Below are positions 1 to 64,000 of a DNA stretch of 64,000 bases, piece by piece. This DNA comes from Nitrospira lenta (GTDB lineage Bacteria > Nitrospirota > Nitrospiria > Nitrospirales > Nitrospiraceae), in contig NZ_OUNR01000020.1 in assembly GCF_900403705.1 (NCBI RefSeq), positions 62,001 to 126,000 of the forward strand, in the 5' to 3' direction. How positions within the stretch are numbered: position 1 is the stretch's first letter; each line of letters begins with the position of its first letter. A program made the position numbers and the translations under genes. The notes under the pieces are model-generated. The model did not search any database and was not told the DNA's origin. It saw only the letters and a list, made by a program, of their open reading frames with translations.

Positions 1-143
1 CCCAGCGCAGCCGTTGTTTTGCCCTTCCCGGCGCCGGTATAGATTATCAACAGCCCTTTCTCTTCTTGCGCTGCCTCGATCCGCCGATCGACCGAGGCTT
101 TGAGCCGTTCCATCTTTGCCTTGTGTTCCACTTGATCTGTCAT
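1..143 (-). CDS. cobO: Cob(I)yrinic acid a,c-diamide adenosyltransferase, N-terminal part (cut by window edge)
   Basis: Only the first 47 codons are in the window. Translation from the ATG at 143 gives a polar helix-forming leader and then a P-loop, GAGKGKTTAAL, at about residues 37-47. This is the arrangement of CobO/BtuR-type corrinoid adenosyltransferases, which transfer the adenosyl group of ATP to Co(I) corrinoids. The start overlaps the stop of cobB by four bases (ATGA), so the two are translationally coupled. The pairing with a cobyrinate amidase and the upstream B12 riboswitch supports the call. The C-terminal part is not visible, so catalytic residues beyond the P-loop cannot be checked. 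Confidence 0.85.
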   Translation of the reverse strand, partial: MTDQVEHKAKMERLKASVDRRIEAAQEEKGLLIIYTGAGKGKTTAAL

Positions 144-1537
144 TGTGCCTCCCCTTGACGCCTAGCGGTTCGCCGGGCTTCATTCACGAGCGTTGCGGCG
201 ATCTCCGGTCGGCTGGAAAAGTGCAGATGGGTATAGAGCGCCAGCACATTGTCCAGCATGAGCCCGTCCTGCCCCTGTGAGCCGCCTCGCGTATCACTCA
301 GCGAACAAGCAAAGTCGAGCGGCCCGCGCGGCACCAGCGTCGAGTAATGAAACTCGTGCCCCCTTGCGATGATGCCGGAGTCACCAAGAACGCACGGCTG
401 GGATAATGCCACCGTTCGATATCCCAACATCATGCCGGCCTTCCCCATCACCGCTTCAGCGGGAAACAACCCGACCATCTCATGTGATCGCCCCTCAAAG
501 TCACGAATCGCCTGCGTGAGGTACATCATGCCGCCGCATTCCGCATAGATCGTTCCGCCCTGTTTGGCAAAATCTCTGATCGCCCTTCGCATGGAGCTAT
601 TCCCCGCCAACGCCGCTCCGTGCAGTTCCGGATACCCCCCGCCGAGATACAACATGCCCACATCATCGGGAATTGTTTCGTCCGTGAGTGGAGAAAATGG
701 AACCAGCTCGGCTCCCTCCGCTTCCAGCAATTCAAGATTCTCAGGGTAGTAAAAGCAAAAGGCTAGGTCCTGCGCAACGCCGATGCGAACTCTCACCTTC
801 CCTCGACTTTGCAAGCAGGAAGACGGGGAGGTCGCCTCTTCCATCCCACCGCACGAGCCGGCCAGGGATTCAATCCGATCCAGATCGACCGTGTCGGCCG
901 CAGCCTTCGCTAGTCGGGCATAGAGTTCGCCGGTCCCCTGCTCCATCGCGGTCACCAGTCCGAGATGGCGATCGGTGATCGTCACCGCCTGATCCGGTCG
1001 CAAATAACCCACCGCCGCCACGTTCGTGTACCGCCCGACCGCTTCCTTGAGCAACTGGTAGTGCCCCTCGCTGCTGACCCGATTGAACAGGACACCCACG
1101 ACCTTCAACGCCGGATCGAACTGCGCATACCCCGACACCATCGCCGCAGCGGAACGGGCCATCGCACTGCCGTCGATGACCAGAAGAACCGGCGCATTTA
1201 ACTGCTTGGCAAGTTCCGCCGTGCTGCCGATCTCGTTCACCGGCGAACTGCCGTCGAATAGTCCCATCATCCCTTCGATGATCGAGATGTCCGCATCCGC
1301 AGCAGCCTTCGCAAAAATTGCGCGATTGAGGTCCGCCCCCAACATCCACCCGTCCAGATTCCGAGAGACACGCCCAGTGGCCGCCGTGTGATGGCCGGGA
1401 TCGATAAAATCCGGACCTGCCTTGAACGGCTGTATCCGGCGGCCCCGCTGTCGCAGAGCCGCCAGGATGGCCAATGTCACCGTCGTCTTGCCGACCCCGC
1501 TGGACGTGCCTGCAATGACCAGTCGAGAATAGTTCAA
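140..1537 (-). CDS. cobB: Cobyrinic acid a,c-diamide synthase (CobB/CbiA)
   Basis: 465 aa, the usual size for CobB/CbiA, which uses glutamine and ATP to amidate the a and c side chains of (hydrogeno)cobyrinate. The N-terminal ATPase domain has the P-loop GTSSGVGKTT (residues 10-19) and the following KAGPDFIDPGHH segment. The C-terminal half is a class I glutamine amidotransferase domain with GGGYPE and the nucleophile Cys334 in AECGGMMYL; the late His lies in YTHLHF. The start is TTG at 1537, preceded by AAGGG at a good distance; no better ATG is available. It begins 9 bp after the btuB stop and overlaps cobO, so btuB-cobB-cobO form one transcript under the riboswitch upstream of btuB. Confidence 0.93.
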   Translation of the reverse strand: MNYSRLVIAGTSSGVGKTTVTLAILAALRQRGRRIQPFKAGPDFIDPGHHTAATGRVSRNLDGWMLGADLNRAIFAKAAADADISIIEGMMGLFDGSSPVNEIGSTAELAKQLNAPVLLVIDGSAMARSAAAMVSGYAQFDPALKVVGVLFNRVSSEGHYQLLKEAVGRYTNVAAVGYLRPDQAVTITDRHLGLVTAMEQGTGELYARLAKAAADTVDLDRIESLAGSCGGMEEATSPSSCLQSRGKVRVRIGVAQDLAFCFYYPENLELLEAEGAELVPFSPLTDETIPDDVGMLYLGGGYPELHGAALAGNSSMRRAIRDFAKQGGTIYAECGGMMYLTQAIRDFEGRSHEMVGLFPAEAVMGKAGMMLGYRTVALSQPCVLGDSGIIARGHEFHYSTLVPRGPLDFACSLSDTRGGSQGQDGLMLDNVLALYTHLHFSSRPEIAATLVNEARRTARRQGEAQ

Positions 1538-1546
1538 CTGATGCCC

Positions 1547-3613
1547 TTATTTCGCATCGTAGTTCACTCGCACGCCCGCGAAAATTGATCGAATGGGAGT
1601 GCCGTAGTAGAGCACTTCCTCATACTTCTCGTTGAAAATATTGTCGGCGCGCACATAGGCTTGCACCTGCTTCATGACATCGTAGGTCGCGGAAAGATTC
1701 CATACATCAAACGCCCGCATTTTTTCCGTACTATTGACATCATTGAACCGCGATCCGACATATCGTCCTTCAAGATTGATCCTGAGCGGGTCAATTGGCT
1801 GGTAACTGACAATCAGGCTCCATTGGTCAACCGGCATGCGCGGGGATCGATTACCCGGATACTGTTGAAGATTCCGACTGATGGTATTGGTGTATTGCGC
1901 CTGCACATCCAAACTCTTGATCAACGGAACATCCCGAATGACGGCATACTTCACGCTGGCTTCCCATCCTTTCGTTCCCACAAGACCGGCATTCTCAGCG
2001 CAGAAACCGAATGGGCTACACACCGTCGAACTGGCCTGCGTAACGATCATGTCACGGAAACGATTCCAGAAGTACCCTCCGCTGATGGTCAAACGCTTAT
2101 CGAGCAAATACTGGTCCACACCAACGTCCATACTTTGGCTTCGTTCCGGCTTGAGATTCGCATTGCCATAAAACGGAAAATATAGTTGATTGATCGTGGG
2201 AGCACGAAAGCCGGTCGCGTAGCTGCCTCGCAGTTTCGTGCCGGTTTCTTGATGCAGATAGCCCGCGGTCGTTCGATAGGTTGTCGCACCGCCAAAGACA
2301 TTGTACTCATCATGCCGCACACCGGCCGTCGCGAACACACGATCCCAGAGATTGAGTTGAGCTTGAGCAAACCCCGCATGACTGGAAAGGGTCTTCGTCG
2401 GGATATCTAGACTATTCGTGAGCAGGTCTCGATTCTCCCCTTGCTGCTCACGAAACTGATATCCGGCTGTGAGCAGCAGAGGCTTCCCAATCTGAAAATT
2501 ATTCTGCCACTCAAGGCGATTTGACACCGTGTTAATCTGCGATCGAAAGAGAAACGGCGTTGAGACAACTCCCGTTTGCACATTGCGCTGACTTTGCCCT
2601 GAAGAGGACTCTAAGTCCTCAGTTTGACGTGCCGCAGTAAATACTTGATTCCACCAGTTCGTGATCGGCTGGGTATAGGCAGCGCTGTAAACAAACTGTT
2701 GGCTATTCGAGAACCCTCCCAGCGTATCAAACCCAGGTCCAAAGCCATTGTCGAAACTTGCCTTGCCTTGTAACAGGCGAAAGTTGAAATCGAGCCTCCC
2801 CTCATGTGGAAGCGCGATACCGAGGCGTGTGGACGCCTGCCAGTTGTGGAACCCATCTCGTTCCGTCGCACCTCGCCGATAGTTCACGGCTGAAAAGCCG
2901 GTATAGTCCCAACGAGACAGCGCAACACTATAATCCACAATTCCCGTTTTCCCCGAAACCTGGCCGCCTTCACGAATAGACGAAAATGATCCGTACTCAA
3001 AGAACGCATTTGCCGACGGAGCACCCGTACCTCTCTTGGTGGTGATATTAATCACGCCACCCATCGCATCCGCGCCCCACAACATGCTTTGGGCACCGCG
3101 AAGGATTTCGATCCGTTCGATATTGTCTGTCGTCAGATTCGCCAGGTTGAATTCGCCCAGCGTTGCGCTATTCATAATCGCGCCATCAATGAGCACCAGC
3201 ACTTGATCGGAATTACTGCCGCGAATACGAACCGACGTGCTCGTTCCCGGACCGCCATTCGAGAATACCGTGAGGCCCTGACTCAGACGAAGAGCGTCCG
3301 CCACGGTTTTGATCTGCCGTCTCTTCAGGTCCTGTTCGGTAATCACTTCCGTCGCACTCGTCACTTGAGTGACCGGAATCGGCGTCTTCGTGGCGCTGAC
3401 AAAGACCTCGGGGGTTTGAATGATATCGGCCTGTTCGGCGGGAGTAACATCTTTAGTCTGAGCAGCCGGGGCGACACCTTGAGCCTGGTCGGCCGGTGCA
3501 CTCTCTTGGGATTGGACGGCCGGTGCAGCATCTTGAGCCAGAGCGGCTTGAAGCGGCTGGCAGACACTGAGGACGCACGCACACAATACCCATCGCAGGA
3601 CAAACAACGACAT
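1547..3613 (-). CDS. btuB: TonB-dependent outer-membrane corrinoid receptor (BtuB-like)
   Basis: 688 aa. A signal peptide (about residues 1-26) is followed by a Pro/Ala/Gln spacer made of four 9-residue repeats (about 27-62), then a TonB-box-like segment and the plug domain (SATKTPIPV, then VADALRLSQGLTVFSNGG, LVLIDGAIMN, IERIEILRGAQS and the GAMGGVINI-type motif). The rest is a beta-barrel rich in alternating aromatic strands. The last residues are GVRVNYDAK, without the usual terminal aromatic. The family imports cobalamin across the outer membrane with TonB energy. Specificity for B12 is inferred from the cobalamin riboswitch directly upstream and the cobB-cobO genes downstream. The ATG at 3613 has a GGGAG ribosome binding site inside a hairpin. 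Confidence 0.9.
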   Translation of the reverse strand: MSLFVLRWVLCACVLSVCQPLQAALAQDAAPAVQSQESAPADQAQGVAPAAQTKDVTPAEQADIIQTPEVFVSATKTPIPVTQVTSATEVITEQDLKRRQIKTVADALRLSQGLTVFSNGGPGTSTSVRIRGSNSDQVLVLIDGAIMNSATLGEFNLANLTTDNIERIEILRGAQSMLWGADAMGGVINITTKRGTGAPSANAFFEYGSFSSIREGGQVSGKTGIVDYSVALSRWDYTGFSAVNYRRGATERDGFHNWQASTRLGIALPHEGRLDFNFRLLQGKASFDNGFGPGFDTLGGFSNSQQFVYSAAYTQPITNWWNQVFTAARQTEDLESSSGQSQRNVQTGVVSTPFLFRSQINTVSNRLEWQNNFQIGKPLLLTAGYQFREQQGENRDLLTNSLDIPTKTLSSHAGFAQAQLNLWDRVFATAGVRHDEYNVFGGATTYRTTAGYLHQETGTKLRGSYATGFRAPTINQLYFPFYGNANLKPERSQSMDVGVDQYLLDKRLTISGGYFWNRFRDMIVTQASSTVCSPFGFCAENAGLVGTKGWEASVKYAVIRDVPLIKSLDVQAQYTNTISRNLQQYPGNRSPRMPVDQWSLIVSYQPIDPLRINLEGRYVGSRFNDVNSTEKMRAFDVWNLSATYDVMKQVQAYVRADNIFNEKYEEVLYYGTPIRSIFAGVRVNYDAK
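3431..3538 (-). repeat. Four 27-bp tandem repeats encoding an APAxQ spacer in BtuB
   Basis: Units lie at 3431-3457, 3458-3484, 3485-3511 and 3512-3538. Each encodes nine residues with the pattern (A/T)PA-x-Q plus four variable residues; prolines fall at residues 31, 40, 49 and 58 of the receptor. The copies are diverged at the DNA level but remain in frame and equally spaced. The stretch sits between the signal peptide and the plug domain, so it would be a flexible periplasmic leader. Confidence 0.8.
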
Positions 3614-3622
3614 GTTACAGCT

Positions 3623-3639
3623 CCCTTGTGCTCGAAGGG
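3623..3639 (-). promoter_or_regulatory. Hairpin that sequesters the btuB ribosome binding site
   Basis: On the minus strand CCCTT-CGAGCAC-AAGGG can pair, and its 3' arm is part of the AAGGGAG ribosome binding site 6-8 bases before the btuB ATG. There is no U-run after it. This arrangement between a cobalamin riboswitch and its gene is typical of translational control. Pairing is seen by eye; the switching is inference. Confidence 0.6.
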
Positions 3640-3654
3640 TTCAGTCGAATCAAC

Positions 3655-3840
3655 TGCGGGCTGGGTCTCCTGACTTGCGGATCGTCGCGTCTCTGCGCCT
3701 TCCCATGTGCCGAAGCACACAGTGGCATGATGCAGACTTACTCCCCGCTGACAGTGGCGGCACCGTGATGGATTTGCACCATCTTCCCCGTCCCCCGCGT
3801 CGTTTCTACAAAACGCCCTTTCACGTTAAAAATGATCGTC
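3655..3840 (-). ncRNA. Cobalamin riboswitch upstream of btuB-cobB-cobO
   Basis: Read on the minus strand, the conserved elements occur in order: the GCCGCCACTGT core, GGGAAGGCG (3696-3704) and a B12 box AGTCAGGAGACCCAGC near the 3' end (3660-3676). A small stem with a TGTG-CTTCG-CACA apex lies before GGGAAGGCG. These match the adenosylcobalamin riboswitch consensus. The 5' boundary is approximate. The element ends about 40 bases before the btuB start, and the hairpin at 3623-3639 would be its expression platform. Confidence 0.92.
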
Positions 3841-3859
3841 CCCCCTCACACCAACCCGT

Positions 3860-3881
3860 CACGGCCGGGGACATGGCCGTG
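3860..3881 (-). other. GC-rich hairpin between btuD and the btuB riboswitch
   Basis: CACGGCC and GGCCGTG (7 bp) surround an 8-base loop, 25 bp past the btuD stop on the minus strand. There is no U-run, so it is a weak terminator candidate, or a pause or RNA-stability element. No convincing promoter was seen between btuD and the riboswitch, so readthrough from btuFCD into btuB remains possible. Confidence 0.35.
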
Positions 3882-3905
3882 CGGAATTACATCCGATCGA
3901 ATCGT

Positions 3906-4763
3906 TCAACCCGGCATCGTGACGCGCGGACGGCCGCTAGTGGGATGGGCATCGACCACGACGTCGCAGCCATACACCGCCCGCAAGCTCTCCGGCGTGA
4001 TCGTCTCCATGGGTGAACCGATCCGGACGATCCGCCCTTCCTTGAGCATCATCACCCGATCGCACGCCTGACTGGCGACATTCAAATCATGCGAGACCAG
4101 CACGACGGTAAGCTGCCGTTCACGTTGCAGCCGGCTGATCAGCGCGCACATTTCAATCTGGTGATTGATGTCGAGAAAGGCCATCGGCTCATCGAGCAAC
4201 AGTATCGTGGGCTCCTGGGCCAAGGCCCGTGCAATCATCACCCGCTGGCGCTCGCCGCCCGAGAGGTCGGACACGAGGCGACCGGCCAAAGCCAGCACAT
4301 CCGTCTCGGCCATCGCCTGATACGCTTGCCGCAGATCATGGTCGGACTCATCGCCTATACCCATTCCCCACCAGGACTCACGACGATGCGGGAAACGTCC
4401 CATGAGGACAGTTTCCGCCACCGAAAAGGGAAACACCTGCACATATTCTTGTGGAACGACGGCAATGGAACGCGCAAGGAGCTGCGGATCAATGAGTCTG
4501 ATCGACTGGCTTCCAAGCCGAATCTCGCCGGCATTCGGTCGTAAGAGCCCGGCCAACAGCTTCAGCAGCGACGACTTCCCTGAACCGTTGGGCCCCACAA
4601 TGCCCAATACTTCTCCCGCCCGCACCTCGCATGAGAGATCTTCGATCGTCCAAGACCTCCCCGCTTGATCGCTTCGATAGCGAAACGAGATTCGGTCCGC
4701 TTGCATGGCCGTACCTGAAGAGCACGCAACGGCCACGGAGGCTTCTGTCAATGGCATATCCAC
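3906..4763 (-). CDS. btuD: Corrinoid ABC transporter ATP-binding protein
   Basis: 285 aa ABC ATPase of the iron-siderophore/B12 (FecE/BtuD) family. Visible motifs are Walker A GPNGSGKSSLLKLL, Q-loop VVPQEYVQVF, signature LSGGERQRVMIARAL, Walker B ILLLDEPMAFLD and the H-loop VLVSHD. The start is GTG at 4763, just 1 bp after the btuC stop, or ATG at 4757; neither has a strong ribosome binding site, so coupling to btuC translation is likely. With btuC and btuF it forms a complete importer behind a B12 riboswitch, so the substrate is taken to be cobalamin or cobinamide rather than a siderophore. Confidence 0.88.
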   Translation of the reverse strand: MDMPLTEASVAVACSSGTAMQADRISFRYRSDQAGRSWTIEDLSCEVRAGEVLGIVGPNGSGKSSLLKLLAGLLRPNAGEIRLGSQSIRLIDPQLLARSIAVVPQEYVQVFPFSVAETVLMGRFPHRRESWWGMGIGDESDHDLRQAYQAMAETDVLALAGRLVSDLSGGERQRVMIARALAQEPTILLLDEPMAFLDINHQIEMCALISRLQRERQLTVVLVSHDLNVASQACDRVMMLKEGRIVRIGSPMETITPESLRAVYGCDVVVDAHPTSGRPRVTMPG

Positions 4764-4764
4764 G

Positions 4765-5913
4765 TCACAGCATCCGATCTTTGCGCCAGAGCAGGAGATA
4801 CAGAAAAAATGGGCCGCCGGCGAGTGCCGTCACGATCCCAACGGGGATTTCCGCCGGCGCCAGAATGGTCCGCGCAATCGTGTCGGAGATGACGAGGAAC
4901 ATGCCGCCCACCAAAGTTGATGCCGGCAGCAAAAGCCGGTGATCAGACCCCACCACCAGGCGCACGGCATGCGGCACAACCATCCCCACAAATCCGATCA
5001 TCCCGCTTACCGACACGACGGCTCCGGTCAGCAAGGCCGTCAGGACGAACAACTGCTTTTTGATTCGCTCCGTCTCAATGCCCAGTGAGCGAGCCGTTTC
5101 CTCCCCCAGAGTCAGCACATTCAACGCATGCGCCTTGTGCATCACGATCACCAACACCAGCACCGCATACCCGACAAGCACACCCAATGCCGGATAGCCC
5201 GGCGCCGTAAGCGATCCCATCAGCCAGGCCATCAGGCCCGCAGATCGATTCGGTTCCATGATCGACGTGATGAACATAATCAGCGCGGTGAGAATCGCGT
5301 TCAGAATGACGCCGGCCAGCAAGAGACTATGGATAGGCAGACGCCCTTGTGACTGAGCCAATCGATAGATCAAGAGCAGCGCCAGCAACCCGCCGGCAAA
5401 CCCCCACAACGGGAGGAGGGGTAAGAACAGCAGCGAGGCCCCGATACCCAGAAGCATGGCCAGGGCCGCGCCTAAGGCCGCGCCGCTTGAGACACCGAGC
5501 ACATAGGGGTCAGCCAGCGGATTTCTCAGCAACGCCTGCAAGGTCACGCCGACCGCGGCAAGGCTGCCGCCGACGACAAATCCCATCAACACCCGAGGCA
5601 ATCGAATGTGCATCATAATGATAGCCGCGGTGCCCCCGCCCTCACTCTCCACGCTACCCAAACCCAGCCACTGTTTCGCGATGACCAGCACCGTCGCAAG
5701 ATCGACGCGCGTCGCTCCAAACTGGAGACAGAGGATGCAGAGTGCGACGCTAGCGGCGCCCAACGCCCCCATGATCCCAAGCCACCGGCGGCGCGTCAGA
5801 ATCGTGCCTGTGCGCCGCCACGCATCCCGATGACTCGCCGTCTCTCCATCGAATCTGGTCGACGCGAGGGATGGCGGTTCGGGAGTCAGAAGCTGAGGGG
5901 ATAGGGGCGTCAT
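4765..5913 (-). CDS. btuC: Corrinoid ABC transporter permease
   Basis: 382 aa from ATG 5913 (MTPLSPQ). An upstream in-frame start at 5952 would overlap btuF and has no support. The protein has the roughly ten hydrophobic helices of FecCD/BtuC permeases and family motifs such as IRLPRVLMGFVVGGSLA, LQALLRNPLADPYVLG, SGAALGA and, late, GMIGFVGMVVPHAVRL. The cytoplasmic N-terminus is about 30 residues longer than in enteric BtuC. It acts in the inner membrane with the BtuD ATPase and the BtuF binding protein. It starts 10 bp after btuF stops. Confidence 0.88.
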   Translation of the reverse strand: MTPLSPQLLTPEPPSLASTRFDGETASHRDAWRRTGTILTRRRWLGIMGALGAASVALCILCLQFGATRVDLATVLVIAKQWLGLGSVESEGGGTAAIIMMHIRLPRVLMGFVVGGSLAAVGVTLQALLRNPLADPYVLGVSSGAALGAALAMLLGIGASLLFLPLLPLWGFAGGLLALLLIYRLAQSQGRLPIHSLLLAGVILNAILTALIMFITSIMEPNRSAGLMAWLMGSLTAPGYPALGVLVGYAVLVLVIVMHKAHALNVLTLGEETARSLGIETERIKKQLFVLTALLTGAVVSVSGMIGFVGMVVPHAVRLVVGSDHRLLLPASTLVGGMFLVISDTIARTILAPAEIPVGIVTALAGGPFFLYLLLWRKDRML

Positions 5914-5923
5914 AGGCTCTTTG

Positions 5924-6937
5924 CTACGGGAGGGGCGATGGTCCAGCCACAAGCTCAGGGTGAAGAATGTTCACCAGCATCGTCAGCGCCTGGCCGATTC
6001 GAGGCCCCGGCCGGTTCAAGAGATCGGCGGGAATCTGGTGCAACCGGCCTTGCCGGACCGCCGTCATGGACTGCCATTGCCGCCAGGTCTGCTGCTCACT
6101 ATCTGGAATGCCTTCGGCTTTTCCCACAGGGAAGAGCAGCACTTCCGGATCCTGCTGCAGCACCACTTCCAAACTCAGCCGTGGATACGGCAGCTGGCTC
6201 TGAGCGGCGACATTGGCGCCTCCGGCGATTCGAAGCAGTTGATCGATAAAACTTCCCGGCCCCACGGTTATTAACGGCTGACTATTCAGTACGTACAGCA
6301 CCCGCACAGGAGACACCGTCTGAGTTCTGACTCGCACAGCGGCGATGTCCTGCCGCAAGCTCATGGCAATGGCATTGGCCTGCACCGAGCGATCCAGCAT
6401 GCGCCCCAGCGTTTGAATATGTCCTAGAATATTTTCCACCGTCGCGGCGGACAGGATGAAGACCGGAACCTTCAATTGCTCCAGCTTCAGAATGACATCG
6501 GGTTTGAGAAATTCCTGCGGGGCCAAGACGAGATCTGGCTGGAGAGCCATCATCGATTCGAGATTCGGATGGGCATACCCAAGCTTTGGCTTCGTCGACG
6601 CCTCCGGAGGATAGTCGCAAAAATCGGTCACCCCGACGAGTTGATCCCCCGCACCGATGGCAAACAAGATTTCGGTCACGCTTGGCGCCAGGGAGACGAT
6701 ACGCGTCGGCGTCTTGGCCAAATACATCTTCCGGCCGGCATCGTCGACGAATGACCGCGACGACACGTGAGCCATAAACGGCATACCGGTCAGAATCCCC
6801 TGCTGACGCCGCTTCATCTCCGCACAGTCCCCCTCACCGCAGGCCCACACGACGGAGTTACCCGTCACGATGGCCACGGCCAACACCACACCGATCAGAA
6901 TCCAACGGCCACGCGAGCGCAAATAAAAAATCCCCAA
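5924..6937 (-). CDS. btuF: Periplasmic corrinoid-binding protein
   Basis: Up to 337 aa. A hydrophobic export segment (GRWILIGVVLAVAIV) is followed by a PBP2-fold of the BtuF/FhuD helical-backbone type: PTRIVSLAPSVTEILFAIGAG, GVTDFCDYPPEA, NLESMMALQPDLVLAPQEF, and a C-terminal AGGANVAAQSQ segment. The first in-frame start is TTG at 6937, which lies inside a hairpin with a U-run. A second TTG at 6922 leaves the signal peptide intact and has GGGG about 9 bases upstream, so the true start is uncertain. The gene leads btuF-btuC-btuD and is preceded by its own cobalamin riboswitch. Confidence 0.87.
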   Translation of the reverse strand: MGIFYLRSRGRWILIGVVLAVAIVTGNSVVWACGEGDCAEMKRRQQGILTGMPFMAHVSSRSFVDDAGRKMYLAKTPTRIVSLAPSVTEILFAIGAGDQLVGVTDFCDYPPEASTKPKLGYAHPNLESMMALQPDLVLAPQEFLKPDVILKLEQLKVPVFILSAATVENILGHIQTLGRMLDRSVQANAIAMSLRQDIAAVRVRTQTVSPVRVLYVLNSQPLITVGPGSFIDQLLRIAGGANVAAQSQLPYPRLSLEVVLQQDPEVLLFPVGKAEGIPDSEQQTWRQWQSMTAVRQGRLHQIPADLLNRPGPRIGQALTMLVNILHPELVAGPSPLP

Positions 6938-6959
6938 GGCCTGACAGAGACCTTGAGGA
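6925..6959 (-). terminator. Hairpin with U-run: probable expression platform of the btuF riboswitch
   Basis: On the minus strand TCCTCAAGG pairs with CCTTGGGGA (one internal mismatch/GU) across an 11-base loop and is followed immediately by six U residues. It sits about 60 bases past the B12 box. It looks like an intrinsic terminator, but the same stem also contains the first candidate TTG start of btuF and the GGGG that would serve the second TTG, so it could act on termination, translation, or both. Confidence 0.65.
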
Positions 6960-7017
6960 TTGCACCCGGTTCTTCATCCTCGCCTGTTCCCCAGCCCTCG
7001 AGGGAACGATGGTCAAT

Positions 7018-7172
7018 TCATTGGGCAGGTCTTCTGGCTCATGGTTCACCCTACTCCCCGCGCCTTCCCATCCACCAGGTGGACAGTGGCAATACCGGGT
7101 TTCGTCCCCATTCACAGCGGCGGGACCGCGAGGGAGTTACACCCTCTTCCCTAACCCAAGAATCATATGTGT
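7018..7172 (-). ncRNA. Cobalamin riboswitch upstream of btuFCD
   Basis: Minus-strand elements in order are GTCCCGCCGCTGTGA, GCCACTG, GGGAAGGCG (7061-7069) and the B12 box GAGCCAGAAGACCTGCCC (7023-7040), a near-perfect consensus match. The 5' end is set by the predicted start point of the promoter at 7179-7208. Ligand is presumably adenosylcobalamin, repressing uptake genes when B12 is plentiful. Confidence 0.95.
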
Positions 7173-7178
7173 GGAGGC

Positions 7179-7208
7179 ACAATAGGAGACCCCGCTGATT
7201 TTTGTCAA
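7179..7208 (-). promoter_or_regulatory. Sigma70-type promoter for the btuFCD riboswitch transcript
   Basis: Minus strand: TTGACA (7203-7208), 18-bp spacer, TATTGT (7179-7184). Transcription would start near 7172, at the 5' edge of the riboswitch. The stretch 7209-7409 to the next gene on the plus strand contains nothing else that I can support. Confidence 0.7.
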
Positions 7209-7409
7209 GTTCATTAATGGCCGAAACGCGTGCGGCGAGCGCAGGATCCAGGGCGTCCACGCGCCTCATTAAATCTGGAGAACGGCCTATCAATGCGAGG
7301 TTAGAAAAATCGTCCGGTCGGCATGAGCCTTGCTGATCCGGCGCTACGGAGATCCCGCGTACAGAGTGACCGGCTGACCATACCCTGAACAACGAGGGCG
7401 CAGAAATCC

Positions 7410-8801
7410 ATGCGGAACATTATTATTAGCCTCTGTATCATTGGGCTCTTTCTTGAACTATCAGGCCTGATCTGGTCGGCGAAAAAGGACAAGCCTAGCG
7501 AGACATTTGTCAGACTCTCAACTCCACCGGCCCGCAATATCGAACGCCCGCTCGACAACGGCTATTTTCTGTTGCTGGGGATGGCCGCTGCGGGTGGAAC
7601 GAACCCCGTCCAAACCGGATACGACATCTGGAGTGAAACCGGGGCACGACCGACAGAACGCGGCTATGACTTAGACAAACCAGGACGGACAGAGCTTCGA
7701 CTGCCGGTGGCCTACGACCGTGTCGTTCCCGAATGGCATGCCCACGACCCGTTGTCGGAATTCCAGAACAACGAGGCTTCGTTTCGGTTGTCGGCTTCGC
7801 TCTATGCGCCACTCGTCACACGATACGAACAATTTCTCCGTATGCAGTTTGAGGATTGGGGATACGGACATACCGGCGCGCCCCGCATTGAAGAGCTTAT
7901 GGCGGCCCACCGCCTGTTTGTGGCAATCGGATTCGGCGAACAGGTACGGACCGGGCTCGATCGACTCACCCTGGACGTTGCCAAGTGGCGTAGCGTCCTG
8001 CGGGAAGCCCGAACCCTCCCGGTGAAGATACTAGCGTCAGTGATGATCGAAGACGATGTCGAACTGTTGTCGCGCATGCTGAGTCAAAGCACGGTCGACA
8101 AACGCGTGCTGGTTCAAGGGCTCAATTTGCTCCAGCCATTGACTCTAGCTGAATACTCACTCCGTTGGCCGATTCAAAATGAATTTATGATGGGCTATCA
8201 ACGAAGCCGTACGGAATCGGCAAATGGAACCCGGCTTTCTCAGGCCGACCCTCACATCCTGGAAACGGTCACGATCCTGGCCCATCTGCCGTCCGATGCA
8301 TTCCAAAAAGTGGCGCACCCCAAAAGCCTGACGGGATTTGGCCTGGCCGCATCCGGCCAGCGCACCTGGGACGCGTATTCGAGCTATTACGACGCCACCA
8401 TTAAGGCCGCTGAAACGAATCACAGCCCGCTTCCTCGCCTGCAATATATCGCGAGACAGTCGCCCCGAACCTTTCTCGAACGGCTGGCCGATCCGATGGA
8501 ATTCGAACCGCAATGGGAGCCCTTCAGTCAACACTTGGTTGAAACAGATGCGCGGCTGCGCCTGGTCTCACTGCAAATCCTGATGCGCAAGCCCACCGCC
8601 ACCGTCACCATTCCGACCAGACTGGCGGAAGTCGGCTCGATGTACTTCGACCCCTTCACCGGACTCCCCATGCTGTGGAGCCCAACACAAAAGAAACTCT
8701 ATAGTGTGGGGAAAGACCGGCTCGACGATGGGGGAGATCCAAGTTTCGATATCAGCGTGCCGCTTCCGCCTGCCTTCACAGCGCCGTCACCGGCCTCGTA
8801 G
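7410..8801 (+). CDS. Exported or membrane-anchored protein of unknown function
   Basis: 463 aa, family not recognised. Residues 4-22 form one hydrophobic helix (signal anchor or uncleaved signal); no lipobox is present. The body is mostly helical and polar, with a long middle region of repeated Leu/Arg helices. The C-terminus has a short motif, DPFTGLPMLW, then LYSVGKDRLDDGGDPSFDI. That DPF-G-PL...YSVG...DDGG pattern recurs at the C-termini of many otherwise unrelated exported proteins, as I recall, notably in Planctomycetes. It is the only plus-strand gene among the minus-strand B12 genes and converges on the SemiSWEET gene 9 bp away. The start ATG has only a weak GAGG ahead of it. Confidence 0.75.
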   Translation: MRNIIISLCIIGLFLELSGLIWSAKKDKPSETFVRLSTPPARNIERPLDNGYFLLLGMAAAGGTNPVQTGYDIWSETGARPTERGYDLDKPGRTELRLPVAYDRVVPEWHAHDPLSEFQNNEASFRLSASLYAPLVTRYEQFLRMQFEDWGYGHTGAPRIEELMAAHRLFVAIGFGEQVRTGLDRLTLDVAKWRSVLREARTLPVKILASVMIEDDVELLSRMLSQSTVDKRVLVQGLNLLQPLTLAEYSLRWPIQNEFMMGYQRSRTESANGTRLSQADPHILETVTILAHLPSDAFQKVAHPKSLTGFGLAASGQRTWDAYSSYYDATIKAAETNHSPLPRLQYIARQSPRTFLERLADPMEFEPQWEPFSQHLVETDARLRLVSLQILMRKPTATVTIPTRLAEVGSMYFDPFTGLPMLWSPTQKKLYSVGKDRLDDGGDPSFDISVPLPPAFTAPSPAS

Positions 8802-8810
8802 CAAGAGGCG

Positions 8811-9074
8811 TCAACGCAGCTTCTGATACTTCAGCTTGAGCACCAAGATCGTGAGTGTCAGGAGAAACGTGATGACGTTTGTGACAACGATCGGCCATGC
8901 CATCAGGTACAGACCGTAGACTAGCCACAGAAAGACTCCTGTTGTAAAGGTCACCAACATCGCCAGCGACATATCATCGGCAGACTTTGTCCTCCAGGTC
9001 CGCTGTAGTTGTGGCAGGAACGCAATGGTGGTGAGTGTCCCGGCAACGAATCCGATCCAATTCGCAGTCTCCAT
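8811..9074 (-). CDS. SemiSWEET-family sugar transporter (MtN3/PQ-loop)
   Basis: 87 aa from ATG 9074 (METANWIG); an in-frame start at 9116 would add 14 unsupported residues. Three hydrophobic helices make one triple-helix bundle. The PQ-loop (FLPQLQRTWRTKSADDMS, about residues 19-36) and the following SLAMLVTFTTGVFLWLVYGL helix fit bacterial SemiSWEETs, which dimerise to carry mono- or disaccharides across the inner membrane. The substrate cannot be read from sequence. It stands alone, convergent with the unknown gene at 7410-8801 and divergent from rpmB. Confidence 0.85.
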   Translation of the reverse strand: METANWIGFVAGTLTTIAFLPQLQRTWRTKSADDMSLAMLVTFTTGVFLWLVYGLYLMAWPIVVTNVITFLLTLTILVLKLKYQKLR

Positions 9075-9128
9075 TCCGTCCCTTCTCCTGTCGATTCTCA
9101 AGACAGCCACCGGCATCTAGCCAGCTAC

Positions 9129-9158
9129 TTGTCACAGTTCGTCTTAATGTGCTATTTT
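9129..9158 (+). promoter_or_regulatory. Sigma70-type promoter for rpmB
   Basis: TTGTCA (9129-9134), 18-bp spacer, TATTTT (9153-9158), giving a leader of about 37 bases before the rpmB GTG start. Confidence 0.5.
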
Positions 9159-9201
9159 ACCGAGCTAATCATTCGCTCGATCACTCAGAAGGAGCACTAC
9201 C

Positions 9202-9393
9202 GTGGCATTCTCTTGCGATCTTTGTCAGAAAAAACCGAAATCAGGTAACAACGTCAGTCACGCGAACAACAAGACCAAGCGGGTATTCAACCCTAATATT
9301 CAGACTGTTCGCGCCGTCATCGACGGAGCCAACAAAAAGATTCGCGTGTGCACCCGGTGCCTCCGCTCAGGACTGGTCAAGAAGGCCGTCTAG
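9202..9393 (+). CDS. rpmB: 50S ribosomal protein L28
   Basis: 63 aa starting at a GTG (9202) with AAGGAG seven bases upstream. It has the L28 signature [13 protein letters not shown] and the zinc-binding (C+) form, with Cys5/Cys8 and Cys50/Cys53 pairs. Four-cysteine L28 paralogues are usually the zinc-replete version; no second copy is in this window. It binds 23S rRNA in the large subunit. It is monocistronic here. Confidence 0.97.
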
Positions 9394-9418
9394 GTCCTTC
9401 TCCGCTCCCATTCAATCT

Positions 9419-9733
9419 TTACGGCATTGAGAGCAGGACTCGGCCTCCGCGCTCGGTCAACTTGATCGCCTGCGGATCATCGGCCGACAGTGCGAGAGTC
9501 CTGCTGCCGTCTTTGCTCCTCAGCACGAGTCCGACTTCACCATTCGTGTCCAGCCCAAGGCCGGCTCTGGCTTTCCCCGCCTGATCCAATAGTAAAAACT
9601 CTTCCGCATTCACACCGTTTGCCTTCTGCGCTTGAACAGCCCTGCCCGAAAGGAACTGATCGCTCAGCACGCCTCCGACAATGCCGCCAAGAAATGCAGC
9701 CATCACAATCACTAGAGGTTGCCCCATCTTCAT
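9419..9733 (-). CDS. Small membrane-anchored protein of unknown function
   Basis: 104 aa. A hydrophobic helix at residues 6-24 (IVMAAFLGGIVGGVLSDQF) with small-residue GxxxG spacing is followed by a soluble domain with strand-rich repeats (FLLLDQAGKARAGLGLDTNG, then VGLVLRSKDGSRTLALSAD and ending RGGRVLLSMP). This looks like a short beta-structured domain held at the membrane surface; no named family is recognised. The upstream sequence has GGAGG six bases before the ATG. It lies downstream of tRNA-Gly on the same strand but behind that tRNA's terminator. Confidence 0.7.
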   Translation of the reverse strand: MKMGQPLVIVMAAFLGGIVGGVLSDQFLSGRAVQAQKANGVNAEEFLLLDQAGKARAGLGLDTNGEVGLVLRSKDGSRTLALSADDPQAIKLTERGGRVLLSMP

Positions 9734-9824
9734 GTCACGTCCCTCCTAATCACGTGCGTGTATCTTGATGCGCTCTATAGAAAAGTCTCTGACCCGTTTC
9801 CATCACCGCACCGGCGAAAGAGAC

Positions 9825-9862
9825 AAAAAAGGACTTGGAAGCGCGTGCCGTCCAAGTCCTTA
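9825..9862 (-). terminator. Intrinsic terminator after tRNA-Gly
   Basis: Minus strand: a 10-11 bp stem (AAGGACTTGGA with TCCAAGTCCTT), an 11-base loop, then a U-run (9825-9830). It lies just past the tRNA 3' end. Confidence 0.9.
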
Positions 9863-9879
9863 GGTGTGACGTGTGAATT

Positions 9880-9954
9880 TGGAGCGGGCGATGGGATTTG
9901 AACCCACGACAACTTGCTTGGGAAGCAAGGACTCTACCACTGAGCTACGCCCGC
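9880..9954 (-). tRNA. tRNA-Gly (anticodon CCC)
   Basis: A full cloverleaf reads on the minus strand: acceptor GCGGGCG with CGCCCGC, D-arm AGCTCAGTGGTAGAG, anticodon stem CTTGC/GCAAG with loop TTCCCAA (anticodon CCC), T-arm with GGTTCAAAT, discriminator U and an encoded CCA at 9880-9882. It reads GGG codons. Confidence 0.96.
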
Positions 9955-9966
9955 TCGCTGTGGTGC

Positions 9967-9995
9967 ATCCTACGCGGGCGACGATTCCAAGTCAA
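9967..9995 (-). promoter_or_regulatory. Sigma70-type promoter for tRNA-Gly
   Basis: Minus strand: TTGACT (9990-9995), 17-bp spacer, TAGGAT (9967-9972), about a dozen bases before the mature tRNA 5' end. It is separate from the upstream tyrS operon. Confidence 0.65.
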
Positions 9996-10006
9996 GAAAG
10001 GCCGTC

Positions 10007-11218
10007 CTACTTGGCCCGCTCAACCACGGCAAACTTGCGCCGGCCGATTTTCATTTGGTACTGGCGACCGGCATCCAACGTGACAGTGGCATTGGCGTCG
10101 CTCTGCTTCTTCTGATCAAATTCCACGCCACCTTGAATCACCAGCCGCCGGGCTTCGCTCTTGCTCGTCACCAAGCCTGTCCTGGCTACAAGATCAACCA
10201 GTCCGATCGACTGCCCATCTTTCAAATCCTGCTCCGTCAGCACGAGCCGCACATCCGGCTCGTCCGGAAACTCACGCTCGGAAAATTTGTGCTGAAAAGC
10301 GCCTCTCGCCTGCCTCCCCGCTTCTTCACCGTGATACCGAGCCACAAGAAGCTCGGCCAGCGACTGCTTCGCTTCCATCGGATGCAATGCCTTCACTCGC
10401 GCAAGATCTTCCGTGGTGAGCAATTCATAGTACCGCAGCATCAACGCGTCGCTGATCGACATCACCTTCCCGAACATGTCTTCCGGCTTATCTTCGAGCG
10501 CGATGTAGTTGCCGACGCTCTTGCTCATCTTCTTGATGCCGTCCGTGCCTTCCAGCAACGGCATCGTGATGACCACCTGCGACTCCTGCCCAAAGTCCCG
10601 TTGCAGTTCCCGCCCGACCAATAAATTAAACTTCTGGTCGGTCCCACCCAGCTCCACATCCGCCTTCATCGCAACTGAGTCGTACCCCTGCACCAGCGGA
10701 TAGAGAAACTCATGGACGCTGATCGGCTTTTGCTCGTGAAAGCGTTTGTGAAAATCGTCCCGCTCCATCATCCGCGCCACGCGATAGTGCGCCGCCAGCT
10801 GAATCAAGCCCTCGGCCGTCATCGCACCCATCCAGGTACTATTGAACTCGATGACGGTCTTCTGCGGATCGAGGATCTTAAAAATCTGCCGCTGATAGGT
10901 CTTGGCGTTCTCCTGCACTTGCTCTTTGGTCAACGCGCGGCGGGTTTCCGACACGCCGGTGGGATCGCCTATCATGCCGGTAAAATCGCCGATCAGGAAG
11001 AGCACCTGATGCCCGAGATCTTGAAAATGTTTCAGCTTGTGGATCAGGACCGTATGGCCGAGATGCAGATCAGGCGCAGTCGGATCGAATCCCGCTTTCA
11101 CGCGAAGGGGACGATTCTCCTTCAACGAGCGAGTCAGCTTCGTCTCCAGTTCTGCGCGCTGAATGACCTCCACGGTTCCCCGCAAAATCAGATCAAGCTG
11201 CCGACTCAATTCACTCAT
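10007..11218 (-). CDS. tyrS: Tyrosyl-tRNA synthetase
   Basis: 403 aa class I synthetase that charges tRNA-Tyr. Motifs are HLGHT at residues 52-56 (the HIGH equivalent), [33 protein letters not shown] and KMSKS. The C-terminal S4 RNA-binding domain is visible as [20 protein letters not shown]. The longer connective region and the HLGHT form place it in the TyrZ-like bacterial branch. The ATG overlaps the stop of the ComEA-like gene (ATGA), so it is the last gene of a gcvH-lpdA-comEA-tyrS run. Confidence 0.96.
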
Positions 11219-11673
11219 ATCGGCCCCTTCTTTCCCTGTTCCACTGCAGCTGACTTCGCAACCGTGACAAATGGCTTCAGTTGTTCCAGCTTCTTCTTTC
11301 CAATCCCCTTCACCGCCCGCAGATCCTCGACCGCATGAAACCGCCCGACAGACTTCCGATAATCCACCATCCGTTTGGCCAACACCGGCCCGACGCCCGG
11401 AAGCTGATCGAAGTCCGCCGCCGTCGCACGGTTCAAATCCACCCGTTGCGCGCTATTCGCCTCCCTGCGCACCTCACTCACTCCGGCAGACGGAATCGTT
11501 GGTTCGCCTACCGGAACCACGGTTGGAGAGGCGTTATCGGAAAACAACGACGCTGCATGAGTCACCGCAGGCCGCTGCATCGTTTGGGGAACCTGCCAGC
11601 CGATCCACAATACGACGCCCATCGTCATCGCCAACATGCTCAGCTTGATGAGGAGCGACTGAAGCACGCTCAT
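11215..11673 (-). CDS. ComEA-like helix-hairpin-helix DNA-binding protein
   Basis: 152 aa from ATG 11673, which overlaps the lpdA stop as ATGA. A start 30 bases upstream would only extend into lpdA. There is an N-terminal membrane helix (about residues 4-27), a low-complexity linker, and a C-terminal tandem HhH domain: [29 protein letters not shown] and then [19 protein letters not shown]. This is the ComEA/soluble-ligand architecture; ComEA binds incoming double-stranded DNA at the membrane during transformation. comEC is present 31 kb away at 42.7 kb, consistent with a DNA-uptake role, though HhH proteins of this size also serve elsewhere. Confidence 0.8.
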
Positions 11674-13091
11674 GATTTCTTCTTCATCTGGTGAATCGCA
11701 CAACCCTCGACATCTTCGACTGCTTCGACGAAACCTTCCGCGAGCGTCGGATGGGCATGAATCATGTGGCTGATCTGCGATACCGTCGCCCCCTGCTCGA
11801 TGGCAAGCGCAGCTTCGTGAATGAGGTCCGCCGCATGGGCGCCGACAATGTGCGCACCGAGCAACCGGCCGGTCACCGCATCCGCAATCACTTTGAACAG
11901 GCCCGTGATATCGCCGGTCGCTTGCGCCTTACCCAGCGCCGCGTAGCGGAAGCGTCCCACCTTGACGGCCTGCTCCGGATCGTGGCCGGCCGCTTGCGCC
12001 TGTTCACGAGCCTGCCGTTCCGTCAGCCCAACCCGGCCAACTTCCGGCAACGTGAAGATACCGGCAGGAATGACGTCATAGCGGATCGCTGTCGGATGCC
12101 CCATGATGTTTTCAACGGCGACTTTCCCTTGCGCCGACGCCACATGAGCAAGCATGGCCTTTCCGACCACATCGCCGATCGCATAGACGCCGGGCACATT
12201 CGTCTCCATCCGGTCATCGACCAAAATCTCGCCCCGCTTCCCCAGCGCAATACCGGCTGCCTCGACCCCGATGTCACGGGATTGAAATCCGCGTCCAATC
12301 GAGACCAGAAGCATCTCCGCTTCAACCGTACTGCCATCTTTGAGTTGCGCGACCACCAGTCCATCACGCACCTGCGCCTCTTGAATCGTCGTGCCCGTTC
12401 TGACATCGACGCCGCGCTTCTTGAGCTCGCGCGCCATCAGCACAGAAACCTCTTCATCTTCCAATGGAAGCACGGCCGATTGCAGCTCGACCATGGTCAC
12501 CTGCGTACCCAAGCCACTGAAGAGCGAGGAGCATTCACACCCCTCGACCCCGGCGCCGAGAATGATCATCCGCGGCGGAGCCGATTCGAGATCGAGCGCC
12601 TGCTTGCTGGTGATAATGGTTTTCCCGTCGACAGGAAATTGCGCCAGCTGCGGCCAGGATGATCCCGTAGCAATCAGAATCGCATCCGCCTGCACCTGCC
12701 GTTGCGAGCCATCCTTTGCGGTCACCGCAATCGTGCGCGCATCGACCAACCTGCCGCGGCCATCGACTACATCGATCTTCCAAGCGTTGAACAACGTGGC
12801 AATGCCCTTGACCAGCGACGCCACCACCTTGTTCTTCCGCGCCACCATGCGGGCAAGATCGTAGCGCGGCGGACCGGACAGCAGAAGGCCAAGATCCTCC
12901 GCTTTTTTGAGCTTATCGCCGAGTTCAATGACGGAGAGGAGGGCCTTGCTGGGAATACAGCCCCAATTCAAACACACACCGCCGAGCGCCTGTTGCTCGA
13001 TGACCGTGACTCGTGCGCCCAATTGGGCCGCGCGAATCGCCGCCACGTACCCGCCAGGCCCGGCTCCCAGAATCGCGATGTGTTTCGGCAT
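11670..13091 (-). CDS. lpdA: Dihydrolipoyl dehydrogenase (E3)
   Basis: 473 aa flavoprotein disulfide reductase. FAD-binding GAGPGGYVAAIRAAQLG is at residues 9-25, the redox pair Cys40/Cys45 is in GGVCLNWGCIPSK, the NAD motif is GAGVEGCECSSLFSGLG, the second FAD motif is VYAIGDVVG, and the C-terminal active site is HAHPTLAEGFVEA. It reoxidises the lipoyl group of GcvH or of 2-oxoacid dehydrogenases. Its neighbour gcvH, 21 bp upstream, suggests a role in the glycine cleavage system; no E1/E2 genes are in the window. Confidence 0.96.
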   Translation of the reverse strand: MPKHIAILGAGPGGYVAAIRAAQLGARVTVIEQQALGGVCLNWGCIPSKALLSVIELGDKLKKAEDLGLLLSGPPRYDLARMVARKNKVVASLVKGIATLFNAWKIDVVDGRGRLVDARTIAVTAKDGSQRQVQADAILIATGSSWPQLAQFPVDGKTIITSKQALDLESAPPRMIILGAGVEGCECSSLFSGLGTQVTMVELQSAVLPLEDEEVSVLMARELKKRGVDVRTGTTIQEAQVRDGLVVAQLKDGSTVEAEMLLVSIGRGFQSRDIGVEAAGIALGKRGEILVDDRMETNVPGVYAIGDVVGKAMLAHVASAQGKVAVENIMGHPTAIRYDVIPAGIFTLPEVGRVGLTERQAREQAQAAGHDPEQAVKVGRFRYAALGKAQATGDITGLFKVIADAVTGRLLGAHIVGAHAADLIHEAALAIEQGATVSQISHMIHAHPTLAEGFVEAVEDVEGCAIHQMKKKS

Positions 13092-13112
13092 GGAAAACGT
13101 TACGAGCGCGCG

Positions 13113-13499
13113 TTAATGTTTCTGACTGGCGAGAAAGGCTTCGTATTGGGCGGCCGTCATGAGTTGATCGACCTCTCCGGGATTCGAAAGATCGATCACG
13201 GCGATCCAGCCCTTGCCATAGGGATCGGAGTTGACCACTTCAGGATGATCCTTCAGGTCAGTGTTGATCTTCGAGACCGTGCCGCTGACAGGCACATAAA
13301 TGGTCGATGTCGTTTTCGTCGATTCCACTTCGCCGATCTGCTGCCCGGCGGTCACCACGGCGCCGACTTTCGGCATATCGAGGAACACAATATCCCCGAG
13401 AGCATCCTGGGCAAAATGGCTGATACCCACGGTTGCTTGCTTCCCGTTGAGACGCACCCATTCATGTTCTTTGTGATACCGCAAGTCGCTCGGAATCAT
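13113..13499 (-). CDS. gcvH: Glycine cleavage system H protein
   Basis: 128 aa from ATG 13499 (MIPSDLRYHKEHEWVRL); the longer frame to 13595 adds 32 residues that fit no H protein. The lipoylation site is Lys62 in GEVESTKTTST, and the family motifs GISHFAQDALGDIVFLDMP and NSDPYGKGW are present. It shuttles the aminomethyl group between P and T proteins, which are not in the window; lpdA follows at once. Confidence 0.95.
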   Translation of the reverse strand: MIPSDLRYHKEHEWVRLNGKQATVGISHFAQDALGDIVFLDMPKVGAVVTAGQQIGEVESTKTTSTIYVPVSGTVSKINTDLKDHPEVVNSDPYGKGWIAVIDLSNPGEVDQLMTAAQYEAFLASQKH

Positions 13500-13575
13500 A
13501 GAGTCTCCATCCGTAATCAATTGAAGAAACGCCCATGGAAAGACGTCGGATCGTAGAGGGCAACCACATGATTTG

Positions 13576-14994
13576 TCAAGGAAGATTGGCCGCATTTCGA
13601 GGCAGCAGCAACAGATTCCCGTCTTCCACTTCCAGCGTGACTGCCCTGAGCCCGTCGGTCCACTCGCCGAGCGGAGCCGTCTCCGGCACCATCGCAGAAC
13701 GAACCAGCCAGAGTCGGTCGGGCGAACCCACTTGCTGAGCGACCTGTTCCAACAACGCCGGCCCCTTGTTGTCCTCTGTACGAATCACGAGTTCCCCTCC
13801 ACTCCGCCTGAACAAGTCGTTCAGATCCTCACCGTATTGCTCTAACCCGATCAACGGTTCGCTGACCGTGCTTCCGTGAACCTCAATCAACAGGCGCCCG
13901 GCCGGCTTCTCATCACGAATCAATTTTCTGATACGCGCAGCCACGGTGGCATAACTTCTGGCCTTCCACCCCACCCAGCGCCAATAGATCGCCTCCCGGT
14001 CATACGCCATTACCCCGGCACCAACGGAGTCACCCAATAATTGCTGCGGTGTGATGGTCAGACCGAAGGCCGAGGTAAACAGCTGAAATGATGAGTCAGA
14101 AAAATCTTGCGCGAAGCCCTGCGTCTCTCTTGCCCTCAAGAAAATTCCATCGCAACCGGCCCGCAGCAGCACCGTCGCTCGTTCCGCGATGACAGCTTGA
14201 TAGTCAGGATGCAATGGATCTGGAAGCATCGCCGGCTCCTGGCCGTTGGGCGCCACTCCCCGCATGACAAGAGAGCGGCTCAGCCATTCGGGCCTAAGCG
14301 CGATGCCGCGACCGTGATGGAAATCCAGCGTACCCCACACCGAAAGACCAGCCAGATGCGCCGCACCAATAAAAGCCTCGACTGTTTCCGGATTCCTATC
14401 CTTGCCCCACTCGGAACTGGCCGGATCCAGCAACACCGTTGTGACACCGGCCTTTAGCAATGTCTGCAACCACGTCACCCAACCTGACACCGGCGGGAGT
14501 TGAGACAGAGGAAGCCCCAACGCAACCTGACGCGCGACCGTGACATGAGACCCGCCTGGAATCTGGCGCAACTGATCAAGCCGACTCAACGCCTGTTGCT
14601 GGTAGCGCTGTGTCCGAGAATCGCCCCCGGCCTCACCCGTGGCGAGGGCGCGGTATTCGGCCATGGCCGCACGATAGTCCCCCATCTGCTCATAGGAACG
14701 TCCGAGCCACCAGCGCGCCTCTACCGACTGCGGCGAATTAGCCACGGTTGAATCGACAACTCGCCGGAAGAACAGTGCGGCTGCGGGATATCGTTCCTGC
14801 GCGAACGCCCGGTGGGCCTCGCGCAACAGGCTCAATTGCGCGTCGCGTGCAGGATCATCGTGAATCTGATCAAGCGGGGCTGAAGAGGAAGGAGGAGCCA
14901 GTCGCGGGCTACAGGCACACAACAGTGCGAGAGACAGCATCAGCGCTGCCCCTCGCATCCGCGATTGTCCAGAAGTGAAGGGCAAAGAACCCAT
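13576..14994 (-). CDS. Lipoprotein with TPR-like region and a TIM-barrel glycosidase-like domain
   Basis: 472 aa from ATG 14994, or 460 from 14958; the frame continues upstream into ndk and is not used. Residues 13-28 form a lipoprotein signal ending in LLCAC, with Cys28 lipidated. Residues about 40-140 look like a tetratricopeptide-type region (AHRAFAQERYPAAALFFRRVV, then ARWWLGRSYEQMGDYRAAM). The rest resembles the beta/alpha-barrel of GHL10/GHL13-type (PgaB C-terminal-like) hydrolases: VTTVLLDPASSEW, AGLSVWGTLDFHHG, HPDYQAVIAERATVLLRAGCDGIFL and GRLLIEVHGSTV. It could act on a periplasmic or surface polysaccharide, but catalytic residues cannot be assigned safely. It starts 20 bp after ndk. 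Confidence 0.7.
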   Translation of the reverse strand: MGSLPFTSGQSRMRGAALMLSLALLCACSPRLAPPSSSAPLDQIHDDPARDAQLSLLREAHRAFAQERYPAAALFFRRVVDSTVANSPQSVEARWWLGRSYEQMGDYRAAMAEYRALATGEAGGDSRTQRYQQQALSRLDQLRQIPGGSHVTVARQVALGLPLSQLPPVSGWVTWLQTLLKAGVTTVLLDPASSEWGKDRNPETVEAFIGAAHLAGLSVWGTLDFHHGRGIALRPEWLSRSLVMRGVAPNGQEPAMLPDPLHPDYQAVIAERATVLLRAGCDGIFLRARETQGFAQDFSDSSFQLFTSAFGLTITPQQLLGDSVGAGVMAYDREAIYWRWVGWKARSYATVAARIRKLIRDEKPAGRLLIEVHGSTVSEPLIGLEQYGEDLNDLFRRSGGELVIRTEDNKGPALLEQVAQQVGSPDRLWLVRSAMVPETAPLGEWTDGLRAVTLEVEDGNLLLLPRNAANLP

Positions 14995-15013
14995 CGCCCT
15001 CCGAGAAAATGGC

Positions 15014-15433
15014 TTAACTGAAGATTTCCATGCCGGGAAAGAAATACGCCGTCTCGAATGCCGCGGTTTCAGGCGAATCCGATCCGTGCACAGCATTGAA
15101 CTCAATGTTGGCGCCATGCGCCTTGCGAATCGTATTCGCGTCAGCCTTGGCAGGATCGGTCGCACCCATGAGCTCCCGATTCTTCTTAATCGCATTGTCG
15201 CCCTGCAACACAATCACGACCGCCGGCCCGGACGACATAAAGGTGCAGAGACTATCGAAGAACGGCCGCGCCTTATGGACGGCATAAAATCCCTCCGCGA
15301 CCGGCTTGGACATCTGCATCAGCTTCATCGCCACCGGCTTCAGCCCTGCTTGCTCATAGCGGTTGATGATGTCCCCGACGGCATTCTTCTTCACGGCATC
15401 AGGCTTGATAATCGCTAACGTACGTTCACTCAT
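15014..15433 (-). CDS. ndk: Nucleoside diphosphate kinase
   Basis: 139 aa, usual length. Catalytic His116 lies in [12 protein letters not shown]; the N-terminal [12 protein letters not shown] and the [19 protein letters not shown] segment are diagnostic. It equilibrates NTP pools using ATP. GGAG precedes the ATG, and a near-consensus promoter lies about 55-80 bases upstream. Confidence 0.97.
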
Positions 15434-15486
15434 TGTGGCTCCGATTTCTTCAGAAAGTTAAAGGATACATTGAACAGCGTTGGCGC

Positions 15487-15515
15487 ATTATAAGTGGCTG
15501 ATAACGGGCTTGCAA
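15487..15515 (-). promoter_or_regulatory. Sigma70-type promoter for ndk and the following lipoprotein gene
   Basis: Minus strand: TTGCAA (15510-15515), 17-bp spacer, TATAAT (15487-15492). The perfect -10 box and spacing make it one of the clearest promoters in the window. Confidence 0.75.
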
Positions 15516-15564
15516 CTGGTTGAAGAAGACGAGGAACAGATTCGATTCGATCAGATGGGAAGCG

Positions 15565-16596
15565 CTACGATGCGAACTGCTTGGCCAGTTCACTCGGCTT
15601 GAAGACGCCCCGTTCGGTGATGATGCCGGTGATCAGTTCAGCCGGGGTCACGTCGAAGGCTGGATTGTAGACAGCGACGCCAGCCGGCGCGATCGGGTGG
15701 CTGCCATGGATGGTGGTGACTTCTAACGAGTTGCGTTGCTCGATGGGAATGTCCGCGCCGGTCTTGGTCTTCAAATCGATGGTTGAATACGGCGCCGCGA
15801 CATAGAACGGAATGCCGTGCGCCTTGGCGAGCACCGCCACGGAGTACGTACCGATCTTGTTCGCCACATCGCCATTGGCCGCGATCCGATCGGCGCCGAC
15901 GACACAGAGCTGGATTTTCCCCTGGCGCATGAGTGATCCGGCCATATTGTCGGTGATGAGCGTCACCGGAATCTTGTCCTGCATCAGCTCCCAGGCCGTA
16001 AGCCGGGCTCCTTGCAAGACCGGGCGCGTCTCATCCGCAATGACCTGAATTTTCTTCCCCTGCTCCCAAGCTGCGCGAATCACACCGAGAGCCGTCCCAT
16101 ATCCCGCCGTCGCCAGCGCACCGGCGTTGCAATGCGTCAGTACGGTCTGCCCATTGGCGATCAACTCCGCGCCATGCTTCCCCATCGCCTTGCACAACGC
16201 GATGTCCTCATCCAGGATCGCTTGCGCCTCGGCCAGCAGCGCGGCCTTCACAGCGGGAACCGCCTGCGCGCTCAAGGAAGCAAGTTTCTTTTTCATGCGA
16301 TCGATCGCCCAGAACAGATTGACGGCCGTCGGCCTGGTGACGGCCAAATGATCGCAGATCGGCATCAGCGCCTGCGCAAACGCGGGAAACTCCGTCGCTG
16401 AGACCGCCTGCGCACCCAGCGCCACACCCAACGCGGCCGTCACCCCGATCGCAGGGGCTCCACGGACTTTCAATTCACGAATGGCATCGGCCACCGCCCG
16501 ATAGTCCCGGCAGTCGAGAAACTCGACATGCTCGGGCAGCCGGCTCTGATCGAGCAGACGCACAACACCGTTTTTCCATTCAACTGTAGGAATCAT
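15565..16596 (-). CDS. mtnA: S-methyl-5-thioribose-1-phosphate isomerase
   Basis: 343 aa of the eIF2B-alpha-like MtnA family. The catalytic Cys is in [19 protein letters not shown] and the Asp in [32 protein letters not shown] is near residue 45-58. It converts methylthioribose-1-phosphate to the ribulose form in the methionine salvage pathway. It is the last gene of the long minus-strand run from the polysaccharide locus, 40 bp after the WecA-like gene, but its function is unrelated. Confidence 0.94.
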
Positions 16597-16636
16597 GGAG
16601 GGATCTTCTAGCGGGAACGGAGAGAGAGTGCAAGCC

Positions 16637-17809
16637 CTAACGACGACGACCGCTCAATTCAAGGATGGTCACCATGCCGACTATGAGCCCGGCTTGGACG
16701 AGCAGCAGAACCGCCTCTTGAAGGCCGGCATGGCGGAGCGCCATGGCGGAAAGACCGAGACAGATCGTAAGCAGAAAAATCATAGCCACGCTGGCCTGCC
16801 GGGACCCCAACGCCCGCTCTAAGCGATGATGCAGATGGTCCTTCCCCACATAGTCCAGCCACTCTTTCACGGAATGCACCTTTCCAGTGACCACACGCTC
16901 CACGGTTATGTGGATCATGTCGTAGATGAGCACGCCGAAAATCAGCAGCGGATTGCTGAACGACACGATGGGACTATGGTTGGCCCAGTTGCCCTTGACG
17001 GCCAGGCACGCGAGCGTAAATCCGAGGAAGGTTGATCCGCCGTCGCCGAGAAAAATTTTGGCCGGCCGGCCGCCCCGAAAGTTGTACGGGAAGAAGCCGG
17101 CACAGGCGCCGATGATGGCCATCGCCAACCATCCTACACCGGGCTGGTCGGTTTCAAAGGCGACCATTCCCATAAACCCCGCCATCAACATGGCTAACCC
17201 GGAGGCCAGCCCGTCCATGCCGTCGAAGAAGTTAAAAGCGTTCGTAATCCCGACGATCCAGAGCAGAGTCAGCACCATGTTGGCTGCATCCCCGATGCCG
17301 CCTGCCGGAAAAAGCGTGAGCACTTTTCCGGAGACGATGACAATGCCGGCCGCCACGAGCTGCGCGACGAGTTTCAATGAGGCGGGCAATTCCCGGATAT
17401 CATCGATCACGCCGACGAGTAACAGCAGCGAGCCCGCCAGCATAATCGCTATCATCCAGTCAGGAAGAATTGAATTCATCAGCACGGATCCGACAAAGCC
17501 CGCATAGACCGCCACGCCGCCGAGCCGAGGCGTGGGCTGCACATGAATTTTGCGCTCTGTCGGGATATCTACAAGATTCCAGCGATGACTGATTTGCACC
17601 ATGATCGGGGTAAGGGCACAGCTTCCGAGAAACGCAAACAGCAAGACATACAGCCAGCGCACCCCCTCTAACTGAAACAGGTCGCGGACCGCAGGCACGG
17701 CCAGGGTCACCGCCCCGAATAACGCCGCCACCATCGTGGGCGTGAGCCATCGCCAAGAGCGCGGAGTCACGGCTATCGACAACTCGTTCTCGATTACTCG
17801 CGTCGCCAT
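16637..17809 (-). CDS. WecA/MraY-family undecaprenyl-phosphate sugar-1-phosphate transferase
   Basis: 390 aa from ATG 17809 (MATRVIENE), overlapping the aminotransferase gene by 16 bp; ATG 17830 is an alternative. About eleven membrane helices. Family motifs are [48 protein letters not shown] (Asp-rich Mg site) and [15 protein letters not shown]; the His-rich loop KDHLHHRL is near residue 335. Such enzymes attach the first sugar phosphate to undecaprenyl phosphate on the cytoplasmic face. In this context it is the likely initiator of the surface polysaccharide. The donor sugar (GlcNAc or another) is not readable. Confidence 0.9.
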
Positions 17810-18879
17810 TCGTCCCTCATTACCATACATACCTGGGCCGCTTCTTCGCCGGTCAGATCAGGATAGAGCGGGACAGAAAGAGCTTCCTCCTCCGCCGCCT
17901 CACTGGCCGGAAACCCGTCGAGACCGAGATAGCGATGCAGCGACCGAAACACCGGCTTCCGGCATTGCACGCCCTGTCGCTCCAATCGCCCCAGACATTC
18001 GCTCAGTTCATCCGAACCCGGTCGCGTCTTGGAGATCCGCACAACGAATCGATAATAGACGTGCGATCTGCCGCCCGGTACAACCGGCAGGATTGCGGAA
18101 CTGCCGGCCAGCGCTTCGCGATAGCTTTGAGCCAGACTCACCCGCCGGGCAAGCAATTCCGGAAGTCGATTCAATTGCGCCAACCCAACGGCCGCCTGCA
18201 AGTCCGTCATCTTGAGATTCGTCGCCTGGGGATTCAGCGAAGGAGCGCCGTCATACTCCCGCAACGCGCGCGCCCGCTCAAGCAAGACAGGATCGTTGGA
18301 GAGCACCATCCCCCCTTCGCCGGCGCACAATAACTTGTTTGCATAGAACGAACAGACGGTGAGCACCCCCACCGAGCCGACAGACCGCCCCTGCTCCATG
18401 GCACCCAACGTCTGCGCGCAATCCTCAATGAGCGGCACCCCCAACTGCGCAAGCGCCGTCAGGTCTGCAGGCAACCCAAACAGATGCGGCACAATGATCG
18501 CGCGAGTCTTGGACGTGATCGCCGCACGGGCCAGAGCGGCATCGATCTGAAACGTCTCCGGGTCAATATCCACCAGACGCGCCTGCGCACCCACACGCTG
18601 GACCGCTTGCCACGGCGCCGCACACACATAGCTGGGCAGCAGCACCTCATCGCCGGGGCCGATGTCCAACACGCGCAGCGCCACTTCCAGCGCCATCGTT
18701 CCCGAATTGACCGCCACGCCGCCGGCCACGCCGACATAGGCAGCCATGCCCCGCTCGAACTGCTCGACCACCGCGCCCTGCGCAAGATGGCCGGACTGCA
18801 GCACCGCGGTGACCGCACGGATGTCTTCCGGTTCGATGGACGGACGGGAGTGAGGAATCATGGTCGTCGTGATCGTCAT
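17794..18879 (-). CDS. DegT/DnrJ/EryC1/StrS-family PLP sugar aminotransferase
   Basis: 361 aa. The PLP lysine is Lys182 in SFYANKLLCAGEGGMV; Asp153 in IEDCAQTLGA contacts the pyridine nitrogen, and the N-terminal PHSRPSIEPEDI plus NSGTMALEVAL segment is typical. These enzymes transfer an amino group from glutamate to a keto sugar nucleotide. Its ATG overlaps the PIG-L deacetylase stop (ATGA). With the deacetylase and WbqC next to it, it suggests that an amino sugar is made or modified. Confidence 0.9.
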   Translation of the reverse strand: MTITTTMIPHSRPSIEPEDIRAVTAVLQSGHLAQGAVVEQFERGMAAYVGVAGGVAVNSGTMALEVALRVLDIGPGDEVLLPSYVCAAPWQAVQRVGAQARLVDIDPETFQIDAALARAAITSKTRAIIVPHLFGLPADLTALAQLGVPLIEDCAQTLGAMEQGRSVGSVGVLTVCSFYANKLLCAGEGGMVLSNDPVLLERARALREYDGAPSLNPQATNLKMTDLQAAVGLAQLNRLPELLARRVSLAQSYREALAGSSAILPVVPGGRSHVYYRFVVRISKTRPGSDELSECLGRLERQGVQCRKPVFRSLHRYLGLDGFPASEAAEEEALSVPLYPDLTGEEAAQVCMVMRDEWRRE

Positions 18880-19520
18880 GCTCCGATATTAATAAACAAT
18901 CGCAACGGAAGAAACCCTTCTGCGTTTTTCACCCGGCCCTGAATCCCGCGAAAATGCGCCGACGACCGGATCACATCCACGATGCTCAACGCTTCGATAT
19001 TCGTCTTCCTGACCTGCGACGCATGGGCCTCGATAGAGGCAATCTTTTCGTTGAGGACCTGATCGATATCGACAAAGACCGTAGGCGCAAAGTTCTGTGT
19101 CGTCGGACCTTCGTAGAACAGGACGTTCTTCGTGTAGCGCGTCGCCGAAATCGCCGCCATGGCCAGATGACGGTGGTCCTGGTGCGTGTCGTCGTGATAG
19201 TGCACGAAAATAAAATGCGGATCGACTTCCTTGACCACCGCTTCAATGGACTGAATCAGTTCCCGCCCCATCGGAATGGCAGTATCCTGATACCCGCCCC
19301 AGTAAATCCGCTCGACGCGAAGCTGCTTGGCCGCTTGCTCCTGTTCGAACTTCCGGAGCTCACCGGCGCCGCCCTGCTCTCCCTCGGTCATCACCATCAA
19401 GAACACCCGATGCCCGTTTTGCGCGTACTTGACCAACGCCCCGCCACACCCGGCTTCGATGTCGTCCGGATGGGCGCCGATCGCAAGAATCCTCATTGCC
19501 TCTGTGCCATCGAATGTCAT
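18876..19520 (-). CDS. PIG-L/LmbE-family N-deacetylase
   Basis: 214 aa. The zinc motif AHPDD is at residues 16-20 and the second metal site is in HYHDDTHQDHR. The family removes acetyl groups from N-acetylglucosamine-like substrates (PIG-L, MshB, BshB). The start at 19520 is chosen because GGAGG lies five bases before it; MRILAIG at 19496 is a fallback. Set between wbqC and the aminotransferase, it probably deacetylates a sugar or lipid-linked intermediate of the polysaccharide. Confidence 0.9.
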   Translation of the reverse strand: MTFDGTEAMRILAIGAHPDDIEAGCGGALVKYAQNGHRVFLMVMTEGEQGGAGELRKFEQEQAAKQLRVERIYWGGYQDTAIPMGRELIQSIEAVVKEVDPHFIFVHYHDDTHQDHRHLAMAAISATRYTKNVLFYEGPTTQNFAPTVFVDIDQVLNEKIASIEAHASQVRKTNIEALSIVDVIRSSAHFRGIQGRVKNAEGFLPLRLFINIGA

Positions 19521-19533
19521 ACCTGCCTCCTCA

Positions 19534-20250
19534 TCATGATCGCGATGACACCGTCGCCCGGTCTTCTCGAACCCGGCAACCGCGCACCTGCTTCAATGCA
19601 TCAGGCCCCACGCAAAACAATAGATCTATCGCCGATAGATTCGGCTCAAACGGCTCGTACATCTGACGGTACTCGGGATGGTGAAACTCTTGGATCTCCA
19701 ATTCCACACCGGAGGCTTCAAATCGTGGCTTATCCATATAGCCTTCTGCTCCTGGCCCCGCGAGATACTGCGTTGCGCCGACGGCCCGGCAGAGATCGAT
19801 GAGGCGATCCGTTGGCTCCTCGCGCGCGATCATCCCTGAGGCACACCGCACCGGCGTCGTGATGCCATAGGACTGGAGCAGCCACCGAATCACCGCCAGA
19901 TTCAAATCGGACAGCTTCGTCCAAGGCTGTGCATAGATCGCCCGCAACTCCGGCACATACCGATCGCGAAACGGCGCCCGCGCATAGTGCATCTCCAGCG
20001 CCCGCAGATGCTGCTCTCGCCATGCCGCCGTCGGATTGATCAGCACGTCCTGCACGCGCTGACCGAAACGGTGCAGCACCGGCACCGTCAGCCATTGCCA
20101 CCCGTCCGCCGTCCTGATGCGGTTCCGGTTCTGCCATTCGTTCTTCTTGAACTGGACGGTGTCCAGCACGATAAACAGATCGGCGCGATCAATCTTGTCG
20201 AGATACCCCAGCCACGGCAGAAACTGCGGTTGATGAATCGTGACACGCAT
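19534..20250 (-). CDS. WbqC-family protein
   Basis: 238 aa, full family length. It begins with the conserved block MRVTIHQPQFLPWLGYL, then DTVQFKKNEWQNRNRI and, later, ATQYLAGPGAEGYMD. WbqC-like proteins are found in O-antigen and antibiotic sugar loci and have been proposed to modify amino sugars; the exact reaction for this member is unknown. It is soluble with no signal peptide. It follows the PHP gene by 3 bp and precedes the deacetylase by 13 bp. Confidence 0.88.
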   Translation of the reverse strand: MRVTIHQPQFLPWLGYLDKIDRADLFIVLDTVQFKKNEWQNRNRIRTADGWQWLTVPVLHRFGQRVQDVLINPTAAWREQHLRALEMHYARAPFRDRYVPELRAIYAQPWTKLSDLNLAVIRWLLQSYGITTPVRCASGMIAREEPTDRLIDLCRAVGATQYLAGPGAEGYMDKPRFEASGVELEIQEFHHPEYRQMYEPFEPNLSAIDLLFCVGPDALKQVRGCRVREDRATVSSRS

Positions 20251-20253
20251 GGG

Positions 20254-21783
20254 CTACCCGCGTTCCTTCGTCTGGACATCCACATACAGGGGATTGGTCA
20301 ACAGCTCGCCGCTCTGGCCGACAACCTCCAGACGGTAATACGCGCCGCCGTCCGGCACCGGCTGCATATCCGCCAATTGATACTGCACGGGGGTCTCGGC
20401 CTTCGCGATGCCGATAATCTCGCCTGACCGGATCAAGCGCATGGTGACCGGATGAGACTTGCCGTCACGCGCAGAGAGCCGCACCATGGCGACCACGTGC
20501 GAGCCGGACGGCAGAGCCAGGTGATCTCCGATGCCGACGGTCGCCGGATCGCAGTCACAACCAAGGCTGAACTCGTCCACCGTCAACATCACCCGATGAT
20601 CCCCTTCGGCGACCGCATAAGCATGGCCGGACCTGATTGCCTCCAACACACCTGCAACCGATCGTTCTTGAGCAAAGACCGTCGTCACCACACGGTCGAG
20701 ATCCTTCCCCTTATCGGCCAACCCGTGAAAGGCGATCTCCCCGATCATCGTCGGCACAGCAGACTGTGCCGTCCCCTTGTGCGCCTGAATCACCTGATCC
20801 CAGAGCCCGCCTGCGGCCGTCGCCATCCTCGTATCCTGATAGAGGCCGCCGAATCCGGCATACCCGTTGGTCAAAGCCAGCGCTTCCGGATGGGCATCGG
20901 TCCTCACCGTCACGGTTCCCAAGGGACCGAAGGCATGCGCCTGTAGATCGCGCGCCTCCGTCATCGACCAGAACACAATCGCACCGCGTTGAGTCGCGAC
21001 ATCCACTAACGCCTGATACGGTCGATACCCCAGTTGTGAATCGTAGGAACTGAACGGCGGCGTTCCCAACGGCCAGGCATGCACCAGTGTGGCCACGGCC
21101 AGCACCAGACAGCATGCGGCGGCCGTTCGACGCGCCGCACTGACCGGCTCGCGCCAGCCTTTCACCGATTGCCGGCGGGGTTTCCATAAGAACAGCGCGG
21201 GAATGACCAAGAGCAGGGGCGCGGCATTCGCGAGACTGGCGCCATCCACCGTAAAGGAGGCCGGATTCCCGCGTGCCGGGAGCGCGCGATAATCCTCCGC
21301 CTTCGTCAGCCCCAACACCAAGAGATTGCGTTGCGCGTCATGCATCGTCAGATCGCCGCGCCACAGCGAACCGGTCCAATAATAAAACGGCGCAACCTCG
21401 ACTCCCGGCACGATCACCAGCCGAGGATGGCGCGCTTGCACCGTGTGGATCTCGTCAAGATAGCGCTCGACCCCATAGGACAGGATCGACGGAAAGCTGA
21501 CGGTCTTCTTCAGCAGCCCGGGAAGAGGCTGAAGGCCATACTCATACTCCAACGAGAAATTGTCGGAGAGCACAATCGCATCCAGCCCCTGTTGTTCCGC
21601 CCTGACCGCCAGGTCCTCCAGGCTCAACGTCCCGGTACTGGCCGTGCTATGCACATGAATGGCGACACGAAGCGGCACCCGCTGTTCCGCGGCCAATACC
21701 GTCGGCGACCAGGCCAGCCCCGACCACGCGAGGCCAATCCAGGCTGCGACACCGACCGCGGTTTGCCAGATGAAATTAGACAT
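20254..21783 (-). CDS. Membrane-anchored PHP-domain protein
   Basis: 509 aa from ATG 21783; the longer frame to 21870 runs into the neighbouring gene. Residues 1-32 form a signal peptide. A PHP-type phosphoesterase fold begins with HVHSTASTGTLSLEDL (His43, His45), AEQQGLDAIVLSDN (Asp74) and VPGVEV (126-130). It is interrupted by two membrane helices (about 184-200 and 220-238) joined by a basic loop, KPRRQSVKGWREPVSAARR. It resumes with QRGAIVFWSMTEAR and later HAYAVAEGDHRVML. By the positive-inside rule both halves face the periplasm. Activity (phosphoesterase on a glycan phosphate, or none) is open. It overlaps the 3' end of the broken glycosyltransferase by 8 bp. Confidence 0.78.
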   Translation of the reverse strand: MSNFIWQTAVGVAAWIGLAWSGLAWSPTVLAAEQRVPLRVAIHVHSTASTGTLSLEDLAVRAEQQGLDAIVLSDNFSLEYEYGLQPLPGLLKKTVSFPSILSYGVERYLDEIHTVQARHPRLVIVPGVEVAPFYYWTGSLWRGDLTMHDAQRNLLVLGLTKAEDYRALPARGNPASFTVDGASLANAAPLLLVIPALFLWKPRRQSVKGWREPVSAARRTAAACCLVLAVATLVHAWPLGTPPFSSYDSQLGYRPYQALVDVATQRGAIVFWSMTEARDLQAHAFGPLGTVTVRTDAHPEALALTNGYAGFGGLYQDTRMATAAGGLWDQVIQAHKGTAQSAVPTMIGEIAFHGLADKGKDLDRVVTTVFAQERSVAGVLEAIRSGHAYAVAEGDHRVMLTVDEFSLGCDCDPATVGIGDHLALPSGSHVVAMVRLSARDGKSHPVTMRLIRSGEIIGIAKAETPVQYQLADMQPVPDGGAYYRLEVVGQSGELLTNPLYVDVQTKERG

Positions 21784-22963
21784 GAGCCTGTACGGATCTC
21801 CGATAGACCGACTCAACCGCCTCAACCATGGCCTGCACTCCGAATGCCTGCCCAATCGCGCGCGAGGCATTCCGGCCGAGCCTGTCGGCCAATTGCGGAT
21901 CGCTCAGGATGCGGCGCAACGCCTCGCTCAATGCCCGGCTGTCCCCCGCTGCGACCAGCAACCCGTTCTCCTCATGTCACACGATCGCAGGAATCCCGCC
22001 GACCCGGCTCGCCACCACCGGCAGACCCGCTGCCATCGCTTCGATCAATGCGCGCCCCATTCCCTCGTTGAGCGAAGGGAATACGAAACAGTCCATCCCC
22101 GCCAAGCACCGCTCAATATCGTCTCGATGCCCGGCCAGATGGATGCGATCACGGAGGCCTAGCGAATCAGCTTGGGCAAGCAAGGCGTCCTGTTGCCCGC
22201 CGCTTCCCACGATCACCGCATGGAGCTGTGGAAACTCGTCTTTGAGATAGCCCACGGCCTCGACCAACACCCGATGGCCTTTGATATCCGTCAACCAACC
22301 GATCGATCCGACAATGGTCGCATCAGCAGGGCAATTGAACCCCGGTGGAATCTGCCGGCCTTCGACTCGCGCGCGGCGAAACCGCTCCACATCGATGCCG
22401 CTGGGAATCACGGCAAACCGGTCGGCACGGCCGACTCCCCGATTGAGATGATCGTCACGCTCCGCGCTCGTCAACGCCACCAGCACAGTCGTGATCCGAC
22501 ACAGGATGCGTTCAACCTGCACAAAGATCCTGGATTTCAAGGGACCGAAGTGGCCATAAAACACATGCCCGTGCGGCGTATGCACAATCATCGGAACCTG
22601 CGCGAACCAGGCGGCCACGCGACCGAGTACGCCGGCTTTCGACGTGTGGGTGTGCACGATCGCCGGACGTTTCGCTCGCAGGATCCCGACCAATGTCCAC
22701 AGGGCACAGAGATCCTTCCAGGGATTGATCGGGCGAACGAGCGCAGGCACGATGACGCAGGAGATCCCCTCCTTCTCCAAACGGCGACCATGTTCCTCTG
22801 TCGCCGCCATGCCGCCTTGCGCATCCCACGATCCGGGGTGGCCCGCAATCACCACCGGCTCATACTGCGTCCGATCATGCCCCAAGACTGTGAGCATGGT
22901 GTTTTGCGCCGATCCACCGCGATCGAGCCGCGTAATGATGTGAATCACCGTACGTGCCGCCAT
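21776..22963 (-). pseudogene. GT4 glycosyltransferase interrupted by an in-frame TGA
   Basis: The frame from ATG 22963 runs 328 codons to a TGA at 21979-21977 and then continues in the same frame to 21776, for 395 codons in total. The N-terminal part has a GT-B fold (IITRLDRGGSAQNTML, THTSKAGVLGR, HTPHGHVF) and the nucleotide-sugar site FVFPSLNEGMGRALIEAMAAGLPVV. The stop falls straight after GGIPAIV; the next codons give HEENGLLVAAGDSRAL, the expected GT4 continuation. The downstream piece supplies the final helices that pack back on the N-domain, so truncation probably inactivates the enzyme. It may be a true nonsense mutation, a sequencing error, or readthrough. Everything around it is intact and tightly packed. 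Confidence 0.88.
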
Positions 22964-22973
22964 AGAGATCCTG

Positions 22974-24200
22974 CTAGGCCGCCTTTCGTTCCGACGCCGG
23001 CTTTTTTGTGGAGAGCCGGATCAGATCCGCGCAATGCTGCACCCAGTTGTACCGGCGCTCCACCAGGCTGCGCCCTTTCCTCGACAACCGCTCCCGCTCC
23101 ACCGGCTCCTCGATGCGACTGAGCACCCGCGCCAACGCATCGGCAAATGAACGGCTATCCGTCCCGTTTGAAATCAGAATGGGATCGATCTGACCCAACA
23201 CTTCGGGAATCGCGCCGACCGGCGTGCCCACGACCGGCGTGCCGCAAGCCAGCGCCTCCACCGTCACAAGTCCGAACCCTTCGAGTTGAGCCGTCGGCAT
23301 CAGGACCAGATCCGCGGCCTGGTAATAGGCCACCAGCTGCTCCTCGGGAATAAACCCGGCCAGCCGAACAATCTGTTCCAATTGTCGCTGCCTGATCCCC
23401 GCTTCCAAACGAGCCCGTAGCGGCCCCGCGCCTCCGATCACCAAGAGACAGCGCCGACCGACGTGCCCCAACTCTGAAATGGCATCCAACAGCGTCTCCA
23501 ACCCCATCCGTGGAACCAGATTGCGGACGGTAAAGAGAATGGTCCGGTCCTCCGGTAACCCTAAACTTCGCCGCAACTCTCGTCGATTGCCAAACGGACG
23601 AAACAGTCCCGGATCCGCCGCCCCCGGTATCAACACAATCCGCTCGGGCGCAATACCATGCGTTATCATTACACGCTGCCGCATGAACTCACTCAAGACG
23701 ACAATCCGGTGGCAGCGACTCATCACCAGCCACTCAATGCTGCGGCGCGCCCAGGCATTCACATGCCGGCGCAGCCGCGATACCCACGAGGTCGCGGCCG
23801 CAGTACGCGTGAGGTATTCCTCATGCGCGAGAGAGTGGCAGACATACAGCCATTCGGCCGCCGCCTTCCGCCTGAGATACAGGGGACCAAGACCTGTGAG
23901 GGCTTGATGGATGATCGCCATGTCATAGGAAGACTTCGCGGTCACACGATCGAGCACGGACAGGGCTCCCTGCACCGTCGATCGCACAAAGCTCCACTCA
24001 CTCTTCTTCGATATAGGAAACCGCCACTCTTTCGCGCCGCCGATCGCGACCTCCATCGGCACAGTTTCGTCCGTCGCCCGCGTGAGGAGATCCACCTGAT
24101 GCCCCGCCGCAATAAAACCGACGGCCTGCTGCCGCAACACCCGCTCAGCGCCGCCGATGACCCGTTCGGCCGAGACTTCCGCTAAGAGCAGCACCTTCAC
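22974..24200 (-). CDS. GT4-family glycosyltransferase
   Basis: 408 aa GT-B enzyme. N-terminal GGAERVLRQQAVGFIAAGHQV and DMAIIHQAL; C-terminal domain VPRMGLETLLDAI, RLAGFIPEEQLVAYYQAAD, and the E-x7-E site MPTAQLEGFGLVTVEALACGTPVVGTPVGAIPEVL (quoted in pieces; Glu pair in EGFGLVTVE). It transfers a sugar from a nucleotide donor to the growing lipid-linked unit on the cytoplasmic side. The ATG overlaps the asnB stop. Donor and linkage cannot be inferred. Confidence 0.9.
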   Translation of the reverse strand: MKVLLLAEVSAERVIGGAERVLRQQAVGFIAAGHQVDLLTRATDETVPMEVAIGGAKEWRFPISKKSEWSFVRSTVQGALSVLDRVTAKSSYDMAIIHQALTGLGPLYLRRKAAAEWLYVCHSLAHEEYLTRTAAATSWVSRLRRHVNAWARRSIEWLVMSRCHRIVVLSEFMRQRVMITHGIAPERIVLIPGAADPGLFRPFGNRRELRRSLGLPEDRTILFTVRNLVPRMGLETLLDAISELGHVGRRCLLVIGGAGPLRARLEAGIRQRQLEQIVRLAGFIPEEQLVAYYQAADLVLMPTAQLEGFGLVTVEALACGTPVVGTPVGAIPEVLGQIDPILISNGTDSRSFADALARVLSRIEEPVERERLSRKGRSLVERRYNWVQHCADLIRLSTKKPASERKAA

Positions 24201-26125
24201 AAGACCTCCACGGCCAGCGCCGGTTCAACAACTGGCTGTGCGGCTTGTTCATGCCATAGCTCCAACACCATCAAGGCATAGAGTTGATCCGCGAAATTTC
24301 TTCGCCCACTCTGATGTTCCGCCATCAGCCACCGCACATACTCAGGCGTCACATAGCCACGCCGCCGAACGGCTGCGTCGGACAACAGATCCTGCGCCAT
24401 CTCACGTAGGTCTTCGCGCAACCAGCGGGCCAGCGGAATCATGAACCCCTGCTTGGGACCGCTCAGGATTGCCTCAGGTACAATCCCGCGCAAGGCGGAG
24501 CGCATGAACCCCTTCAGCTGCCGGCCCGGCAGTCGCAGCGATGGGGACACCCGCAACGCGCAGGCCAGCAGCTGGTGGTCGCAAAACGGGACGCGGAGCT
24601 CAAGCGAATGCGCCATACTCATCCGGTCACCCATACGCAGGAGATCATCGGGAAGATAGGTCTGCAGATCGAGGCCCATCGCGCGATCCATCGGATTGTT
24701 CGACGGCCATTGATCAAACAGCGCCAAGGGTCGGCTTGATGAATATCCGTGGGGCAAAGCGTCTCTCATCGCCCCGCTCCAGATGCCGGTCTCCCATTCG
24801 CCTGGAATGAACGTCGTCCACCGGCGATATTGCTCGGCCAGCGAGCGATGGCCATGCTCCACAAATCGCTTCACCCGCCCCATCTGATCGCGACCCGCTC
24901 CACTCTCACGACAGGCCCATGCGGCAGAAGAAGCCAGCCATGAGCGCACCGCGCGAGGAAGCGTCTGATAGTAAGACGCCAGGCGGATACCGAGGTACCG
25001 CGGGTAGCCGCCGAAGAGCTCATCGCCGCCGATGCCAGACAACGCCACGGTCACGGATCGGCGCGCCACTTCAGATACCAGATAGGTCGGAATCGCCGAC
25101 GAATCCGCGAACGGCTCCCCCATCCCCGCGACCACTCGCGGGAGAAGCCCACGGATATCAGGTTGTAAAATGGCTTCAGTGTGGTCGGTTCCAAAATGTG
25201 TCGCGAGGAGCCGGGCGTTGGCCAGCTCATTGTAGGACTGGTCCTCGGGATGCCCATACCCGATCGTAAAGGTCTTGACCGGGCCACGCTCCTGCATCAT
25301 GGCCAACAGGGCCGCCGAATCCACCCCGCCAGACAGAAACAATCCCACCGGCACATCGCTCACCAGATGCGTGTGGACCGTATCGCGGAAGATCTCGACA
25401 AACTGTTCCTTCGCCTCGTCGACCGTCGCCCACTGAGACGGCGACATGGATTCTTCAGGCCGATAGTAGCGGAAGACCTCGACAAGCCCCTGCCCGACTC
25501 GCAAGGCTTCGCCGGGCCTAAGTTGATACACGCCTTCGTAGATCGTGTCGGGTCCGGGAACGTACAGCGAGGTCAGATAGTCGGCAATGGCTTGCGGACG
25601 AATACGCGCATCGGGCAACGCTTCCAACAAGGATGGCAACTCGGACGAAAACAGCACGTCGGTGCCGGTCGATCCCGATCCGAGACGAGTGGCATAATAG
25701 AGTGGCTTGATCCCCAATCGATCCCGGACCAACAATGCTTCCTGCCGCTCCCGATCCCAGATCGCAAAGGCAAACATCCCTCTGAGGCGCGAAAGACCGT
25801 CGATGCCTTCCTGCTCATAGAGATGCACCAGCACTTCCGAGTCACAGCGGGAGGTAAACCGGTGACCGCGTTCGATGAGATCCTGACGCAAGGCCCGATG
25901 GTTATAGATTTCTCCGTTCAGCACCGCCCAGACCGAACCGTTTTCGTTCTGCACCGGTTGCTGTCCTCCGGCAGGATCGATGACGCGCAAGCGACGAGCC
26001 CCGAGCGTGACTCCGTACTCCCGATGCAGCCCCTGTTCGTCCGGCCCTCGATGGACCAGCCGACGGAGCATCCGGGAGACCAGCGTCTCTTCACTCGAAC
26101 CGATGATGCCGCAGATTCCACACAT
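24197..26125 (-). CDS. asnB: Glutamine-hydrolysing asparagine synthase-type amidotransferase
   Basis: 642 aa. The N-terminal glutaminase domain has the nucleophile Cys2 (MCGICGIIG) and FTSRCDSEVLVHLYEQEG. The C-terminal ATP-pyrophosphatase domain has SGGVDSAALLAMM and VALSGIGGDELFGGYPRY, where most AsnB proteins have SGDGGDE. AsnB-like enzymes are common inside exopolysaccharide loci, where they may amidate a sugar acid (uronamide) rather than free aspartate. Here it sits between a glycosyltransferase and a small membrane protein, so a role in glycan decoration is as likely as asparagine synthesis. Confidence 0.9.
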   Translation of the reverse strand: MCGICGIIGSSEETLVSRMLRRLVHRGPDEQGLHREYGVTLGARRLRVIDPAGGQQPVQNENGSVWAVLNGEIYNHRALRQDLIERGHRFTSRCDSEVLVHLYEQEGIDGLSRLRGMFAFAIWDRERQEALLVRDRLGIKPLYYATRLGSGSTGTDVLFSSELPSLLEALPDARIRPQAIADYLTSLYVPGPDTIYEGVYQLRPGEALRVGQGLVEVFRYYRPEESMSPSQWATVDEAKEQFVEIFRDTVHTHLVSDVPVGLFLSGGVDSAALLAMMQERGPVKTFTIGYGHPEDQSYNELANARLLATHFGTDHTEAILQPDIRGLLPRVVAGMGEPFADSSAIPTYLVSEVARRSVTVALSGIGGDELFGGYPRYLGIRLASYYQTLPRAVRSWLASSAAWACRESGAGRDQMGRVKRFVEHGHRSLAEQYRRWTTFIPGEWETGIWSGAMRDALPHGYSSSRPLALFDQWPSNNPMDRAMGLDLQTYLPDDLLRMGDRMSMAHSLELRVPFCDHQLLACALRVSPSLRLPGRQLKGFMRSALRGIVPEAILSGPKQGFMIPLARWLREDLREMAQDLLSDAAVRRRGYVTPEYVRWLMAEHQSGRRNFADQLYALMVLELWHEQAAQPVVEPALAVEVL

Positions 26126-26129
26126 CTGG

Positions 26130-26387
26130 TTATTTGTCTTTCCCTTCGATCATCGCCCGCTCGTGCCGCTCTAACTCCTCTCGCTCCCGTTCATGCCGGG
26201 GCGAAACTGCTTGCGGCGGAACATCGACCGGTTCATACCGCATAAACTTGGCATCCCCAACGGATGTCAACAACGAGCGAACACCGAGCGCCGCGACTGC
26301 ACCAAGGAGACACACGATCACCACGCCACCCCAAAACCCGATCCGCTGCTTCCATCGACGGCGGCTCTGCCAGCTGATCGGGCTCAC
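26130..26387 (-). CDS. Small single-pass membrane protein of unknown function
   Basis: 85 aa with a GTG start. A basic N-terminus (SRRRWKQR) precedes one membrane helix (about residues 18-40) and an outward, highly charged tail with a helical ERERxELERHERAMIEG segment. The stop lies 4 bp before asnB. It may be an accessory subunit of the biosynthesis complex; no family is recognised. The 76 bp between it and the upstream methyltransferase show nothing else. Confidence 0.6.
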   Translation of the reverse strand: MSPISWQSRRRWKQRIGFWGGVVIVCLLGAVAALGVRSLLTSVGDAKFMRYEPVDVPPQAVSPRHEREREELERHERAMIEGKDK

Positions 26388-26463
26388 GAGACGTCATCCT
26401 TCCGTCGGGTAATCAGGGCAACCGATGTCGCCCAGCTCCGCGCTAGCCTATCGGCGCGTGCAG

Positions 26464-27351
26464 TCACGACACACCGCCTACGCGTCGAGCGATCAGTTCA
26501 AACGACGGCGCCCAGATCAAGCGGCCGCCACTCAGCCGATAGGCCAATGCGGCCGCCATCGACAGTCCGCTTCCTACCAATCTCCACTTCAGCCGGCGCC
26601 CCCAGGATGTGGCACTGGTAACCGGACCCAGGCTCGGAGCGGAATTGCGCAGAGACAACACCTCAAATCCGCTGGCCTCCATCAGCGTCCGCAAGGCGCT
26701 CGGCGAATAACTGAACAGGTGAAATGCTTGGTCATGCTGAGATCCGCACCAGCGAACAGGCGCCCGCATGCACTGATGAAAGAGTCCGTTTGATACCCGA
26801 ACCGCGATAATCCCCTGCGGTTTTACCTGCAGAGCCATGGCTCTGACGATCGCCGCCGGATCCGTCACCGTTTCCAGCACATTGACCAGCGTCACCACGT
26901 CATACTGGCCGACCGTCGATTGCGCGAGTTCGGCCGGAGAAAAGACCGGGTAGCCTTTCGCCCTCGCTCGCGCGGCTGCTCCTTGAGACACTTCAACGCC
27001 GGCGCAGGTCCAGCCCGCCTCCCGACAGAGCATCATGAACGCTCCGTCTCCACAGCCGATATCGAGCAGCCGTCCCGGCGAGATCCGCCAATCCGACAGA
27101 TGCGCCAGGACGCTGGCAAACACCGGCCGTCGATCCGCCGAACTTTCCGCGGCGCCGTAGGACCCGTCATAACTCTCTCGATAATATTCCTCGACCCTGG
27201 TGGAAGAGGGGCGCGGGCTCAGGAAGACCAGCCCGCACATCGGACAGGCCACATACCGTCTCGTCGCCGTATGAAACGCCTCGGACGGACTCCGGCCTCC
27301 CCCGCAGGGGCACACAACGGTTTCCATCTCAAGCGGCAGCGCGAGGCTCAT
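26464..27351 (-). CDS. SAM-dependent methyltransferase with N-terminal Cys-pair domain
   Basis: 295 aa from ATG 27351, which overlaps the neighbouring glycosyltransferase stop (ATGA) and has GGAGG upstream; a TTG 18 bases earlier is less likely. The N-terminus holds two Cys pairs (CPCGGG and CPMCGLVFLSPRPS), a small zinc-ribbon-like knuckle. The methyltransferase core follows: LLDIGCGDGAFMMLCREAGW, GVEVSQGAAARARAKG, YDVVTLVNVLE. It is similar in layout to the methyltransferase at 31.8 kb. Target is presumably a sugar of the polysaccharide. Confidence 0.85.
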   Translation of the reverse strand: MSLALPLEMETVVCPCGGGRSPSEAFHTATRRYVACPMCGLVFLSPRPSSTRVEEYYRESYDGSYGAAESSADRRPVFASVLAHLSDWRISPGRLLDIGCGDGAFMMLCREAGWTCAGVEVSQGAAARARAKGYPVFSPAELAQSTVGQYDVVTLVNVLETVTDPAAIVRAMALQVKPQGIIAVRVSNGLFHQCMRAPVRWCGSQHDQAFHLFSYSPSALRTLMEASGFEVLSLRNSAPSLGPVTSATSWGRRLKWRLVGSGLSMAAALAYRLSGGRLIWAPSFELIARRVGGVS

Positions 27352-28505
27352 GCGACCCTCCTGCTCCAAGCGGGTGCATCGACCCCTTCTGTCCGTAGCG
27401 CCGCATCAAACACCGCCACCGTCTTCTCGACCATCCGGTCGACCGTAAACTGCGCCTGCACGACAGCACGCCCGGCGTCTCCCAATTGTCTCGCTCGCTC
27501 GGGATGTTCCAACAACGATTGAATCGCACCGGCCAGCCCCGCGACATCGCGGGCCTTCACCAAAAGGCCGGTCTTCAGATGGTCGATCACTTCAGGCACG
27601 CCATTCACGCTGGTCGCGATCACCGGCTTTCCCATGGCCAGCGCTTCGAGAATGACAAACGGAAAGCCCTCGGAATGCGAGGGGAGCACTACCACATCCG
27701 CCGCCGCATAGAATTCCATCACGTCGTCTCGGGATCCGACAAATCGGCACATAGACGACAGGCCTCGGGCAGCGGCCAACTCCTCCAGCGGCTGCCTCAA
27801 TTCGCCGTCACCCACACACACACATTGCAGTCCCGGCCACTGGTCCCGCAGCAGAGCCAGCGCTTCAATCAAGTCGCCGTGTCCTTTGGGTGGGGTCAGC
27901 CGAGCCACTGTGACCAGCAGCGGGCCATCGGTGAGGCCGAGTTCGCGCCGCACCTTGGTTCGATCAATCGGTTTCTGAAACGACAGTCGATCAACCCCAT
28001 TGTGAACCGTCTCTGTCCGAGCGGCCGCCGCCGGATCATCCTGGATCACATCACGCCGGACGGCGTCGGACACACAAAGAATCCGCGTGGCCCACGGCAA
28101 GGTCGCCCGGAGCGCGGCTGAATAAATCCAGCGTTTCAATCGGCTCACCTCGTAGTCGGCGATCGAATTGTGGACCGTGGAGATCACCACCGGCACTCCC
28201 GCCAGCCACCCGGCGACACGTCCATAAAAATTCGCCCGAGCCCCGTGCGTTTGCAGAATCGTCACGTTCTCTTGAGAGAGCACACGCACCAGCCGCATAA
28301 GGGCGAAGGGGTTCAAAAGAGGCTCCAGATGCACCACTCGCACGTCCACGCCTCGACGCTGCATGCGACCGACGAACGAGCCCGGCTCCGGGCAGATCAG
28401 AATCGGCCTGAAACGCGCCGGGTCGAGATGCCCGCAGAGCAATTCCAGATAGCGCTCACCGCCGCCATAAGAGGCCGACCCCGCCAGTTCTGCGACCACG
28501 ATCAT
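27348..28505 (-). CDS. GT4-family glycosyltransferase
   Basis: 385 aa GT-B enzyme. Visible: AELAGSASYGGGERYLELL, TILQTHGARANFYGRVAGWLAG, RETVHNGVD-type linker (TETVHNGVDRLSF), VTVARLTPPKGHGDLIEAL, and the donor site LPSHSEGFPFVILEALAMG with the Glu pair in EGFPFVILE, followed by VPEVIDHLKTGLLV, the intact counterpart of the segment broken in the gene at 21.8-23.0 kb. It overlaps both neighbours by four bases. Confidence 0.91.
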   Translation of the reverse strand: MIVVAELAGSASYGGGERYLELLCGHLDPARFRPILICPEPGSFVGRMQRRGVDVRVVHLEPLLNPFALMRLVRVLSQENVTILQTHGARANFYGRVAGWLAGVPVVISTVHNSIADYEVSRLKRWIYSAALRATLPWATRILCVSDAVRRDVIQDDPAAAARTETVHNGVDRLSFQKPIDRTKVRRELGLTDGPLLVTVARLTPPKGHGDLIEALALLRDQWPGLQCVCVGDGELRQPLEELAAARGLSSMCRFVGSRDDVMEFYAAADVVVLPSHSEGFPFVILEALAMGKPVIATSVNGVPEVIDHLKTGLLVKARDVAGLAGAIQSLLEHPERARQLGDAGRAVVQAQFTVDRMVEKTVAVFDAALRTEGVDAPAWSRRVA

Positions 28506-29335
28506 GCCTGTGATCCTTCTCGCTTCAACCCCACAATCATGGATCCATTTCCTCGCTTCGGCGAAAACAGCATCTCCAGCCCCACGGCAAGAAGCACCCC
28601 CGGCAGGAGTAAGAACCCGATTCCTCTAATCCCTTGTCGCTCACCGGATGAAAACATCTCCTTGAGCAACGCCACCCATCGACCAAATGTGGCGCGTGTA
28701 TCGAGCACTTCTATGGACCGCCGCTCCAGGGCATGAGTCAACTGCGACAGACTAAACCCCTCATGCACATGGTCGTCTCCGGACCGATGGGCTCGGAAAT
28801 GATGTGGCGTCTCGGTCTCTCCGGAACCAAACCATGAGTGCTGATGAAGACTCGGCACATGGATGAACAACAGTCCGCCGGAACGCAGCGCTGTGACCAG
28901 TCGATCGAGCGTCCCATCAAAATCTTCGATGTGTTCCAGCACATCGATGGAATAGACCAGATCGTACTCACCGACACTGGCGAGTCGCGCAATGTCCGAT
29001 TCAATCACCGACACATTCTGATGTCGCAACGCACCCCTGACCTCAGGGTTCACATGCAAATCCCACCCGACAAAGGTACAGGTTGGATAGCGGACCGCGA
29101 GCATCGCCGCCAATTGAGCCTCCGGGCCACATCCGGCATCCAGAACACGCCGCCCACCCTGCCGCAAGAACGCGGCCACTTTCCATTGCAAATAGAGGCC
29201 TTTGATGACCAGGCCGGTATGAAGGCCGCCCAACCACCGTTCAGATAGAGGACTGGCCACAGTTCTATAGACCTTGTCGAGAACGGAGATCATCGTGTGT
29301 GCTGTGCCTCCACCGTCATTGATTGTGTTCGCCAT
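28502..29335 (-). CDS. Class I SAM-dependent methyltransferase with a C-terminal hydrophobic segment
   Basis: 277 aa. Motif I is VLDAGCGPEAQLAAML; YDLVYSIDVLEHIEDFDG and SGGLLFIHVPS are the typical following strands of Methyltransf_11/23-type enzymes. Near the C-terminus is a hydrophobic stretch (GFLLLPGVLLAVGLEML) that may anchor the protein to the membrane. It is one of five methyltransferases in the locus; the acceptor is unknown. Confidence 0.84.
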   Translation of the reverse strand: MANTINDGGGTAHTMISVLDKVYRTVASPLSERWLGGLHTGLVIKGLYLQWKVAAFLRQGGRRVLDAGCGPEAQLAAMLAVRYPTCTFVGWDLHVNPEVRGALRHQNVSVIESDIARLASVGEYDLVYSIDVLEHIEDFDGTLDRLVTALRSGGLLFIHVPSLHQHSWFGSGETETPHHFRAHRSGDDHVHEGFSLSQLTHALERRSIEVLDTRATFGRWVALLKEMFSSGERQGIRGIGFLLLPGVLLAVGLEMLFSPKRGNGSMIVGLKREGSQA

Positions 29336-29336
29336 C

Positions 29337-30179
29337 TCATCGTTTCCGCCCCACGATCAAGAGACTCCCTCGCAAATGCGGAACGGCATAGAACGGCCAC
29401 TTCACCCAATCGATCGCCTGCTGCTGGGATGTCTGTCGGCAGTCCTGCGTGTCCTCGCCCAGGAAATGGCGTGATTCGGCAATCTCAAATCCGATACTCT
29501 TGAGCATGTCAGCTAGCTCGTGCATTGCATATTCGCGGGCATGCGGCCGCCATTCATCGTCCGGATTGTCATACCCGGGAGGAGCCAAGCGGTCATTGAG
29601 CGTCCGGCCGGCCAACAGCTTCATCACGTTGCCGATGCGCGTCACATTCGGCGTCGTGATCACAACGCAGCCGCCCGGTTGCAGAATACGATGGGCTTCC
29701 GCCAACAGATGAAAAGGCGACGTCAGGTGCTCAATGATTTCCAGGGCAAATACCAACCGCGCAGTCCCCTCTTCCATCGGCACGGCAGTCGGATACCCCT
29801 TCAGCTCAAACTGTTTGGCCGCCGGATCCAAATTCACCGTCAGAATGTCCACATCCACATCCTGCTTCATGAGTGCCACGAATTCCGGACTGGCCATGAG
29901 GCCGGCCCCCACGAGCCGAGCCGATCTCGTCGGTTCGGTCAAGCGCAACAGCCTCAACAGGCTGCCGGGATACGGTCCGAAATCCACGATGGCCTGCGGT
30001 CCCTGCGGCAACCAGCGCAGCCCGCTCTGCAATGCGATGTACAACCGATCCCGGCATTTCAGCGCATGATGCATCGGCGTGGTGAACCGAGGATCCTCAC
30101 TCCCGAATACCTCATAGCGAGAGGGACGAAATTCCCGCATCACGCCATCGAATCCCGATCTGGTCAATTGGTAACTCAT
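29337..30179 (-). CDS. SAM-dependent methyltransferase
   Basis: 280 aa. Motif I is AIVDFGPYPGSLLRLLRL, where the usual GxGxG is partly replaced by GPYPG. It is followed by ARLVFALEIIEHLTSPFHLLAEAHRILQPGG and VVITTPNVTRIGN. The altered glycine motif suggests a diverged SAM pocket, but the later motifs are intact. It lies 1 bp from the next methyltransferase and 4 bp from the previous one, so it is clearly co-transcribed. Confidence 0.83.
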   Translation of the reverse strand: MSYQLTRSGFDGVMREFRPSRYEVFGSEDPRFTTPMHHALKCRDRLYIALQSGLRWLPQGPQAIVDFGPYPGSLLRLLRLTEPTRSARLVGAGLMASPEFVALMKQDVDVDILTVNLDPAAKQFELKGYPTAVPMEEGTARLVFALEIIEHLTSPFHLLAEAHRILQPGGCVVITTPNVTRIGNVMKLLAGRTLNDRLAPPGYDNPDDEWRPHAREYAMHELADMLKSIGFEIAESRHFLGEDTQDCRQTSQQQAIDWVKWPFYAVPHLRGSLLIVGRKR

Positions 30180-30183
30180 CGAC

Positions 30184-30843
30184 TCAGGATCTCCGCCCGA
30201 TCAACAACAATGTATCGCACAACCAGGTAAAACCCATGGCGGCCAGGGATTCATAGCGCTGGCGCAATCCGGTCACGGTCACAATCTCAAATCCTTCACC
30301 AGCCACGAGCGCATTCAGCAAGGCCGCATTAAAGGAATGGAAATGCCGCGCATCCGCCGTCACAGACGGCACACCTCCCCGCAGCGCCTCCAAGCGAAAG
30401 CGCCAGAAAGCGACATTCGGCACCGTGATCAAGACATGACCGCCAGGGCGGAGGACTCGATGAAATTCCGCGATGGCCCGCCCTGGTTCAATCACATGTT
30501 CGATCACCTCGCTAGCCACCACCAGGTCGAGACTGCCGTCAGGTTCTGGCAGACGATCGACATTGAGATCCACCGCATACCGGCGATCCACCCCTTCGGC
30601 ACGAGTGAGCGCCGCAACAGACAGATCGCACCCGTGCACCACGACACCCGGCCATATCTGCTTGATCTCCCTGGCCAGCCGGCCATCGCCGCACCCCACA
30701 TCCAGCATGCGCTCAGGCGCAAGCGCGGCCACTCTCCGGCTAATCTGGCCATACCGCCGGACGCCCTCGAACGCGCCGGCCGCAGCCTTCCAGCCGTTCC
30801 ACTCGAGGTCATATTGTTCACGTTGGCTCATAGTCTGTGGCAT
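30184..30843 (-). CDS. SAM-dependent methyltransferase
   Basis: 219 aa, compact Methyltransf_11/23-type enzyme: motif I MLDVGCGDGRLAREI, then VVHGCDLSVAALTRA, LDLVVASEVIEHVIEPGRAI and GHVLITVPNVAFWRFR. An AAAGGA ribosome binding site precedes the ATG. It follows the GT2 gene by 6 bp. Confidence 0.86.
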   Translation of the reverse strand: MPQTMSQREQYDLEWNGWKAAAGAFEGVRRYGQISRRVAALAPERMLDVGCGDGRLAREIKQIWPGVVVHGCDLSVAALTRAEGVDRRYAVDLNVDRLPEPDGSLDLVVASEVIEHVIEPGRAIAEFHRVLRPGGHVLITVPNVAFWRFRLEALRGGVPSVTADARHFHSFNAALLNALVAGEGFEIVTVTGLRQRYESLAAMGFTWLCDTLLLIGRRS

Positions 30844-30849
30844 CGCTCG

Positions 30850-31794
30850 TTATCCTTTCAAACTAGCCGAACAGAGGGGCGTACGATCCGTGTCGTCAGC
30901 CCCCAACCAGACCCGTCGCAACGTCATCCACATCGCCTGAAGCTGCGGTCGTCGATCGGAGGCCTGCGAGCAGGCAGTCACAATCAACCTGCGCATCACG
31001 CCCAACGCAATCCAGCTCTTCATCAGAAATCGCCGGGGTTGCGCAAAGTGCTTTTCCACATAGCGGATACGACTAAGCTCCCATTGCTTATTGAGACCAT
31101 GGCGGTTCGTGCGGCTACTCCGTCCGAGCAGATGCACCACCTCACCCTCCGCCACATGCCGGACGCGATAGCCCAGCTGCTGAATGCGACGACAGAGATC
31201 GACATCTTCGAAATACATAAAGAACCGTTCATCCAATCCGCCCAGCCGGTCGTACAACGCTTTGCGGATCATGAGACAGGCGCCATTAGCCCACTCGACA
31301 TCCTGCGACTGGGTGCAGTCCGTCGGCGGCAGAGTGCCGACCACGCGCCGGACAACCGTCGGCAGCATCTCCGCATAGCGCACGTGGTCGCGAATCGAAG
31401 GAAAGGGGAAACAGGATTGCAACACCCGTCCCTCTCCATCTCGTTGCAAACAACTCACGACCCCGATGTCCAGATGCTGATCCAGACAGGTCATCATCGT
31501 ACGAAGCGTGTGCTGTTGCATGACCGTGTCGCTGTTCAGCAACAAAAGATATCGGCCTGAGCTGACAACGGCCGCCTGATTGCAAGCCTTAGCAAAGCCC
31601 TCATTCTCAGCATTCGCAATCACCGTGATATGAGGGAATCGAATCCGCACCGCGTCCGCGCTCCCGTCGCGAGACGCGTTATCCACCACGATCAGCTCAT
31701 ACTTCACGTTCGTCGTGCTGTCCTGGACCGATTGCAGGCAGGCCAGCAGCAGGTCGCGCGTGTTGTAGCTGATGACGGCCATCGACAGATCCAC
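30850..31794 (-). CDS. GT2-family (rhamnosyltransferase-like) glycosyltransferase
   Basis: 314 aa GT-A enzyme with a GTG start and AGGAG upstream. SYNTRDLLLACLQSV and YELIVVDNASRDGSADAV form the nucleotide-binding fold. LLLNSDT is the DxD equivalent (N-S-D), and ANGACLMIRKALYDRLGGLDERFFMYFEDVDLCRR is the C-terminal acceptor block, quoted in part (key residues: GGLDE and EDVDLC). This pattern is common in rhamnosyltransferases of O-antigen loci. It is the only GT2 enzyme in the cluster. Confidence 0.9.
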   Translation of the reverse strand: MDLSMAVISYNTRDLLLACLQSVQDSTTNVKYELIVVDNASRDGSADAVRIRFPHITVIANAENEGFAKACNQAAVVSSGRYLLLLNSDTVMQQHTLRTMMTCLDQHLDIGVVSCLQRDGEGRVLQSCFPFPSIRDHVRYAEMLPTVVRRVVGTLPPTDCTQSQDVEWANGACLMIRKALYDRLGGLDERFFMYFEDVDLCRRIQQLGYRVRHVAEGEVVHLLGRSSRTNRHGLNKQWELSRIRYVEKHFAQPRRFLMKSWIALGVMRRLIVTACSQASDRRPQLQAMWMTLRRVWLGADDTDRTPLCSASLKG

Positions 31795-31800
31795 GTTCCC

Positions 31801-32841
31801 CTACTCCTCTTGCTTCACGGCGCTGAGCATCAATTCATTGCCCGCCCCTCGCCAAAAGGGCAACAATCCTCGCTCCAGCCAATGAAGCCCCCGCACAATC
31901 GGACCGGCATCGCTCGATCGCGTCTTTTCCCTCGCATGCCCCTGGCGGCGAATGCGAAGACTCTTTTCGTAATTCATCCGTGAGAGGAACGAGCGTGTTT
32001 GTACCCGTTCCACGCGAAAGCCCGCCCGCTCCACACAGGCCCGCAACGTGTCCGGCGTAAAGAGCCAGAGATGCCGAGGCGGATCCAGCGCCATCCAGTC
32101 ATCGGCGAAGAGCCGGCTCATCAGCCCCGCAAAGTTCGGCGTCGTCAGCACCAAGCGCCCGCCCGGCTTCAGCACCCGATGGCACTGCCGCAAATGACTG
32201 ATCGGATCAGGAACATGTTCAATGGCATGGACCATCGTAATCACCGTCATGCTTCGGTCCGGCACACCGGCCGTTTCCAGCGTCCCCACCTTCACCGGAA
32301 CACCATAACTCTCTCGTGCGATCCGCGCCGCATGCGGAGAGAGATCGACACCCAACACCTTCCAACCCAGCGCTTGCATTGACGCCAGATAGCCGCCCGC
32401 CCCGCACCCGACATCAAGCAACGTCCCGCCGTCAACAAAGCGAGGACACAATTCATCGCGTCCATACCGAGCCCGATCTTGCAGCGTAGGGACATGGCTC
32501 AGCACACGCCCGGTCACCGGAGCCCACCACTCGGGCCGCTTGAACCGGGTATAGCCGAATACCTCGCTCAAGATGATGCCCCGCATCGCATCGCGCATCC
32601 CGGCCGCCGGCCGAATCGGCCCATCGCCTTGGATTGCCCCCTCGTGCGGCTCATAGTCCTCCGGGTAGCACTTCGGAATGTCTTCCGTCGTCGGACGTGG
32701 ACTCTGCCAGACCAATCCGCAAGCAGCGCAGCGAGCAAACCCAAACTCGCCCTCGACGGGATAGAGCCGGTCATGCAAACCCTCAAACAATGCCGAGCCC
32801 GGCAGGCCGCACAATAAGCACTGCGCGATGAGTTCGGTCAT
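31801..32841 (-). CDS. SAM-dependent methyltransferase with N-terminal Cys-pair domain
   Basis: 346 aa from ATG 32841 (MTELIAQCLLCG). Upstream in-frame starts (ATG 32853, TTG 32898) would add up to 19 residues. The N-terminus has Cys pairs CLLCG and CAACGLVWQSPRPT, matching the methyltransferase at 26.5 kb. The core has LLDVGCGAGGYLASMQALGW, GVDLSPHAARIARESYG, ITMVHAIEHVPDPISHLRQC and LVLTTPNFAGL. The two Cys-pair enzymes look like paralogues at either end of the methyltransferase group. Confidence 0.85.
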   Translation of the reverse strand: MTELIAQCLLCGLPGSALFEGLHDRLYPVEGEFGFARCAACGLVWQSPRPTTEDIPKCYPEDYEPHEGAIQGDGPIRPAAGMRDAMRGIILSEVFGYTRFKRPEWWAPVTGRVLSHVPTLQDRARYGRDELCPRFVDGGTLLDVGCGAGGYLASMQALGWKVLGVDLSPHAARIARESYGVPVKVGTLETAGVPDRSMTVITMVHAIEHVPDPISHLRQCHRVLKPGGRLVLTTPNFAGLMSRLFADDWMALDPPRHLWLFTPDTLRACVERAGFRVERVQTRSFLSRMNYEKSLRIRRQGHAREKTRSSDAGPIVRGLHWLERGLLPFWRGAGNELMLSAVKQEE

Positions 32842-32952
32842 TACCGCCGGCATACGGCCACTCCATTCATCAGCTCGATCAGCCGCTTGTTCGGACAACG
32901 GATGATAGTCAAGACAGCCATCGAAATATTGCCAGACACTCGATCCACCCGT

Positions 32953-34443
32953 TTAGGCCCCCCACAACAGGCGTAAGCGAAGAGACTCACGCGACCAGAG
33001 ATGCCAGCCATAGACACTGACACCGGCCAAGCCACACAACGCGCCCAGCCATTGCGCCATCCACAGCGACGGCACGGCCTGACTCAGCACGACCCCACAC
33101 CCCACCAACAGCACCAAGCCTCCGGCCCATCGCAACGGTTCAAACGCCGACGTCACTTCCACTCCTAACATTTTCACCGTGGCCCTAAGATGCAGGCCGA
33201 GCCCCACCAAGAATGTCAGCGTTAATGCCCACGCGGCTCCGACCAGCCCCCAGACCATCGTGAAGGGAATCACCATCGGAACATAACAGGCGCACATGAC
33301 CGCCCAGATTTGCGTTTGGAGGTCCGGACGATTGGCGCCGCAGTGAAACGCCGCCATCACACTGCAAAACGCCGCCGCAATAGCAAACAGGCACAACACC
33401 CGCAACGGCTCGACCGCCGCCGACCAGGCAGGACCGAACACAAACGGAACCAGATAGGGAGCCAGGATCGCGACAGCCATCGCACTCGGCACCACGAGCA
33501 TGCCGGTCAGACTCATGTGGAGACTCAAGGCCCGCAAGACTCCGGCCCGGTCATTCTGCATCAGCGCGTACGTCGGCAGGCTGATCTGAGAAATCACACT
33601 CATCGCCCGAATGCCGATCATCGTCGGAATCGCCATCGCCAACTGATACTGCCCTAACCCTCCGACTCCCTGAAGCCGGCCGATCACAAAGTCACCCCCG
33701 CTCATGACCGTAAAGATGAACCACGCCGTCACGTTCTGATAGCGGCCATAACTCCAGAGGCTCCGCAAGGCCGTACGATCCAGCGACCAACGGATACGAC
33801 AGGGTGCAATCCAAAATGAGACGAGCGAACCGAAGGAAAAGGCAACCAACTGCCCTCCCAGCAACGCCCAGGCACTCTGCCACCACCAGGCCAATCCAAT
33901 GGTGACCGTGGCCTCAACCAACCGCCGGCTGAGATCGAACGACACTCGCCGCCGAAGATCCAGCTGTTTAAGCAGAACGAACAACGCCGGACTATGCAGC
34001 GATTGTAAGAAAACGCCCACGGCATGAATTCGAAGAAAGAAACCGAGCTCAGGAATCCGCATGCTGCCGGCAATGACGTCCGCCAGTGCCCAGAGGCCAA
34101 GGGTCAGAACGAATCCACGAATCACCGACAAGGTCCAGGCCACGCGCAGATCTTCATCCGTCACCTTCGGCTTGGCGATCACCGCCGACTCAAGGCCCAA
34201 CTCTGAAAACATCTGAATCGCCAGCACGACGGCCGCAGACGCCGCCATCAACCCAAAATCGCCCGGCAGCAGCAAGCGCGTCAGGACGATGAGCTGGAGA
34301 AACGCAATCCCCTTATCGACGACGAAGCCGGCCATCGCCCACCCGCCGGCTTCCAAGACTCGATGGCGGATGCGCCCCGCGCCGGCGGCGACCACGTCTG
34401 ACTCGCCCGAGGTGACCGGCTCATGATGCGTTGACATCGTCAT
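32953..34443 (-). CDS. wzx: Wzx-type polysaccharide flippase (MOP superfamily)
   Basis: 496 aa from ATG 34443, overlapping the adjacent glycosyltransferase stop (ATGA); a GTG at 34452 is also in frame. About 12-14 membrane helices. The N-terminal VLEAGGWAMAGFVVDKGIAFLQLIVLTRLL and FGLMAASAAVVLAIQMFSELGLESAVI blocks (quoted in part; key GLESA) are typical of Polysacc_synt/Wzx proteins. It would flip undecaprenyl-linked repeat units to the periplasmic side for the polymerase at 36.9 kb. A 54-bp gap precedes the methyltransferase. Confidence 0.9.
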   Translation of the reverse strand: MTMSTHHEPVTSGESDVVAAGAGRIRHRVLEAGGWAMAGFVVDKGIAFLQLIVLTRLLLPGDFGLMAASAAVVLAIQMFSELGLESAVIAKPKVTDEDLRVAWTLSVIRGFVLTLGLWALADVIAGSMRIPELGFFLRIHAVGVFLQSLHSPALFVLLKQLDLRRRVSFDLSRRLVEATVTIGLAWWWQSAWALLGGQLVAFSFGSLVSFWIAPCRIRWSLDRTALRSLWSYGRYQNVTAWFIFTVMSGGDFVIGRLQGVGGLGQYQLAMAIPTMIGIRAMSVISQISLPTYALMQNDRAGVLRALSLHMSLTGMLVVPSAMAVAILAPYLVPFVFGPAWSAAVEPLRVLCLFAIAAAFCSVMAAFHCGANRPDLQTQIWAVMCACYVPMVIPFTMVWGLVGAAWALTLTFLVGLGLHLRATVKMLGVEVTSAFEPLRWAGGLVLLVGCGVVLSQAVPSLWMAQWLGALCGLAGVSVYGWHLWSRESLRLRLLWGA

Positions 34444-35639
34444 GACGCACACACCCGTTCACGCCGTGGTTCAACCGGAAGAATCCCGAAGACCCGCTCC
34501 AATTCCACGGCTCTCGACTCCCACGTGTGCGACTCCAATACAGCCGCGCGCCCGGACTGTCCCATTCTGATTGCCGCCGAAGGATTTTGGATGAGACGAC
34601 ACAATCCTCGCGCAAGATCGTGCGCATCCTCACCCTTCACCGAGACACCCGCGCCCAGCGCTTCCACGAGATCTCCGTAGCCTTCTCCTTCCGTCGCCAC
34701 CACCGGCCTCGCACAGGCCATATATTCCCAGAGCTTCATGGAATCGCCTGGATAGAAACGGACAGGACGATGGAGCACCGCGCACATATCACTCGCTCCA
34801 ATCCACCAGGACACTTCGTCAAATTCCACGCGCCCGACGAACGATACGGCCTCTTCTAGTCCTCGTTGCCGCACCAACGCTTCAAGGGCCGGCTTGGCCT
34901 GGCCATCGCCGACCAAAAGAAGCATCGCAGTGGGGTATTCACGCCGGACAAGCACCATCGCGTCCACGAGCGTATCCAGCCCATGCCACGGGAAAAACCC
35001 TCCGACGAATCCGATGTATGGACGATCCTGGCTCAATCTCAGGCGACGGCGAGCCTCAGCCTTATCGCGCGGTACACAGGCGGAAGGATCCGCTCCGTTT
35101 CGAATCACGCGGCACCGGGCTGCTTCAATTCCCCACTCACGTTGCATCCATTGCGGAATTTCGCGGCACACACTGACGACGGCCTGAGCCTGTTGCGTCG
35201 ATAGACGCAAGGCCCCTTGCACCAGCCCGCGAATCGGAGCCCACCCCCACAGACCGGTCAATTCTTCAGCCGGCAATCCATTCACGAACAGTACGTAGGG
35301 ACAGCGCAGCACCAGAGAGCACCACAAGGGGGCAATCTGGCCGGGCGAGTCGAACCACAGGAGGACCTCCGGATTTTCCCGCCGCATCGCTCGGAACAGA
35401 GCGACCGCCGAGGCAAGGAGATACAGCAATGGCCGGATAACCGGAACCCGCAACACCCGCACCCAGACCGGACGCGCGCCACCTAAAACAGCCGCCTCAT
35501 CCATCTCAGTCCGGGGTTTCGGCGCCACCACACGCACCGCATGGCCCCGAGTGGCAAGGGCACGCACCAATTCCACCACCTGGCGACTCCCGCCGCCGGC
35601 AACCCCCAACTCCTCATCGCAATAGACCACAATATTCAT
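34440..35639 (-). CDS. GT4-family glycosyltransferase
   Basis: 399 aa GT-B enzyme. N-terminal CDEELGVAGGGSRQVVELVRAL; C-terminal GFVGGFFPWHGLDTLVDAM, SFVGRVEFDEVSWWIGASD, and a donor site in which YPGDSMKLWEYMACARPVV replaces the common EGFG...E pattern (Met-Lys-Leu-x-Glu-Tyr form, as in many O-antigen and EPS transferases). It ends 3 bp into the flippase gene. Confidence 0.88.
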   Translation of the reverse strand: MNIVVYCDEELGVAGGGSRQVVELVRALATRGHAVRVVAPKPRTEMDEAAVLGGARPVWVRVLRVPVIRPLLYLLASAVALFRAMRRENPEVLLWFDSPGQIAPLWCSLVLRCPYVLFVNGLPAEELTGLWGWAPIRGLVQGALRLSTQQAQAVVSVCREIPQWMQREWGIEAARCRVIRNGADPSACVPRDKAEARRRLRLSQDRPYIGFVGGFFPWHGLDTLVDAMVLVRREYPTAMLLLVGDGQAKPALEALVRQRGLEEAVSFVGRVEFDEVSWWIGASDMCAVLHRPVRFYPGDSMKLWEYMACARPVVATEGEGYGDLVEALGAGVSVKGEDAHDLARGLCRLIQNPSAAIRMGQSGRAAVLESHTWESRAVELERVFGILPVEPRRERVCAS

Positions 35640-35685
35640 ATTGATCTAGCGAAAGACCTCAACAGGCTGGCGCATCGCGGCTGAT

Positions 35686-36888
35686 TCATGCTCTCTCACC
35701 TGCATTGTTGCTATGAACCCGTTGTTGATGCTGATAATCAGGAGCCATCGGCTTGGCGAGATCGCGCAGCCCTCGCACGATCGCCTCCCATCCAAACCGT
35801 TTCTCGACGAACGTGCGGCCGTCGCTACCCAGCCGGCGAGATTCCTCAGGCTGGTCTAGCAATGCCAGGACGGCATCGGCCAGAGACTCAGCACAATCGG
35901 GCTCGACCAGGACCACTCCATTCGATTGAGCAAACAGCGCGGCAACCGAAGGGATCGCGCTGGCGACTACCGGCTTCCCGCAAGCCAGGTAGTCAAAGAT
36001 TTTGACGGGCGAGGTCTCCCCCCGATCCCCGCAGAATGGCGCGACGCAGACATCCATGGCCCCGATCAACAACGGAACCTGCGCGTACGACACGCGACCG
36101 GTCCAGGTGATCCAGGAAGAGAGGCCTCGCTGAGCGGCCTGCTCACGAAGGGCCGCCGCCTCCTCTCCATCCCCGACCATGACGAGTCGCACAGACGACC
36201 GCCTTGCATGCAGACGTTCAAAGGCTCCCAGCAATGTCGTCAAGCCTTGATACTGATAGAAGCTCCCGACAAATCCGATGTACTCACAGGCCGGATCCAG
36301 TCCCGCCTCGCGCACACAGCGGCCCCGCTCTCTCGGATAAAACAGCGACACGTCCGACCCGCTCGGCAGCAGCGCCACCTGCGCAGCCGCCACCCCATAC
36401 CGTGTCTGCACGAGCTGGCCCAATCCTTCCGTCAACACGACCACGCGGTCGCACCGCCGAAGCGCGAAAGCAGCCAGGGCATGCGTCAAACGGCCACGCC
36501 ATCCACCGGCACCCCACGGAGGAACCGGCTCGCCGTTCACTTCACAAATACACGTGGCGCCGAAGATGCGCGCGAGCAGTAACGGATGAAGACTTTCCAT
36601 CCAGCGGTAATACACCATCTTCGGCCGCTGACGGAGCCCCCGCCACAGTCCTGACAAGAAGGCCAGCACCGCGAAACTGATCGGTCGAATGATAGATCCC
36701 GGCAACATAGCAATCGGCACAACCCGCGATCGCCGCGGCACCAACGCTGAGCGATACTTCGGAGCAAACACCGTGACATCGTCTCCGGCGGACACCAACG
36801 CATCGGCGAGCGCCCAGATCCGCACTAACCCCACCGGGTCAGTGGGCGCATCCGGTTCATGCCAGTAACAACAGACCCACCAATTCAT
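35686..36888 (-). CDS. GT4-family glycosyltransferase
   Basis: 400 aa GT-B enzyme: WHEPDAPTDPVGLVRIWALADAL, MESLHPLLLARIFGATCICEVNG, GFVGSFYQYQGLTTLLGAFERL, and a donor site GETSPVKIFDYLACGKPVVA with the Lys-Ile-Phe-Asp-Tyr form. It is a paralogue of the gene at 34.4 kb in layout. Its ATG overlaps the polymerase stop, and a 46-bp gap separates it from the next gene. Confidence 0.88.
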   Translation of the reverse strand: MNWWVCCYWHEPDAPTDPVGLVRIWALADALVSAGDDVTVFAPKYRSALVPRRSRVVPIAMLPGSIIRPISFAVLAFLSGLWRGLRQRPKMVYYRWMESLHPLLLARIFGATCICEVNGEPVPPWGAGGWRGRLTHALAAFALRRCDRVVVLTEGLGQLVQTRYGVAAAQVALLPSGSDVSLFYPRERGRCVREAGLDPACEYIGFVGSFYQYQGLTTLLGAFERLHARRSSVRLVMVGDGEEAAALREQAAQRGLSSWITWTGRVSYAQVPLLIGAMDVCVAPFCGDRGETSPVKIFDYLACGKPVVASAIPSVAALFAQSNGVVLVEPDCAESLADAVLALLDQPEESRRLGSDGRTFVEKRFGWEAIVRGLRDLAKPMAPDYQHQQRVHSNNAGERA

Positions 36889-38267
36889 ACAGGCCTCGGT
36901 TCACCGGCAACCGGCGCTTCGGCGTTCGACAATCGCGGAAGAATCATCACCAACCCTGCGCACAACCAGAACGGTTCCATGATGCGGATGATGATAAACG
37001 TGTTGGCCCCCACGGCATGCGCCAACATCGCCACAAGGCCAAGCCCAACGCCTAACGCCAAGCCCTTCGCAAACGGATCGTCTTCCGTCGCATAAATTCT
37101 TCGGGTACTCATCCACAGCCGCGCGGTAATGACGATGAACCCAAGCAACCCGGCCAGGCCGGTCTCACCGATAATCTTGACGTACTGCGCGTCGGCCCAT
37201 GCATAGCCGGTCACCCCGCGGCCAAGAATCGGATTGTGCACCCAGTCCTGTAGGACATAGGCCCAGGACCGGAGACGCTCCGATGTCGAGAGGTCCAACC
37301 CCACCTGGCCGACTTGAATTTCTCCTCCGTACTGGCGGCCGAAGAAGGTTTCGTTGATACGAGTCTTCACATTGTCCGGAGCAAAGAGCGGCAAGAGTGC
37401 CATGGCCAGCAACAGCAAAACCATGACCCGCGGCTTTCTCCACTGTGACACTCCGACCGCTACGACCAACACCGCTCCGGCGAGATAGGAAGACCGTGAG
37501 AGGGTGGCCATCAAGGCCAGCAACCCGCACCCACCGAGGACCACAAGCGCGATACGGATCGGACCGCTTTTCATGTGAATCAATAATCCCGTCACAATAG
37601 CGAGCAGAAACACGAGATAGCCGCCCAGCGTATTCGGCTCGCCGACTTCTCCTTCAAACGGCGCCGTCGCCCGTTGTCCGCTCGGAATTTGATAGATGGC
37701 ATAGAGACTAATGATGAAGCCGGTGATGAGCAGCGCGGTCACCAGCCCGACCACCTGCTGTTTGGATGTCACGTGATTCACCACCATGAAGTACACGAAG
37801 AAATATTCGAAGTACTTCAACACGAAAAAGAAGCCCGTCACCGGCTGCACCCGGCCCGCCAACACACCCATGAGTGTCGCCACAACACAGACGATCATAT
37901 AGGCAGCAATGGGACGATTCAGGGGTGTTTCACGAAACAGCCCGAGCTCTCGGTACACGACGGTTTTGACCAACCATCCAATCCCGATGATCACAAGAAA
38001 CACATCATCCAGGCGAAAGGACAATTCGCGCGCTCCAACGCCGCGCCCTTCGACGCGACCGACGGCAATCTCCGGAGAAAGCAGCATGGAGAAGATGAGC
38101 AGATACAGCGCGGCTGGCACCGACGTAAATGCGATGACGACGATAAAAAATCCTAGGGTGGCCTGCAATCCGATGAGCGGAGTGGTCAGCGTCAGGCCAA
38201 GCGCGAGGATCACGGCCAACGCCGTGACCACGATCACATCATTCGGTTTAACAGCGGCGTAATACAC
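36885..38267 (-). CDS. O-antigen ligase/Wzy-type polymerase
   Basis: 460 aa with a GTG start. About 11-12 membrane helices with a large periplasmic loop (about residues 300-370). The Wzy_C/O-antigen ligase signature is near WVHNPILGRGVTGYAWADAQ, then VKIIGETGLAGLLGFIVI. Position next to the Wzc-like gene and upstream of the flippase favours a Wzy polymerase or EPS ligase. It ends with the four-base overlap to the following glycosyltransferase. Confidence 0.86.
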   Translation of the reverse strand: MYYAAVKPNDVIVVTALAVILALGLTLTTPLIGLQATLGFFIVVIAFTSVPAALYLLIFSMLLSPEIAVGRVEGRGVGARELSFRLDDVFLVIIGIGWLVKTVVYRELGLFRETPLNRPIAAYMIVCVVATLMGVLAGRVQPVTGFFFVLKYFEYFFVYFMVVNHVTSKQQVVGLVTALLITGFIISLYAIYQIPSGQRATAPFEGEVGEPNTLGGYLVFLLAIVTGLLIHMKSGPIRIALVVLGGCGLLALMATLSRSSYLAGAVLVVAVGVSQWRKPRVMVLLLLAMALLPLFAPDNVKTRINETFFGRQYGGEIQVGQVGLDLSTSERLRSWAYVLQDWVHNPILGRGVTGYAWADAQYVKIIGETGLAGLLGFIVITARLWMSTRRIYATEDDPFAKGLALGVGLGLVAMLAHAVGANTFIIIRIMEPFWLCAGLVMILPRLSNAEAPVAGEPRPV

Positions 38268-38289
38268 AGAATCCGGACTCCCATCTCAC

Positions 38290-40428
38290 TCACCGATATT
38301 CGTAACGGTACAGCCCATATTCAGGAGTCACTTCCGACTTCACATTGGTGAGCACCACGCCCATGATGTTCGCCTGGGCATGATCCAGCAGAAACTTGGC
38401 GCGCTTCAGCGCATTGCGTCCGATTCTCCCGACTTGATAGACCAGGATCGTCCCGTCGACCCGCGAACTGAAAGCCACGGCATCGGTCACCGGCAGAATC
38501 GGCGGCGTGTCGAATAACACCATGTCGTAGTCCTGCTGCATTTCATCGACCAGCACCTTAATCTTATTCAGGTTCAGGAACTCATTCGGGTTGCCCGATT
38601 CAGACCCGCTCGTCAGGACATGCAGATTATCCAGCCCCGGCGTATTCATCATCCGATCCGCTCCGATCGGCCCCAACATCAGATCCGATGCCGACCGTAC
38701 GTAAGACCGCCACGATGTCGTGCCGATCAGGGCATCGACCAATCCCGGCTCACGATCCAGGCCCAACCGCTGGTGCACAATGGGCTTTCGGAGATCGGCA
38801 TCGACCAGCAGCACCCGCTGCCCTTCCTGCGCCATGGTAATCGCCAGATTGATGACCGACGTGCTCTTCCCTTCACCAAGCCCGGCGCTGGTAAAGATAA
38901 TCGACTTCACCTTTCGATCCATGCTGGCAAATTGAATATTCGTGCGCAACGACCGGAGACTCTCCGACAGCACCGACTTCGGATCGACCAGGCAAATCAA
39001 CCGCGACAAACTCTCCACGGTTGCAGGCGGCGTCGAAGCCGGCAGCGCGGCCTTGGCCTGCTCCACCAATTCACGATGGTCGAACTGCGGAATAATTCCC
39101 AGAACAGGCACCTTGAGGAATTCCTCCACCCCTTCGATCGTGCCGATCGAGGTATCGAACGATTCACGGGCAAACGCCAGCACCACTCCCATGAATAGTC
39201 CCATCAGCGAACTGACCATGATGTTCAACAGCATGTTGGAGGCGTTGACCGCCGCCATGGGCGCGATGGCCGGAGCGATGATGGTCACTTCCTCAATCTG
39301 CCCCGCGCTCTTAATCAACAGTTCCTGATGTTTGACTTTCAGCGATTCAAGAAGATCGGCGTTGACCTTCACATCACGCTCCAGCCGGCTCATCTGAATG
39401 GCGGCTTTCGGGAACGCCATGTACCGCTCCCGATACACGTGAATCTGCTGGTCCAGGGCAAGCGCTCGCTCATTCAGAGTTTTTTGCTTTGAGCGTAACT
39501 CCCGCACCATTTCGGCCTTCAGGCCCGCAATCTTCTGCGAAATCTCCTTCACCACCGGATGGCTCTCTGTATAGTTGATCAACAGAGCTGTTCGTTCCTG
39601 CCCAAGGTCCAAGAGCCGCTGATTGAGTGCCGTCAGTTGAGCGTACTGCTCTTCGGTAAAGATACGGATATTGTCCTGCTCCAGCGTACCGTCATGCCGG
39701 CTCAGGACAGCGATCTGCCTTTCAGCCTCGCCTCGATTGCGCAACACGGCGTTGTGCTGTTCCTCCAGCTTGGTAAAGGTCTCGAGCGCAGCCTTGGCTT
39801 CATCGGTGAGAAAGACTTGCCCTTCCTGTTCCTTGAAGTTTCGCAGTGCTTCCTCGGCCCCGGCCAGTTGCCCCTCCAGTTCCCGAAGCTGGTCCTCAAC
39901 AAAGCGTCGAGACTCTGTGACCAACCGATTCCTTGCCGCGATATTCTCTTGGCGATAGGACTCCGCAACGTGATTGGCCATCTGTTCAGCCATCCGCGCC
40001 TCACTCGCCGTGGCGGTAATCCTGATGATGTTCGTTTCGCCTTCCCGCTGCGTCTTAATTTGCTGGCCAAAGTTATAAATCAGATTCAAGTGTTCGGCCG
40101 ACCGCTTCTGCTCCGGCGTCAGATCGGATGGCACCACCCCCAACTGCGTCGCCACCCGCTCCATGACAGGAAAGCTCCGGATAAACTCCGATTGGGTAAT
40201 CAGATCGTTGGCATTGGAGAAGGACATCGAATCCAGCAACTGCTGCACGACCGTTGTGGACCGGTCAAATTTCACTCGCGCCGACGCTTCATAGACAGGC
40301 GGCGGTTGCAACAGCTGAGAAAAGATCACCGTAAACCCCACGACCAGCGCGGCTGCAAGCATGATGAGATACTTGCGTTTCTTAATGATCAGCCAATAGT
40401 CGATGACATTCAGCTCATATTGTGCCAT
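38290..40428 (-). CDS. Wzc-like polysaccharide co-polymerase with BY-kinase domain
   Basis: 712 aa. N-terminal Wzz domain with the first membrane helix at about residues 19-38 (LIMLAAALVVGFTVIFSQL) and a long periplasmic coiled-coil region (about 130-390). The second membrane helix is at about 405-425 (ASNMLLNIMVSSLMGLFMG). A cytoplasmic BY-kinase follows: IIFTSAGLGEGKSTSVINLA (Walker A), VLLVDADLRKP (Walker A'), DMVLFDTPPILPVTDAVAF (Walker B). The short tail EYGLYRYEYR carries three Tyr, a reduced form of the usual Tyr cluster for autophosphorylation. It sets chain length and couples to the Wza-like exporter 18 bp upstream. No Wzb phosphatase is seen in the window. Confidence 0.93.
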   Translation of the reverse strand: MAQYELNVIDYWLIIKKRKYLIMLAAALVVGFTVIFSQLLQPPPVYEASARVKFDRSTTVVQQLLDSMSFSNANDLITQSEFIRSFPVMERVATQLGVVPSDLTPEQKRSAEHLNLIYNFGQQIKTQREGETNIIRITATASEARMAEQMANHVAESYRQENIAARNRLVTESRRFVEDQLRELEGQLAGAEEALRNFKEQEGQVFLTDEAKAALETFTKLEEQHNAVLRNRGEAERQIAVLSRHDGTLEQDNIRIFTEEQYAQLTALNQRLLDLGQERTALLINYTESHPVVKEISQKIAGLKAEMVRELRSKQKTLNERALALDQQIHVYRERYMAFPKAAIQMSRLERDVKVNADLLESLKVKHQELLIKSAGQIEEVTIIAPAIAPMAAVNASNMLLNIMVSSLMGLFMGVVLAFARESFDTSIGTIEGVEEFLKVPVLGIIPQFDHRELVEQAKAALPASTPPATVESLSRLICLVDPKSVLSESLRSLRTNIQFASMDRKVKSIIFTSAGLGEGKSTSVINLAITMAQEGQRVLLVDADLRKPIVHQRLGLDREPGLVDALIGTTSWRSYVRSASDLMLGPIGADRMMNTPGLDNLHVLTSGSESGNPNEFLNLNKIKVLVDEMQQDYDMVLFDTPPILPVTDAVAFSSRVDGTILVYQVGRIGRNALKRAKFLLDHAQANIMGVVLTNVKSEVTPEYGLYRYEYR

Positions 40429-40446
40429 GGGACCGTCGTCTCCTTG

Positions 40447-41244
40447 CTATCGTATCGTGGCTGTGGGGAAGAACGCTGGAATCAAGAACGCCGGATAGAA
40501 CGGGGCAATCGCCATCTGCACGATCGGCATAATCTTCTTGGCAGCCTCCGTGGTATCGCCCAAGTGTTCCCGTGGAACGAAGATCACATCGTTTTCTTCC
40601 AGAGCGATGTTTCGCGACAAATCACCATAGGTAAAGGTTCTGGCCAAGTCGGCCGTTACGATGTAGGGACGATCCAGCGATCCGCGCACAATACGGATTT
40701 CTTCCAGCAACGCCGTTTCGTTATAGTTCTCCACGGCGGCCAAAGCCTGCAGCACCGTCATGTTTCTCGGCATCGGCACCGCTCCCGGCTTCCGAACATC
40801 TCCAAACACAAATATCCGTTTGATTTTGAGCGATTTCTTTCTGAGCACGACTTGGACTCTGGGATTCCGCATATACGGAATGACTTGTTCTTGAATTCGT
40901 CCCTCGGCTTGCTGGGCGGTCAACCCGGTCACCATGACTTCCAAGAAAGACGCGCCAATGACTCCATTCTCCCGAACAACACTCGTGAACTTTTCTTCCC
41001 CTGCCCCGCGGCGAATCACGATGTCGAGCGTGTCCCCAGGTTCAATCGGCGTCTCCGCCGTCGGCACGGCCTCATCCGCGTAGACATCGCCCTTCGGCAT
41101 CGGAGGCAACGGCTGCGTCACCGGGCTAATGGCCGAAGGCGGCAGAGAAGATTGTCCGGGATTTCGGCAACCCGGCAATATCTGAAGTCCTACCGCAAGA
41201 GCGAGAAGACTCCATCCAACCGATCGATGTATACGAATACTCAT
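40447..41244 (-). CDS. Wza-like outer-membrane polysaccharide export lipoprotein
   Basis: 265 aa. Lipoprotein signal (residues about 12-26) ends in LPGC. A Poly_export domain follows (IEPGDTLDIVIRRGAGEEKFTSVV, DGxIG equivalent ENGVIGASF, QAEGRIQEQVIPYMRNPRVQVVL quoted in part), then a SLBB domain (RIFVFGDVRKPGAVPMPRNMTVLQAL) and IALEENDVIFVPRE. It is shorter than enteric Wza (about 380 aa), with one SLBB copy and no clear C-terminal amphipathic pore helix, as in many EPS-type exporters. A strong GGAGGAG precedes the ATG. Confidence 0.91.
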   Translation of the reverse strand: MSIRIHRSVGWSLLALAVGLQILPGCRNPGQSSLPPSAISPVTQPLPPMPKGDVYADEAVPTAETPIEPGDTLDIVIRRGAGEEKFTSVVRENGVIGASFLEVMVTGLTAQQAEGRIQEQVIPYMRNPRVQVVLRKKSLKIKRIFVFGDVRKPGAVPMPRNMTVLQALAAVENYNETALLEEIRIVRGSLDRPYIVTADLARTFTYGDLSRNIALEENDVIFVPREHLGDTTEAAKKIMPIVQMAIAPFYPAFLIPAFFPTATIR

Positions 41245-41262
41245 GGCTCCTCCTGATTCCTT

Positions 41263-42264
41263 CTACGCGGCCCGCGTGTCGGGTAAGACTTCAACGATAT
41301 GCAGAGATGTTTCACGACAGAGATCCACTGCCGCGGCTTCCCCATCCGTCTGCCCTTCACGGTGACTCTGAACAAGCAAGACGGGCCTGAGGGGATAGCG
41401 AGCATTCACTTTCGACACGACCCCGATATGCCCGTCATTCAATCGTACCGATGTCCCGACCGGATACAGCGAGAGCTGATCCACCAGCGTTTTGATAAGC
41501 CGAGGCTGGAAGGCCTGCTTGTACTGGACCAGGAGCGAACGCAGCGCCTGATGCGGAACAACTCGCGCGTGATAGGGCCGCGGACTGATCATGGCATCGA
41601 GCACATCGGCCAGTCCGATGATTTGTGCACCTTCGGCAATCTCTCCCCCCTTCAGCCGACAGGGGTACCCACTGCCATCCCATCGCTCATGCTCCTGGGC
41701 GATCGCGGTTGCCAGCCAGTCGAACGACTCGCCCATCTCAGCCACCACACGCCGACCTTGTTCAGGATGCGCATGGATGCCGGACCACTCATCCGCACTC
41801 AACGAACCGGACTTTTCAACGATCCCGTGAGGTACCAGCCACATGCCCAGATCGTGCAGTAGGCCTGCTAGAGCCAGACGTTCCAACGCCGCCGAGTCGT
41901 AGTTGAGCCCCTGGCCGATCTTCACGCTGAGAATCGCGACATGCATCGAATTTGCGACCTGATCGCCCTCACCCTCTCCACGCATCATACGTATCAGCAG
42001 GTCATCGCTCGTCGCGAGCGCTGTGACGAGCCCTTCGGCCAATCGGGAGCACCGCTCGAATCTCACTTCACGGTTCGCACGAACAGCCTCCCCTATCACC
42101 ATCAGTTCCTTGCGCGCGAGCCCATACCAATCGATACGAGCATCTCCCCCTTTGAGGGTTGGCTCGTTTTCCCCTACTAGCGGGATTGAAAGGGACGCGT
42201 GTCGACCACTCCCCCCCTCGCGAGGGTCTGGGACTTGATCGCGTACTAACTCTGAGAGTCGCAT
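41263..42264 (-). CDS. HD-GYP domain protein (c-di-GMP phosphodiesterase type)
   Basis: 333 aa, soluble, no receiver domain. The metal-binding HD is in LAGLLHDLGMWLVPHGIVEK, the following His in HAHPEQG, the His in QEHERWDGSGYP, and the GYP motif is intact. The N-terminal 90 residues and the last 60 (SLYPVGTSVRLNDGHIGVVSKVN) are typical accessory parts. Family members hydrolyse c-di-GMP to pGpG/GMP. Placed between the RHH regulator (28 bp) and the Wza gene (18 bp), it probably tunes the second messenger that commonly controls exopolysaccharide export. Confidence 0.9.
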   Translation of the reverse strand: MRLSELVRDQVPDPREGGSGRHASLSIPLVGENEPTLKGGDARIDWYGLARKELMVIGEAVRANREVRFERCSRLAEGLVTALATSDDLLIRMMRGEGEGDQVANSMHVAILSVKIGQGLNYDSAALERLALAGLLHDLGMWLVPHGIVEKSGSLSADEWSGIHAHPEQGRRVVAEMGESFDWLATAIAQEHERWDGSGYPCRLKGGEIAEGAQIIGLADVLDAMISPRPYHARVVPHQALRSLLVQYKQAFQPRLIKTLVDQLSLYPVGTSVRLNDGHIGVVSKVNARYPLRPVLLVQSHREGQTDGEAAAVDLCRETSLHIVEVLPDTRAA

Positions 42265-42292
42265 GCTCGACGTTCCTCGTAAGCGTGACAGG

Positions 42293-42475
42293 CTAGGACG
42301 ATTTCCCTGGTGTCCGCCGACTATTGGCCACTAACTTTAGTTCAGGCTTTTTCAACTCGCGTTCCAACATCGCTCGAATAAAGCCACTGGTCGTATAGCC
42401 TTGCGATTTCAAGGCATCCAGCTGTTCCTTCAATTCAAGCGGCAGTTGAATAACTATCCGTACAAGATTAGCCAT
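42293..42475 (-). CDS. Ribbon-helix-helix (CopG/Arc-type) transcriptional regulator
   Basis: 60 aa from ATG 42475 with GGAG nine bases upstream; a longer frame to 42526 is not needed. The start VRIVIQLPLELKEQLDAL is an RHH beta strand plus first helix; GYTTSGFIRAMLERELKKPEL is the second helix. Such proteins dimerise and insert a two-stranded sheet into the DNA major groove, usually at inverted or repeated short sites. Several such repeats lie directly upstream. It is the first gene of the run leading into HD-GYP, Wza and Wzc. Confidence 0.82.
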   Translation of the reverse strand: MANLVRIVIQLPLELKEQLDALKSQGYTTSGFIRAMLERELKKPELKLVANSRRTPGKSS

Positions 42476-42526
42476 GGTGGTCGTACTCCTCAGGTCATAG
42501 ATTCCCAGAGCACGGAATGTGTGCAC

Positions 42527-42554
42527 ATGCTATGCCTTGCTAGCATTGTGACAA
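42527..42554 (-). promoter_or_regulatory. Candidate promoter for the RHH-HD-GYP-polysaccharide run
   Basis: Minus strand: TTGTCA (42549-42554), 16-bp spacer, TAGCAT (42527-42532). The -35 box is part of the ATTGT-G-ACAAT palindrome. Modest match; the alternative is that the promoter is further upstream. Confidence 0.35.
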
Positions 42555-42647
42555 TAGTGAGGAAACTCGCGGACTTATGATGGTACACCCCAGCATTGTG
42601 GACAAGAATGGACATAAACAACCATTCGTACACCATCAATGTACGAA
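42542..42647. promoter_or_regulatory. Cluster of palindromes and direct repeats upstream of the RHH gene
   Basis: Within the 232-bp gap 42476-42707 there are: a perfect palindrome ATTGT-G-ACAAT (42545-42555); AGCATTGTG twice, at 42542-42550 and 42592-42600 (exactly 50 bp apart, on one face of the helix); GTACACC at 42583-42589 and 42628-42634; and a perfect 7-bp inverted repeat TTCGTAC-N9-GTACGAA (42625-42631, 42641-42647). These are plausible operator sites for the small regulator or another factor. The sites are seen; binding is inference. Confidence 0.5.
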
Positions 42648-42707
42648 ATTGGCTAAGACCGAATCGATGTTGAGGGATGTGACTGCGTAGGGTGAATTTC
42701 TTATTGA

Positions 42708-45239
42708 TTAGAATTCATGCGCCAGCACCCACACTCGATGCCAATTGCGCAACTCACACGTCCAGAGACACTCTTGCAATCGCACTGGTTGCAACACCAT
42801 ATCGCGCATTCTTCGTACCTGGATATCAGGTGTCGAGAGCCGGCCTGTCACGATGATCCCCCCATCCCGATCTGTTCTAGCGACCTCACTCCCGATGGCC
42901 GAATAGGCATCAATCACGTCGGGAGCAGGATGCCCGTAAGAATTATGCCGACCGACCGAGAACACCGCGTAGCGAGGTCGAACCAATCCAATCCAGTGAC
43001 GCTCCAACGAACTCCGCGCTCCGTGGTGAGGAACTTTGAGCACCGTCACCGGCTCTTGTCCCATGGCTGCCAGACGGTGGAGTCCGTCCACCTCGATATC
43101 AGCCGCGAACAAAATACTCTGAGGGCCACAGGTCAGCTGCACGACGACGGATTCATTGTTGAGGAATGTTCCGCTCACACTCTGGCTGGAGCCCCCACGA
43201 TCCTGCGCTCTGATTGGATTAAGAACCGTGAGCCTGCAAAACGCTCCCCGAACAATTTCCTCCCCGCGTGTGGCGACATGGCTGTGTACCTGTTGCTCCG
43301 CCACGGCCTCCTGCAATTCTTTAAACAGTGGTTCGGATCGCTCGATGCCCGTATGCCAGAACTCTCCGACTTCCAGGTGGCGAATCAGCCAGGGAAGCCC
43401 GCCGACATGATCCTGTTGCGGATGCGTGGCAATGATATGGTCCAGCCGGCGAATCCCCTGGTTCAGAAGAAACGGCCCAATGACACCGCGCCCCATATCG
43501 AACCGCTCGTACCTTCTTCCACCATCGATCAACACCGTTGTTCCATCGGGGAATTGAAGGAGCGCACTATCGCCCTGTCCAACATCAAGAAAAGTAACTC
43601 GCCAGCGATCACCGTCTGCGATTGGAATACCAGATAGAATCCATCCTCCCAACGCCGTCGTAACCAACACCGCCCCAATGGCCCGGTGATATCGAAATCT
43701 TAGCGCGCCAGCCACCAGGAACACCCCTAGATAAAACGACGCCATACTCCAAAGAGGAGGGGCAGGCACACGCCAGTCGCTTCCCGGAAACGCCGCGCAC
43801 CAGTGCAGGGCAGTCACCATCCACTCCAGCAGATGCTCTTGAATACGTGCAAGCGGAAGGCCTCCGTCACTATTCATAAGCGTCATAAATGCGGAGAGTA
43901 GCCCGAGAGGAACCAGGATCATTCCCGTAAAGGGAACGGCGAACAGGTTGGTTACCAGGCCAAGCCATGGCACTTGATTGAAATACCAAGCCACCAGCGG
44001 AGTCGTCACCAGCGTCACCGCTGCTCCTAGAATAACCGCCTCTCGAAGATGACGGCCCCAGACGCCCCACTTTGTGTCGGCTTGACCATCAGACGTATCT
44101 TGGCAAGACAGAGAACCCACGACCCAGATGATGGCCAGCACTGAGAAAAACGATAGTTGAAACGAAATATCTCTGATCGCCCGTGGATCGTGCAGAAGAA
44201 TCAGGAGGGCCGCTCCAGCCAAGGCGTGCAAAAGATGACGCTCTGAGCCGATCCAAATAGTGGCCAGCGCCACGCAAATCATAATCCAAGCCCGCATGGT
44301 GGCAAGTTCAGCCCCGGCCAGGAGTGCGTAGAACGTCACCACCAGCCAGGTGCAGAGGATGGCCACGCGAGTCGGTGTCACGTGCCTCGACAATCCCAAA
44401 AGCATCACGGATGGCAGCGCGGAAAGTCCTCGACGGACCGCCCCAAACACCACCACTGCGATCAGTCCCAAATGCGACCCAGAAATTGAAAGCAGATGGA
44501 TGGTTCCCGTCGTCATGAACCATTCTTGCAGATCCTCCTGGACGTACCCTCGCTCTCCGATCACGATCCCTAGAAAAAGACCGCGGGCCGGCTGGGCTAA
44601 CGAGTGGATCGCATTCTCTCGAATGACGCCTCGCCAACGATCGATCCGCCCCCAACTCCTCCACCACCAGTCCGGCTCACTTACAAGCGGAAGCAGGTGA
44701 ACGGCTTCAGACCCCGTGACGGTCCCCACGGCCTCGATGCCTTGTCGCTCGACATAGGACGCATAGTCGAACCCTCTGGGGTTGAGAGATCCCGTCGGAA
44801 CACGCACACTCGCTCGAAACACAATCTGATCACCTGCCCATACGGCATCGCCGGGGTCCCGCCATGTCAGCTTAATTCTTCGCGTGAGCGTCCCTTCTTC
44901 AGAGCTTGGGACACACTCAACCACCATCGTCAGACGAGATGGTGCATGCTGAACGAGGCCGACAACTCGCCCCCGATACTCCACACTAGATCCTGAGGAG
45001 AGGTCTTCCCCGACATGGCTGGAGATCGGCGGTGTTACCCCTGTCCAATAGATCACTCCCAGACAAAGAGTCGCACACCACAGGCAACTTTTCGGCTGCT
45101 CGATGCCTCCGATTCGTTCACCAGCCGAAAGGATCAATATGAATACAAGTAAAATGGAGAGCAAACCGACGGGAAAGAACGGAAGGAATGAACCGGCCAC
45201 AAGCCCGGTGAGAAAGGCGACACAAAGGGATGGCAGCAT
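42708..45239 (-). CDS. comEC: ComEC/Rec2-type DNA internalisation protein
   Basis: 843 aa from ATG 45239 (AGGGA ahead of it); a TTG at 45254 is a weaker option. Hydrophobic N-terminal helices, a DUF4131/OB-like region (about 80-210), the Competence domain (GLFLGIVIGERGYVQEDLQEWF, GTIHLLSISGSHLGLI) with many helices to about 540, then a metallo-beta-lactamase-like domain: VTFLDVGQGDSALLQFPDG, HIIATHPQQDHVGGLPWL, LKVPHHGARSS, AVFSVGRHNSYGHP. The HxxxDH site is kept as H-P-Q-Q-D-H. It forms the inner-membrane channel and a candidate nuclease for DNA uptake. It follows glmM by 26 bp. Confidence 0.93.
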   Translation of the reverse strand: MLPSLCVAFLTGLVAGSFLPFFPVGLLSILLVFILILSAGERIGGIEQPKSCLWCATLCLGVIYWTGVTPPISSHVGEDLSSGSSVEYRGRVVGLVQHAPSRLTMVVECVPSSEEGTLTRRIKLTWRDPGDAVWAGDQIVFRASVRVPTGSLNPRGFDYASYVERQGIEAVGTVTGSEAVHLLPLVSEPDWWWRSWGRIDRWRGVIRENAIHSLAQPARGLFLGIVIGERGYVQEDLQEWFMTTGTIHLLSISGSHLGLIAVVVFGAVRRGLSALPSVMLLGLSRHVTPTRVAILCTWLVVTFYALLAGAELATMRAWIMICVALATIWIGSERHLLHALAGAALLILLHDPRAIRDISFQLSFFSVLAIIWVVGSLSCQDTSDGQADTKWGVWGRHLREAVILGAAVTLVTTPLVAWYFNQVPWLGLVTNLFAVPFTGMILVPLGLLSAFMTLMNSDGGLPLARIQEHLLEWMVTALHWCAAFPGSDWRVPAPPLWSMASFYLGVFLVAGALRFRYHRAIGAVLVTTALGGWILSGIPIADGDRWRVTFLDVGQGDSALLQFPDGTTVLIDGGRRYERFDMGRGVIGPFLLNQGIRRLDHIIATHPQQDHVGGLPWLIRHLEVGEFWHTGIERSEPLFKELQEAVAEQQVHSHVATRGEEIVRGAFCRLTVLNPIRAQDRGGSSQSVSGTFLNNESVVVQLTCGPQSILFAADIEVDGLHRLAAMGQEPVTVLKVPHHGARSSLERHWIGLVRPRYAVFSVGRHNSYGHPAPDVIDAYSAIGSEVARTDRDGGIIVTGRLSTPDIQVRRMRDMVLQPVRLQECLWTCELRNWHRVWVLAHEF

Positions 45240-45265
45240 GAGCCTTCCCTGCAAAGGAACAGCTA

Positions 45266-46615
45266 CTACGTGAGATGCGTACGCACGAGGCGCGCGAGAT
45301 CCTCCGCCACTTCTTTAATCACAGCATCTTGCTCACCTTCGACCATGATTCGAAGAAGCGGTTCCGTCCCGGAATAACGTACCAGGACACGACCGTTCCC
45401 ATTCAACCGGCGTTCACTCTCACGAATCGCCCGGTCAATATCCGGCACAGACTCCAATTTCGGCTTCTGCTTGACCGTAATATTGAGCAGAATTTGCGGA
45501 ACAGCGGACATCGCCTGCGCCAATTCTGAAAGCGGTTTCCCCGTCCGCTTCATCAAGGAGATCATCTGGAGCGCGGAGATCAGACCGTCACCCGTCGTGT
45601 TATGGTCCAGAAAAATGAAATGCCCGGACTGCTCACCACCGAAGCTGTAGCCTTCCGCGAGCATGCGTTCAAGGAGATAGCGATCGCCTACGGGAGTTCG
45701 AAGCAACTTGACGCCCGCCTTCGCCATACAGAGCTCAAGTCCGAAGTTACTCATGACCGTCCCGACCAACGTTTGTTTGGCGAGAAGCCCATTCTGATGC
45801 AAGTCGAGCCCCAATGCCGCCATGACATGATCGCCATCGACAATGGTCCCCTGCTCGCACACAAAGATGGCTCGATCGGCATCCCCATCAAGCGCGATCC
45901 CGATGTCGGCTTTGTGACGGCGCACGGCTTCTTGCAGTTGCTGCGGATGCACTGCCCCACATCCGGCATTGATATTCATGCCGTTGGGTTCGCATCCGAT
46001 CACTTCGACTTTTGCACCGAGTTCTCGTAACACTTTTGGCGCCAGCTTGTAGGCTGCTCCATTGGCGCAATCTACCACTAACTTGATTCCCTGAAAGTCC
46101 AACTCGCGTGGCAAGGAGCGCTTGGCGAATTCAATATAGCGGCCCTCTGCATCATCGATACGAAACGCCTTTCCGATTAAATCAGCGGTGGGACGCAGAT
46201 GACTGATCTCATTGGACACGATCAAATCCTCAATGCGGGCTTCCATTTCATCCGGCAACTTAAAGCCATCATTCGAAAAAAACTTAATGCCGTTGTCTTG
46301 ATACGCATTGTGCGACGCCGATATCACGACCCCCGCATCCGCACGGAGACTCCTGGTCAAAAATGCAATGGCCGGCGTCGGCATCGGCCCCACCAGCAGC
46401 ACATCGACTCCCATCGAACAAATACCGGCCGTGAGCGCAGATTCCAGCATGTAGCCAGAGATGCGCGTGTCCTTCCCGATCACGATCTGATGGCGTCCCG
46501 CGCGTCGCATAAACAAATGTGCGGCTGCACGCCCGAGTTGCATGGCTATTTCACTCGTCATGGGTTCCAGGTTGGCCACCCCGCGAATTCCATCAGTTCC
46601 AAATAATTTACGCAT
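45266..46615 (-). CDS. glmM: Phosphoglucosamine mutase
   Basis: 449 aa from ATG 46615 ([12 protein letters not shown]), which overlaps the folP stop by 8 bp; the longer frame is not needed. Catalytic Ser101 is in [14 protein letters not shown], the Mg loop is [10 protein letters not shown], the sugar loop GEQSGHFIF and the phosphate loop [11 protein letters not shown]. It converts glucosamine-6-phosphate to glucosamine-1-phosphate for UDP-GlcNAc, which feeds peptidoglycan, LPS and possibly the neighbouring exopolysaccharide. Confidence 0.97.
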
Positions 46616-47495
46616 AATCTTCCTGTTTCGAAGTATGGGTCGCCGCGCGCACCGCCGCGGCAACCATCACGACATCCCTCATATTTGCCACATCATGCAC
46701 GCGAATGATCGAGGCGCCGCGATCCACCGCCAGCGCAACGGCCGCAGCCGTCCCCCATTCACGATCCTGCACCGGACGATCAAGAATTTTCCCCAGAAAT
46801 GCTTTCCGAGAAAGCCCCACCAACATCGGACAGCCCAATTGGTCGAATGAGGACAAGTGATTCAAAAGCTCCAAATTGTGTATCAGCAGCTTACCAAAAC
46901 CAAACCCCGGATCAAGCACGATCTGGCTTTTCGCAATCCCGGCGCGTTCCGCGGCGGCAATTCGCTCTACAAAAAACATACGAACATCGTCTACTACGCT
47001 ATCATACCTAGGACTTTCCTGCATGGTCGTCGGCATACCCTGCATATGCATCATCACTATTCCGGCAGCGGACTGCGCTACCACAGCTGCCATATCAGGA
47101 TCAAAACGCATGGCCGTTACGTCATTGATGATTGAGGCGCCCACATGAAGCGCTTCCCGCGCCACCCGAGACTTCATCGTATCCACTGAAATCGGCACGG
47201 TAGTCTGCTTCACCACCGCCTGTAAAACCGGCAGCAAGCGATCCATTTCCTCCTGCTCACCAACCGGTGTGGCCCCGGGCCTCGTCGACTCTGCACCCAG
47301 ATCGAGAATATCCGCGCCCTGCGCCACGAGTGCCACAGCCCGTTCGACTGCTTGATCAACCGTCGCATAGCGTCCCCCGTCAGAAAAGGAGTCCGGAGTG
47401 ACGTTCACAATGCCCATCATAAGCGGGTACTCCCGAATGGGAAGCGACCGTCCCTTAGCAAGTACGATATTGCGTTTCACAAACGTTCTCCGCAC
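46608..47495 (-). CDS. folP: Dihydropteroate synthase
   Basis: 295 aa with GTG at 47495 (GTG 47480 is also possible). Motifs: [78 protein letters not shown] and RVHDV near the end. It joins p-aminobenzoate and dihydropterin diphosphate in folate synthesis. The folP-glmM pair is a common bacterial order. Confidence 0.96.
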
Positions 47496-47615
47496 ATGCG
47501 TCGTCCACCACCTTGCCCTCCGATAGATACCAGAGAGGGTCAGCGCTAAGACGGCGACATGCCATACTAGACCACGACATTTTATCGCGTCTAACGGCTT
47601 CTATTGAGAGACTGA

Positions 47616-47651
47616 TGCCGCGCTTCCGGTGCCCAAACTAGAAGCGCGGCA
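47616..47651 (-). terminator. Strong hairpin after ftsH
   Basis: TGCCGCGCTTC pairs perfectly with GAAGCGCGGCA (11 bp) around a 14-base loop, 16 bp past the ftsH stop on the minus strand. The following bases are not a U-run, so termination may be weak, or it may stabilise the mRNA end. The gap 47496-47615 to folP shows no clear promoter by eye. Confidence 0.5.
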
Positions 47652-47666
47652 GACTATTGAAGCAGA

Positions 47667-49478
47667 CTAGGCAGGAACGGTCTGAGAGGAAGACTGCAAC
47701 AGGATCGCATCGATTTCCTGTGCATCGAGTACTTCTTTTTCAAGCAACGCTTCAGCCAAAGCCTTCAAGCTGACCATATTTTCAGTCAGAATCCGCTTGG
47801 CCCGCTCATAATTCTCCGTCACAAGACGTCTGATCTCCAGATCAATATCCAATGCGATCTGATCGCTAAAGTCTCGCTTCGCGGCGATTTCCCGACCCAG
47901 GAAAATCTCCTCTTCCTTCCGTCCGAACGTGAGCGGCCCAAGCTTCTCGCTCATTCCCCACTCACACACCATTTTCCTTGCCAGATCCGTCGCCCGCTCA
48001 ATGTCGTTTCCAGCCCCGGTCGTAACATGGTTGAGAACTAGCTCTTCAGCGACTCGTCCCCCCATCAAGATGGCGAGGTTGTTGTACAGGAAGTCCTTTG
48101 AGTAATTGTGCCGGTCATCGGTTGGCAACTGCATGGTGACGCCCAACGCCCGTCCGCGCGGAATAATGGTGACCTTGTGAACCGGGTCCGTGCCGGGCAA
48201 GAGCTTCGCCATCAAGGCATGGCCAGCCTCATGATAGGCCGTCGTGCGCTTTTCCTCATCCGTCAGCATCATGCTCTTACGCTCAGCACCCATTAGCACT
48301 TTGTCTTTGGCCATTTCAAAATCAACGACCTCGACTTCCTTTTTATTCTGACGAGCAGCCCATAGCGCGGCCTCGTTCACAAGATTCTCCAGGTCTGCGC
48401 CGGAGAAACCGGGCGTCCCACGAGCGATCTTCTCCAATTCGACGTTGGCCGCTACCGGCACCTTCTTCGTATGCACTTTCAGAATTTCAGAACGGCCCCG
48501 CAGATCTGGCCGATTCACCACGACCTGACGATCAAACCGGCCAGGCCGCAAGAGCGCAGGATCCAGCACATCAGGCCGGTTCGTGGCGGCAATCAGGATC
48601 ACCCCTTCGGTCGTGTCGAATCCGTCCATTTCAACCAGCAACTGATTGAGCGTCTGCTCCCGTTCATCATGTCCACCGCCTAAGCCGGCGCCACGCAACC
48701 GTCCCACCGCATCAATTTCATCGATGAAAATGATACAGGGCGCGTGCTTCTTCCCCTGTTCGAACAAATCGCGCACGCGTGACGCGCCGACCCCCACAAA
48801 CATTTCAACGAAATCAGAGCCGCTGATACTGAAGAACGGCACCCCAGCTTCGCCGGCAATCGCCTTGGCAAGCAAGGTCTTGCCGGTTCCTGGAGGGCCA
48901 ACGATCAGAACACCCTTGGGGATCCGTCCACCAAGCTTTTGAAATTTGCGCGGATCTCTCAGAAACTCGATGATCTCAAGAACTTCTTCTTTCGCCTCTT
49001 CAATCCCCGCCACATCGGAAAATGTGACCTTCTTCCGGTCTTCCGTCAACATCCGCGCGCGACTCTTCCCAAAGGACAACGCTTTATTCCCCCCGACTTG
49101 CATCTGCCGCATCAGGAAGAACCACAGCCCGAGGAATAGAATGAACGGCCCCCAGGTCACCAAGAAGGTGATGTACCAGGGACTCTCTTCCGGCGGCTTG
49201 ACCTCGATCTGGACATCCTTCTCGCGCAAGACCTTCACCAGGTCCGGATAATCCGGCGAGAAAGTCCGAATCCTCGTCTTGTCTTTCAAGACCGAACTGA
49301 TGTGATTCCCCTTGATAATGGCCTTTTCGACGTCACCCTTTTCAATCTTGGCCATGAAATCGCTAAATATCACATCTTCTTCAGGCGCGTGAGTCGGCAC
49401 GCTGAACAGGTTGAACAGCAAAATCATGAATAAGCCGACGACCACCCAAAAGAGCAGGTTCTTCACCCTGGAATTCAT
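47667..49478 (-). CDS. ftsH: ATP-dependent zinc metalloprotease FtsH
   Basis: 603 aa. Two N-terminal membrane helices (about residues 8-25 and 103-122) flank a small periplasmic domain. The AAA module has GPPGTGKT (Walker A), [11 protein letters not shown] (Walker B), and the second region of homology [22 protein letters not shown] (Arg fingers). The protease site is HEAGH with the third zinc ligand Asp further on ([13 protein letters not shown]). It degrades membrane and some soluble proteins. AAGGAG precedes the ATG. Confidence 0.97.
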
Positions 49479-49546
49479 CCAGATCTCCTTCGTGGGAACG
49501 TTAAATCAGAGGAAGATACATCACATGACACCACTGAATGTGGGTG

Positions 49547-49576
49547 ATGTTAACACAGGGTCGACAAAAGTGACAA
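49547..49576 (-). promoter_or_regulatory. Sigma70-type promoter for ftsH
   Basis: Minus strand: TTGTCA (49571-49576), 18-bp spacer, TAACAT (49547-49552), about 65 bases before the ftsH ATG. It lies in the 113-bp gap after hpt. Confidence 0.5.
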
Positions 49577-49591
49577 TATCAAGTGCACCGC

Positions 49592-50131
49592 TTACGTCTC
49601 TTCATCCGCGAGATCCAAGACCGCCAGATACGGCAAATTTCGATATTGTTGCTGATAGTCTAATCCATACCCGACGACATAATGATTCGGGATCTTGAAG
49701 CCCTCGTAATCGACCTGCACCGTGACTTGCCGGCGGTCCGGCTTGCTTAACAGGGTGCAGACCTTCAGCGAACGCGGTTTCTTTTTCGCGAATGTCTTCA
49801 GCAAGTACTGAACCGTCAATCCAGAATCAACGATATCCTCGACCAACAACACGTCCTTGCCCTTAATCGACTCCGTAAGATCGGTGACAAGCTTTACCTT
49901 CCCCGACGTCTTAGTCTTGGCACCATAGCTGGATACCACGATAAAGTCGATGTGGATCGGAATCCGGATGGCACGAGCCAGATCCGCATAAAAAGCATAC
50001 GCTCCCTTGAGCACCCCCACGAGCACCAAATCTTTGCCCGCGTAGTCAGCACTGATCTGCTTTCCCAATTCCCGGATGCGGGTCCGCATCTGTTCCTGCG
50101 TCACAAGCGGCCGGCCAAACACACGCTCCAT
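49592..50131 (-). CDS. hpt: Hypoxanthine phosphoribosyltransferase
   Basis: 179 aa. The PRPP-binding loop is VLLVEDIVDSGLTVQYLL, the first loop LVGVLKGAYAFYADLARA, and the base-recognition end is KIPNHYVVGYGLDYQQQYRNLP. It salvages hypoxanthine and guanine to IMP and GMP. The order tilS-hpt-ftsH is conserved in many bacteria. The start lies 1 bp after the tilS stop. Confidence 0.96.
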   Translation of the reverse strand: MERVFGRPLVTQEQMRTRIRELGKQISADYAGKDLVLVGVLKGAYAFYADLARAIRIPIHIDFIVVSSYGAKTKTSGKVKLVTDLTESIKGKDVLLVEDIVDSGLTVQYLLKTFAKKKPRSLKVCTLLSKPDRRQVTVQVDYEGFKIPNHYVVGYGLDYQQQYRNLPYLAVLDLADEET

Positions 50132-50132
50132 G

Positions 50133-51611
50133 CTAATGCACCCCCTCCGTAACTGAGACCTCGTCCATCCTGATCACGACACATCGGCGCGTGCGGCCGC
50201 TCACTTGAAACCGCTCATCTTGCCGAAATCCCAACACACCCACAATTCCTTGAGGAGAATCCAGAATCGGAATTCGTCTCCGTTGCGACACCGGAATCTT
50301 GAGATCCATGAAGTAGTCCTGCAATTTCTTTGATCGTCCCTTCATGCCCGACGGAACGAACCGATCCCCTGCCCTCCATGGGCGGATATGCAGCGGATAC
50401 GACAGCACATCCGCATCGACGATCATCACCCATCCCGGGGAAACAGACAGCTGATGGGCCGCTTCACGAGTCCCTTCTTGTACTCGAATTCGTTGGCTCG
50501 TACCAGCCCATTCGATGACGGACGGAATCTGCACCAAGTGCCGTTTGACTACCCCCTCGGACTCCTGCGGGAGAGCAAGGGCGTGAGCCGGCAGTACGAG
50601 CAGCGCATTCGGAGTCACTTGGACATGCACATCGCCGGGGCAATGCCGTTCCCCTCCTCGCTTCGACGAGAGCAGCCGGTGCACGGCCTCAATCGTCGCA
50701 AGACTCGGGGGGCGCCGACTCGGATGCATTCGGCGAAACACGTCGCGCAAGAGCCTTCGTTGCAAGGCCAACGGCTGAACCTGCAAACCAAGCCGGTCGA
50801 TAAAATAGCCTCCCACGCCATCCGGTTGAACCAGTGAGGCGCACAGACTGGCCGTCTGATCCTCCAGATATCGGTCGTCCTCACGGCACAAATCACCCAT
50901 CCGGCAAAGCGCATCGATAGCAGCCGGTGCCAGCTGGCTGAGCAGGGGAAGGAGCTGATGACGAATGCGGTTGCGCGCATAGATCGGCTTCGCGTTGCTG
51001 GAATCCTGTCGATACGTTTGCCCCGTCGCGTCCAGAAACTCTAGTAGGTCTCGGCGCCTGACCTCATACAGCGGACGAATAATCTTCTCGTCGCGTTGAA
51101 CCGGCATACCCGCCAGGCCCGTGATTCCGGCTCCACGCAACATCCAAAGCACAATCGTTTCCGCCTGATCATCCGCCGTATGGCCGACGACAATGCGGTC
51201 AGCACCGACGTCTTCGGCCAGCCTCGCCATCGCGCGATACCGTACGTCGCGCGCCTGAGCCTGAAGAGAAACCCGCTGCGGACGAGTCCGGGCATCCAGC
51301 GACACACAGCGGAGCGGCACCTGGAGTGCCTCACACAGCGACATCACAAACGCCTGATCCTCATCGGACTCGAGTCCACGAAGACCATAATTAAAATGGA
51401 CCGCCGTCAGCTGCAATCGCCAACGGGGGACCAGGTGATGGAGGAGCGTCAACAGCGCCACGGAGTCCGGCCCACCCGACACGGCGACGAGCAGGTGGTG
51501 TCCCGGCTCAAACAGCCCATGCGCCCGCACCGTCTTGACGACCTTGTGGAGCAATGGGGGCCAGGCCCTCCGCGACACGCGTTGTTCGACCATTGCCATA
51601 CTCGCCATCAT
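50133..51611 (-). CDS. tilS: tRNA(Ile)-lysidine synthase
   Basis: 492 aa. The ATP-pyrophosphatase P-loop SGGPDSVALLTLLHHL is near residue 45, followed by AVHFNYGLRGLESDEDQAFV, VVGHTADDQAETIVLWMLRG and RPLYEVRRRDLLEFLDATG. The C-terminal substrate-binding domain (RPWRAGDRFVPSGMKGRSKKLQDYFMDLKIP, quoted in part) is present. It converts C34 of the CAU-anticodon tRNA-Ile to lysidine. Its ATG overlaps the ribF stop. Confidence 0.95.
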   Translation of the reverse strand: MMASMAMVEQRVSRRAWPPLLHKVVKTVRAHGLFEPGHHLLVAVSGGPDSVALLTLLHHLVPRWRLQLTAVHFNYGLRGLESDEDQAFVMSLCEALQVPLRCVSLDARTRPQRVSLQAQARDVRYRAMARLAEDVGADRIVVGHTADDQAETIVLWMLRGAGITGLAGMPVQRDEKIIRPLYEVRRRDLLEFLDATGQTYRQDSSNAKPIYARNRIRHQLLPLLSQLAPAAIDALCRMGDLCREDDRYLEDQTASLCASLVQPDGVGGYFIDRLGLQVQPLALQRRLLRDVFRRMHPSRRPPSLATIEAVHRLLSSKRGGERHCPGDVHVQVTPNALLVLPAHALALPQESEGVVKRHLVQIPSVIEWAGTSQRIRVQEGTREAAHQLSVSPGWVMIVDADVLSYPLHIRPWRAGDRFVPSGMKGRSKKLQDYFMDLKIPVSQRRRIPILDSPQGIVGVLGFRQDERFQVSGRTRRCVVIRMDEVSVTEGVH

Positions 51612-52555
51612 CCTGCCGATAGCGCACTGCGATGTTCTTGTAGAATTGCCTTGGCCCGCTCCACATCGACCGCGATTTGACGGCTCAGATCGGCGCCGCT
51701 AGGAAACTTGGTGTCGCCACGCAGCCGCTGAAGGAACTGCACTTCAATAGACTCTCCGTACAGATCCTGTTGCTCGTTCAGCAAATGAACTTCCATCAGC
51801 CGCTCGCCGGCATCAAACGTCGGCCGCGATCCGATATACGCCACAGAATCGAACCGTTGCTGATTCCAAATTGTCACCGTCGCATACACGCCGTTCGGCG
51901 GAATCACCCGCTCCACCGGCAACCGCAGATTGGCCGTCGGCCAGCCCAACTCCTGCCCCCGCTGAGCCCCTGGCAGGACAACTCCTCCCATCGCATACTG
52001 CCGTCCCAGTAACCGGGCCGCGAGATCAACCTGCCCCTCTTGCACTAATTTTCGTACACGTGTGGAGCTGACGATGCCGCCGTCGGCAATCACCGGCGAG
52101 ACGGGATTCACGGAAAACCCGAACCGTTTCCCCATCACCGTCAACGAGGCGACATTGCCCGTACGCCCCTTGCCGAAGACAAAATGCTGTCCGACAAAAA
52201 TCTGCCGCAGATGCAACCCGCGATACAAGACCATTTCCGTAAACGTTTCAGGAGGGAGACTCGCGAAGGGGTGATCGAACTCGAGCACGACCACTTCATC
52301 GATTCCCGCGTCCTCGAAACGCTGCAACTTTTCTTCAGGACTCGTGAGAAACTTCAAATCGACATGAGGCGCAAGAATCTTGACCGGATGGGGATCGAAC
52401 GTCAGCACAAGCGCCGTGCCCTCCATCCGGCGCGCCGTCTCCACGACCGTCCGCAACAGCGAGCGATGGCCAAGGTGATGCCCGTCAAAGTTGCCGACCG
52501 TGGCTACCGGGTAGGACCGCTCTTCGCCGCCTGAGTATCCGCGTGTCACCTTCAT
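51608..52555 (-). CDS. ribF: Bifunctional riboflavin kinase/FAD synthetase
   Basis: 315 aa from ATG 52555 (MKVTRGYSGG); the longer frame would enter hemB. The N-terminal FMN adenylyltransferase domain has VATVGNFDGHHLGHRSLL, TFDPHPVKIL and SSTRVRKLVQEGQVDLAARLLGR. The C-terminal flavokinase domain has GWPTANLRLP, NGVYAT and EVHLLN. It makes FMN and FAD from riboflavin. It starts 7 bp after hemB. Confidence 0.95.
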   Translation of the reverse strand: MKVTRGYSGGEERSYPVATVGNFDGHHLGHRSLLRTVVETARRMEGTALVLTFDPHPVKILAPHVDLKFLTSPEEKLQRFEDAGIDEVVVLEFDHPFASLPPETFTEMVLYRGLHLRQIFVGQHFVFGKGRTGNVASLTVMGKRFGFSVNPVSPVIADGGIVSSTRVRKLVQEGQVDLAARLLGRQYAMGGVVLPGAQRGQELGWPTANLRLPVERVIPPNGVYATVTIWNQQRFDSVAYIGSRPTFDAGERLMEVHLLNEQQDLYGESIEVQFLQRLRGDTKFPSGADLSRQIAVDVERAKAILQEHRSALSAG

Positions 52556-52562
52556 GCAGGTA

Positions 52563-53534
52563 TCAATGGAGCTGCCGGACGGCATCCTTCGCGAAGTAGG
52601 TCAAGATGAGATCAGCGCCGGCCCGCCTGATTGAGAGCAGCGATTCCATCATGGCGCGCGTTTCATCCAGCCATCCGGCACGCCCCGCGGCTTTGATCAT
52701 GCTGTACTCACCGCTGACTTGGTACGCCGCGATGGGAAGTAAGGTCCGCGCACGAGCCTGGGCGATAATATCCAGATAGGGCATGGCCGGTTTGACCATC
52801 ACAATATCCGCCCCTTCTTCCACGTCCGAATCGATTTCGCGCAATGCTTCCCGCCCGTTGGCCGGATCCATCTGATACGACTGGCGATCGCCGAACTGCG
52901 GACTCGAATACGCGGCATCTCGAAACGGCGCGTAGAAACAAGACGAGAACTTTGCGGCATACGCCATGATCGGCAATTCAGGAAAGCCTGCCTGATCGAG
53001 CTCCGCACGAATCGCAGCCACCCGTCCATCCATCATATCGGAGGGGGCGACCATATCGGCACCGGCTTCGGCATGCGTACGAGCCATCGTGCGCAGACAC
53101 TCCAGCGTTTCATCGTTGAGAATCTTGCCGTCTTTCACAATGCCGCAATGGCCGTGATCCGTATACTCATCGATACAGACATCCGTAATCACAGCCAGTC
53201 CCGGCACCTGATCCTTCACCGCCTTAATCGCCCGCTGAACGATCCCGTTCGGATCGTAGCCCGAGCTGCCACGGTCGTCTTTCTTCGCAGGAATACCGAA
53301 TAGGATAATCGCAGGAATGCCCAGCGCCTTGACCTCCGCCGCTTCCTTCACCAGCAGATCGACCGACAGGCGGAACTGACCGGGCATAGACCCAATCTCC
53401 TCACGCCGCCCCTGCCCCTCAACCACGAACAGCGGGTAGATAAAATCCGCCGGAGACAGCACGGTTTCCCGCACCATCCGCCGAAAAGAATCTTGTTGCC
53501 GAAGCCGTCGAAGCCGCTGGATCGGAAACGCCAT
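52563..53534 (-). CDS. hemB: Delta-aminolevulinic acid dehydratase (porphobilinogen synthase)
   Basis: 323 aa. Schiff-base lysines are in [11 protein letters not shown]-region context ([13 protein letters not shown]-type) and [11 protein letters not shown]. The metal site reads [14 protein letters not shown] with few Cys, the pattern between zinc- and Mg-type enzymes; [11 protein letters not shown] and [13 protein letters not shown] are diagnostic. It condenses two ALA into porphobilinogen. It lies 6 bp after the CBS gene. Confidence 0.96.
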
Positions 53535-53540
53535 ACCGTC

Positions 53541-53933
53541 CTACTTTCTTGGCAGATTAGTCAGAAACACTACCAAATCGCGAACGGAAATCACCCCGAC
53601 CAGCTTCCCCTCGCGCGTCACGCCCAGGTGGCGCACATGCGCCTGAGCCATCAGGTCGTTCGCATCGAGCAACGTCTTGCTCTCCTCGATCGTCATGATC
53701 GGAGCCGACATGATCTGCTCCACCGTCGCCTTGGTCGCATCCGACCCCGACGCCACCACCCGGCGCATCATATCCGTGTCGGTCACGATGCCGATAATTT
53801 CTTTGTCATTGGTAATAAATAAGCTGCCGATTCCGCGATCACGCATAATCCGCGCCGCCGTCTGAGCATCGGTATCACGAGCCACGGTCACAAACTTCTC
53901 TCGAGGAATCATGAACGATTTCACAGGAACCAT
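53541..53933 (-). CDS. Protein with two CBS domains
   Basis: 130 aa made of a single Bateman pair: CBS1 (about 7-66, IMRDRGIGSLFITNDKEIIGIVTDTDM) and CBS2 (about 72-128, DLMAQAHVRHLGVTREGKLVGVISVRDLV), quoted in part. CBS pairs sense adenine nucleotides or SAM and regulate partners. It lies between cobA-hemD (45 bp upstream) and hemB (6 bp downstream), inside the tetrapyrrole operon, with GGGAGGAG ahead of its ATG. A regulatory role on hem enzymes is only suggested by position. Confidence 0.9.
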   Translation of the reverse strand: MVPVKSFMIPREKFVTVARDTDAQTAARIMRDRGIGSLFITNDKEIIGIVTDTDMMRRVVASGSDATKATVEQIMSAPIMTIEESKTLLDANDLMAQAHVRHLGVTREGKLVGVISVRDLVVFLTNLPRK

Positions 53934-53978
53934 TGGGTACTCCTCCCTTTTGCTGTGTATCTGCCCACCATCACACCG

Positions 53979-55544
53979 CTACGGCGCCGGCGCCGCAGCC
54001 ACTGACACGCCCGTCCCGAAATATCCAGCCATCGCCTCAACCAGCGCCGGAATCGTATTCTCGTTGGGGAGAATCACAACCGACAATCCGGCATCCCGCG
54101 CAGTCTGTGCCGTGATCGGGCCGATGCACGCCACCGCAACCGATTGTAACAGCCCCCGCGCCTGCGCTTCACCCCCGACCAACTCAATAAAATTTCTGAC
54201 CGTCGACGAGCTCGTAAAGGTCACACTGTCGATCTCCCGTTCCAACAGCAACTGTTTCCAGCTCTCGACGGAGTCTCGCGGAACCTCCGTACGATACACC
54301 GAAACCACATCGACCACAGCCCCACGAGCCCGTAACTCTTCAGGCAAAATCGCGCGCGCAACTTCCGCCCGCGGAATGAGAATGTGCGCTCGTGACAAAT
54401 CCGACGCCGCCAATGACTCCAGCACTCCCTCGGCCTGATACTCCGCCGGAACCACATCAGCCGTAAGGCCATACGTCGCCAACTCCTCCGCCGTGCGAGG
54501 CCCGATGCAGCAAATGCGTCGCCCCGCAAACCGGCGCGCGTCATGTCCACACATCTGCAGCCGCTTCATAAACTGCACGACGCCATTGACGCTGGTAAAA
54601 ATCACCCAATCATATCGGCCGAGCTCATCAATCGCTCGATCGACCAGCGCCCAGTCCTTCGGCTCGACGATCTGAATCGTGGCCCCTTCAATCGGCTCAG
54701 CACCCGCGTCCGCCAATAAGCCGGCCAGCTCTCCCGCTTGCTCTTTCGCACGCGTCATCAACACACGCTTCCCGAACAGCGGGCGACGCTCAAACCAGTT
54801 CAATTGCTCTCGCAGCTTGACTACCTCACCTACGACCACGACCGTCGGCGGCTCCAGCTTCGCCTGTTGAGCCTTTTCGACAATATCGGCTAACGTCCCA
54901 ACCACCGTGCGTTGCGCAGCCCTGGTGCCCCATCGAATCAGCGCGACCGGCGTCGTCGAAGGCCGTCCTTCGCCTATCAAATTGGAGACGATGGACGGAA
55001 GATTTTTCATCCCCATCAAAAAGACCAGCGTCCCATGACTGCTCGCCAACCTCGGCCACTCCAGAGCCGTCGTACTCTTGTCTGGATCCTCGTGGCCGGT
55101 GACAAACGTGACCGTAGATGCCATCGTCCGATGGGTCACAGGAATCCCCGCATAGGCCGGAGCCGCCACCGCCGCCGTCACGCCAGGCACCACTTCAAAC
55201 AATACCCCAGCGGCAGCCAACGCTTCGGCTTCTTCCCCACCACGTCCAAACACAAACGGATCGCCGCCCTTCAGCCGAACGACGATTTGTCCCTGCCGAG
55301 CCCGTTCGACGAGCATGCGGTTGGTGGTTTCTTGCGGCTGATATTGTCCGCGTCCACGCCGGCCCACATAAATACGCTCGGCCTGTGGCGGAGCATGAGA
55401 CAACAACGCAGGATTCGCGAGGTAATCGTAGAGCACGACATCAGCCTGCTCAAGGCATTCCTTGCCCCGCAACGTCAGGAGCTTCGGATCCCCCGGCCCG
55501 GCTCCGACCAGATAGACTCTGCCTATTCGCGACTTACCTGCCAT
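53979..55544 (-). CDS. cobA-hemD: Fused uroporphyrinogen-III C-methyltransferase and uroporphyrinogen-III synthase
   Basis: 521 aa from ATG 55544, whose A is the last base of the hemC stop (TGATG); a TTG just before it is less likely. Residues about 5-245 are SUMT: VYLVGAGPGDPKLLTLRG, VVRLKGGDPFVFGRGGEEAEAL, GVTAAVAAPAYAGIPVTHR, VTGHEDP, TLVFLMGMKNL. Residues about 255-515 are HemD (RVLMTRAKEQAGELAGLLADAGAE, DWVIFTSVNGVVQF, VTFTSSSTVRNF, CIGPITAQTARDAGL). The HemD part closes uroporphyrinogen III; the SUMT part makes precorrin-2 for siroheme and B12. Confidence 0.95.
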   Translation of the reverse strand: MAGKSRIGRVYLVGAGPGDPKLLTLRGKECLEQADVVLYDYLANPALLSHAPPQAERIYVGRRGRGQYQPQETTNRMLVERARQGQIVVRLKGGDPFVFGRGGEEAEALAAAGVLFEVVPGVTAAVAAPAYAGIPVTHRTMASTVTFVTGHEDPDKSTTALEWPRLASSHGTLVFLMGMKNLPSIVSNLIGEGRPSTTPVALIRWGTRAAQRTVVGTLADIVEKAQQAKLEPPTVVVVGEVVKLREQLNWFERRPLFGKRVLMTRAKEQAGELAGLLADAGAEPIEGATIQIVEPKDWALVDRAIDELGRYDWVIFTSVNGVVQFMKRLQMCGHDARRFAGRRICCIGPRTAEELATYGLTADVVPAEYQAEGVLESLAASDLSRAHILIPRAEVARAILPEELRARGAVVDVVSVYRTEVPRDSVESWKQLLLEREIDSVTFTSSSTVRNFIELVGGEAQARGLLQSVAVACIGPITAQTARDAGLSVVILPNENTIPALVEAMAGYFGTGVSVAAAPAP

Positions 55545-56491
55545 CAAGCCCTTCCGTAAATCTCGCCAAGAATCTTGTCAGCGCCCCGCGCGAGCAACCG
55601 TTCCGCCAGTCTCGTACCCAAGACTTGCGCCTCAGCTCTTGTTCCTTGCACGGCGTCTCGAATGACGGTCTTACCGTCCACACTCGCCACCAGTCCCTCC
55701 AGATGCACCTGGTCATTCGTCAACGTCGCATAGGCCGCAATCGGTACCTGACAACCGCCTTCCAATCGATGCAACAACGCCCGCTCCGCCGTCACCGCCA
55801 CCTGCGTCGGCTGATGGGTGAGCCGGCTGAGTATCGATCGCACGAACTGATCGTTCGACCGCCCCTCAATCCCCAACGCCCCTTGCCCGATCGCGGGAAG
55901 ACAGAGTTGCGGATCGAGATATTCAGTGATTTCATCCGTCCATCCCAAGCGCCGCAACCCAGCCGCGGCTAGGATAATCGCATCAAACTGTCCCTCTTTG
56001 AGTTTTTTCAACCGGGTATCGAGATTCCCCCGGAGCATCTCAATCCGGAGATCCGGACGCGCGTGAAGAAACTGCGATTGCCTGCGCAAGCTGCTCGACC
56101 CCACCCGAGCCCCGACAGGCAAATCCTGAAAGAGACAACCGGTATGGCTGATCAACGCATCCCGTGAATCTTCGCGTGGAGGCACACAGAGAATCTCCAG
56201 CCCATCCGGCAACTGCGTCGGGACGTCCTTCATACTGTGCACGGCAAAATCAATCTCGCCGCTCAACAGCGCTTCTTCGATTTCCTTGACGAACAGGCCC
56301 TTTCCGCCGATCTTCGCGAGCGGGACATCGACAATCTTGTCGCCGGATGTTTGAATCCGGGTGAGCGTCACGGTGATGTCTGGGGCAATCGCCTGCACTT
56401 GCGCCTGGAACCACTCGCTCTGCTGTACGGCCAACTTACTTGCCCTGGTGCCCAGAACCAGTGTGGGTCGTGCGGCTGTTGGTGTCGACAC
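55544..56491 (-). CDS. hemC: Porphobilinogen deaminase (hydroxymethylbilane synthase)
   Basis: 315 aa from GTG 56491, chosen because AGGAG lies eight bases upstream and the family start LVLGTRASKLAVQQSEWF follows; the open frame extends 61 codons further into hemA and is not used. Motifs: DKIVDVPLAKIGGKGLFVKEIE, DFAVHSMKDVPTQLPDGL, the cofactor-binding Cys in HRLEGGCQVPIAAYA. It links four porphobilinogens into hydroxymethylbilane. There is a 22-bp gap after hemA. Confidence 0.95.
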   Translation of the reverse strand: MSTPTAARPTLVLGTRASKLAVQQSEWFQAQVQAIAPDITVTLTRIQTSGDKIVDVPLAKIGGKGLFVKEIEEALLSGEIDFAVHSMKDVPTQLPDGLEILCVPPREDSRDALISHTGCLFQDLPVGARVGSSSLRRQSQFLHARPDLRIEMLRGNLDTRLKKLKEGQFDAIILAAAGLRRLGWTDEITEYLDPQLCLPAIGQGALGIEGRSNDQFVRSILSRLTHQPTQVAVTAERALLHRLEGGCQVPIAAYATLTNDQVHLEGLVASVDGKTVIRDAVQGTRAEAQVLGTRLAERLLARGADKILGEIYGRA

Positions 56492-56513
56492 GGATCTTAC
56501 TCCTACAATAATT

Positions 56514-57902
56514 CTACGGTTGCTTTCGACTAGGCGTCCGAGCAGGAGTCTGCTCAATAAGCAACTCACTCGCTTCATGCGCCAGACAGGATGATGGTTC
56601 GACGGCTGACTCTCCGCGCGTATCCGGCGGCGGCACGGCTTCAAGGCTAAAAAAGCGCCGCGCGGCTTCGACAAACGCCGCCCCGCTCGACGAATTTACC
56701 TCGGACTTCAACGTCACCATCGTCCCGTGAATCATCTTGTTCACGATCGACGTGGCCAATCCCTCGACGAGTTCCCGATCCTGCGCCGGCAGGTGCGCGA
56801 GCCGTCCCAAGGTCTTGTCCAACTCGCTGCGTTTAATCTCATCCGCGCGCTGCTTCAATGCGATGATCGTCGGCGTCACTTCCAACGACTTCATCCATTC
56901 ACGCAAAACCACGACCTCTTCCACCACCATCTGTTCAGCCTTATCAGCTTCCTGCAAACGCTCGGCGCGATTCTTCTCCACCCGCTGTTTCAGGTCGTCG
57001 ATATCGAACAAAAACGCATTGTCGACATGCCGCACCGCCGGATCGATGTTGCGTGGGACCGAAATATCGATCAGAAACATCGGCCGGTTCATCCGCTCGG
57101 TGACCGCCCGCTGGACATCGTCGGCGCTGATGAGATAATGCGACGCGCCTGTCGAGACAAGAACGATATCGGCCGAAGCCATATCGTCTTTGTATTGTTC
57201 AAATGGCACCGCAGTCCCACCGAATTTTTCGGCTAGCTCCACGGCATGCTGCGGGGTTCTGGTGGTGATCCGCACCTGCCCGACACCCTGCGCGATCAGA
57301 TGTTGGGCGGCCAGCTTGGCCATTTCACCAGCCCCGACCAACAAAACCGTTCTCTGCCCGAGGTCTGAAAATATTTTCTTGGCGAGTTCGACCGCCGCAT
57401 AGCTGACCGACACGGCCATCTCGGCAATCTTGGTTTCGGTCCGCACGCGCTTGGCGACAGAAATGGCTTTCTTGACGACCTTATTCATGATGAGCCCAGT
57501 CGTCTTGTGCGACAGCGCCGATTCAAAGGCATCTTTCAACTGCCCGAGGATCTGCGATTCCCCCACAATCATCGAGTCAAGACTGGCCGCCACACGAAAC
57601 AGATGCGTAATGGCTCGATCGCCAGCATGCCAATACAAATGCGGAGTCAGCTGTTCGGAGGAAAGGGAGAGATGAGTATCGGCCAGAAATTCCTGAATCC
57701 GCCCATAGCCTTGATCGATATCGTCGACGACCGAATAGACTTCGACGCGATTGCAGGTGGACAGCAACAATCCTTCTTTCACGCCGGAATACGAAGTCAG
57801 CCGGCCGAGCGCCTCGCCCATCCGACTTTCCGGCACCGCCAGCTTCTCGCGAATTTCAACGGGCGCCGTCTTATGACTGAGCCCGACTACGATCAAATGC
57901 AT
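56514..57902 (-). CDS. hemA: Glutamyl-tRNA reductase
   Basis: 462 aa from ATG 57902 (MHLIVVGLSHKTAPVEIREKL). Catalytic Cys50 is in LLLSTCNRVEVYSV; GESQILGQLKDAF and the NADPH motif LLVGAGEMAKLAAQHL follow. The C-terminal dimerisation helix is long and extended by about 45 polar residues. It makes glutamate-1-semialdehyde from Glu-tRNA, the first committed step of C5 tetrapyrrole synthesis. Its ATG directly follows the ccsA stop. Confidence 0.95.
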   Translation of the reverse strand: MHLIVVGLSHKTAPVEIREKLAVPESRMGEALGRLTSYSGVKEGLLLSTCNRVEVYSVVDDIDQGYGRIQEFLADTHLSLSSEQLTPHLYWHAGDRAITHLFRVAASLDSMIVGESQILGQLKDAFESALSHKTTGLIMNKVVKKAISVAKRVRTETKIAEMAVSVSYAAVELAKKIFSDLGQRTVLLVGAGEMAKLAAQHLIAQGVGQVRITTRTPQHAVELAEKFGGTAVPFEQYKDDMASADIVLVSTGASHYLISADDVQRAVTERMNRPMFLIDISVPRNIDPAVRHVDNAFLFDIDDLKQRVEKNRAERLQEADKAEQMVVEEVVVLREWMKSLEVTPTIIALKQRADEIKRSELDKTLGRLAHLPAQDRELVEGLATSIVNKMIHGTMVTLKSEVNSSSGAAFVEAARRFFSLEAVPPPDTRGESAVEPSSCLAHEASELLIEQTPARTPSRKQP

Positions 57903-57903
57903 C

Positions 57904-58707
57904 TTACGACACCGTCCCGTAGCTCTTGAGGACCACGCCAATCAGGGTCAAAATGACACCGGCGAATCCGATCACCGTTAAGTAGGCCGCCCGTTTCGCG
58001 CGCCACCCCACCATCAAGCGTCCAAGGAGCACGACAAAATAGAACAACCAGGTAACCAACGCCCAGGTCTGTTCGGGATTCCAACTCACATAAGCGCCCT
58101 TGGCGAACTCCGCAGAGATAGCGCCGGTGATGATTCCGAGCGTCAGGAGCGGAAACCCCAAAATAATGGATTGCTGATTCAAATGGTCAAGGAAGTCCAG
58201 TGCCGGCAGCTTGGCATACAATACGTTGAACCGTTTCGACTTGAGAAGGCGGTCTTGGATGAGATACATCACACCCGCTACGAACGCGACGGCAAACCCC
58301 ACCGTTCCCAACATACTCAAGGTGACGTGGAGCCAAAGTGTTCGAAACATCGGCTGCAAGGTGGGAACAGTGTCAGGCAACGCCGCCGCGGAGATGAGTG
58401 AGACCAACGCGAGCGGGACAATGAATGAGCCCAGCACGTGGATCCGATGACGAAATTCCACGGCGAGAAATACGAGAATGAGCATCCAGGAAAAGAATGA
58501 CAGCGCCTCATGAACACTCGGAGGAGCGGCGGCAGACCCCCCCACCATCCGTGCAACCAGGGCAAGAGTATGCATAACAAACCCGGCCGCGGTAATGGCC
58601 AGGGAGACTTTTGAAAGAGCTTCAGAGCGGCGCAACAGATAGGCAAGAAATGAAATGGTCGCGATGAAGTACAATCCCATCGTCACCATGAAGCAAACTA
58701 CGGCCAT
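57904..58707 (-). CDS. CcsA/HemX-family cytochrome c assembly-type membrane protein
   Basis: 267 aa with about eight membrane helices. The tryptophan-rich region near AYVSWNPEQTWALVTWLFY and the histidines in LWLHVTLSMLG and ALSFFSWMLILVFL region match the CcsA/HemX (CytC_asm) family. In such hem operons the gene is called hemX; CcsA homologues handle haem for c-type cytochromes, HemX affects HemA levels. Which role applies is not clear. It is the first gene of the operon, with a strong promoter 60-90 bp upstream. Confidence 0.85.
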   Translation of the reverse strand: MAVVCFMVTMGLYFIATISFLAYLLRRSEALSKVSLAITAAGFVMHTLALVARMVGGSAAAPPSVHEALSFFSWMLILVFLAVEFRHRIHVLGSFIVPLALVSLISAAALPDTVPTLQPMFRTLWLHVTLSMLGTVGFAVAFVAGVMYLIQDRLLKSKRFNVLYAKLPALDFLDHLNQQSIILGFPLLTLGIITGAISAEFAKGAYVSWNPEQTWALVTWLFYFVVLLGRLMVGWRAKRAAYLTVIGFAGVILTLIGVVLKSYGTVS

Positions 58708-58765
58708 GCGGGCATTCCCTCTCTTGCGACGAACAACGAACCGTATCTTGCGGGATTAAAAGAGA

Positions 58766-58795
58766 ATTATAGCGATGCGACGAGAACAGAGTCAA
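58766..58795 (-). promoter_or_regulatory. Sigma70-type promoter of the ccsA-hemA-hemC-cobA/hemD operon
   Basis: Minus strand: TTGACT (58790-58795), 18-bp spacer, TATAAT (58766-58771). It overlaps the first codons assigned to the divergent rsmI-like gene. Confidence 0.75.
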
Positions 58796-59554
58796 CAAAG
58801 ACGACCGATGGAATCCCCCGGTCTACCGGTAAAAAAACCTATGGGCTCGCTCTTCCTGGTTGGAGTCCCCATCGGACATCCCGACGACATCACGATCCGT
58901 GCACTCGGCATCCTCAGTCGGGTGGATGTGATCGCAACCGAGGATCCGATCGCCACACAGGAACTCTTATCCCATCACAACTTGTCGGTCGTACTCACAA
59001 GTTATGGACCGACGAGGATCAAAGAAAAAGTTGCGGTCCTGATTAATCGACTGCAACAAGGCCTATCCGTCGCATTGGTATCGGATTGTGGTTCACCCGT
59101 GATTTCGGACCCGGGAAGCCTCTTGGTTGCCGCAGCACACAAACACGCTATTCCCGTTTGTTCTATCCCCGGTCCATCAGCTGTGACGGCTGCAATCACT
59201 GCATCGGGGTTTTCCGCCGAGGCGTTCCACTTTTATGGGGACATCCCCGCGCCCACCGGCTCTGGTAAGAGCCGACTCGCAATGGCTTTGATGCATGCAG
59301 AACCGACAATTCTCTTCTGTCAGACCCAATCATGCCAAGCTATTCTGGAGACTATTGCCAAGGCAGCCCCACGCCGCCGAATCGCGCTCGCCTGCGATCT
59401 CACCCTCCAGAACGAAACCGTTCTCAAGGGAACGGCCAGGCGCGTTTCACATTTACTGAAACGGATCCAGACGCCTCACATGGTCACGCTAGTAGTGGAA
59501 GGAAGAAAACGAATTACCCCGGCAAAGACGGGAAGGCGCAGAGCACAACATTAG
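58775..59554 (+). CDS. Divergent RsmI-like SAM-dependent methyltransferase (tetrapyrrole methylase superfamily)
   Basis: Up to 259 aa. Blocks fit RsmI (16S rRNA C1402 2'-O-methyltransferase): SLFLVGVPIGHPDDITIRALGIL, VALVSDCGSPVISDPG, CSIPGPSAVTAAITASGF, and ACDLTLQNETVLKGT. Several usual residues differ: ATEDPIATQELLSHH replaces the ATEDTR-T-LLxH block, and the C-terminal ELTKxHE is DLTLQNE. The start is uncertain: ATG 58775, 58808 or 58841 fit. The first overlaps the hem promoter and none has a clear ribosome binding site. The same superfamily contains CobA, and it lies beside the hem operon, so a tetrapyrrole role cannot be excluded. Confidence 0.72.
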   Translation: MRREQSQQRRPMESPGLPVKKPMGSLFLVGVPIGHPDDITIRALGILSRVDVIATEDPIATQELLSHHNLSVVLTSYGPTRIKEKVAVLINRLQQGLSVALVSDCGSPVISDPGSLLVAAAHKHAIPVCSIPGPSAVTAAITASGFSAEAFHFYGDIPAPTGSGKSRLAMALMHAEPTILFCQTQSCQAILETIAKAAPRRRIALACDLTLQNETVLKGTARRVSHLLKRIQTPHMVTLVVEGRKRITPAKTGRRRAQH

Positions 59555-59823
59555 TCAGTTTCTTCTCGCCGAATAAGCACACGGTATGACGAGCCGACCC
59601 GATCCTGCGCAAGCACCGTGTGGCCCTCATTCTCTACACTGCGCGGAACATTCTTAATAGGATCCCCATCATCCAGCAAGACCGCTAAGATCTGCCCCTG
59701 ATCCATCATCTCGAGCTTTAACTTGGTCTTCACAAAATTATACGGACAGATGACTCCCCGGAGATCCAGCTCAATATCCGTCGAAACCCCTTGCTCCCCA
59801 TTCCCACTGTCGTTCATTTTCAA
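59551..59823 (-). CDS. TusA-like sulfur carrier protein
   Basis: 90 aa. The TusA/SirA signature is DLRGVICPYNFVKTKLKLE with Cys26-Pro27, then GQILAVLLDDGDPIKNVPRS. Members carry sulfur as a persulfide on the Cys for tRNA thiolation, cofactor synthesis or sulfur metabolism. The N-terminus has a 15-residue Gly/Asn-rich extension. Its stop shares bases with the rsmI-like stop on the other strand. Partner is unknown. Confidence 0.88.
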   Translation of the reverse strand: MKMNDSGNGEQGVSTDIELDLRGVICPYNFVKTKLKLEMMDQGQILAVLLDDGDPIKNVPRSVENEGHTVLAQDRVGSSYRVLIRREETD

Positions 59824-59923
59824 ACCTCGCTAATCAATACCAGTCAAGTCGGCTCGTCGATATGAGAGTTACGTTACCAGTAACGATCCAAGACAACAAG
59901 GTCAGCAGAACAGCAAACAGAGC

Positions 59924-59953
59924 AAAAAAAAGGGGCAGCCGAAGCTGCCCCTT
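59924..59953 (-). terminator. Intrinsic terminator after the secreted CWNC protein gene
   Basis: Minus strand: GGGGCAGC, loop UUCG, GCUGCCCC, then eight U (59924-59931). An 8-bp perfect stem, extended by A-U pairs, with a UUCG tetraloop; about 27 bp past the stop. Confidence 0.93.
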
Positions 59954-59979
59954 TCCAAAAACACGCGATCTAATCAGAT

Positions 59980-60750
59980 CTAGTTCAAGCCCTTCACGAG
60001 GTTAGGCTTGGCATAATCTGCCGCTCCATAATCTGACTTATTGGTCGGGATCTTGGTCTCAGGAGCCACCGTCTGATAACCCCATCCTGGCTGCGGCTCG
60101 CAATTCCAGCAAGGAGCTGTCCCTGTGAATTCACCGATTGTCGTATCCACGGTTCCGGTAATTTTACCAGGAAGCACAGCGCCAGCAGGCCCACCAGTTA
60201 CGCTGCCACTGTTGGTCTCAATCGCACGCTCAGTCGAGGGGTTTGGGCGCTGGCCCAATCCACCGAATCCGGCGAGCTTCTCGTTACCGCGAAGCACGCT
60301 GATTTCGCGAACAATCTTCCGACCCACACCAAACTGCTGAGCATTCGACGTTGCTTCAATCACCTGCAAGGTCACGTCATCGCCTGAGTTGATCGTTCTG
60401 AGCTGATCCATGTTGGTTTTGTCGTCAAGAAACACGATGAGAGCATTCATTGAGCCGGAACCAGCGCGCCCTTCGTCATGTGAGCTTCCGCCCGTCTCCA
60501 AAAACAACTTCCCGGCAGGAATATCGACGGCTAACACGCGGCCGTAGATGGTTTCTGGGAGAGACAGACGATCGAGAAACGAATTGCGATCAAAGGCCTG
60601 AACGCGGTTGGCGCTTCCGGAAATATCGCCGACGCCGGTCCCTACGCCCATCGCGGATCCGCCAGACTGCTGCAACCGCTCTTGCGCGCCCGCAACACCC
60701 ACTGAGCCGACAAAAAGAATTGTGGCTCCCAGTGCCAACACCTTACGCAT
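59980..60750 (-). CDS. Secreted protein of unknown function with a CWNC motif
   Basis: 256 aa. Signal peptide at residues 1-22 (cleavage after AGA). The mature part starts with a Gly/Ser-rich stretch and then a beta-rich region (TIYGRVLAVDIPAGKLFLETGG, ALIVFLDDKTNMDQL, GDDVTLQVIEATSN). Two-thirds along is a Gly-rich low-complexity linker, then a C-terminal segment with APCWNCEPQPGWGYQ. The CxxC with flanking Trp residues could bind a metal or haem, or form a disulfide. No family is recognised. It has its own consensus promoter, a good AAGGAGG site and a strong terminator, so it is a stand-alone and probably well expressed unit. Confidence 0.75.
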   Translation of the reverse strand: MRKVLALGATILFVGSVGVAGAQERLQQSGGSAMGVGTGVGDISGSANRVQAFDRNSFLDRLSLPETIYGRVLAVDIPAGKLFLETGGSSHDEGRAGSGSMNALIVFLDDKTNMDQLRTINSGDDVTLQVIEATSNAQQFGVGRKIVREISVLRGNEKLAGFGGLGQRPNPSTERAIETNSGSVTGGPAGAVLPGKITGTVDTTIGEFTGTAPCWNCEPQPGWGYQTVAPETKIPTNKSDYGAADYAKPNLVKGLN

Positions 60751-60846
60751 GTGCTGCCTCCTTGTGAGAAAGATAATGTGTGGAGATGATGAACAACAAG
60801 ATTCCTTGAGTGATTACGTACATAAGTCCGTTCTAATGACCGCGGA

Positions 60847-60875
60847 ACTATAGGCCAACAGGGAAAACCTGTCAA
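60847..60875 (-). promoter_or_regulatory. Consensus sigma70-type promoter of the secreted CWNC protein gene
   Basis: Minus strand: TTGACA (60870-60875), 17-bp spacer, TATAGT (60847-60852). The leader to the ATG at 60750 is about 90 bases. Confidence 0.85.
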
Positions 60876-60945
60876 GAGGGATTTCTACTATAAATTGGGT
60901 GGTGACCTGACCGATGACTACCATCGCATGTGTTATCCGTGAGTG

Positions 60946-61032
60946 TGGTGCCCAGAGGGAGGGTCGAACTCCCACTCTCTTACGAGAACCGGATTTTGAG
61001 TCCGGCGCGTCTGCCAGTTCCGCCATCCGGGC
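60946..61032 (-). tRNA. tRNA-Leu (anticodon CAA)
   Basis: Cloverleaf on the minus strand: acceptor GCCCGGA with TCTGGGC, type II long variable arm (TTCTCGTAAGAGAG region), anticodon stem CCGGA/TCCGG with loop CTCAAAA (anticodon CAA), T-arm with GTTCGACC, discriminator A and an encoded CCA at 60946-60948. It reads UUG codons. A weak promoter-like TTGACC-N17-TACAAG lies 40-70 bases upstream. Confidence 0.95.
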
Positions 61033-61242
61033 ACATCAAGAATACGCCATGATAGAATGCGTTACCCTTGTAACATGAAGCCTTCAGGCGGTCAATCGGC
61101 ATCGCCTCTTTTCTTCGGAAGAATACGTCTGCTAGAATATGACCGCGTTAAATGGAGACCGTGGCCGCTCAGCTTGCCCCAGCCATCTGGCAACTAAACA
61201 CATAAATATTCGAAACTCTCTATATAAAGGAGTATGGCAGTT

Positions 61243-61524
61243 ATGACAGAGGTTGCGTGTGTCACATGCGGACAAACCGGAGAAGCGATTACCGCTCCCC
61301 TCTTTCTCGGCAAGTTGGAACAAGACATCAAGGCAAAAGTTTGCACCGCCTGCTGGAAAAAATGGGAGGGCATGCGGGTGATGGTGATCAATGAATATCA
61401 GGTCAATCTCGGCGATGAGAGCGGACGAGAGCTTGTCCGCAAACAAATGAAGGCCTTCTTAAAGCTAGAAGGACAAGCCGACACCTCAAAGATCGCAGAA
61501 AATTTCCGCCCGGAAGGCACCTAG
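61243..61524 (+). CDS. YggX-like (Fe(2+)-trafficking family) protein with added Cys pairs
   Basis: 93 aa from ATG 61243, ten bases after AAAGGAG; the in-frame ATG at 61234 is one base from that site and so unlikely. The C-terminal half, MRVMVINEYQVNLGDESGRELVRKQMKAFL (quoted in part), matches YggX, a protein protecting Fe-S clusters. Unlike YggX, it has two CxxC pairs (CVTCG near residue 6 and VCTACWKKWEG in the middle), suggesting bound zinc or iron. Function is inferred at family level only. Confidence 0.75.
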   Translation: MTEVACVTCGQTGEAITAPLFLGKLEQDIKAKVCTACWKKWEGMRVMVINEYQVNLGDESGRELVRKQMKAFLKLEGQADTSKIAENFRPEGT

Positions 61525-61569
61525 CCAATCGTCGCCCCCTGCACTCAGCATGTGTGGCGACATCGCTTC

Positions 61570-61593
61570 CCCGGGCGCAAGCAAGCGCCCGGG
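61570..61593. other. Perfect 9-bp GC hairpin
   Basis: CCCGGGCGC and GCGCCCGGG flank a six-base loop, 46 bp past the stop of the YggX-like gene. There is no U-run on the plus strand, so it may be a weak terminator or mRNA end stabiliser. Confidence 0.5.
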
Positions 61594-61631
61594 ACCGTTA
61601 CACTAAATTCCCTGTCTTGTCGCCGACTTCG

Positions 61632-61661
61632 TTGACAGGCCCTTTTTGAAAATGCTACAGT
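61632..61661 (+). promoter_or_regulatory. Sigma70-type promoter for the BFN pair (and perhaps rplM-rpsI)
   Basis: TTGACA (61632-61637), 18-bp spacer, TACAGT (61656-61661). The next gene starts 59 bases on, and the short gaps of the following genes allow one transcript through rpsI to the terminator at 63593. Confidence 0.7.
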
Positions 61662-61719
61662 CCTCCATTCTTCGCCTGCCTTCCATGATCATTTACTTGG
61701 ATGTACGGTTGAATTTGTC

Positions 61720-62175
61720 ATGATTACGCAAATGCAGGTCAAGGGGTTGATGTTTGACCCCTACAACAACGCCTACATCGTGGTGCTCCGCGATGAGGAT
61801 GAAGCCGAGATGTTGCCGATCTGGGTCGGGAAGTCGGAAGCAAGCGCCATCAGCCTTGCACTGGAGCACGTGGCGCCCCCACGCCCGATGACGCACGATT
61901 TCATGAAGTCCTTTTTAGACGCCTATAATGCCAAAGTGATTAGCGTGGTCATTACAGACTTGAATGAGCACACCTATTTTGCCAAGATTCATCTGATGTA
62001 CGAGGATTCGGAATACGCCGTCGACTCACGCCCCAGCGACGCTATCGCGTTGGCGATTCGTTCAGAGGCGCCCATCTTCGCGAACGAGTCGGTTATCCGA
62101 AAGCAAAGCTCGGAAGAACTCGAACAATGGTTAGAGAATCTCAAGCCGGAAGATTTCGGCAAACTGGACTCCTGA
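61720..62175 (+). CDS. Bifunctional nuclease (BFN, DUF151) domain protein 1
   Basis: 151 aa. The DUF151 core is clear: AYIVVLRDEDEAEMLPIWVG, SISLALEHVAPPRPMTHDFM, and YAVDSRPSDAIALAIRSEAPIF. Archetypal members (BBD/BFN proteins) have nuclease activity or bind RNA/DNA; the C-terminal UVR domain of larger relatives is absent. It is 13 bp before a second copy. The start ATG lacks a strong ribosome binding site. Confidence 0.9.
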   Translation: MITQMQVKGLMFDPYNNAYIVVLRDEDEAEMLPIWVGKSEASAISLALEHVAPPRPMTHDFMKSFLDAYNAKVISVVITDLNEHTYFAKIHLMYEDSEYAVDSRPSDAIALAIRSEAPIFANESVIRKQSSEELEQWLENLKPEDFGKLDS

Positions 62176-62188
62176 CGCGACGTTAGCC

Positions 62189-62674
62189 ATGAGCGACTCT
62201 GCACACTCAAATAATCCCGATCTCATCCTGCTCTCGGTGAGCCGTGTCGTTGAAGACGCCAATACCGACACCAGGATTCTCGTCTTGACCAGGACCGACG
62301 ATCAGGACACGTTCATGATCTGGATCGGTGCCCCCGAAGGCGATTCCATTCGCCGCGCCTTGGATTCGGCCACACCACCCCGACCGATGAGCCACGATTT
62401 GGTTAAAAGCTTCGGCGAACATTTCGGCATTGCGACTAAGCGAGTCGTCTTAACCGATGTAAAAAGCAGCACCTATTACGCCACTGTATTTTTGGAAAAC
62501 AAAGGGGTGGAGCGGTCGATCGATGCCCGGCCAAGCGATGCCATCGCCCTGGCCCTTCGAACGCACGCACCGATCTATACCACCCAAGACGTTTGGAAAC
62601 GGCGCAGCGGGCAACACCTAGATGCCTGGCTTGCGAAGCTCGATACGAAAGATATCGACACACAAGAAGTCTAG
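62189..62674 (+). CDS. Bifunctional nuclease (BFN, DUF151) domain protein 2
   Basis: 161 aa. The same family as its upstream neighbour: FMIWIGAPEGDSIRRALDS, TPPRPMSHDLVKSFGEHFGI, and SIDARPSDAIALALRTHAPIY. The two share the RPMxHD and D-x-RPSDAIALA-x-R blocks but differ widely elsewhere, so this is an old tandem duplication. Its N-terminus is different (SVSRVVEDANTDTRIL). rplM begins 40 bp downstream. Confidence 0.9.
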   Translation: MSDSAHSNNPDLILLSVSRVVEDANTDTRILVLTRTDDQDTFMIWIGAPEGDSIRRALDSATPPRPMSHDLVKSFGEHFGIATKRVVLTDVKSSTYYATVFLENKGVERSIDARPSDAIALALRTHAPIYTTQDVWKRRSGQHLDAWLAKLDTKDIDTQEV

Positions 62675-62714
62675 GATGTTTGGTTTGTCTAATTGCGAGG
62701 AGTAGAAGATCACC

Positions 62715-63143
62715 ATGACGACCTATCTCGAAAAACCGGCCAATGTAAAAGAACAGTGGCACCTTGTGAACGCCGAGGGAAAAACCCTGGGACGCCTGGC
62801 GGCTAAAGTCGCCGGCATTCTTCGCGGCAAACATCGCCCCACCTTCACCCCGAACGTGGACATGGGCGATCATGTCGTGATCATTAATGCCGAGAAGATC
62901 CATTTGACCGGCAACAAGATGCAAGACAAGCTCTACATCCACCACTCGGGCTACCCCGGCGGGCTCAAGACCACCGATGCGCAGCATCTGTTCAAGAAGG
63001 ATCCGACTGAATTGTTGGTGCGAGCCATTGAAGGCATGCTCCCCAAGAATCCTCTCGGCAATGGTATGGCAAAGAAACTTCGCGTCTATGTCGGAGCAAC
63101 TCATCCGCACCAGGCGCAACACCCGGAACCTATTTCTCTCTAG
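62715..63143 (+). CDS. rplM: 50S ribosomal protein L13
   Basis: 142 aa. Typical: [53 protein letters not shown] and [26 protein letters not shown] precedes the ATG. It forms the usual pair with rpsI. Confidence 0.98.
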
Positions 63144-63171
63144 CCTATTAGGACCAAAGGAGACCAGTGAT

Positions 63172-63567
63172 ATGGCAGCCGTGACACAGTATGCAACAGG
63201 TCGCAGAAAATGTGCCGTAGCCAGAGCTTGGGTAACAGGGACGGCCAATGGTGAAATTACGGTGAACGATAAGCCGCTGGAAAAGGCTTTTCCTCGCCTC
63301 ACCCTCCGGCAGATCATCCAGCTTCCCCTTGAGATGGCTGGACTCACCGGCAAGTATTCGATTAACGCGACCGTCTACGGAGGCGGCCCGACCGGTCAAG
63401 CCGGCGCGCTCCGTCACGCCATCGCCCGTGCGCTTGTCGTCTTGAGCCCCACGGTACGGACCCCGCTCAAGAAAGAAGGCCTTCTCACCCGCGACTCTCG
63501 CGTGAAGGAACGAAAGAAATACGGACAGAAGGGTGCTCGTAAGCGCTTCCAGTACTCCAAGCGCTAA
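63172..63567 (+). CDS. rpsI: 30S ribosomal protein S9
   Basis: 131 aa from ATG 63172 (MAAVTQYATGRRKCAVARAWV) with AAAGGAG upstream; an open frame from 62977 overlaps rplM and is not the gene. It ends in the S9 tail GARKRFQYSKR that reaches the P-site tRNA. It follows rplM by 28 bp. Confidence 0.98.
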   Translation: MAAVTQYATGRRKCAVARAWVTGTANGEITVNDKPLEKAFPRLTLRQIIQLPLEMAGLTGKYSINATVYGGGPTGQAGALRHAIARALVVLSPTVRTPLKKEGLLTRDSRVKERKKYGQKGARKRFQYSKR

Positions 63568-63592
63568 ACAGCCGGAGCCAAAGTACGAGAAA

Positions 63593-63619
63593 GGGAAGGC
63601 TCCTTGCCTTCCCTTTTTT
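63593..63619 (+). terminator. Intrinsic terminator after rpsI
   Basis: GGGAAGGC, loop TCCTT, GCCTTCCC, then six T (63614-63619): an 8-bp perfect stem. Confidence 0.95.
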
Positions 63620-63668
63620 GTGCCTACAACCGAACACGCTCAACATCAGCACGACAGGGTGACAGGTC

Positions 63669-64000
63669 ATGTCTAAGAAATTTCGCATCGCGATTGCAGG
63701 AGCCAGCGGCTATGCCGGGGCAGAACTCGTCCGCCTGGCCGCCGCGCATCCCTACTTTGACATTGCCGCAGTGACCTCTGAGAAATCAGCCGGCCAATCC
63801 GTGGCATCCGTCTTCCCCAACCTCACCGGTGTTGTGCAGCACACCTTCGAAGCGCTGGCTCCCGAGGCCCTGGCCGAACGGGCTGATGCCCTGTTCCTTG
63901 CGCTTCCCCATACAAAATCGCAAGAACCGGTTGCCCTCTGCATGAAAGCAGGCAAGCTAGTCGTGGATCTGAGCGCGGACTATCGGCTCAAAAACGTGGC
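63669..64000 (+). CDS. argC: N-acetyl-gamma-glutamyl-phosphate reductase, N-terminal part (cut by window edge)
   Basis: The first 110 codons are present. The NADP-binding IAIAGASGYAGAELVRLAAAHP, VFPNLTG, ADALFLALPHTKS and the KLVVDLSADYRL block are characteristic of ArgC in arginine synthesis. The catalytic Cys lies beyond the window. The start ATG is 50 bp past the rpsI terminator and ACAGG lies just ahead of it. Confidence 0.94.
   Translation, partial: MSKKFRIAIAGASGYAGAELVRLAAAHPYFDIAAVTSEKSAGQSVASVFPNLTGVVQHTFEALAPEALAERADALFLALPHTKSQEPVALCMKAGKLVVDLSADYRLKNV

Follow-up and report, generated by a model that had tools for sequence, protein, structure and literature searches.

A short RHH gene and a conserved upstream element at the head of the Nitrospira exopolysaccharide locus

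Results

Genes and features of the locus

The window, by which we mean the whole 64,000-nucleotide stretch of Nitrospira lenta DNA analyzed here, belongs to a 3.76-Mb genome of 22 contigs. The gene order is comEC, the RHH gene, a block of approximately 26 kb (HD-GYP, Wza, Wzc and so on to WecA), and mtnA. The WecA-like gene (16637) is the far end of the exopolysaccharide (EPS) block, which starts at the HD-GYP gene (42264). The features to which we refer are the following.

42708–45254, minus strand: comEC, the neighbor upstream of the RHH gene
42640–42644, minus strand: GTACA block, half of the TTCGTAC palindrome named in the initial annotation
42577–42596, minus strand: site II, ATGCT-N10-ATCAT, an incomplete copy lying 50 bp upstream of site I
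42549–42554, minus strand: proposed −35 box, TTGTCA; its TT tracks the presence of EPS genes
42522–42546, minus strand: site I, ATGCTAGCAAGGCAYAGCATGTGCA (= ATGCTAGCAAGGCATAGCATGTGCA), the proposed operator; the rival assignment is a sigma-54 −24/−12 promoter
42527–42532, minus strand: proposed −10 box, TAGCAT, inside site I; its fifth base, A, tracks EPS
42293–42475, minus strand: RHH gene (60 aa), a putative VRIVIQLP strand followed by two helices; head of the locus
41263–42264, minus strand: HD-GYP-family gene with altered catalytic motifs, HDLGM and QEHERWDGSGYP
40447–41244, minus strand: Wza-like gene, from profile matches
38290–40428, minus strand: Wzc-like gene, from profile matches
16637–41244, minus strand: EPS genes (Wza- and Wzc-like, Wzy_C, flippase, glycosyl- and methyltransferases, XrtA-type amidotransferase, WecA-like)
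15565–16596, minus strand: mtnA-like gene (IF-2B family), the downstream border of the EPS genes

The initial annotation placed the RHH gene at the head of the EPS locus, with the HD-GYP, Wza, and Wzc genes behind it. We find the HD-GYP, Wza-like, and Wzc-like genes after RHH on the same strand, and the leading position of RHH holds across the genus. Profiles recognize a Poly_export/SLBB protein and a Wzc-like kinase, which makes this a Wza/Wzc-type EPS export locus. No transcription-factor domain was detected among the EPS products scanned. We infer that the EPS genes are co-transcribed from the RHH promoter.

The RHH protein

The RHH protein scores below the curated cut-offs of the families nearest to it: 19.5 bits for Pfam RHH_5 (cut-off 26), 15.2 bits for RHH_1 (20.5), and 26.8 bits for the NCBIfam YlcI/YnfO family (30). 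The monomer model (pLDDT 71.5) has helices at residues 13–24 and 29–41; residues 5–12 (VRIVIQLP), which lie ahead of the helices, are without a strand in this model of the monomer. Sequence-profile and fold searches of the PDB with the protein returned nothing significant.

A search of 98 genomes with the RHH protein gave a match at E ≤0.01 in 49, of which 31 were at ≤1e-16. comEC is upstream in 29 of 30 RHH loci (the remaining one is a contig end), and an HD-GYP gene is downstream in 23; one of the other seven is a contig end. A later scan of genomes titled Nitrospira, Nitrospiraceae, Nitrospirae or Nitrospirota yielded 48 loci, comprising 22 new ones, 25 repeats of known loci, and one paralogue (L184). 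Locus L003, which is without upstream DNA, and L047 were left out of the set of upstream regions. We rejected a toxin–antitoxin pair; in the loci read, the gene after RHH is HD-GYP or mtnA, and no small toxin-like ORF is present.

Repeats upstream of the RHH gene

The initial annotation described palindromes and a repeated word in front of the RHH gene, and every one of them is found in the window at or beside its reported place. ATTGTGACAAT at 42545–42555 is the only place in the 64 kb where ATTGTNACAAT matches (0.06 expected; one match reached in 6 of 100 shuffles). AGCATTGTG occurs twice, at 42542–42550 and 42592–42600; with 0.70 expected and two copies reached in 19 of 100 shuffles, the pair is weak as a bare 9-mer. 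TTCGTAC-N9-GTACGAA at 42625–42647 is the sole exact match within the window. The claimed overlap of the first palindrome with a −35 box is real, the hexamers being TTGTCA-N16-TAGCAT with 9 of 12 bases agreeing with the consensus. Two promoter-like sites were found in the RHH upstream region, where 0.9 are expected.

Lack of conservation upstream of orthologues had been offered as the refutation of this proposal. We ran that test, and the repeats in their literal form are conserved in at most 3 of 60 loci: ATTGTNACAAT is exact in three orthologous upstream regions (L001, L002, and L007), two copies of CACAATGCT occur in three, and TTCGTAC-N9-GTACGAA is exact in one, which is the window itself. 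The palindromes were rejected as operators on these counts (1–3 of 60). The more general part of the proposal, a cis element before RHH with a copy 50 bp away, survives in another form. The AGCATTGTG pair turned out to be the left arms of two related ATGCT-N10-AGCAT sites, and this element is conserved.

A conserved element, site I

Site I was spotted by aligning 38 upstream regions, in which one block outlasts its flanks. The 23-base core of ATGCTAGCAAGGCAYAGCATGTGCA, allowing up to three mismatches, was found exactly once in each of 36 genomes, out of 79 of the genus; the reversed control gave 0. Each of the 36 occurrences falls at the RHH locus, as shown by strong RHH matches for 28 (one split over two contigs) and by individual checks for eight. 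The element was not found in genus genomes without RHH, and it is carried by every one of the 32 genus genomes whose HD-GYP is of the RHH-adjacent type (30 with a good match, two with a partial one). Three genomes (G014, G021, and G042) carry RHH but miss the threshold; their left half is altered, and they differ from the 25-mer at 6 to 8 positions.

In the intergenic alignment of 30 EPS-bearing loci, site I is the best 25-column window, at 1.88 bits per column where the windows average 1.09 (sd 0.32). Such a peak amid diverged flanks speaks against the absence of any regulation, that is, against sites conserved only through ancestry or as the terminator of comEC, beside an incidental gene order. 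The stretch 42625–42647 does form a weak terminator-like stem after comEC. However, just one of 60 loci has the stem in exact form, and conservation falls on another part; we consider an absence of regulation the least probable of the readings weighed here.

With up to one mismatch, ATGCT-N10-AGCAT occurs in the 64 kb at just 42527–42546 (0 mismatches) and 42577–42596 (1 mismatch), where 1.86 matches are expected. The full inverted repeat was at first favored as the operator and later lost ground, as the left arm is degraded at some copies of site I; it is lost in some loci that have no EPS genes (L013 and L021). The RHH strand, VRIV-I/V-QLP, is identical in EPS-bearing and EPS-less loci, and the full inverted repeat is thus not what RHH requires. 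Three short stretches are each kept in 57 of 57 loci (46 EPS-bearing and 11 EPS-less): GGCA (42533–42536), AGC (42529–42531), and TGCA (42522–42525).

An RNA element was also considered and rejected. Rfam gave no match within 41000–43500, and pairing of the inverted repeat, at 84.7 percent of cells, does not exceed the 83.1 percent in shuffles; one pair was changed on both sides.

Sigma-54 as the main rival

Site I can alternatively be read as a sigma-54 (RpoN) promoter, with GGCAY at −24 and TGTGCA at −12. The consensus of this factor consists of TGGCAYR and TTGCW boxes at GG-N10-GC spacing, and any base is accepted between the two boxes. RHH and the EPS genes would then need an enhancer-binding protein, perhaps at the GTACA block, and RHH would be a modulator or a passenger. 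In the GTACA block G, A, C, and A are identical in all 46 EPS-bearing loci, and the block is mostly kept without EPS too; it is possibly an activator site.

GGCAYR-N5-TGCW at GG-N10-GC spacing is found in 57 of 57 loci (46 EPS-bearing and 11 EPS-less). An rpoN domain is present in 54 of the 57 genomes searched, including that of the window, and the window's genome has at least 23 NtrC-type activator matches among the first 32 of 91 candidates scored. The strict sigma-54 pattern gave 78 matches in 19 genomes, and its reverse gave 39. A precedent also exists. According to Haft 2006 (PMC1569441), sigma-54 sites with an upstream motif stand before PEP-CTERM genes in Proteobacteria; the GG-N10-GC core, a conserved upstream block, and the link to EPS are shared with our locus, in which XrtA-type EPS genes are present.

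However, the genes in that system are other ones, and the core at our locus departs from the consensus at two positions, with A at −26 and G at −15 in place of T in every locus. The AGC that separates the boxes never varies. No PrsR match rises above the cut-off in the window's genome, and G014, which carries RHH, has no rpoN match (this genome is 87% complete). A looser pattern, GGCAYRNNNNNTGCW, gave 2 matches in the window with 1.41 expected. A sigma-54 promoter would also leave site II and the bases linked to EPS (see below) unexplained. We regard it as the main rival, and an unlikely one.

One further sigma-54-like site, GGCATGAGCCTTGCT at 7320–7334 on the plus strand, lies approximately 75 bp before an ORF of 463 aa (7410–8801); such a site is at about chance level for the window. 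The ORF has no Pfam match at 1e-5.

A second copy, site II

The pattern ATGCT-N6-GCAYAGCA has 44 matches in 79 genomes. Thirty of these fall on site I, five on site II with a spacing of exactly 50 bp, and nine elsewhere. The last number compares with eight in the reversed control, and at this stringency no wider regulon is seen in the 79 genomes.

CAYAGCAT at −50, matched at 7 or more of its 8 bases, is present in 9 of the 30 loci of the first set. Among the 22 added loci, which had no part in finding the motif, it is present in 15 of 16 that bear EPS genes versus one of the remaining six. With at least 6 of 8 bases, the counts are 29 of 46 EPS-bearing versus 1 of 11 EPS-less loci (p 0.002). 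The window's own site II has 5 of 8 bases in the right arm and a better match in the left arm. The left arm is found at 0 of the 16 added EPS-bearing loci versus 20 of 30 in the first set, and its absence there further weakens the case for the full inverted repeat as operator. Judged from these counts, site II is real but uneven.

Loss of the EPS genes and what decays with it

Of 60 RHH loci, 46 have the EPS genes and 11, from five lineages, have mtnA instead; the other three were set aside from this comparison. In the EPS-less loci mtnA is next after RHH. Several lineages (L062–L067 and L120–L134) lack the entire EPS block (16637–42264) that otherwise separates RHH from mtnA. Remnants are found in some of the gaps (WecA in L063 and L122, HD-GYP in L065 and L067), so the absence of EPS is at least partly a loss. 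Where a genome lacks a strong RHH orthologue, comEC has mtnA as its immediate next gene in 13 of 15 loci, and in the other two the contig ends or is cut. No site I element is left in these 15 loci (at least 5 mismatches of 15).

We rejected relocation of the EPS genes, as Wza was not found in any of the 6 RHH-only or 15 RHH-less genomes tested and was found in all 3 controls; for five RHH-only loci added later, the absence of EPS was judged by neighborhood alone. On a comEC tree of 51 loci, the RHH-only state needs three changes and the RHH-less state four. A tree of 73 loci, with several long branches and one row only 18 percent filled, gives five changes for the RHH-only state. On this comparison of gene content, the EPS locus is a removable block.

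The claim that some bases of site I and the promoter region decay where the EPS genes are missing holds for the 46 and 11 loci. The TT of the proposed −35 box is present in 43 of 46 EPS-bearing versus 0 of 11 EPS-less loci (Fisher p 2e-9, with kinship ignored). All 46 EPS-bearing loci have A as the fifth base of the proposed −10 box (A5), compared with 4 of the 11 EPS-less ones (p 1e-6). When kinship is taken into account on the comEC tree, five independent pairs are left, of which on average 4.5 have TT following EPS and none the reverse (sign test p 0.0625); A5 follows EPS in 2.3 of 5, and site II, with one base of slack, in 2.8 of 5 with 0.2 the opposite way; the contrast in TT and A5 was noticed post hoc, and five lineages are unable to reach p 0.05. 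Both boxes are weak. Sigma-70-type hexamers 16–18 bp apart score lower in the relatives than the 9 of 12 in the window, and the EPS-bearing loci among the 22 added ones have TTCATC or CTCATC as their fixed −35.

The pattern of decay suggests one promoter for RHH and the EPS genes, with RHH as the switch. In the simplest account, the bases that track the regulator would be the operator, and those that track EPS would make a promoter strong enough for the EPS genes.

A regulator encoded elsewhere could also bind sites I and II and control EPS, with RHH a conserved neighbor that has other targets. This would agree with the retention of RHH, its strand unchanged, in five EPS-less lineages while site II and A5 decay. 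However, the element is not found in genus genomes without RHH; GGCA, AGC, and TGCA are kept wherever RHH occurs; and the site is carried by this locus only. Autoregulation is moreover common among short RHH proteins, RelB being an example. We rank a regulator encoded elsewhere behind sigma-54 and think it rather unlikely.

Proposed mechanism

The account that we prefer, and hold tentatively, is that RHH represses its own sigma-70-type promoter, which would also drive the EPS genes. The 60-aa RHH protein would regulate its own gene locally, and a single promoter, TTGTCA-N16-TAGCAT, would serve both that gene and the EPS genes that follow. The operator would be GGCA-Y-AGC-N4-TGCA (site I), which lies over the spacer, the −10 box, and the region of the start site, so that RHH bound there would block transcription. 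Site II, 50 bp upstream, may strengthen the repression by cooperative binding or looping. From the sequence comparison, we infer RHH as the binding protein, repression as its effect, the promoter class, and the role of site II.

The HD-GYP protein and c-di-GMP

The HD-GYP protein matches the HD-domain profile PF13487 with 102.8 bits (cut-off 27.2). In a motif-level comparison of 30 orthologues, the lysine of HDxGK is replaced by methionine and the first histidine of HHE by glutamate in all 30. The motifs read HDxGM (HELGM in one orthologue) and QEHE in place of HHE. In the homologue PmGH, alanine at K225 or H276 abolished activity, according to PMC4159591, and by motif we equate these two residues with those replaced here. 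Given these replacements, the HD-GYP protein is expected to be without phosphodiesterase activity; it may bind c-di-GMP without catalysis.

The initial annotation suggested a c-di-GMP-linked switch for the locus. In such a switch, RHH or HD-GYP would sense c-di-GMP and gate the EPS promoter, with HD-GYP as a non-catalytic receptor or with RHH binding the nucleotide like CdbA of Myxococcus. HD-GYP comes after RHH in EPS-bearing loci, and the GYP motif is kept in 30 of 30 orthologues. In Myxococcus xanthus the small RHH protein CdbA uses its RHH domain to bind c-di-GMP (PMC7156744), and our RHH protein resembles it in size and in a possible c-di-GMP context. However, CdbA is a chromosome-wide nucleoid protein, which sets it apart from the Nitrospira RHH, and its authors saw no binding of c-di-GMP to AmrZ and do not regard such binding as a general RHH trait. 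The replacement in 30 of 30 orthologues of two residues needed for catalysis in PmGH counts against a switch acting through HD-GYP, and we consider c-di-GMP gating very improbable.

In the most far-reaching reading, the whole Nitrospira EPS locus would be gated by an RHH switch with one target, whose twin half-sites are spaced by 50 bp, one of them in the promoter core. A non-catalytic HD-GYP from the same operon would sense c-di-GMP or another ligand for this switch and release or reinforce RHH. We regard this combination as improbable.

Discussion

Short RHH autoregulators and the control of EPS by an RHH protein (AmrZ) are already known. Nitrospira are key nitrite oxidizers that live in flocs and biofilms. 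Our searches of the open-access literature found no paper on RHH control of Nitrospira EPS genes, nor on a one-locus RHH leader of a Nitrospira EPS operon.

AmrZ of Pseudomonas, which acts on exopolysaccharide and c-di-GMP genes, likewise ties an RHH-type protein to exopolysaccharide control. It is described as a global regulator conserved in pseudomonads; here there is one site per genome at one locus, and no larger relative was seen. A similar architecture is that of short autoregulating RHH repressors such as CopG, and RelB in toxin–antitoxin operons: a small RHH protein with conserved sites over its own promoter and, as we read it here, the first gene of the operon. Unlike these, the Nitrospira RHH heads approximately 26 kb of EPS genes and not a toxin or replication gene, and it reaches no Pfam or NCBIfam cut-off.

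If the repressor reading is true, it would offer a means of acting on matrix production in Nitrospira through one site at one locus. The repeated absence of EPS beside a retained RHH sorts the bases of the regulator from those of the operon, and gives each base a testable role.

Some minor observations concern the surroundings. In the upstream regions of orthologues, the GTACA block sits approximately 120 bp before site I. A paralogous HD-GYP, 40–44 percent identical, occurs in most genus genomes (for example G000:C20:39643–40491), often in a longer open frame. In locus L049 (G109), HD-GYP matches as two overlapping pieces in different frames, which suggests a frame break or an assembly error.

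More distant RHH genes elsewhere in the order (L098–L117) look like mobile-element autoregulators. We rejected these proteins as guides to the motif; they are of a different type, and the best of their 20 upstream regions has 4 mismatches to the 15-base core. Upstream of one of them, from the same genus (L107), the words GCTAGCA and GCATGTGC occur, both of which are part of site I; this may be chance. Some of the distant genes have palindromes near the −10, and TTGACA promoters are frequent among them, with an exact TTGACA within 130 nt in 10 of the 20 upstream regions.
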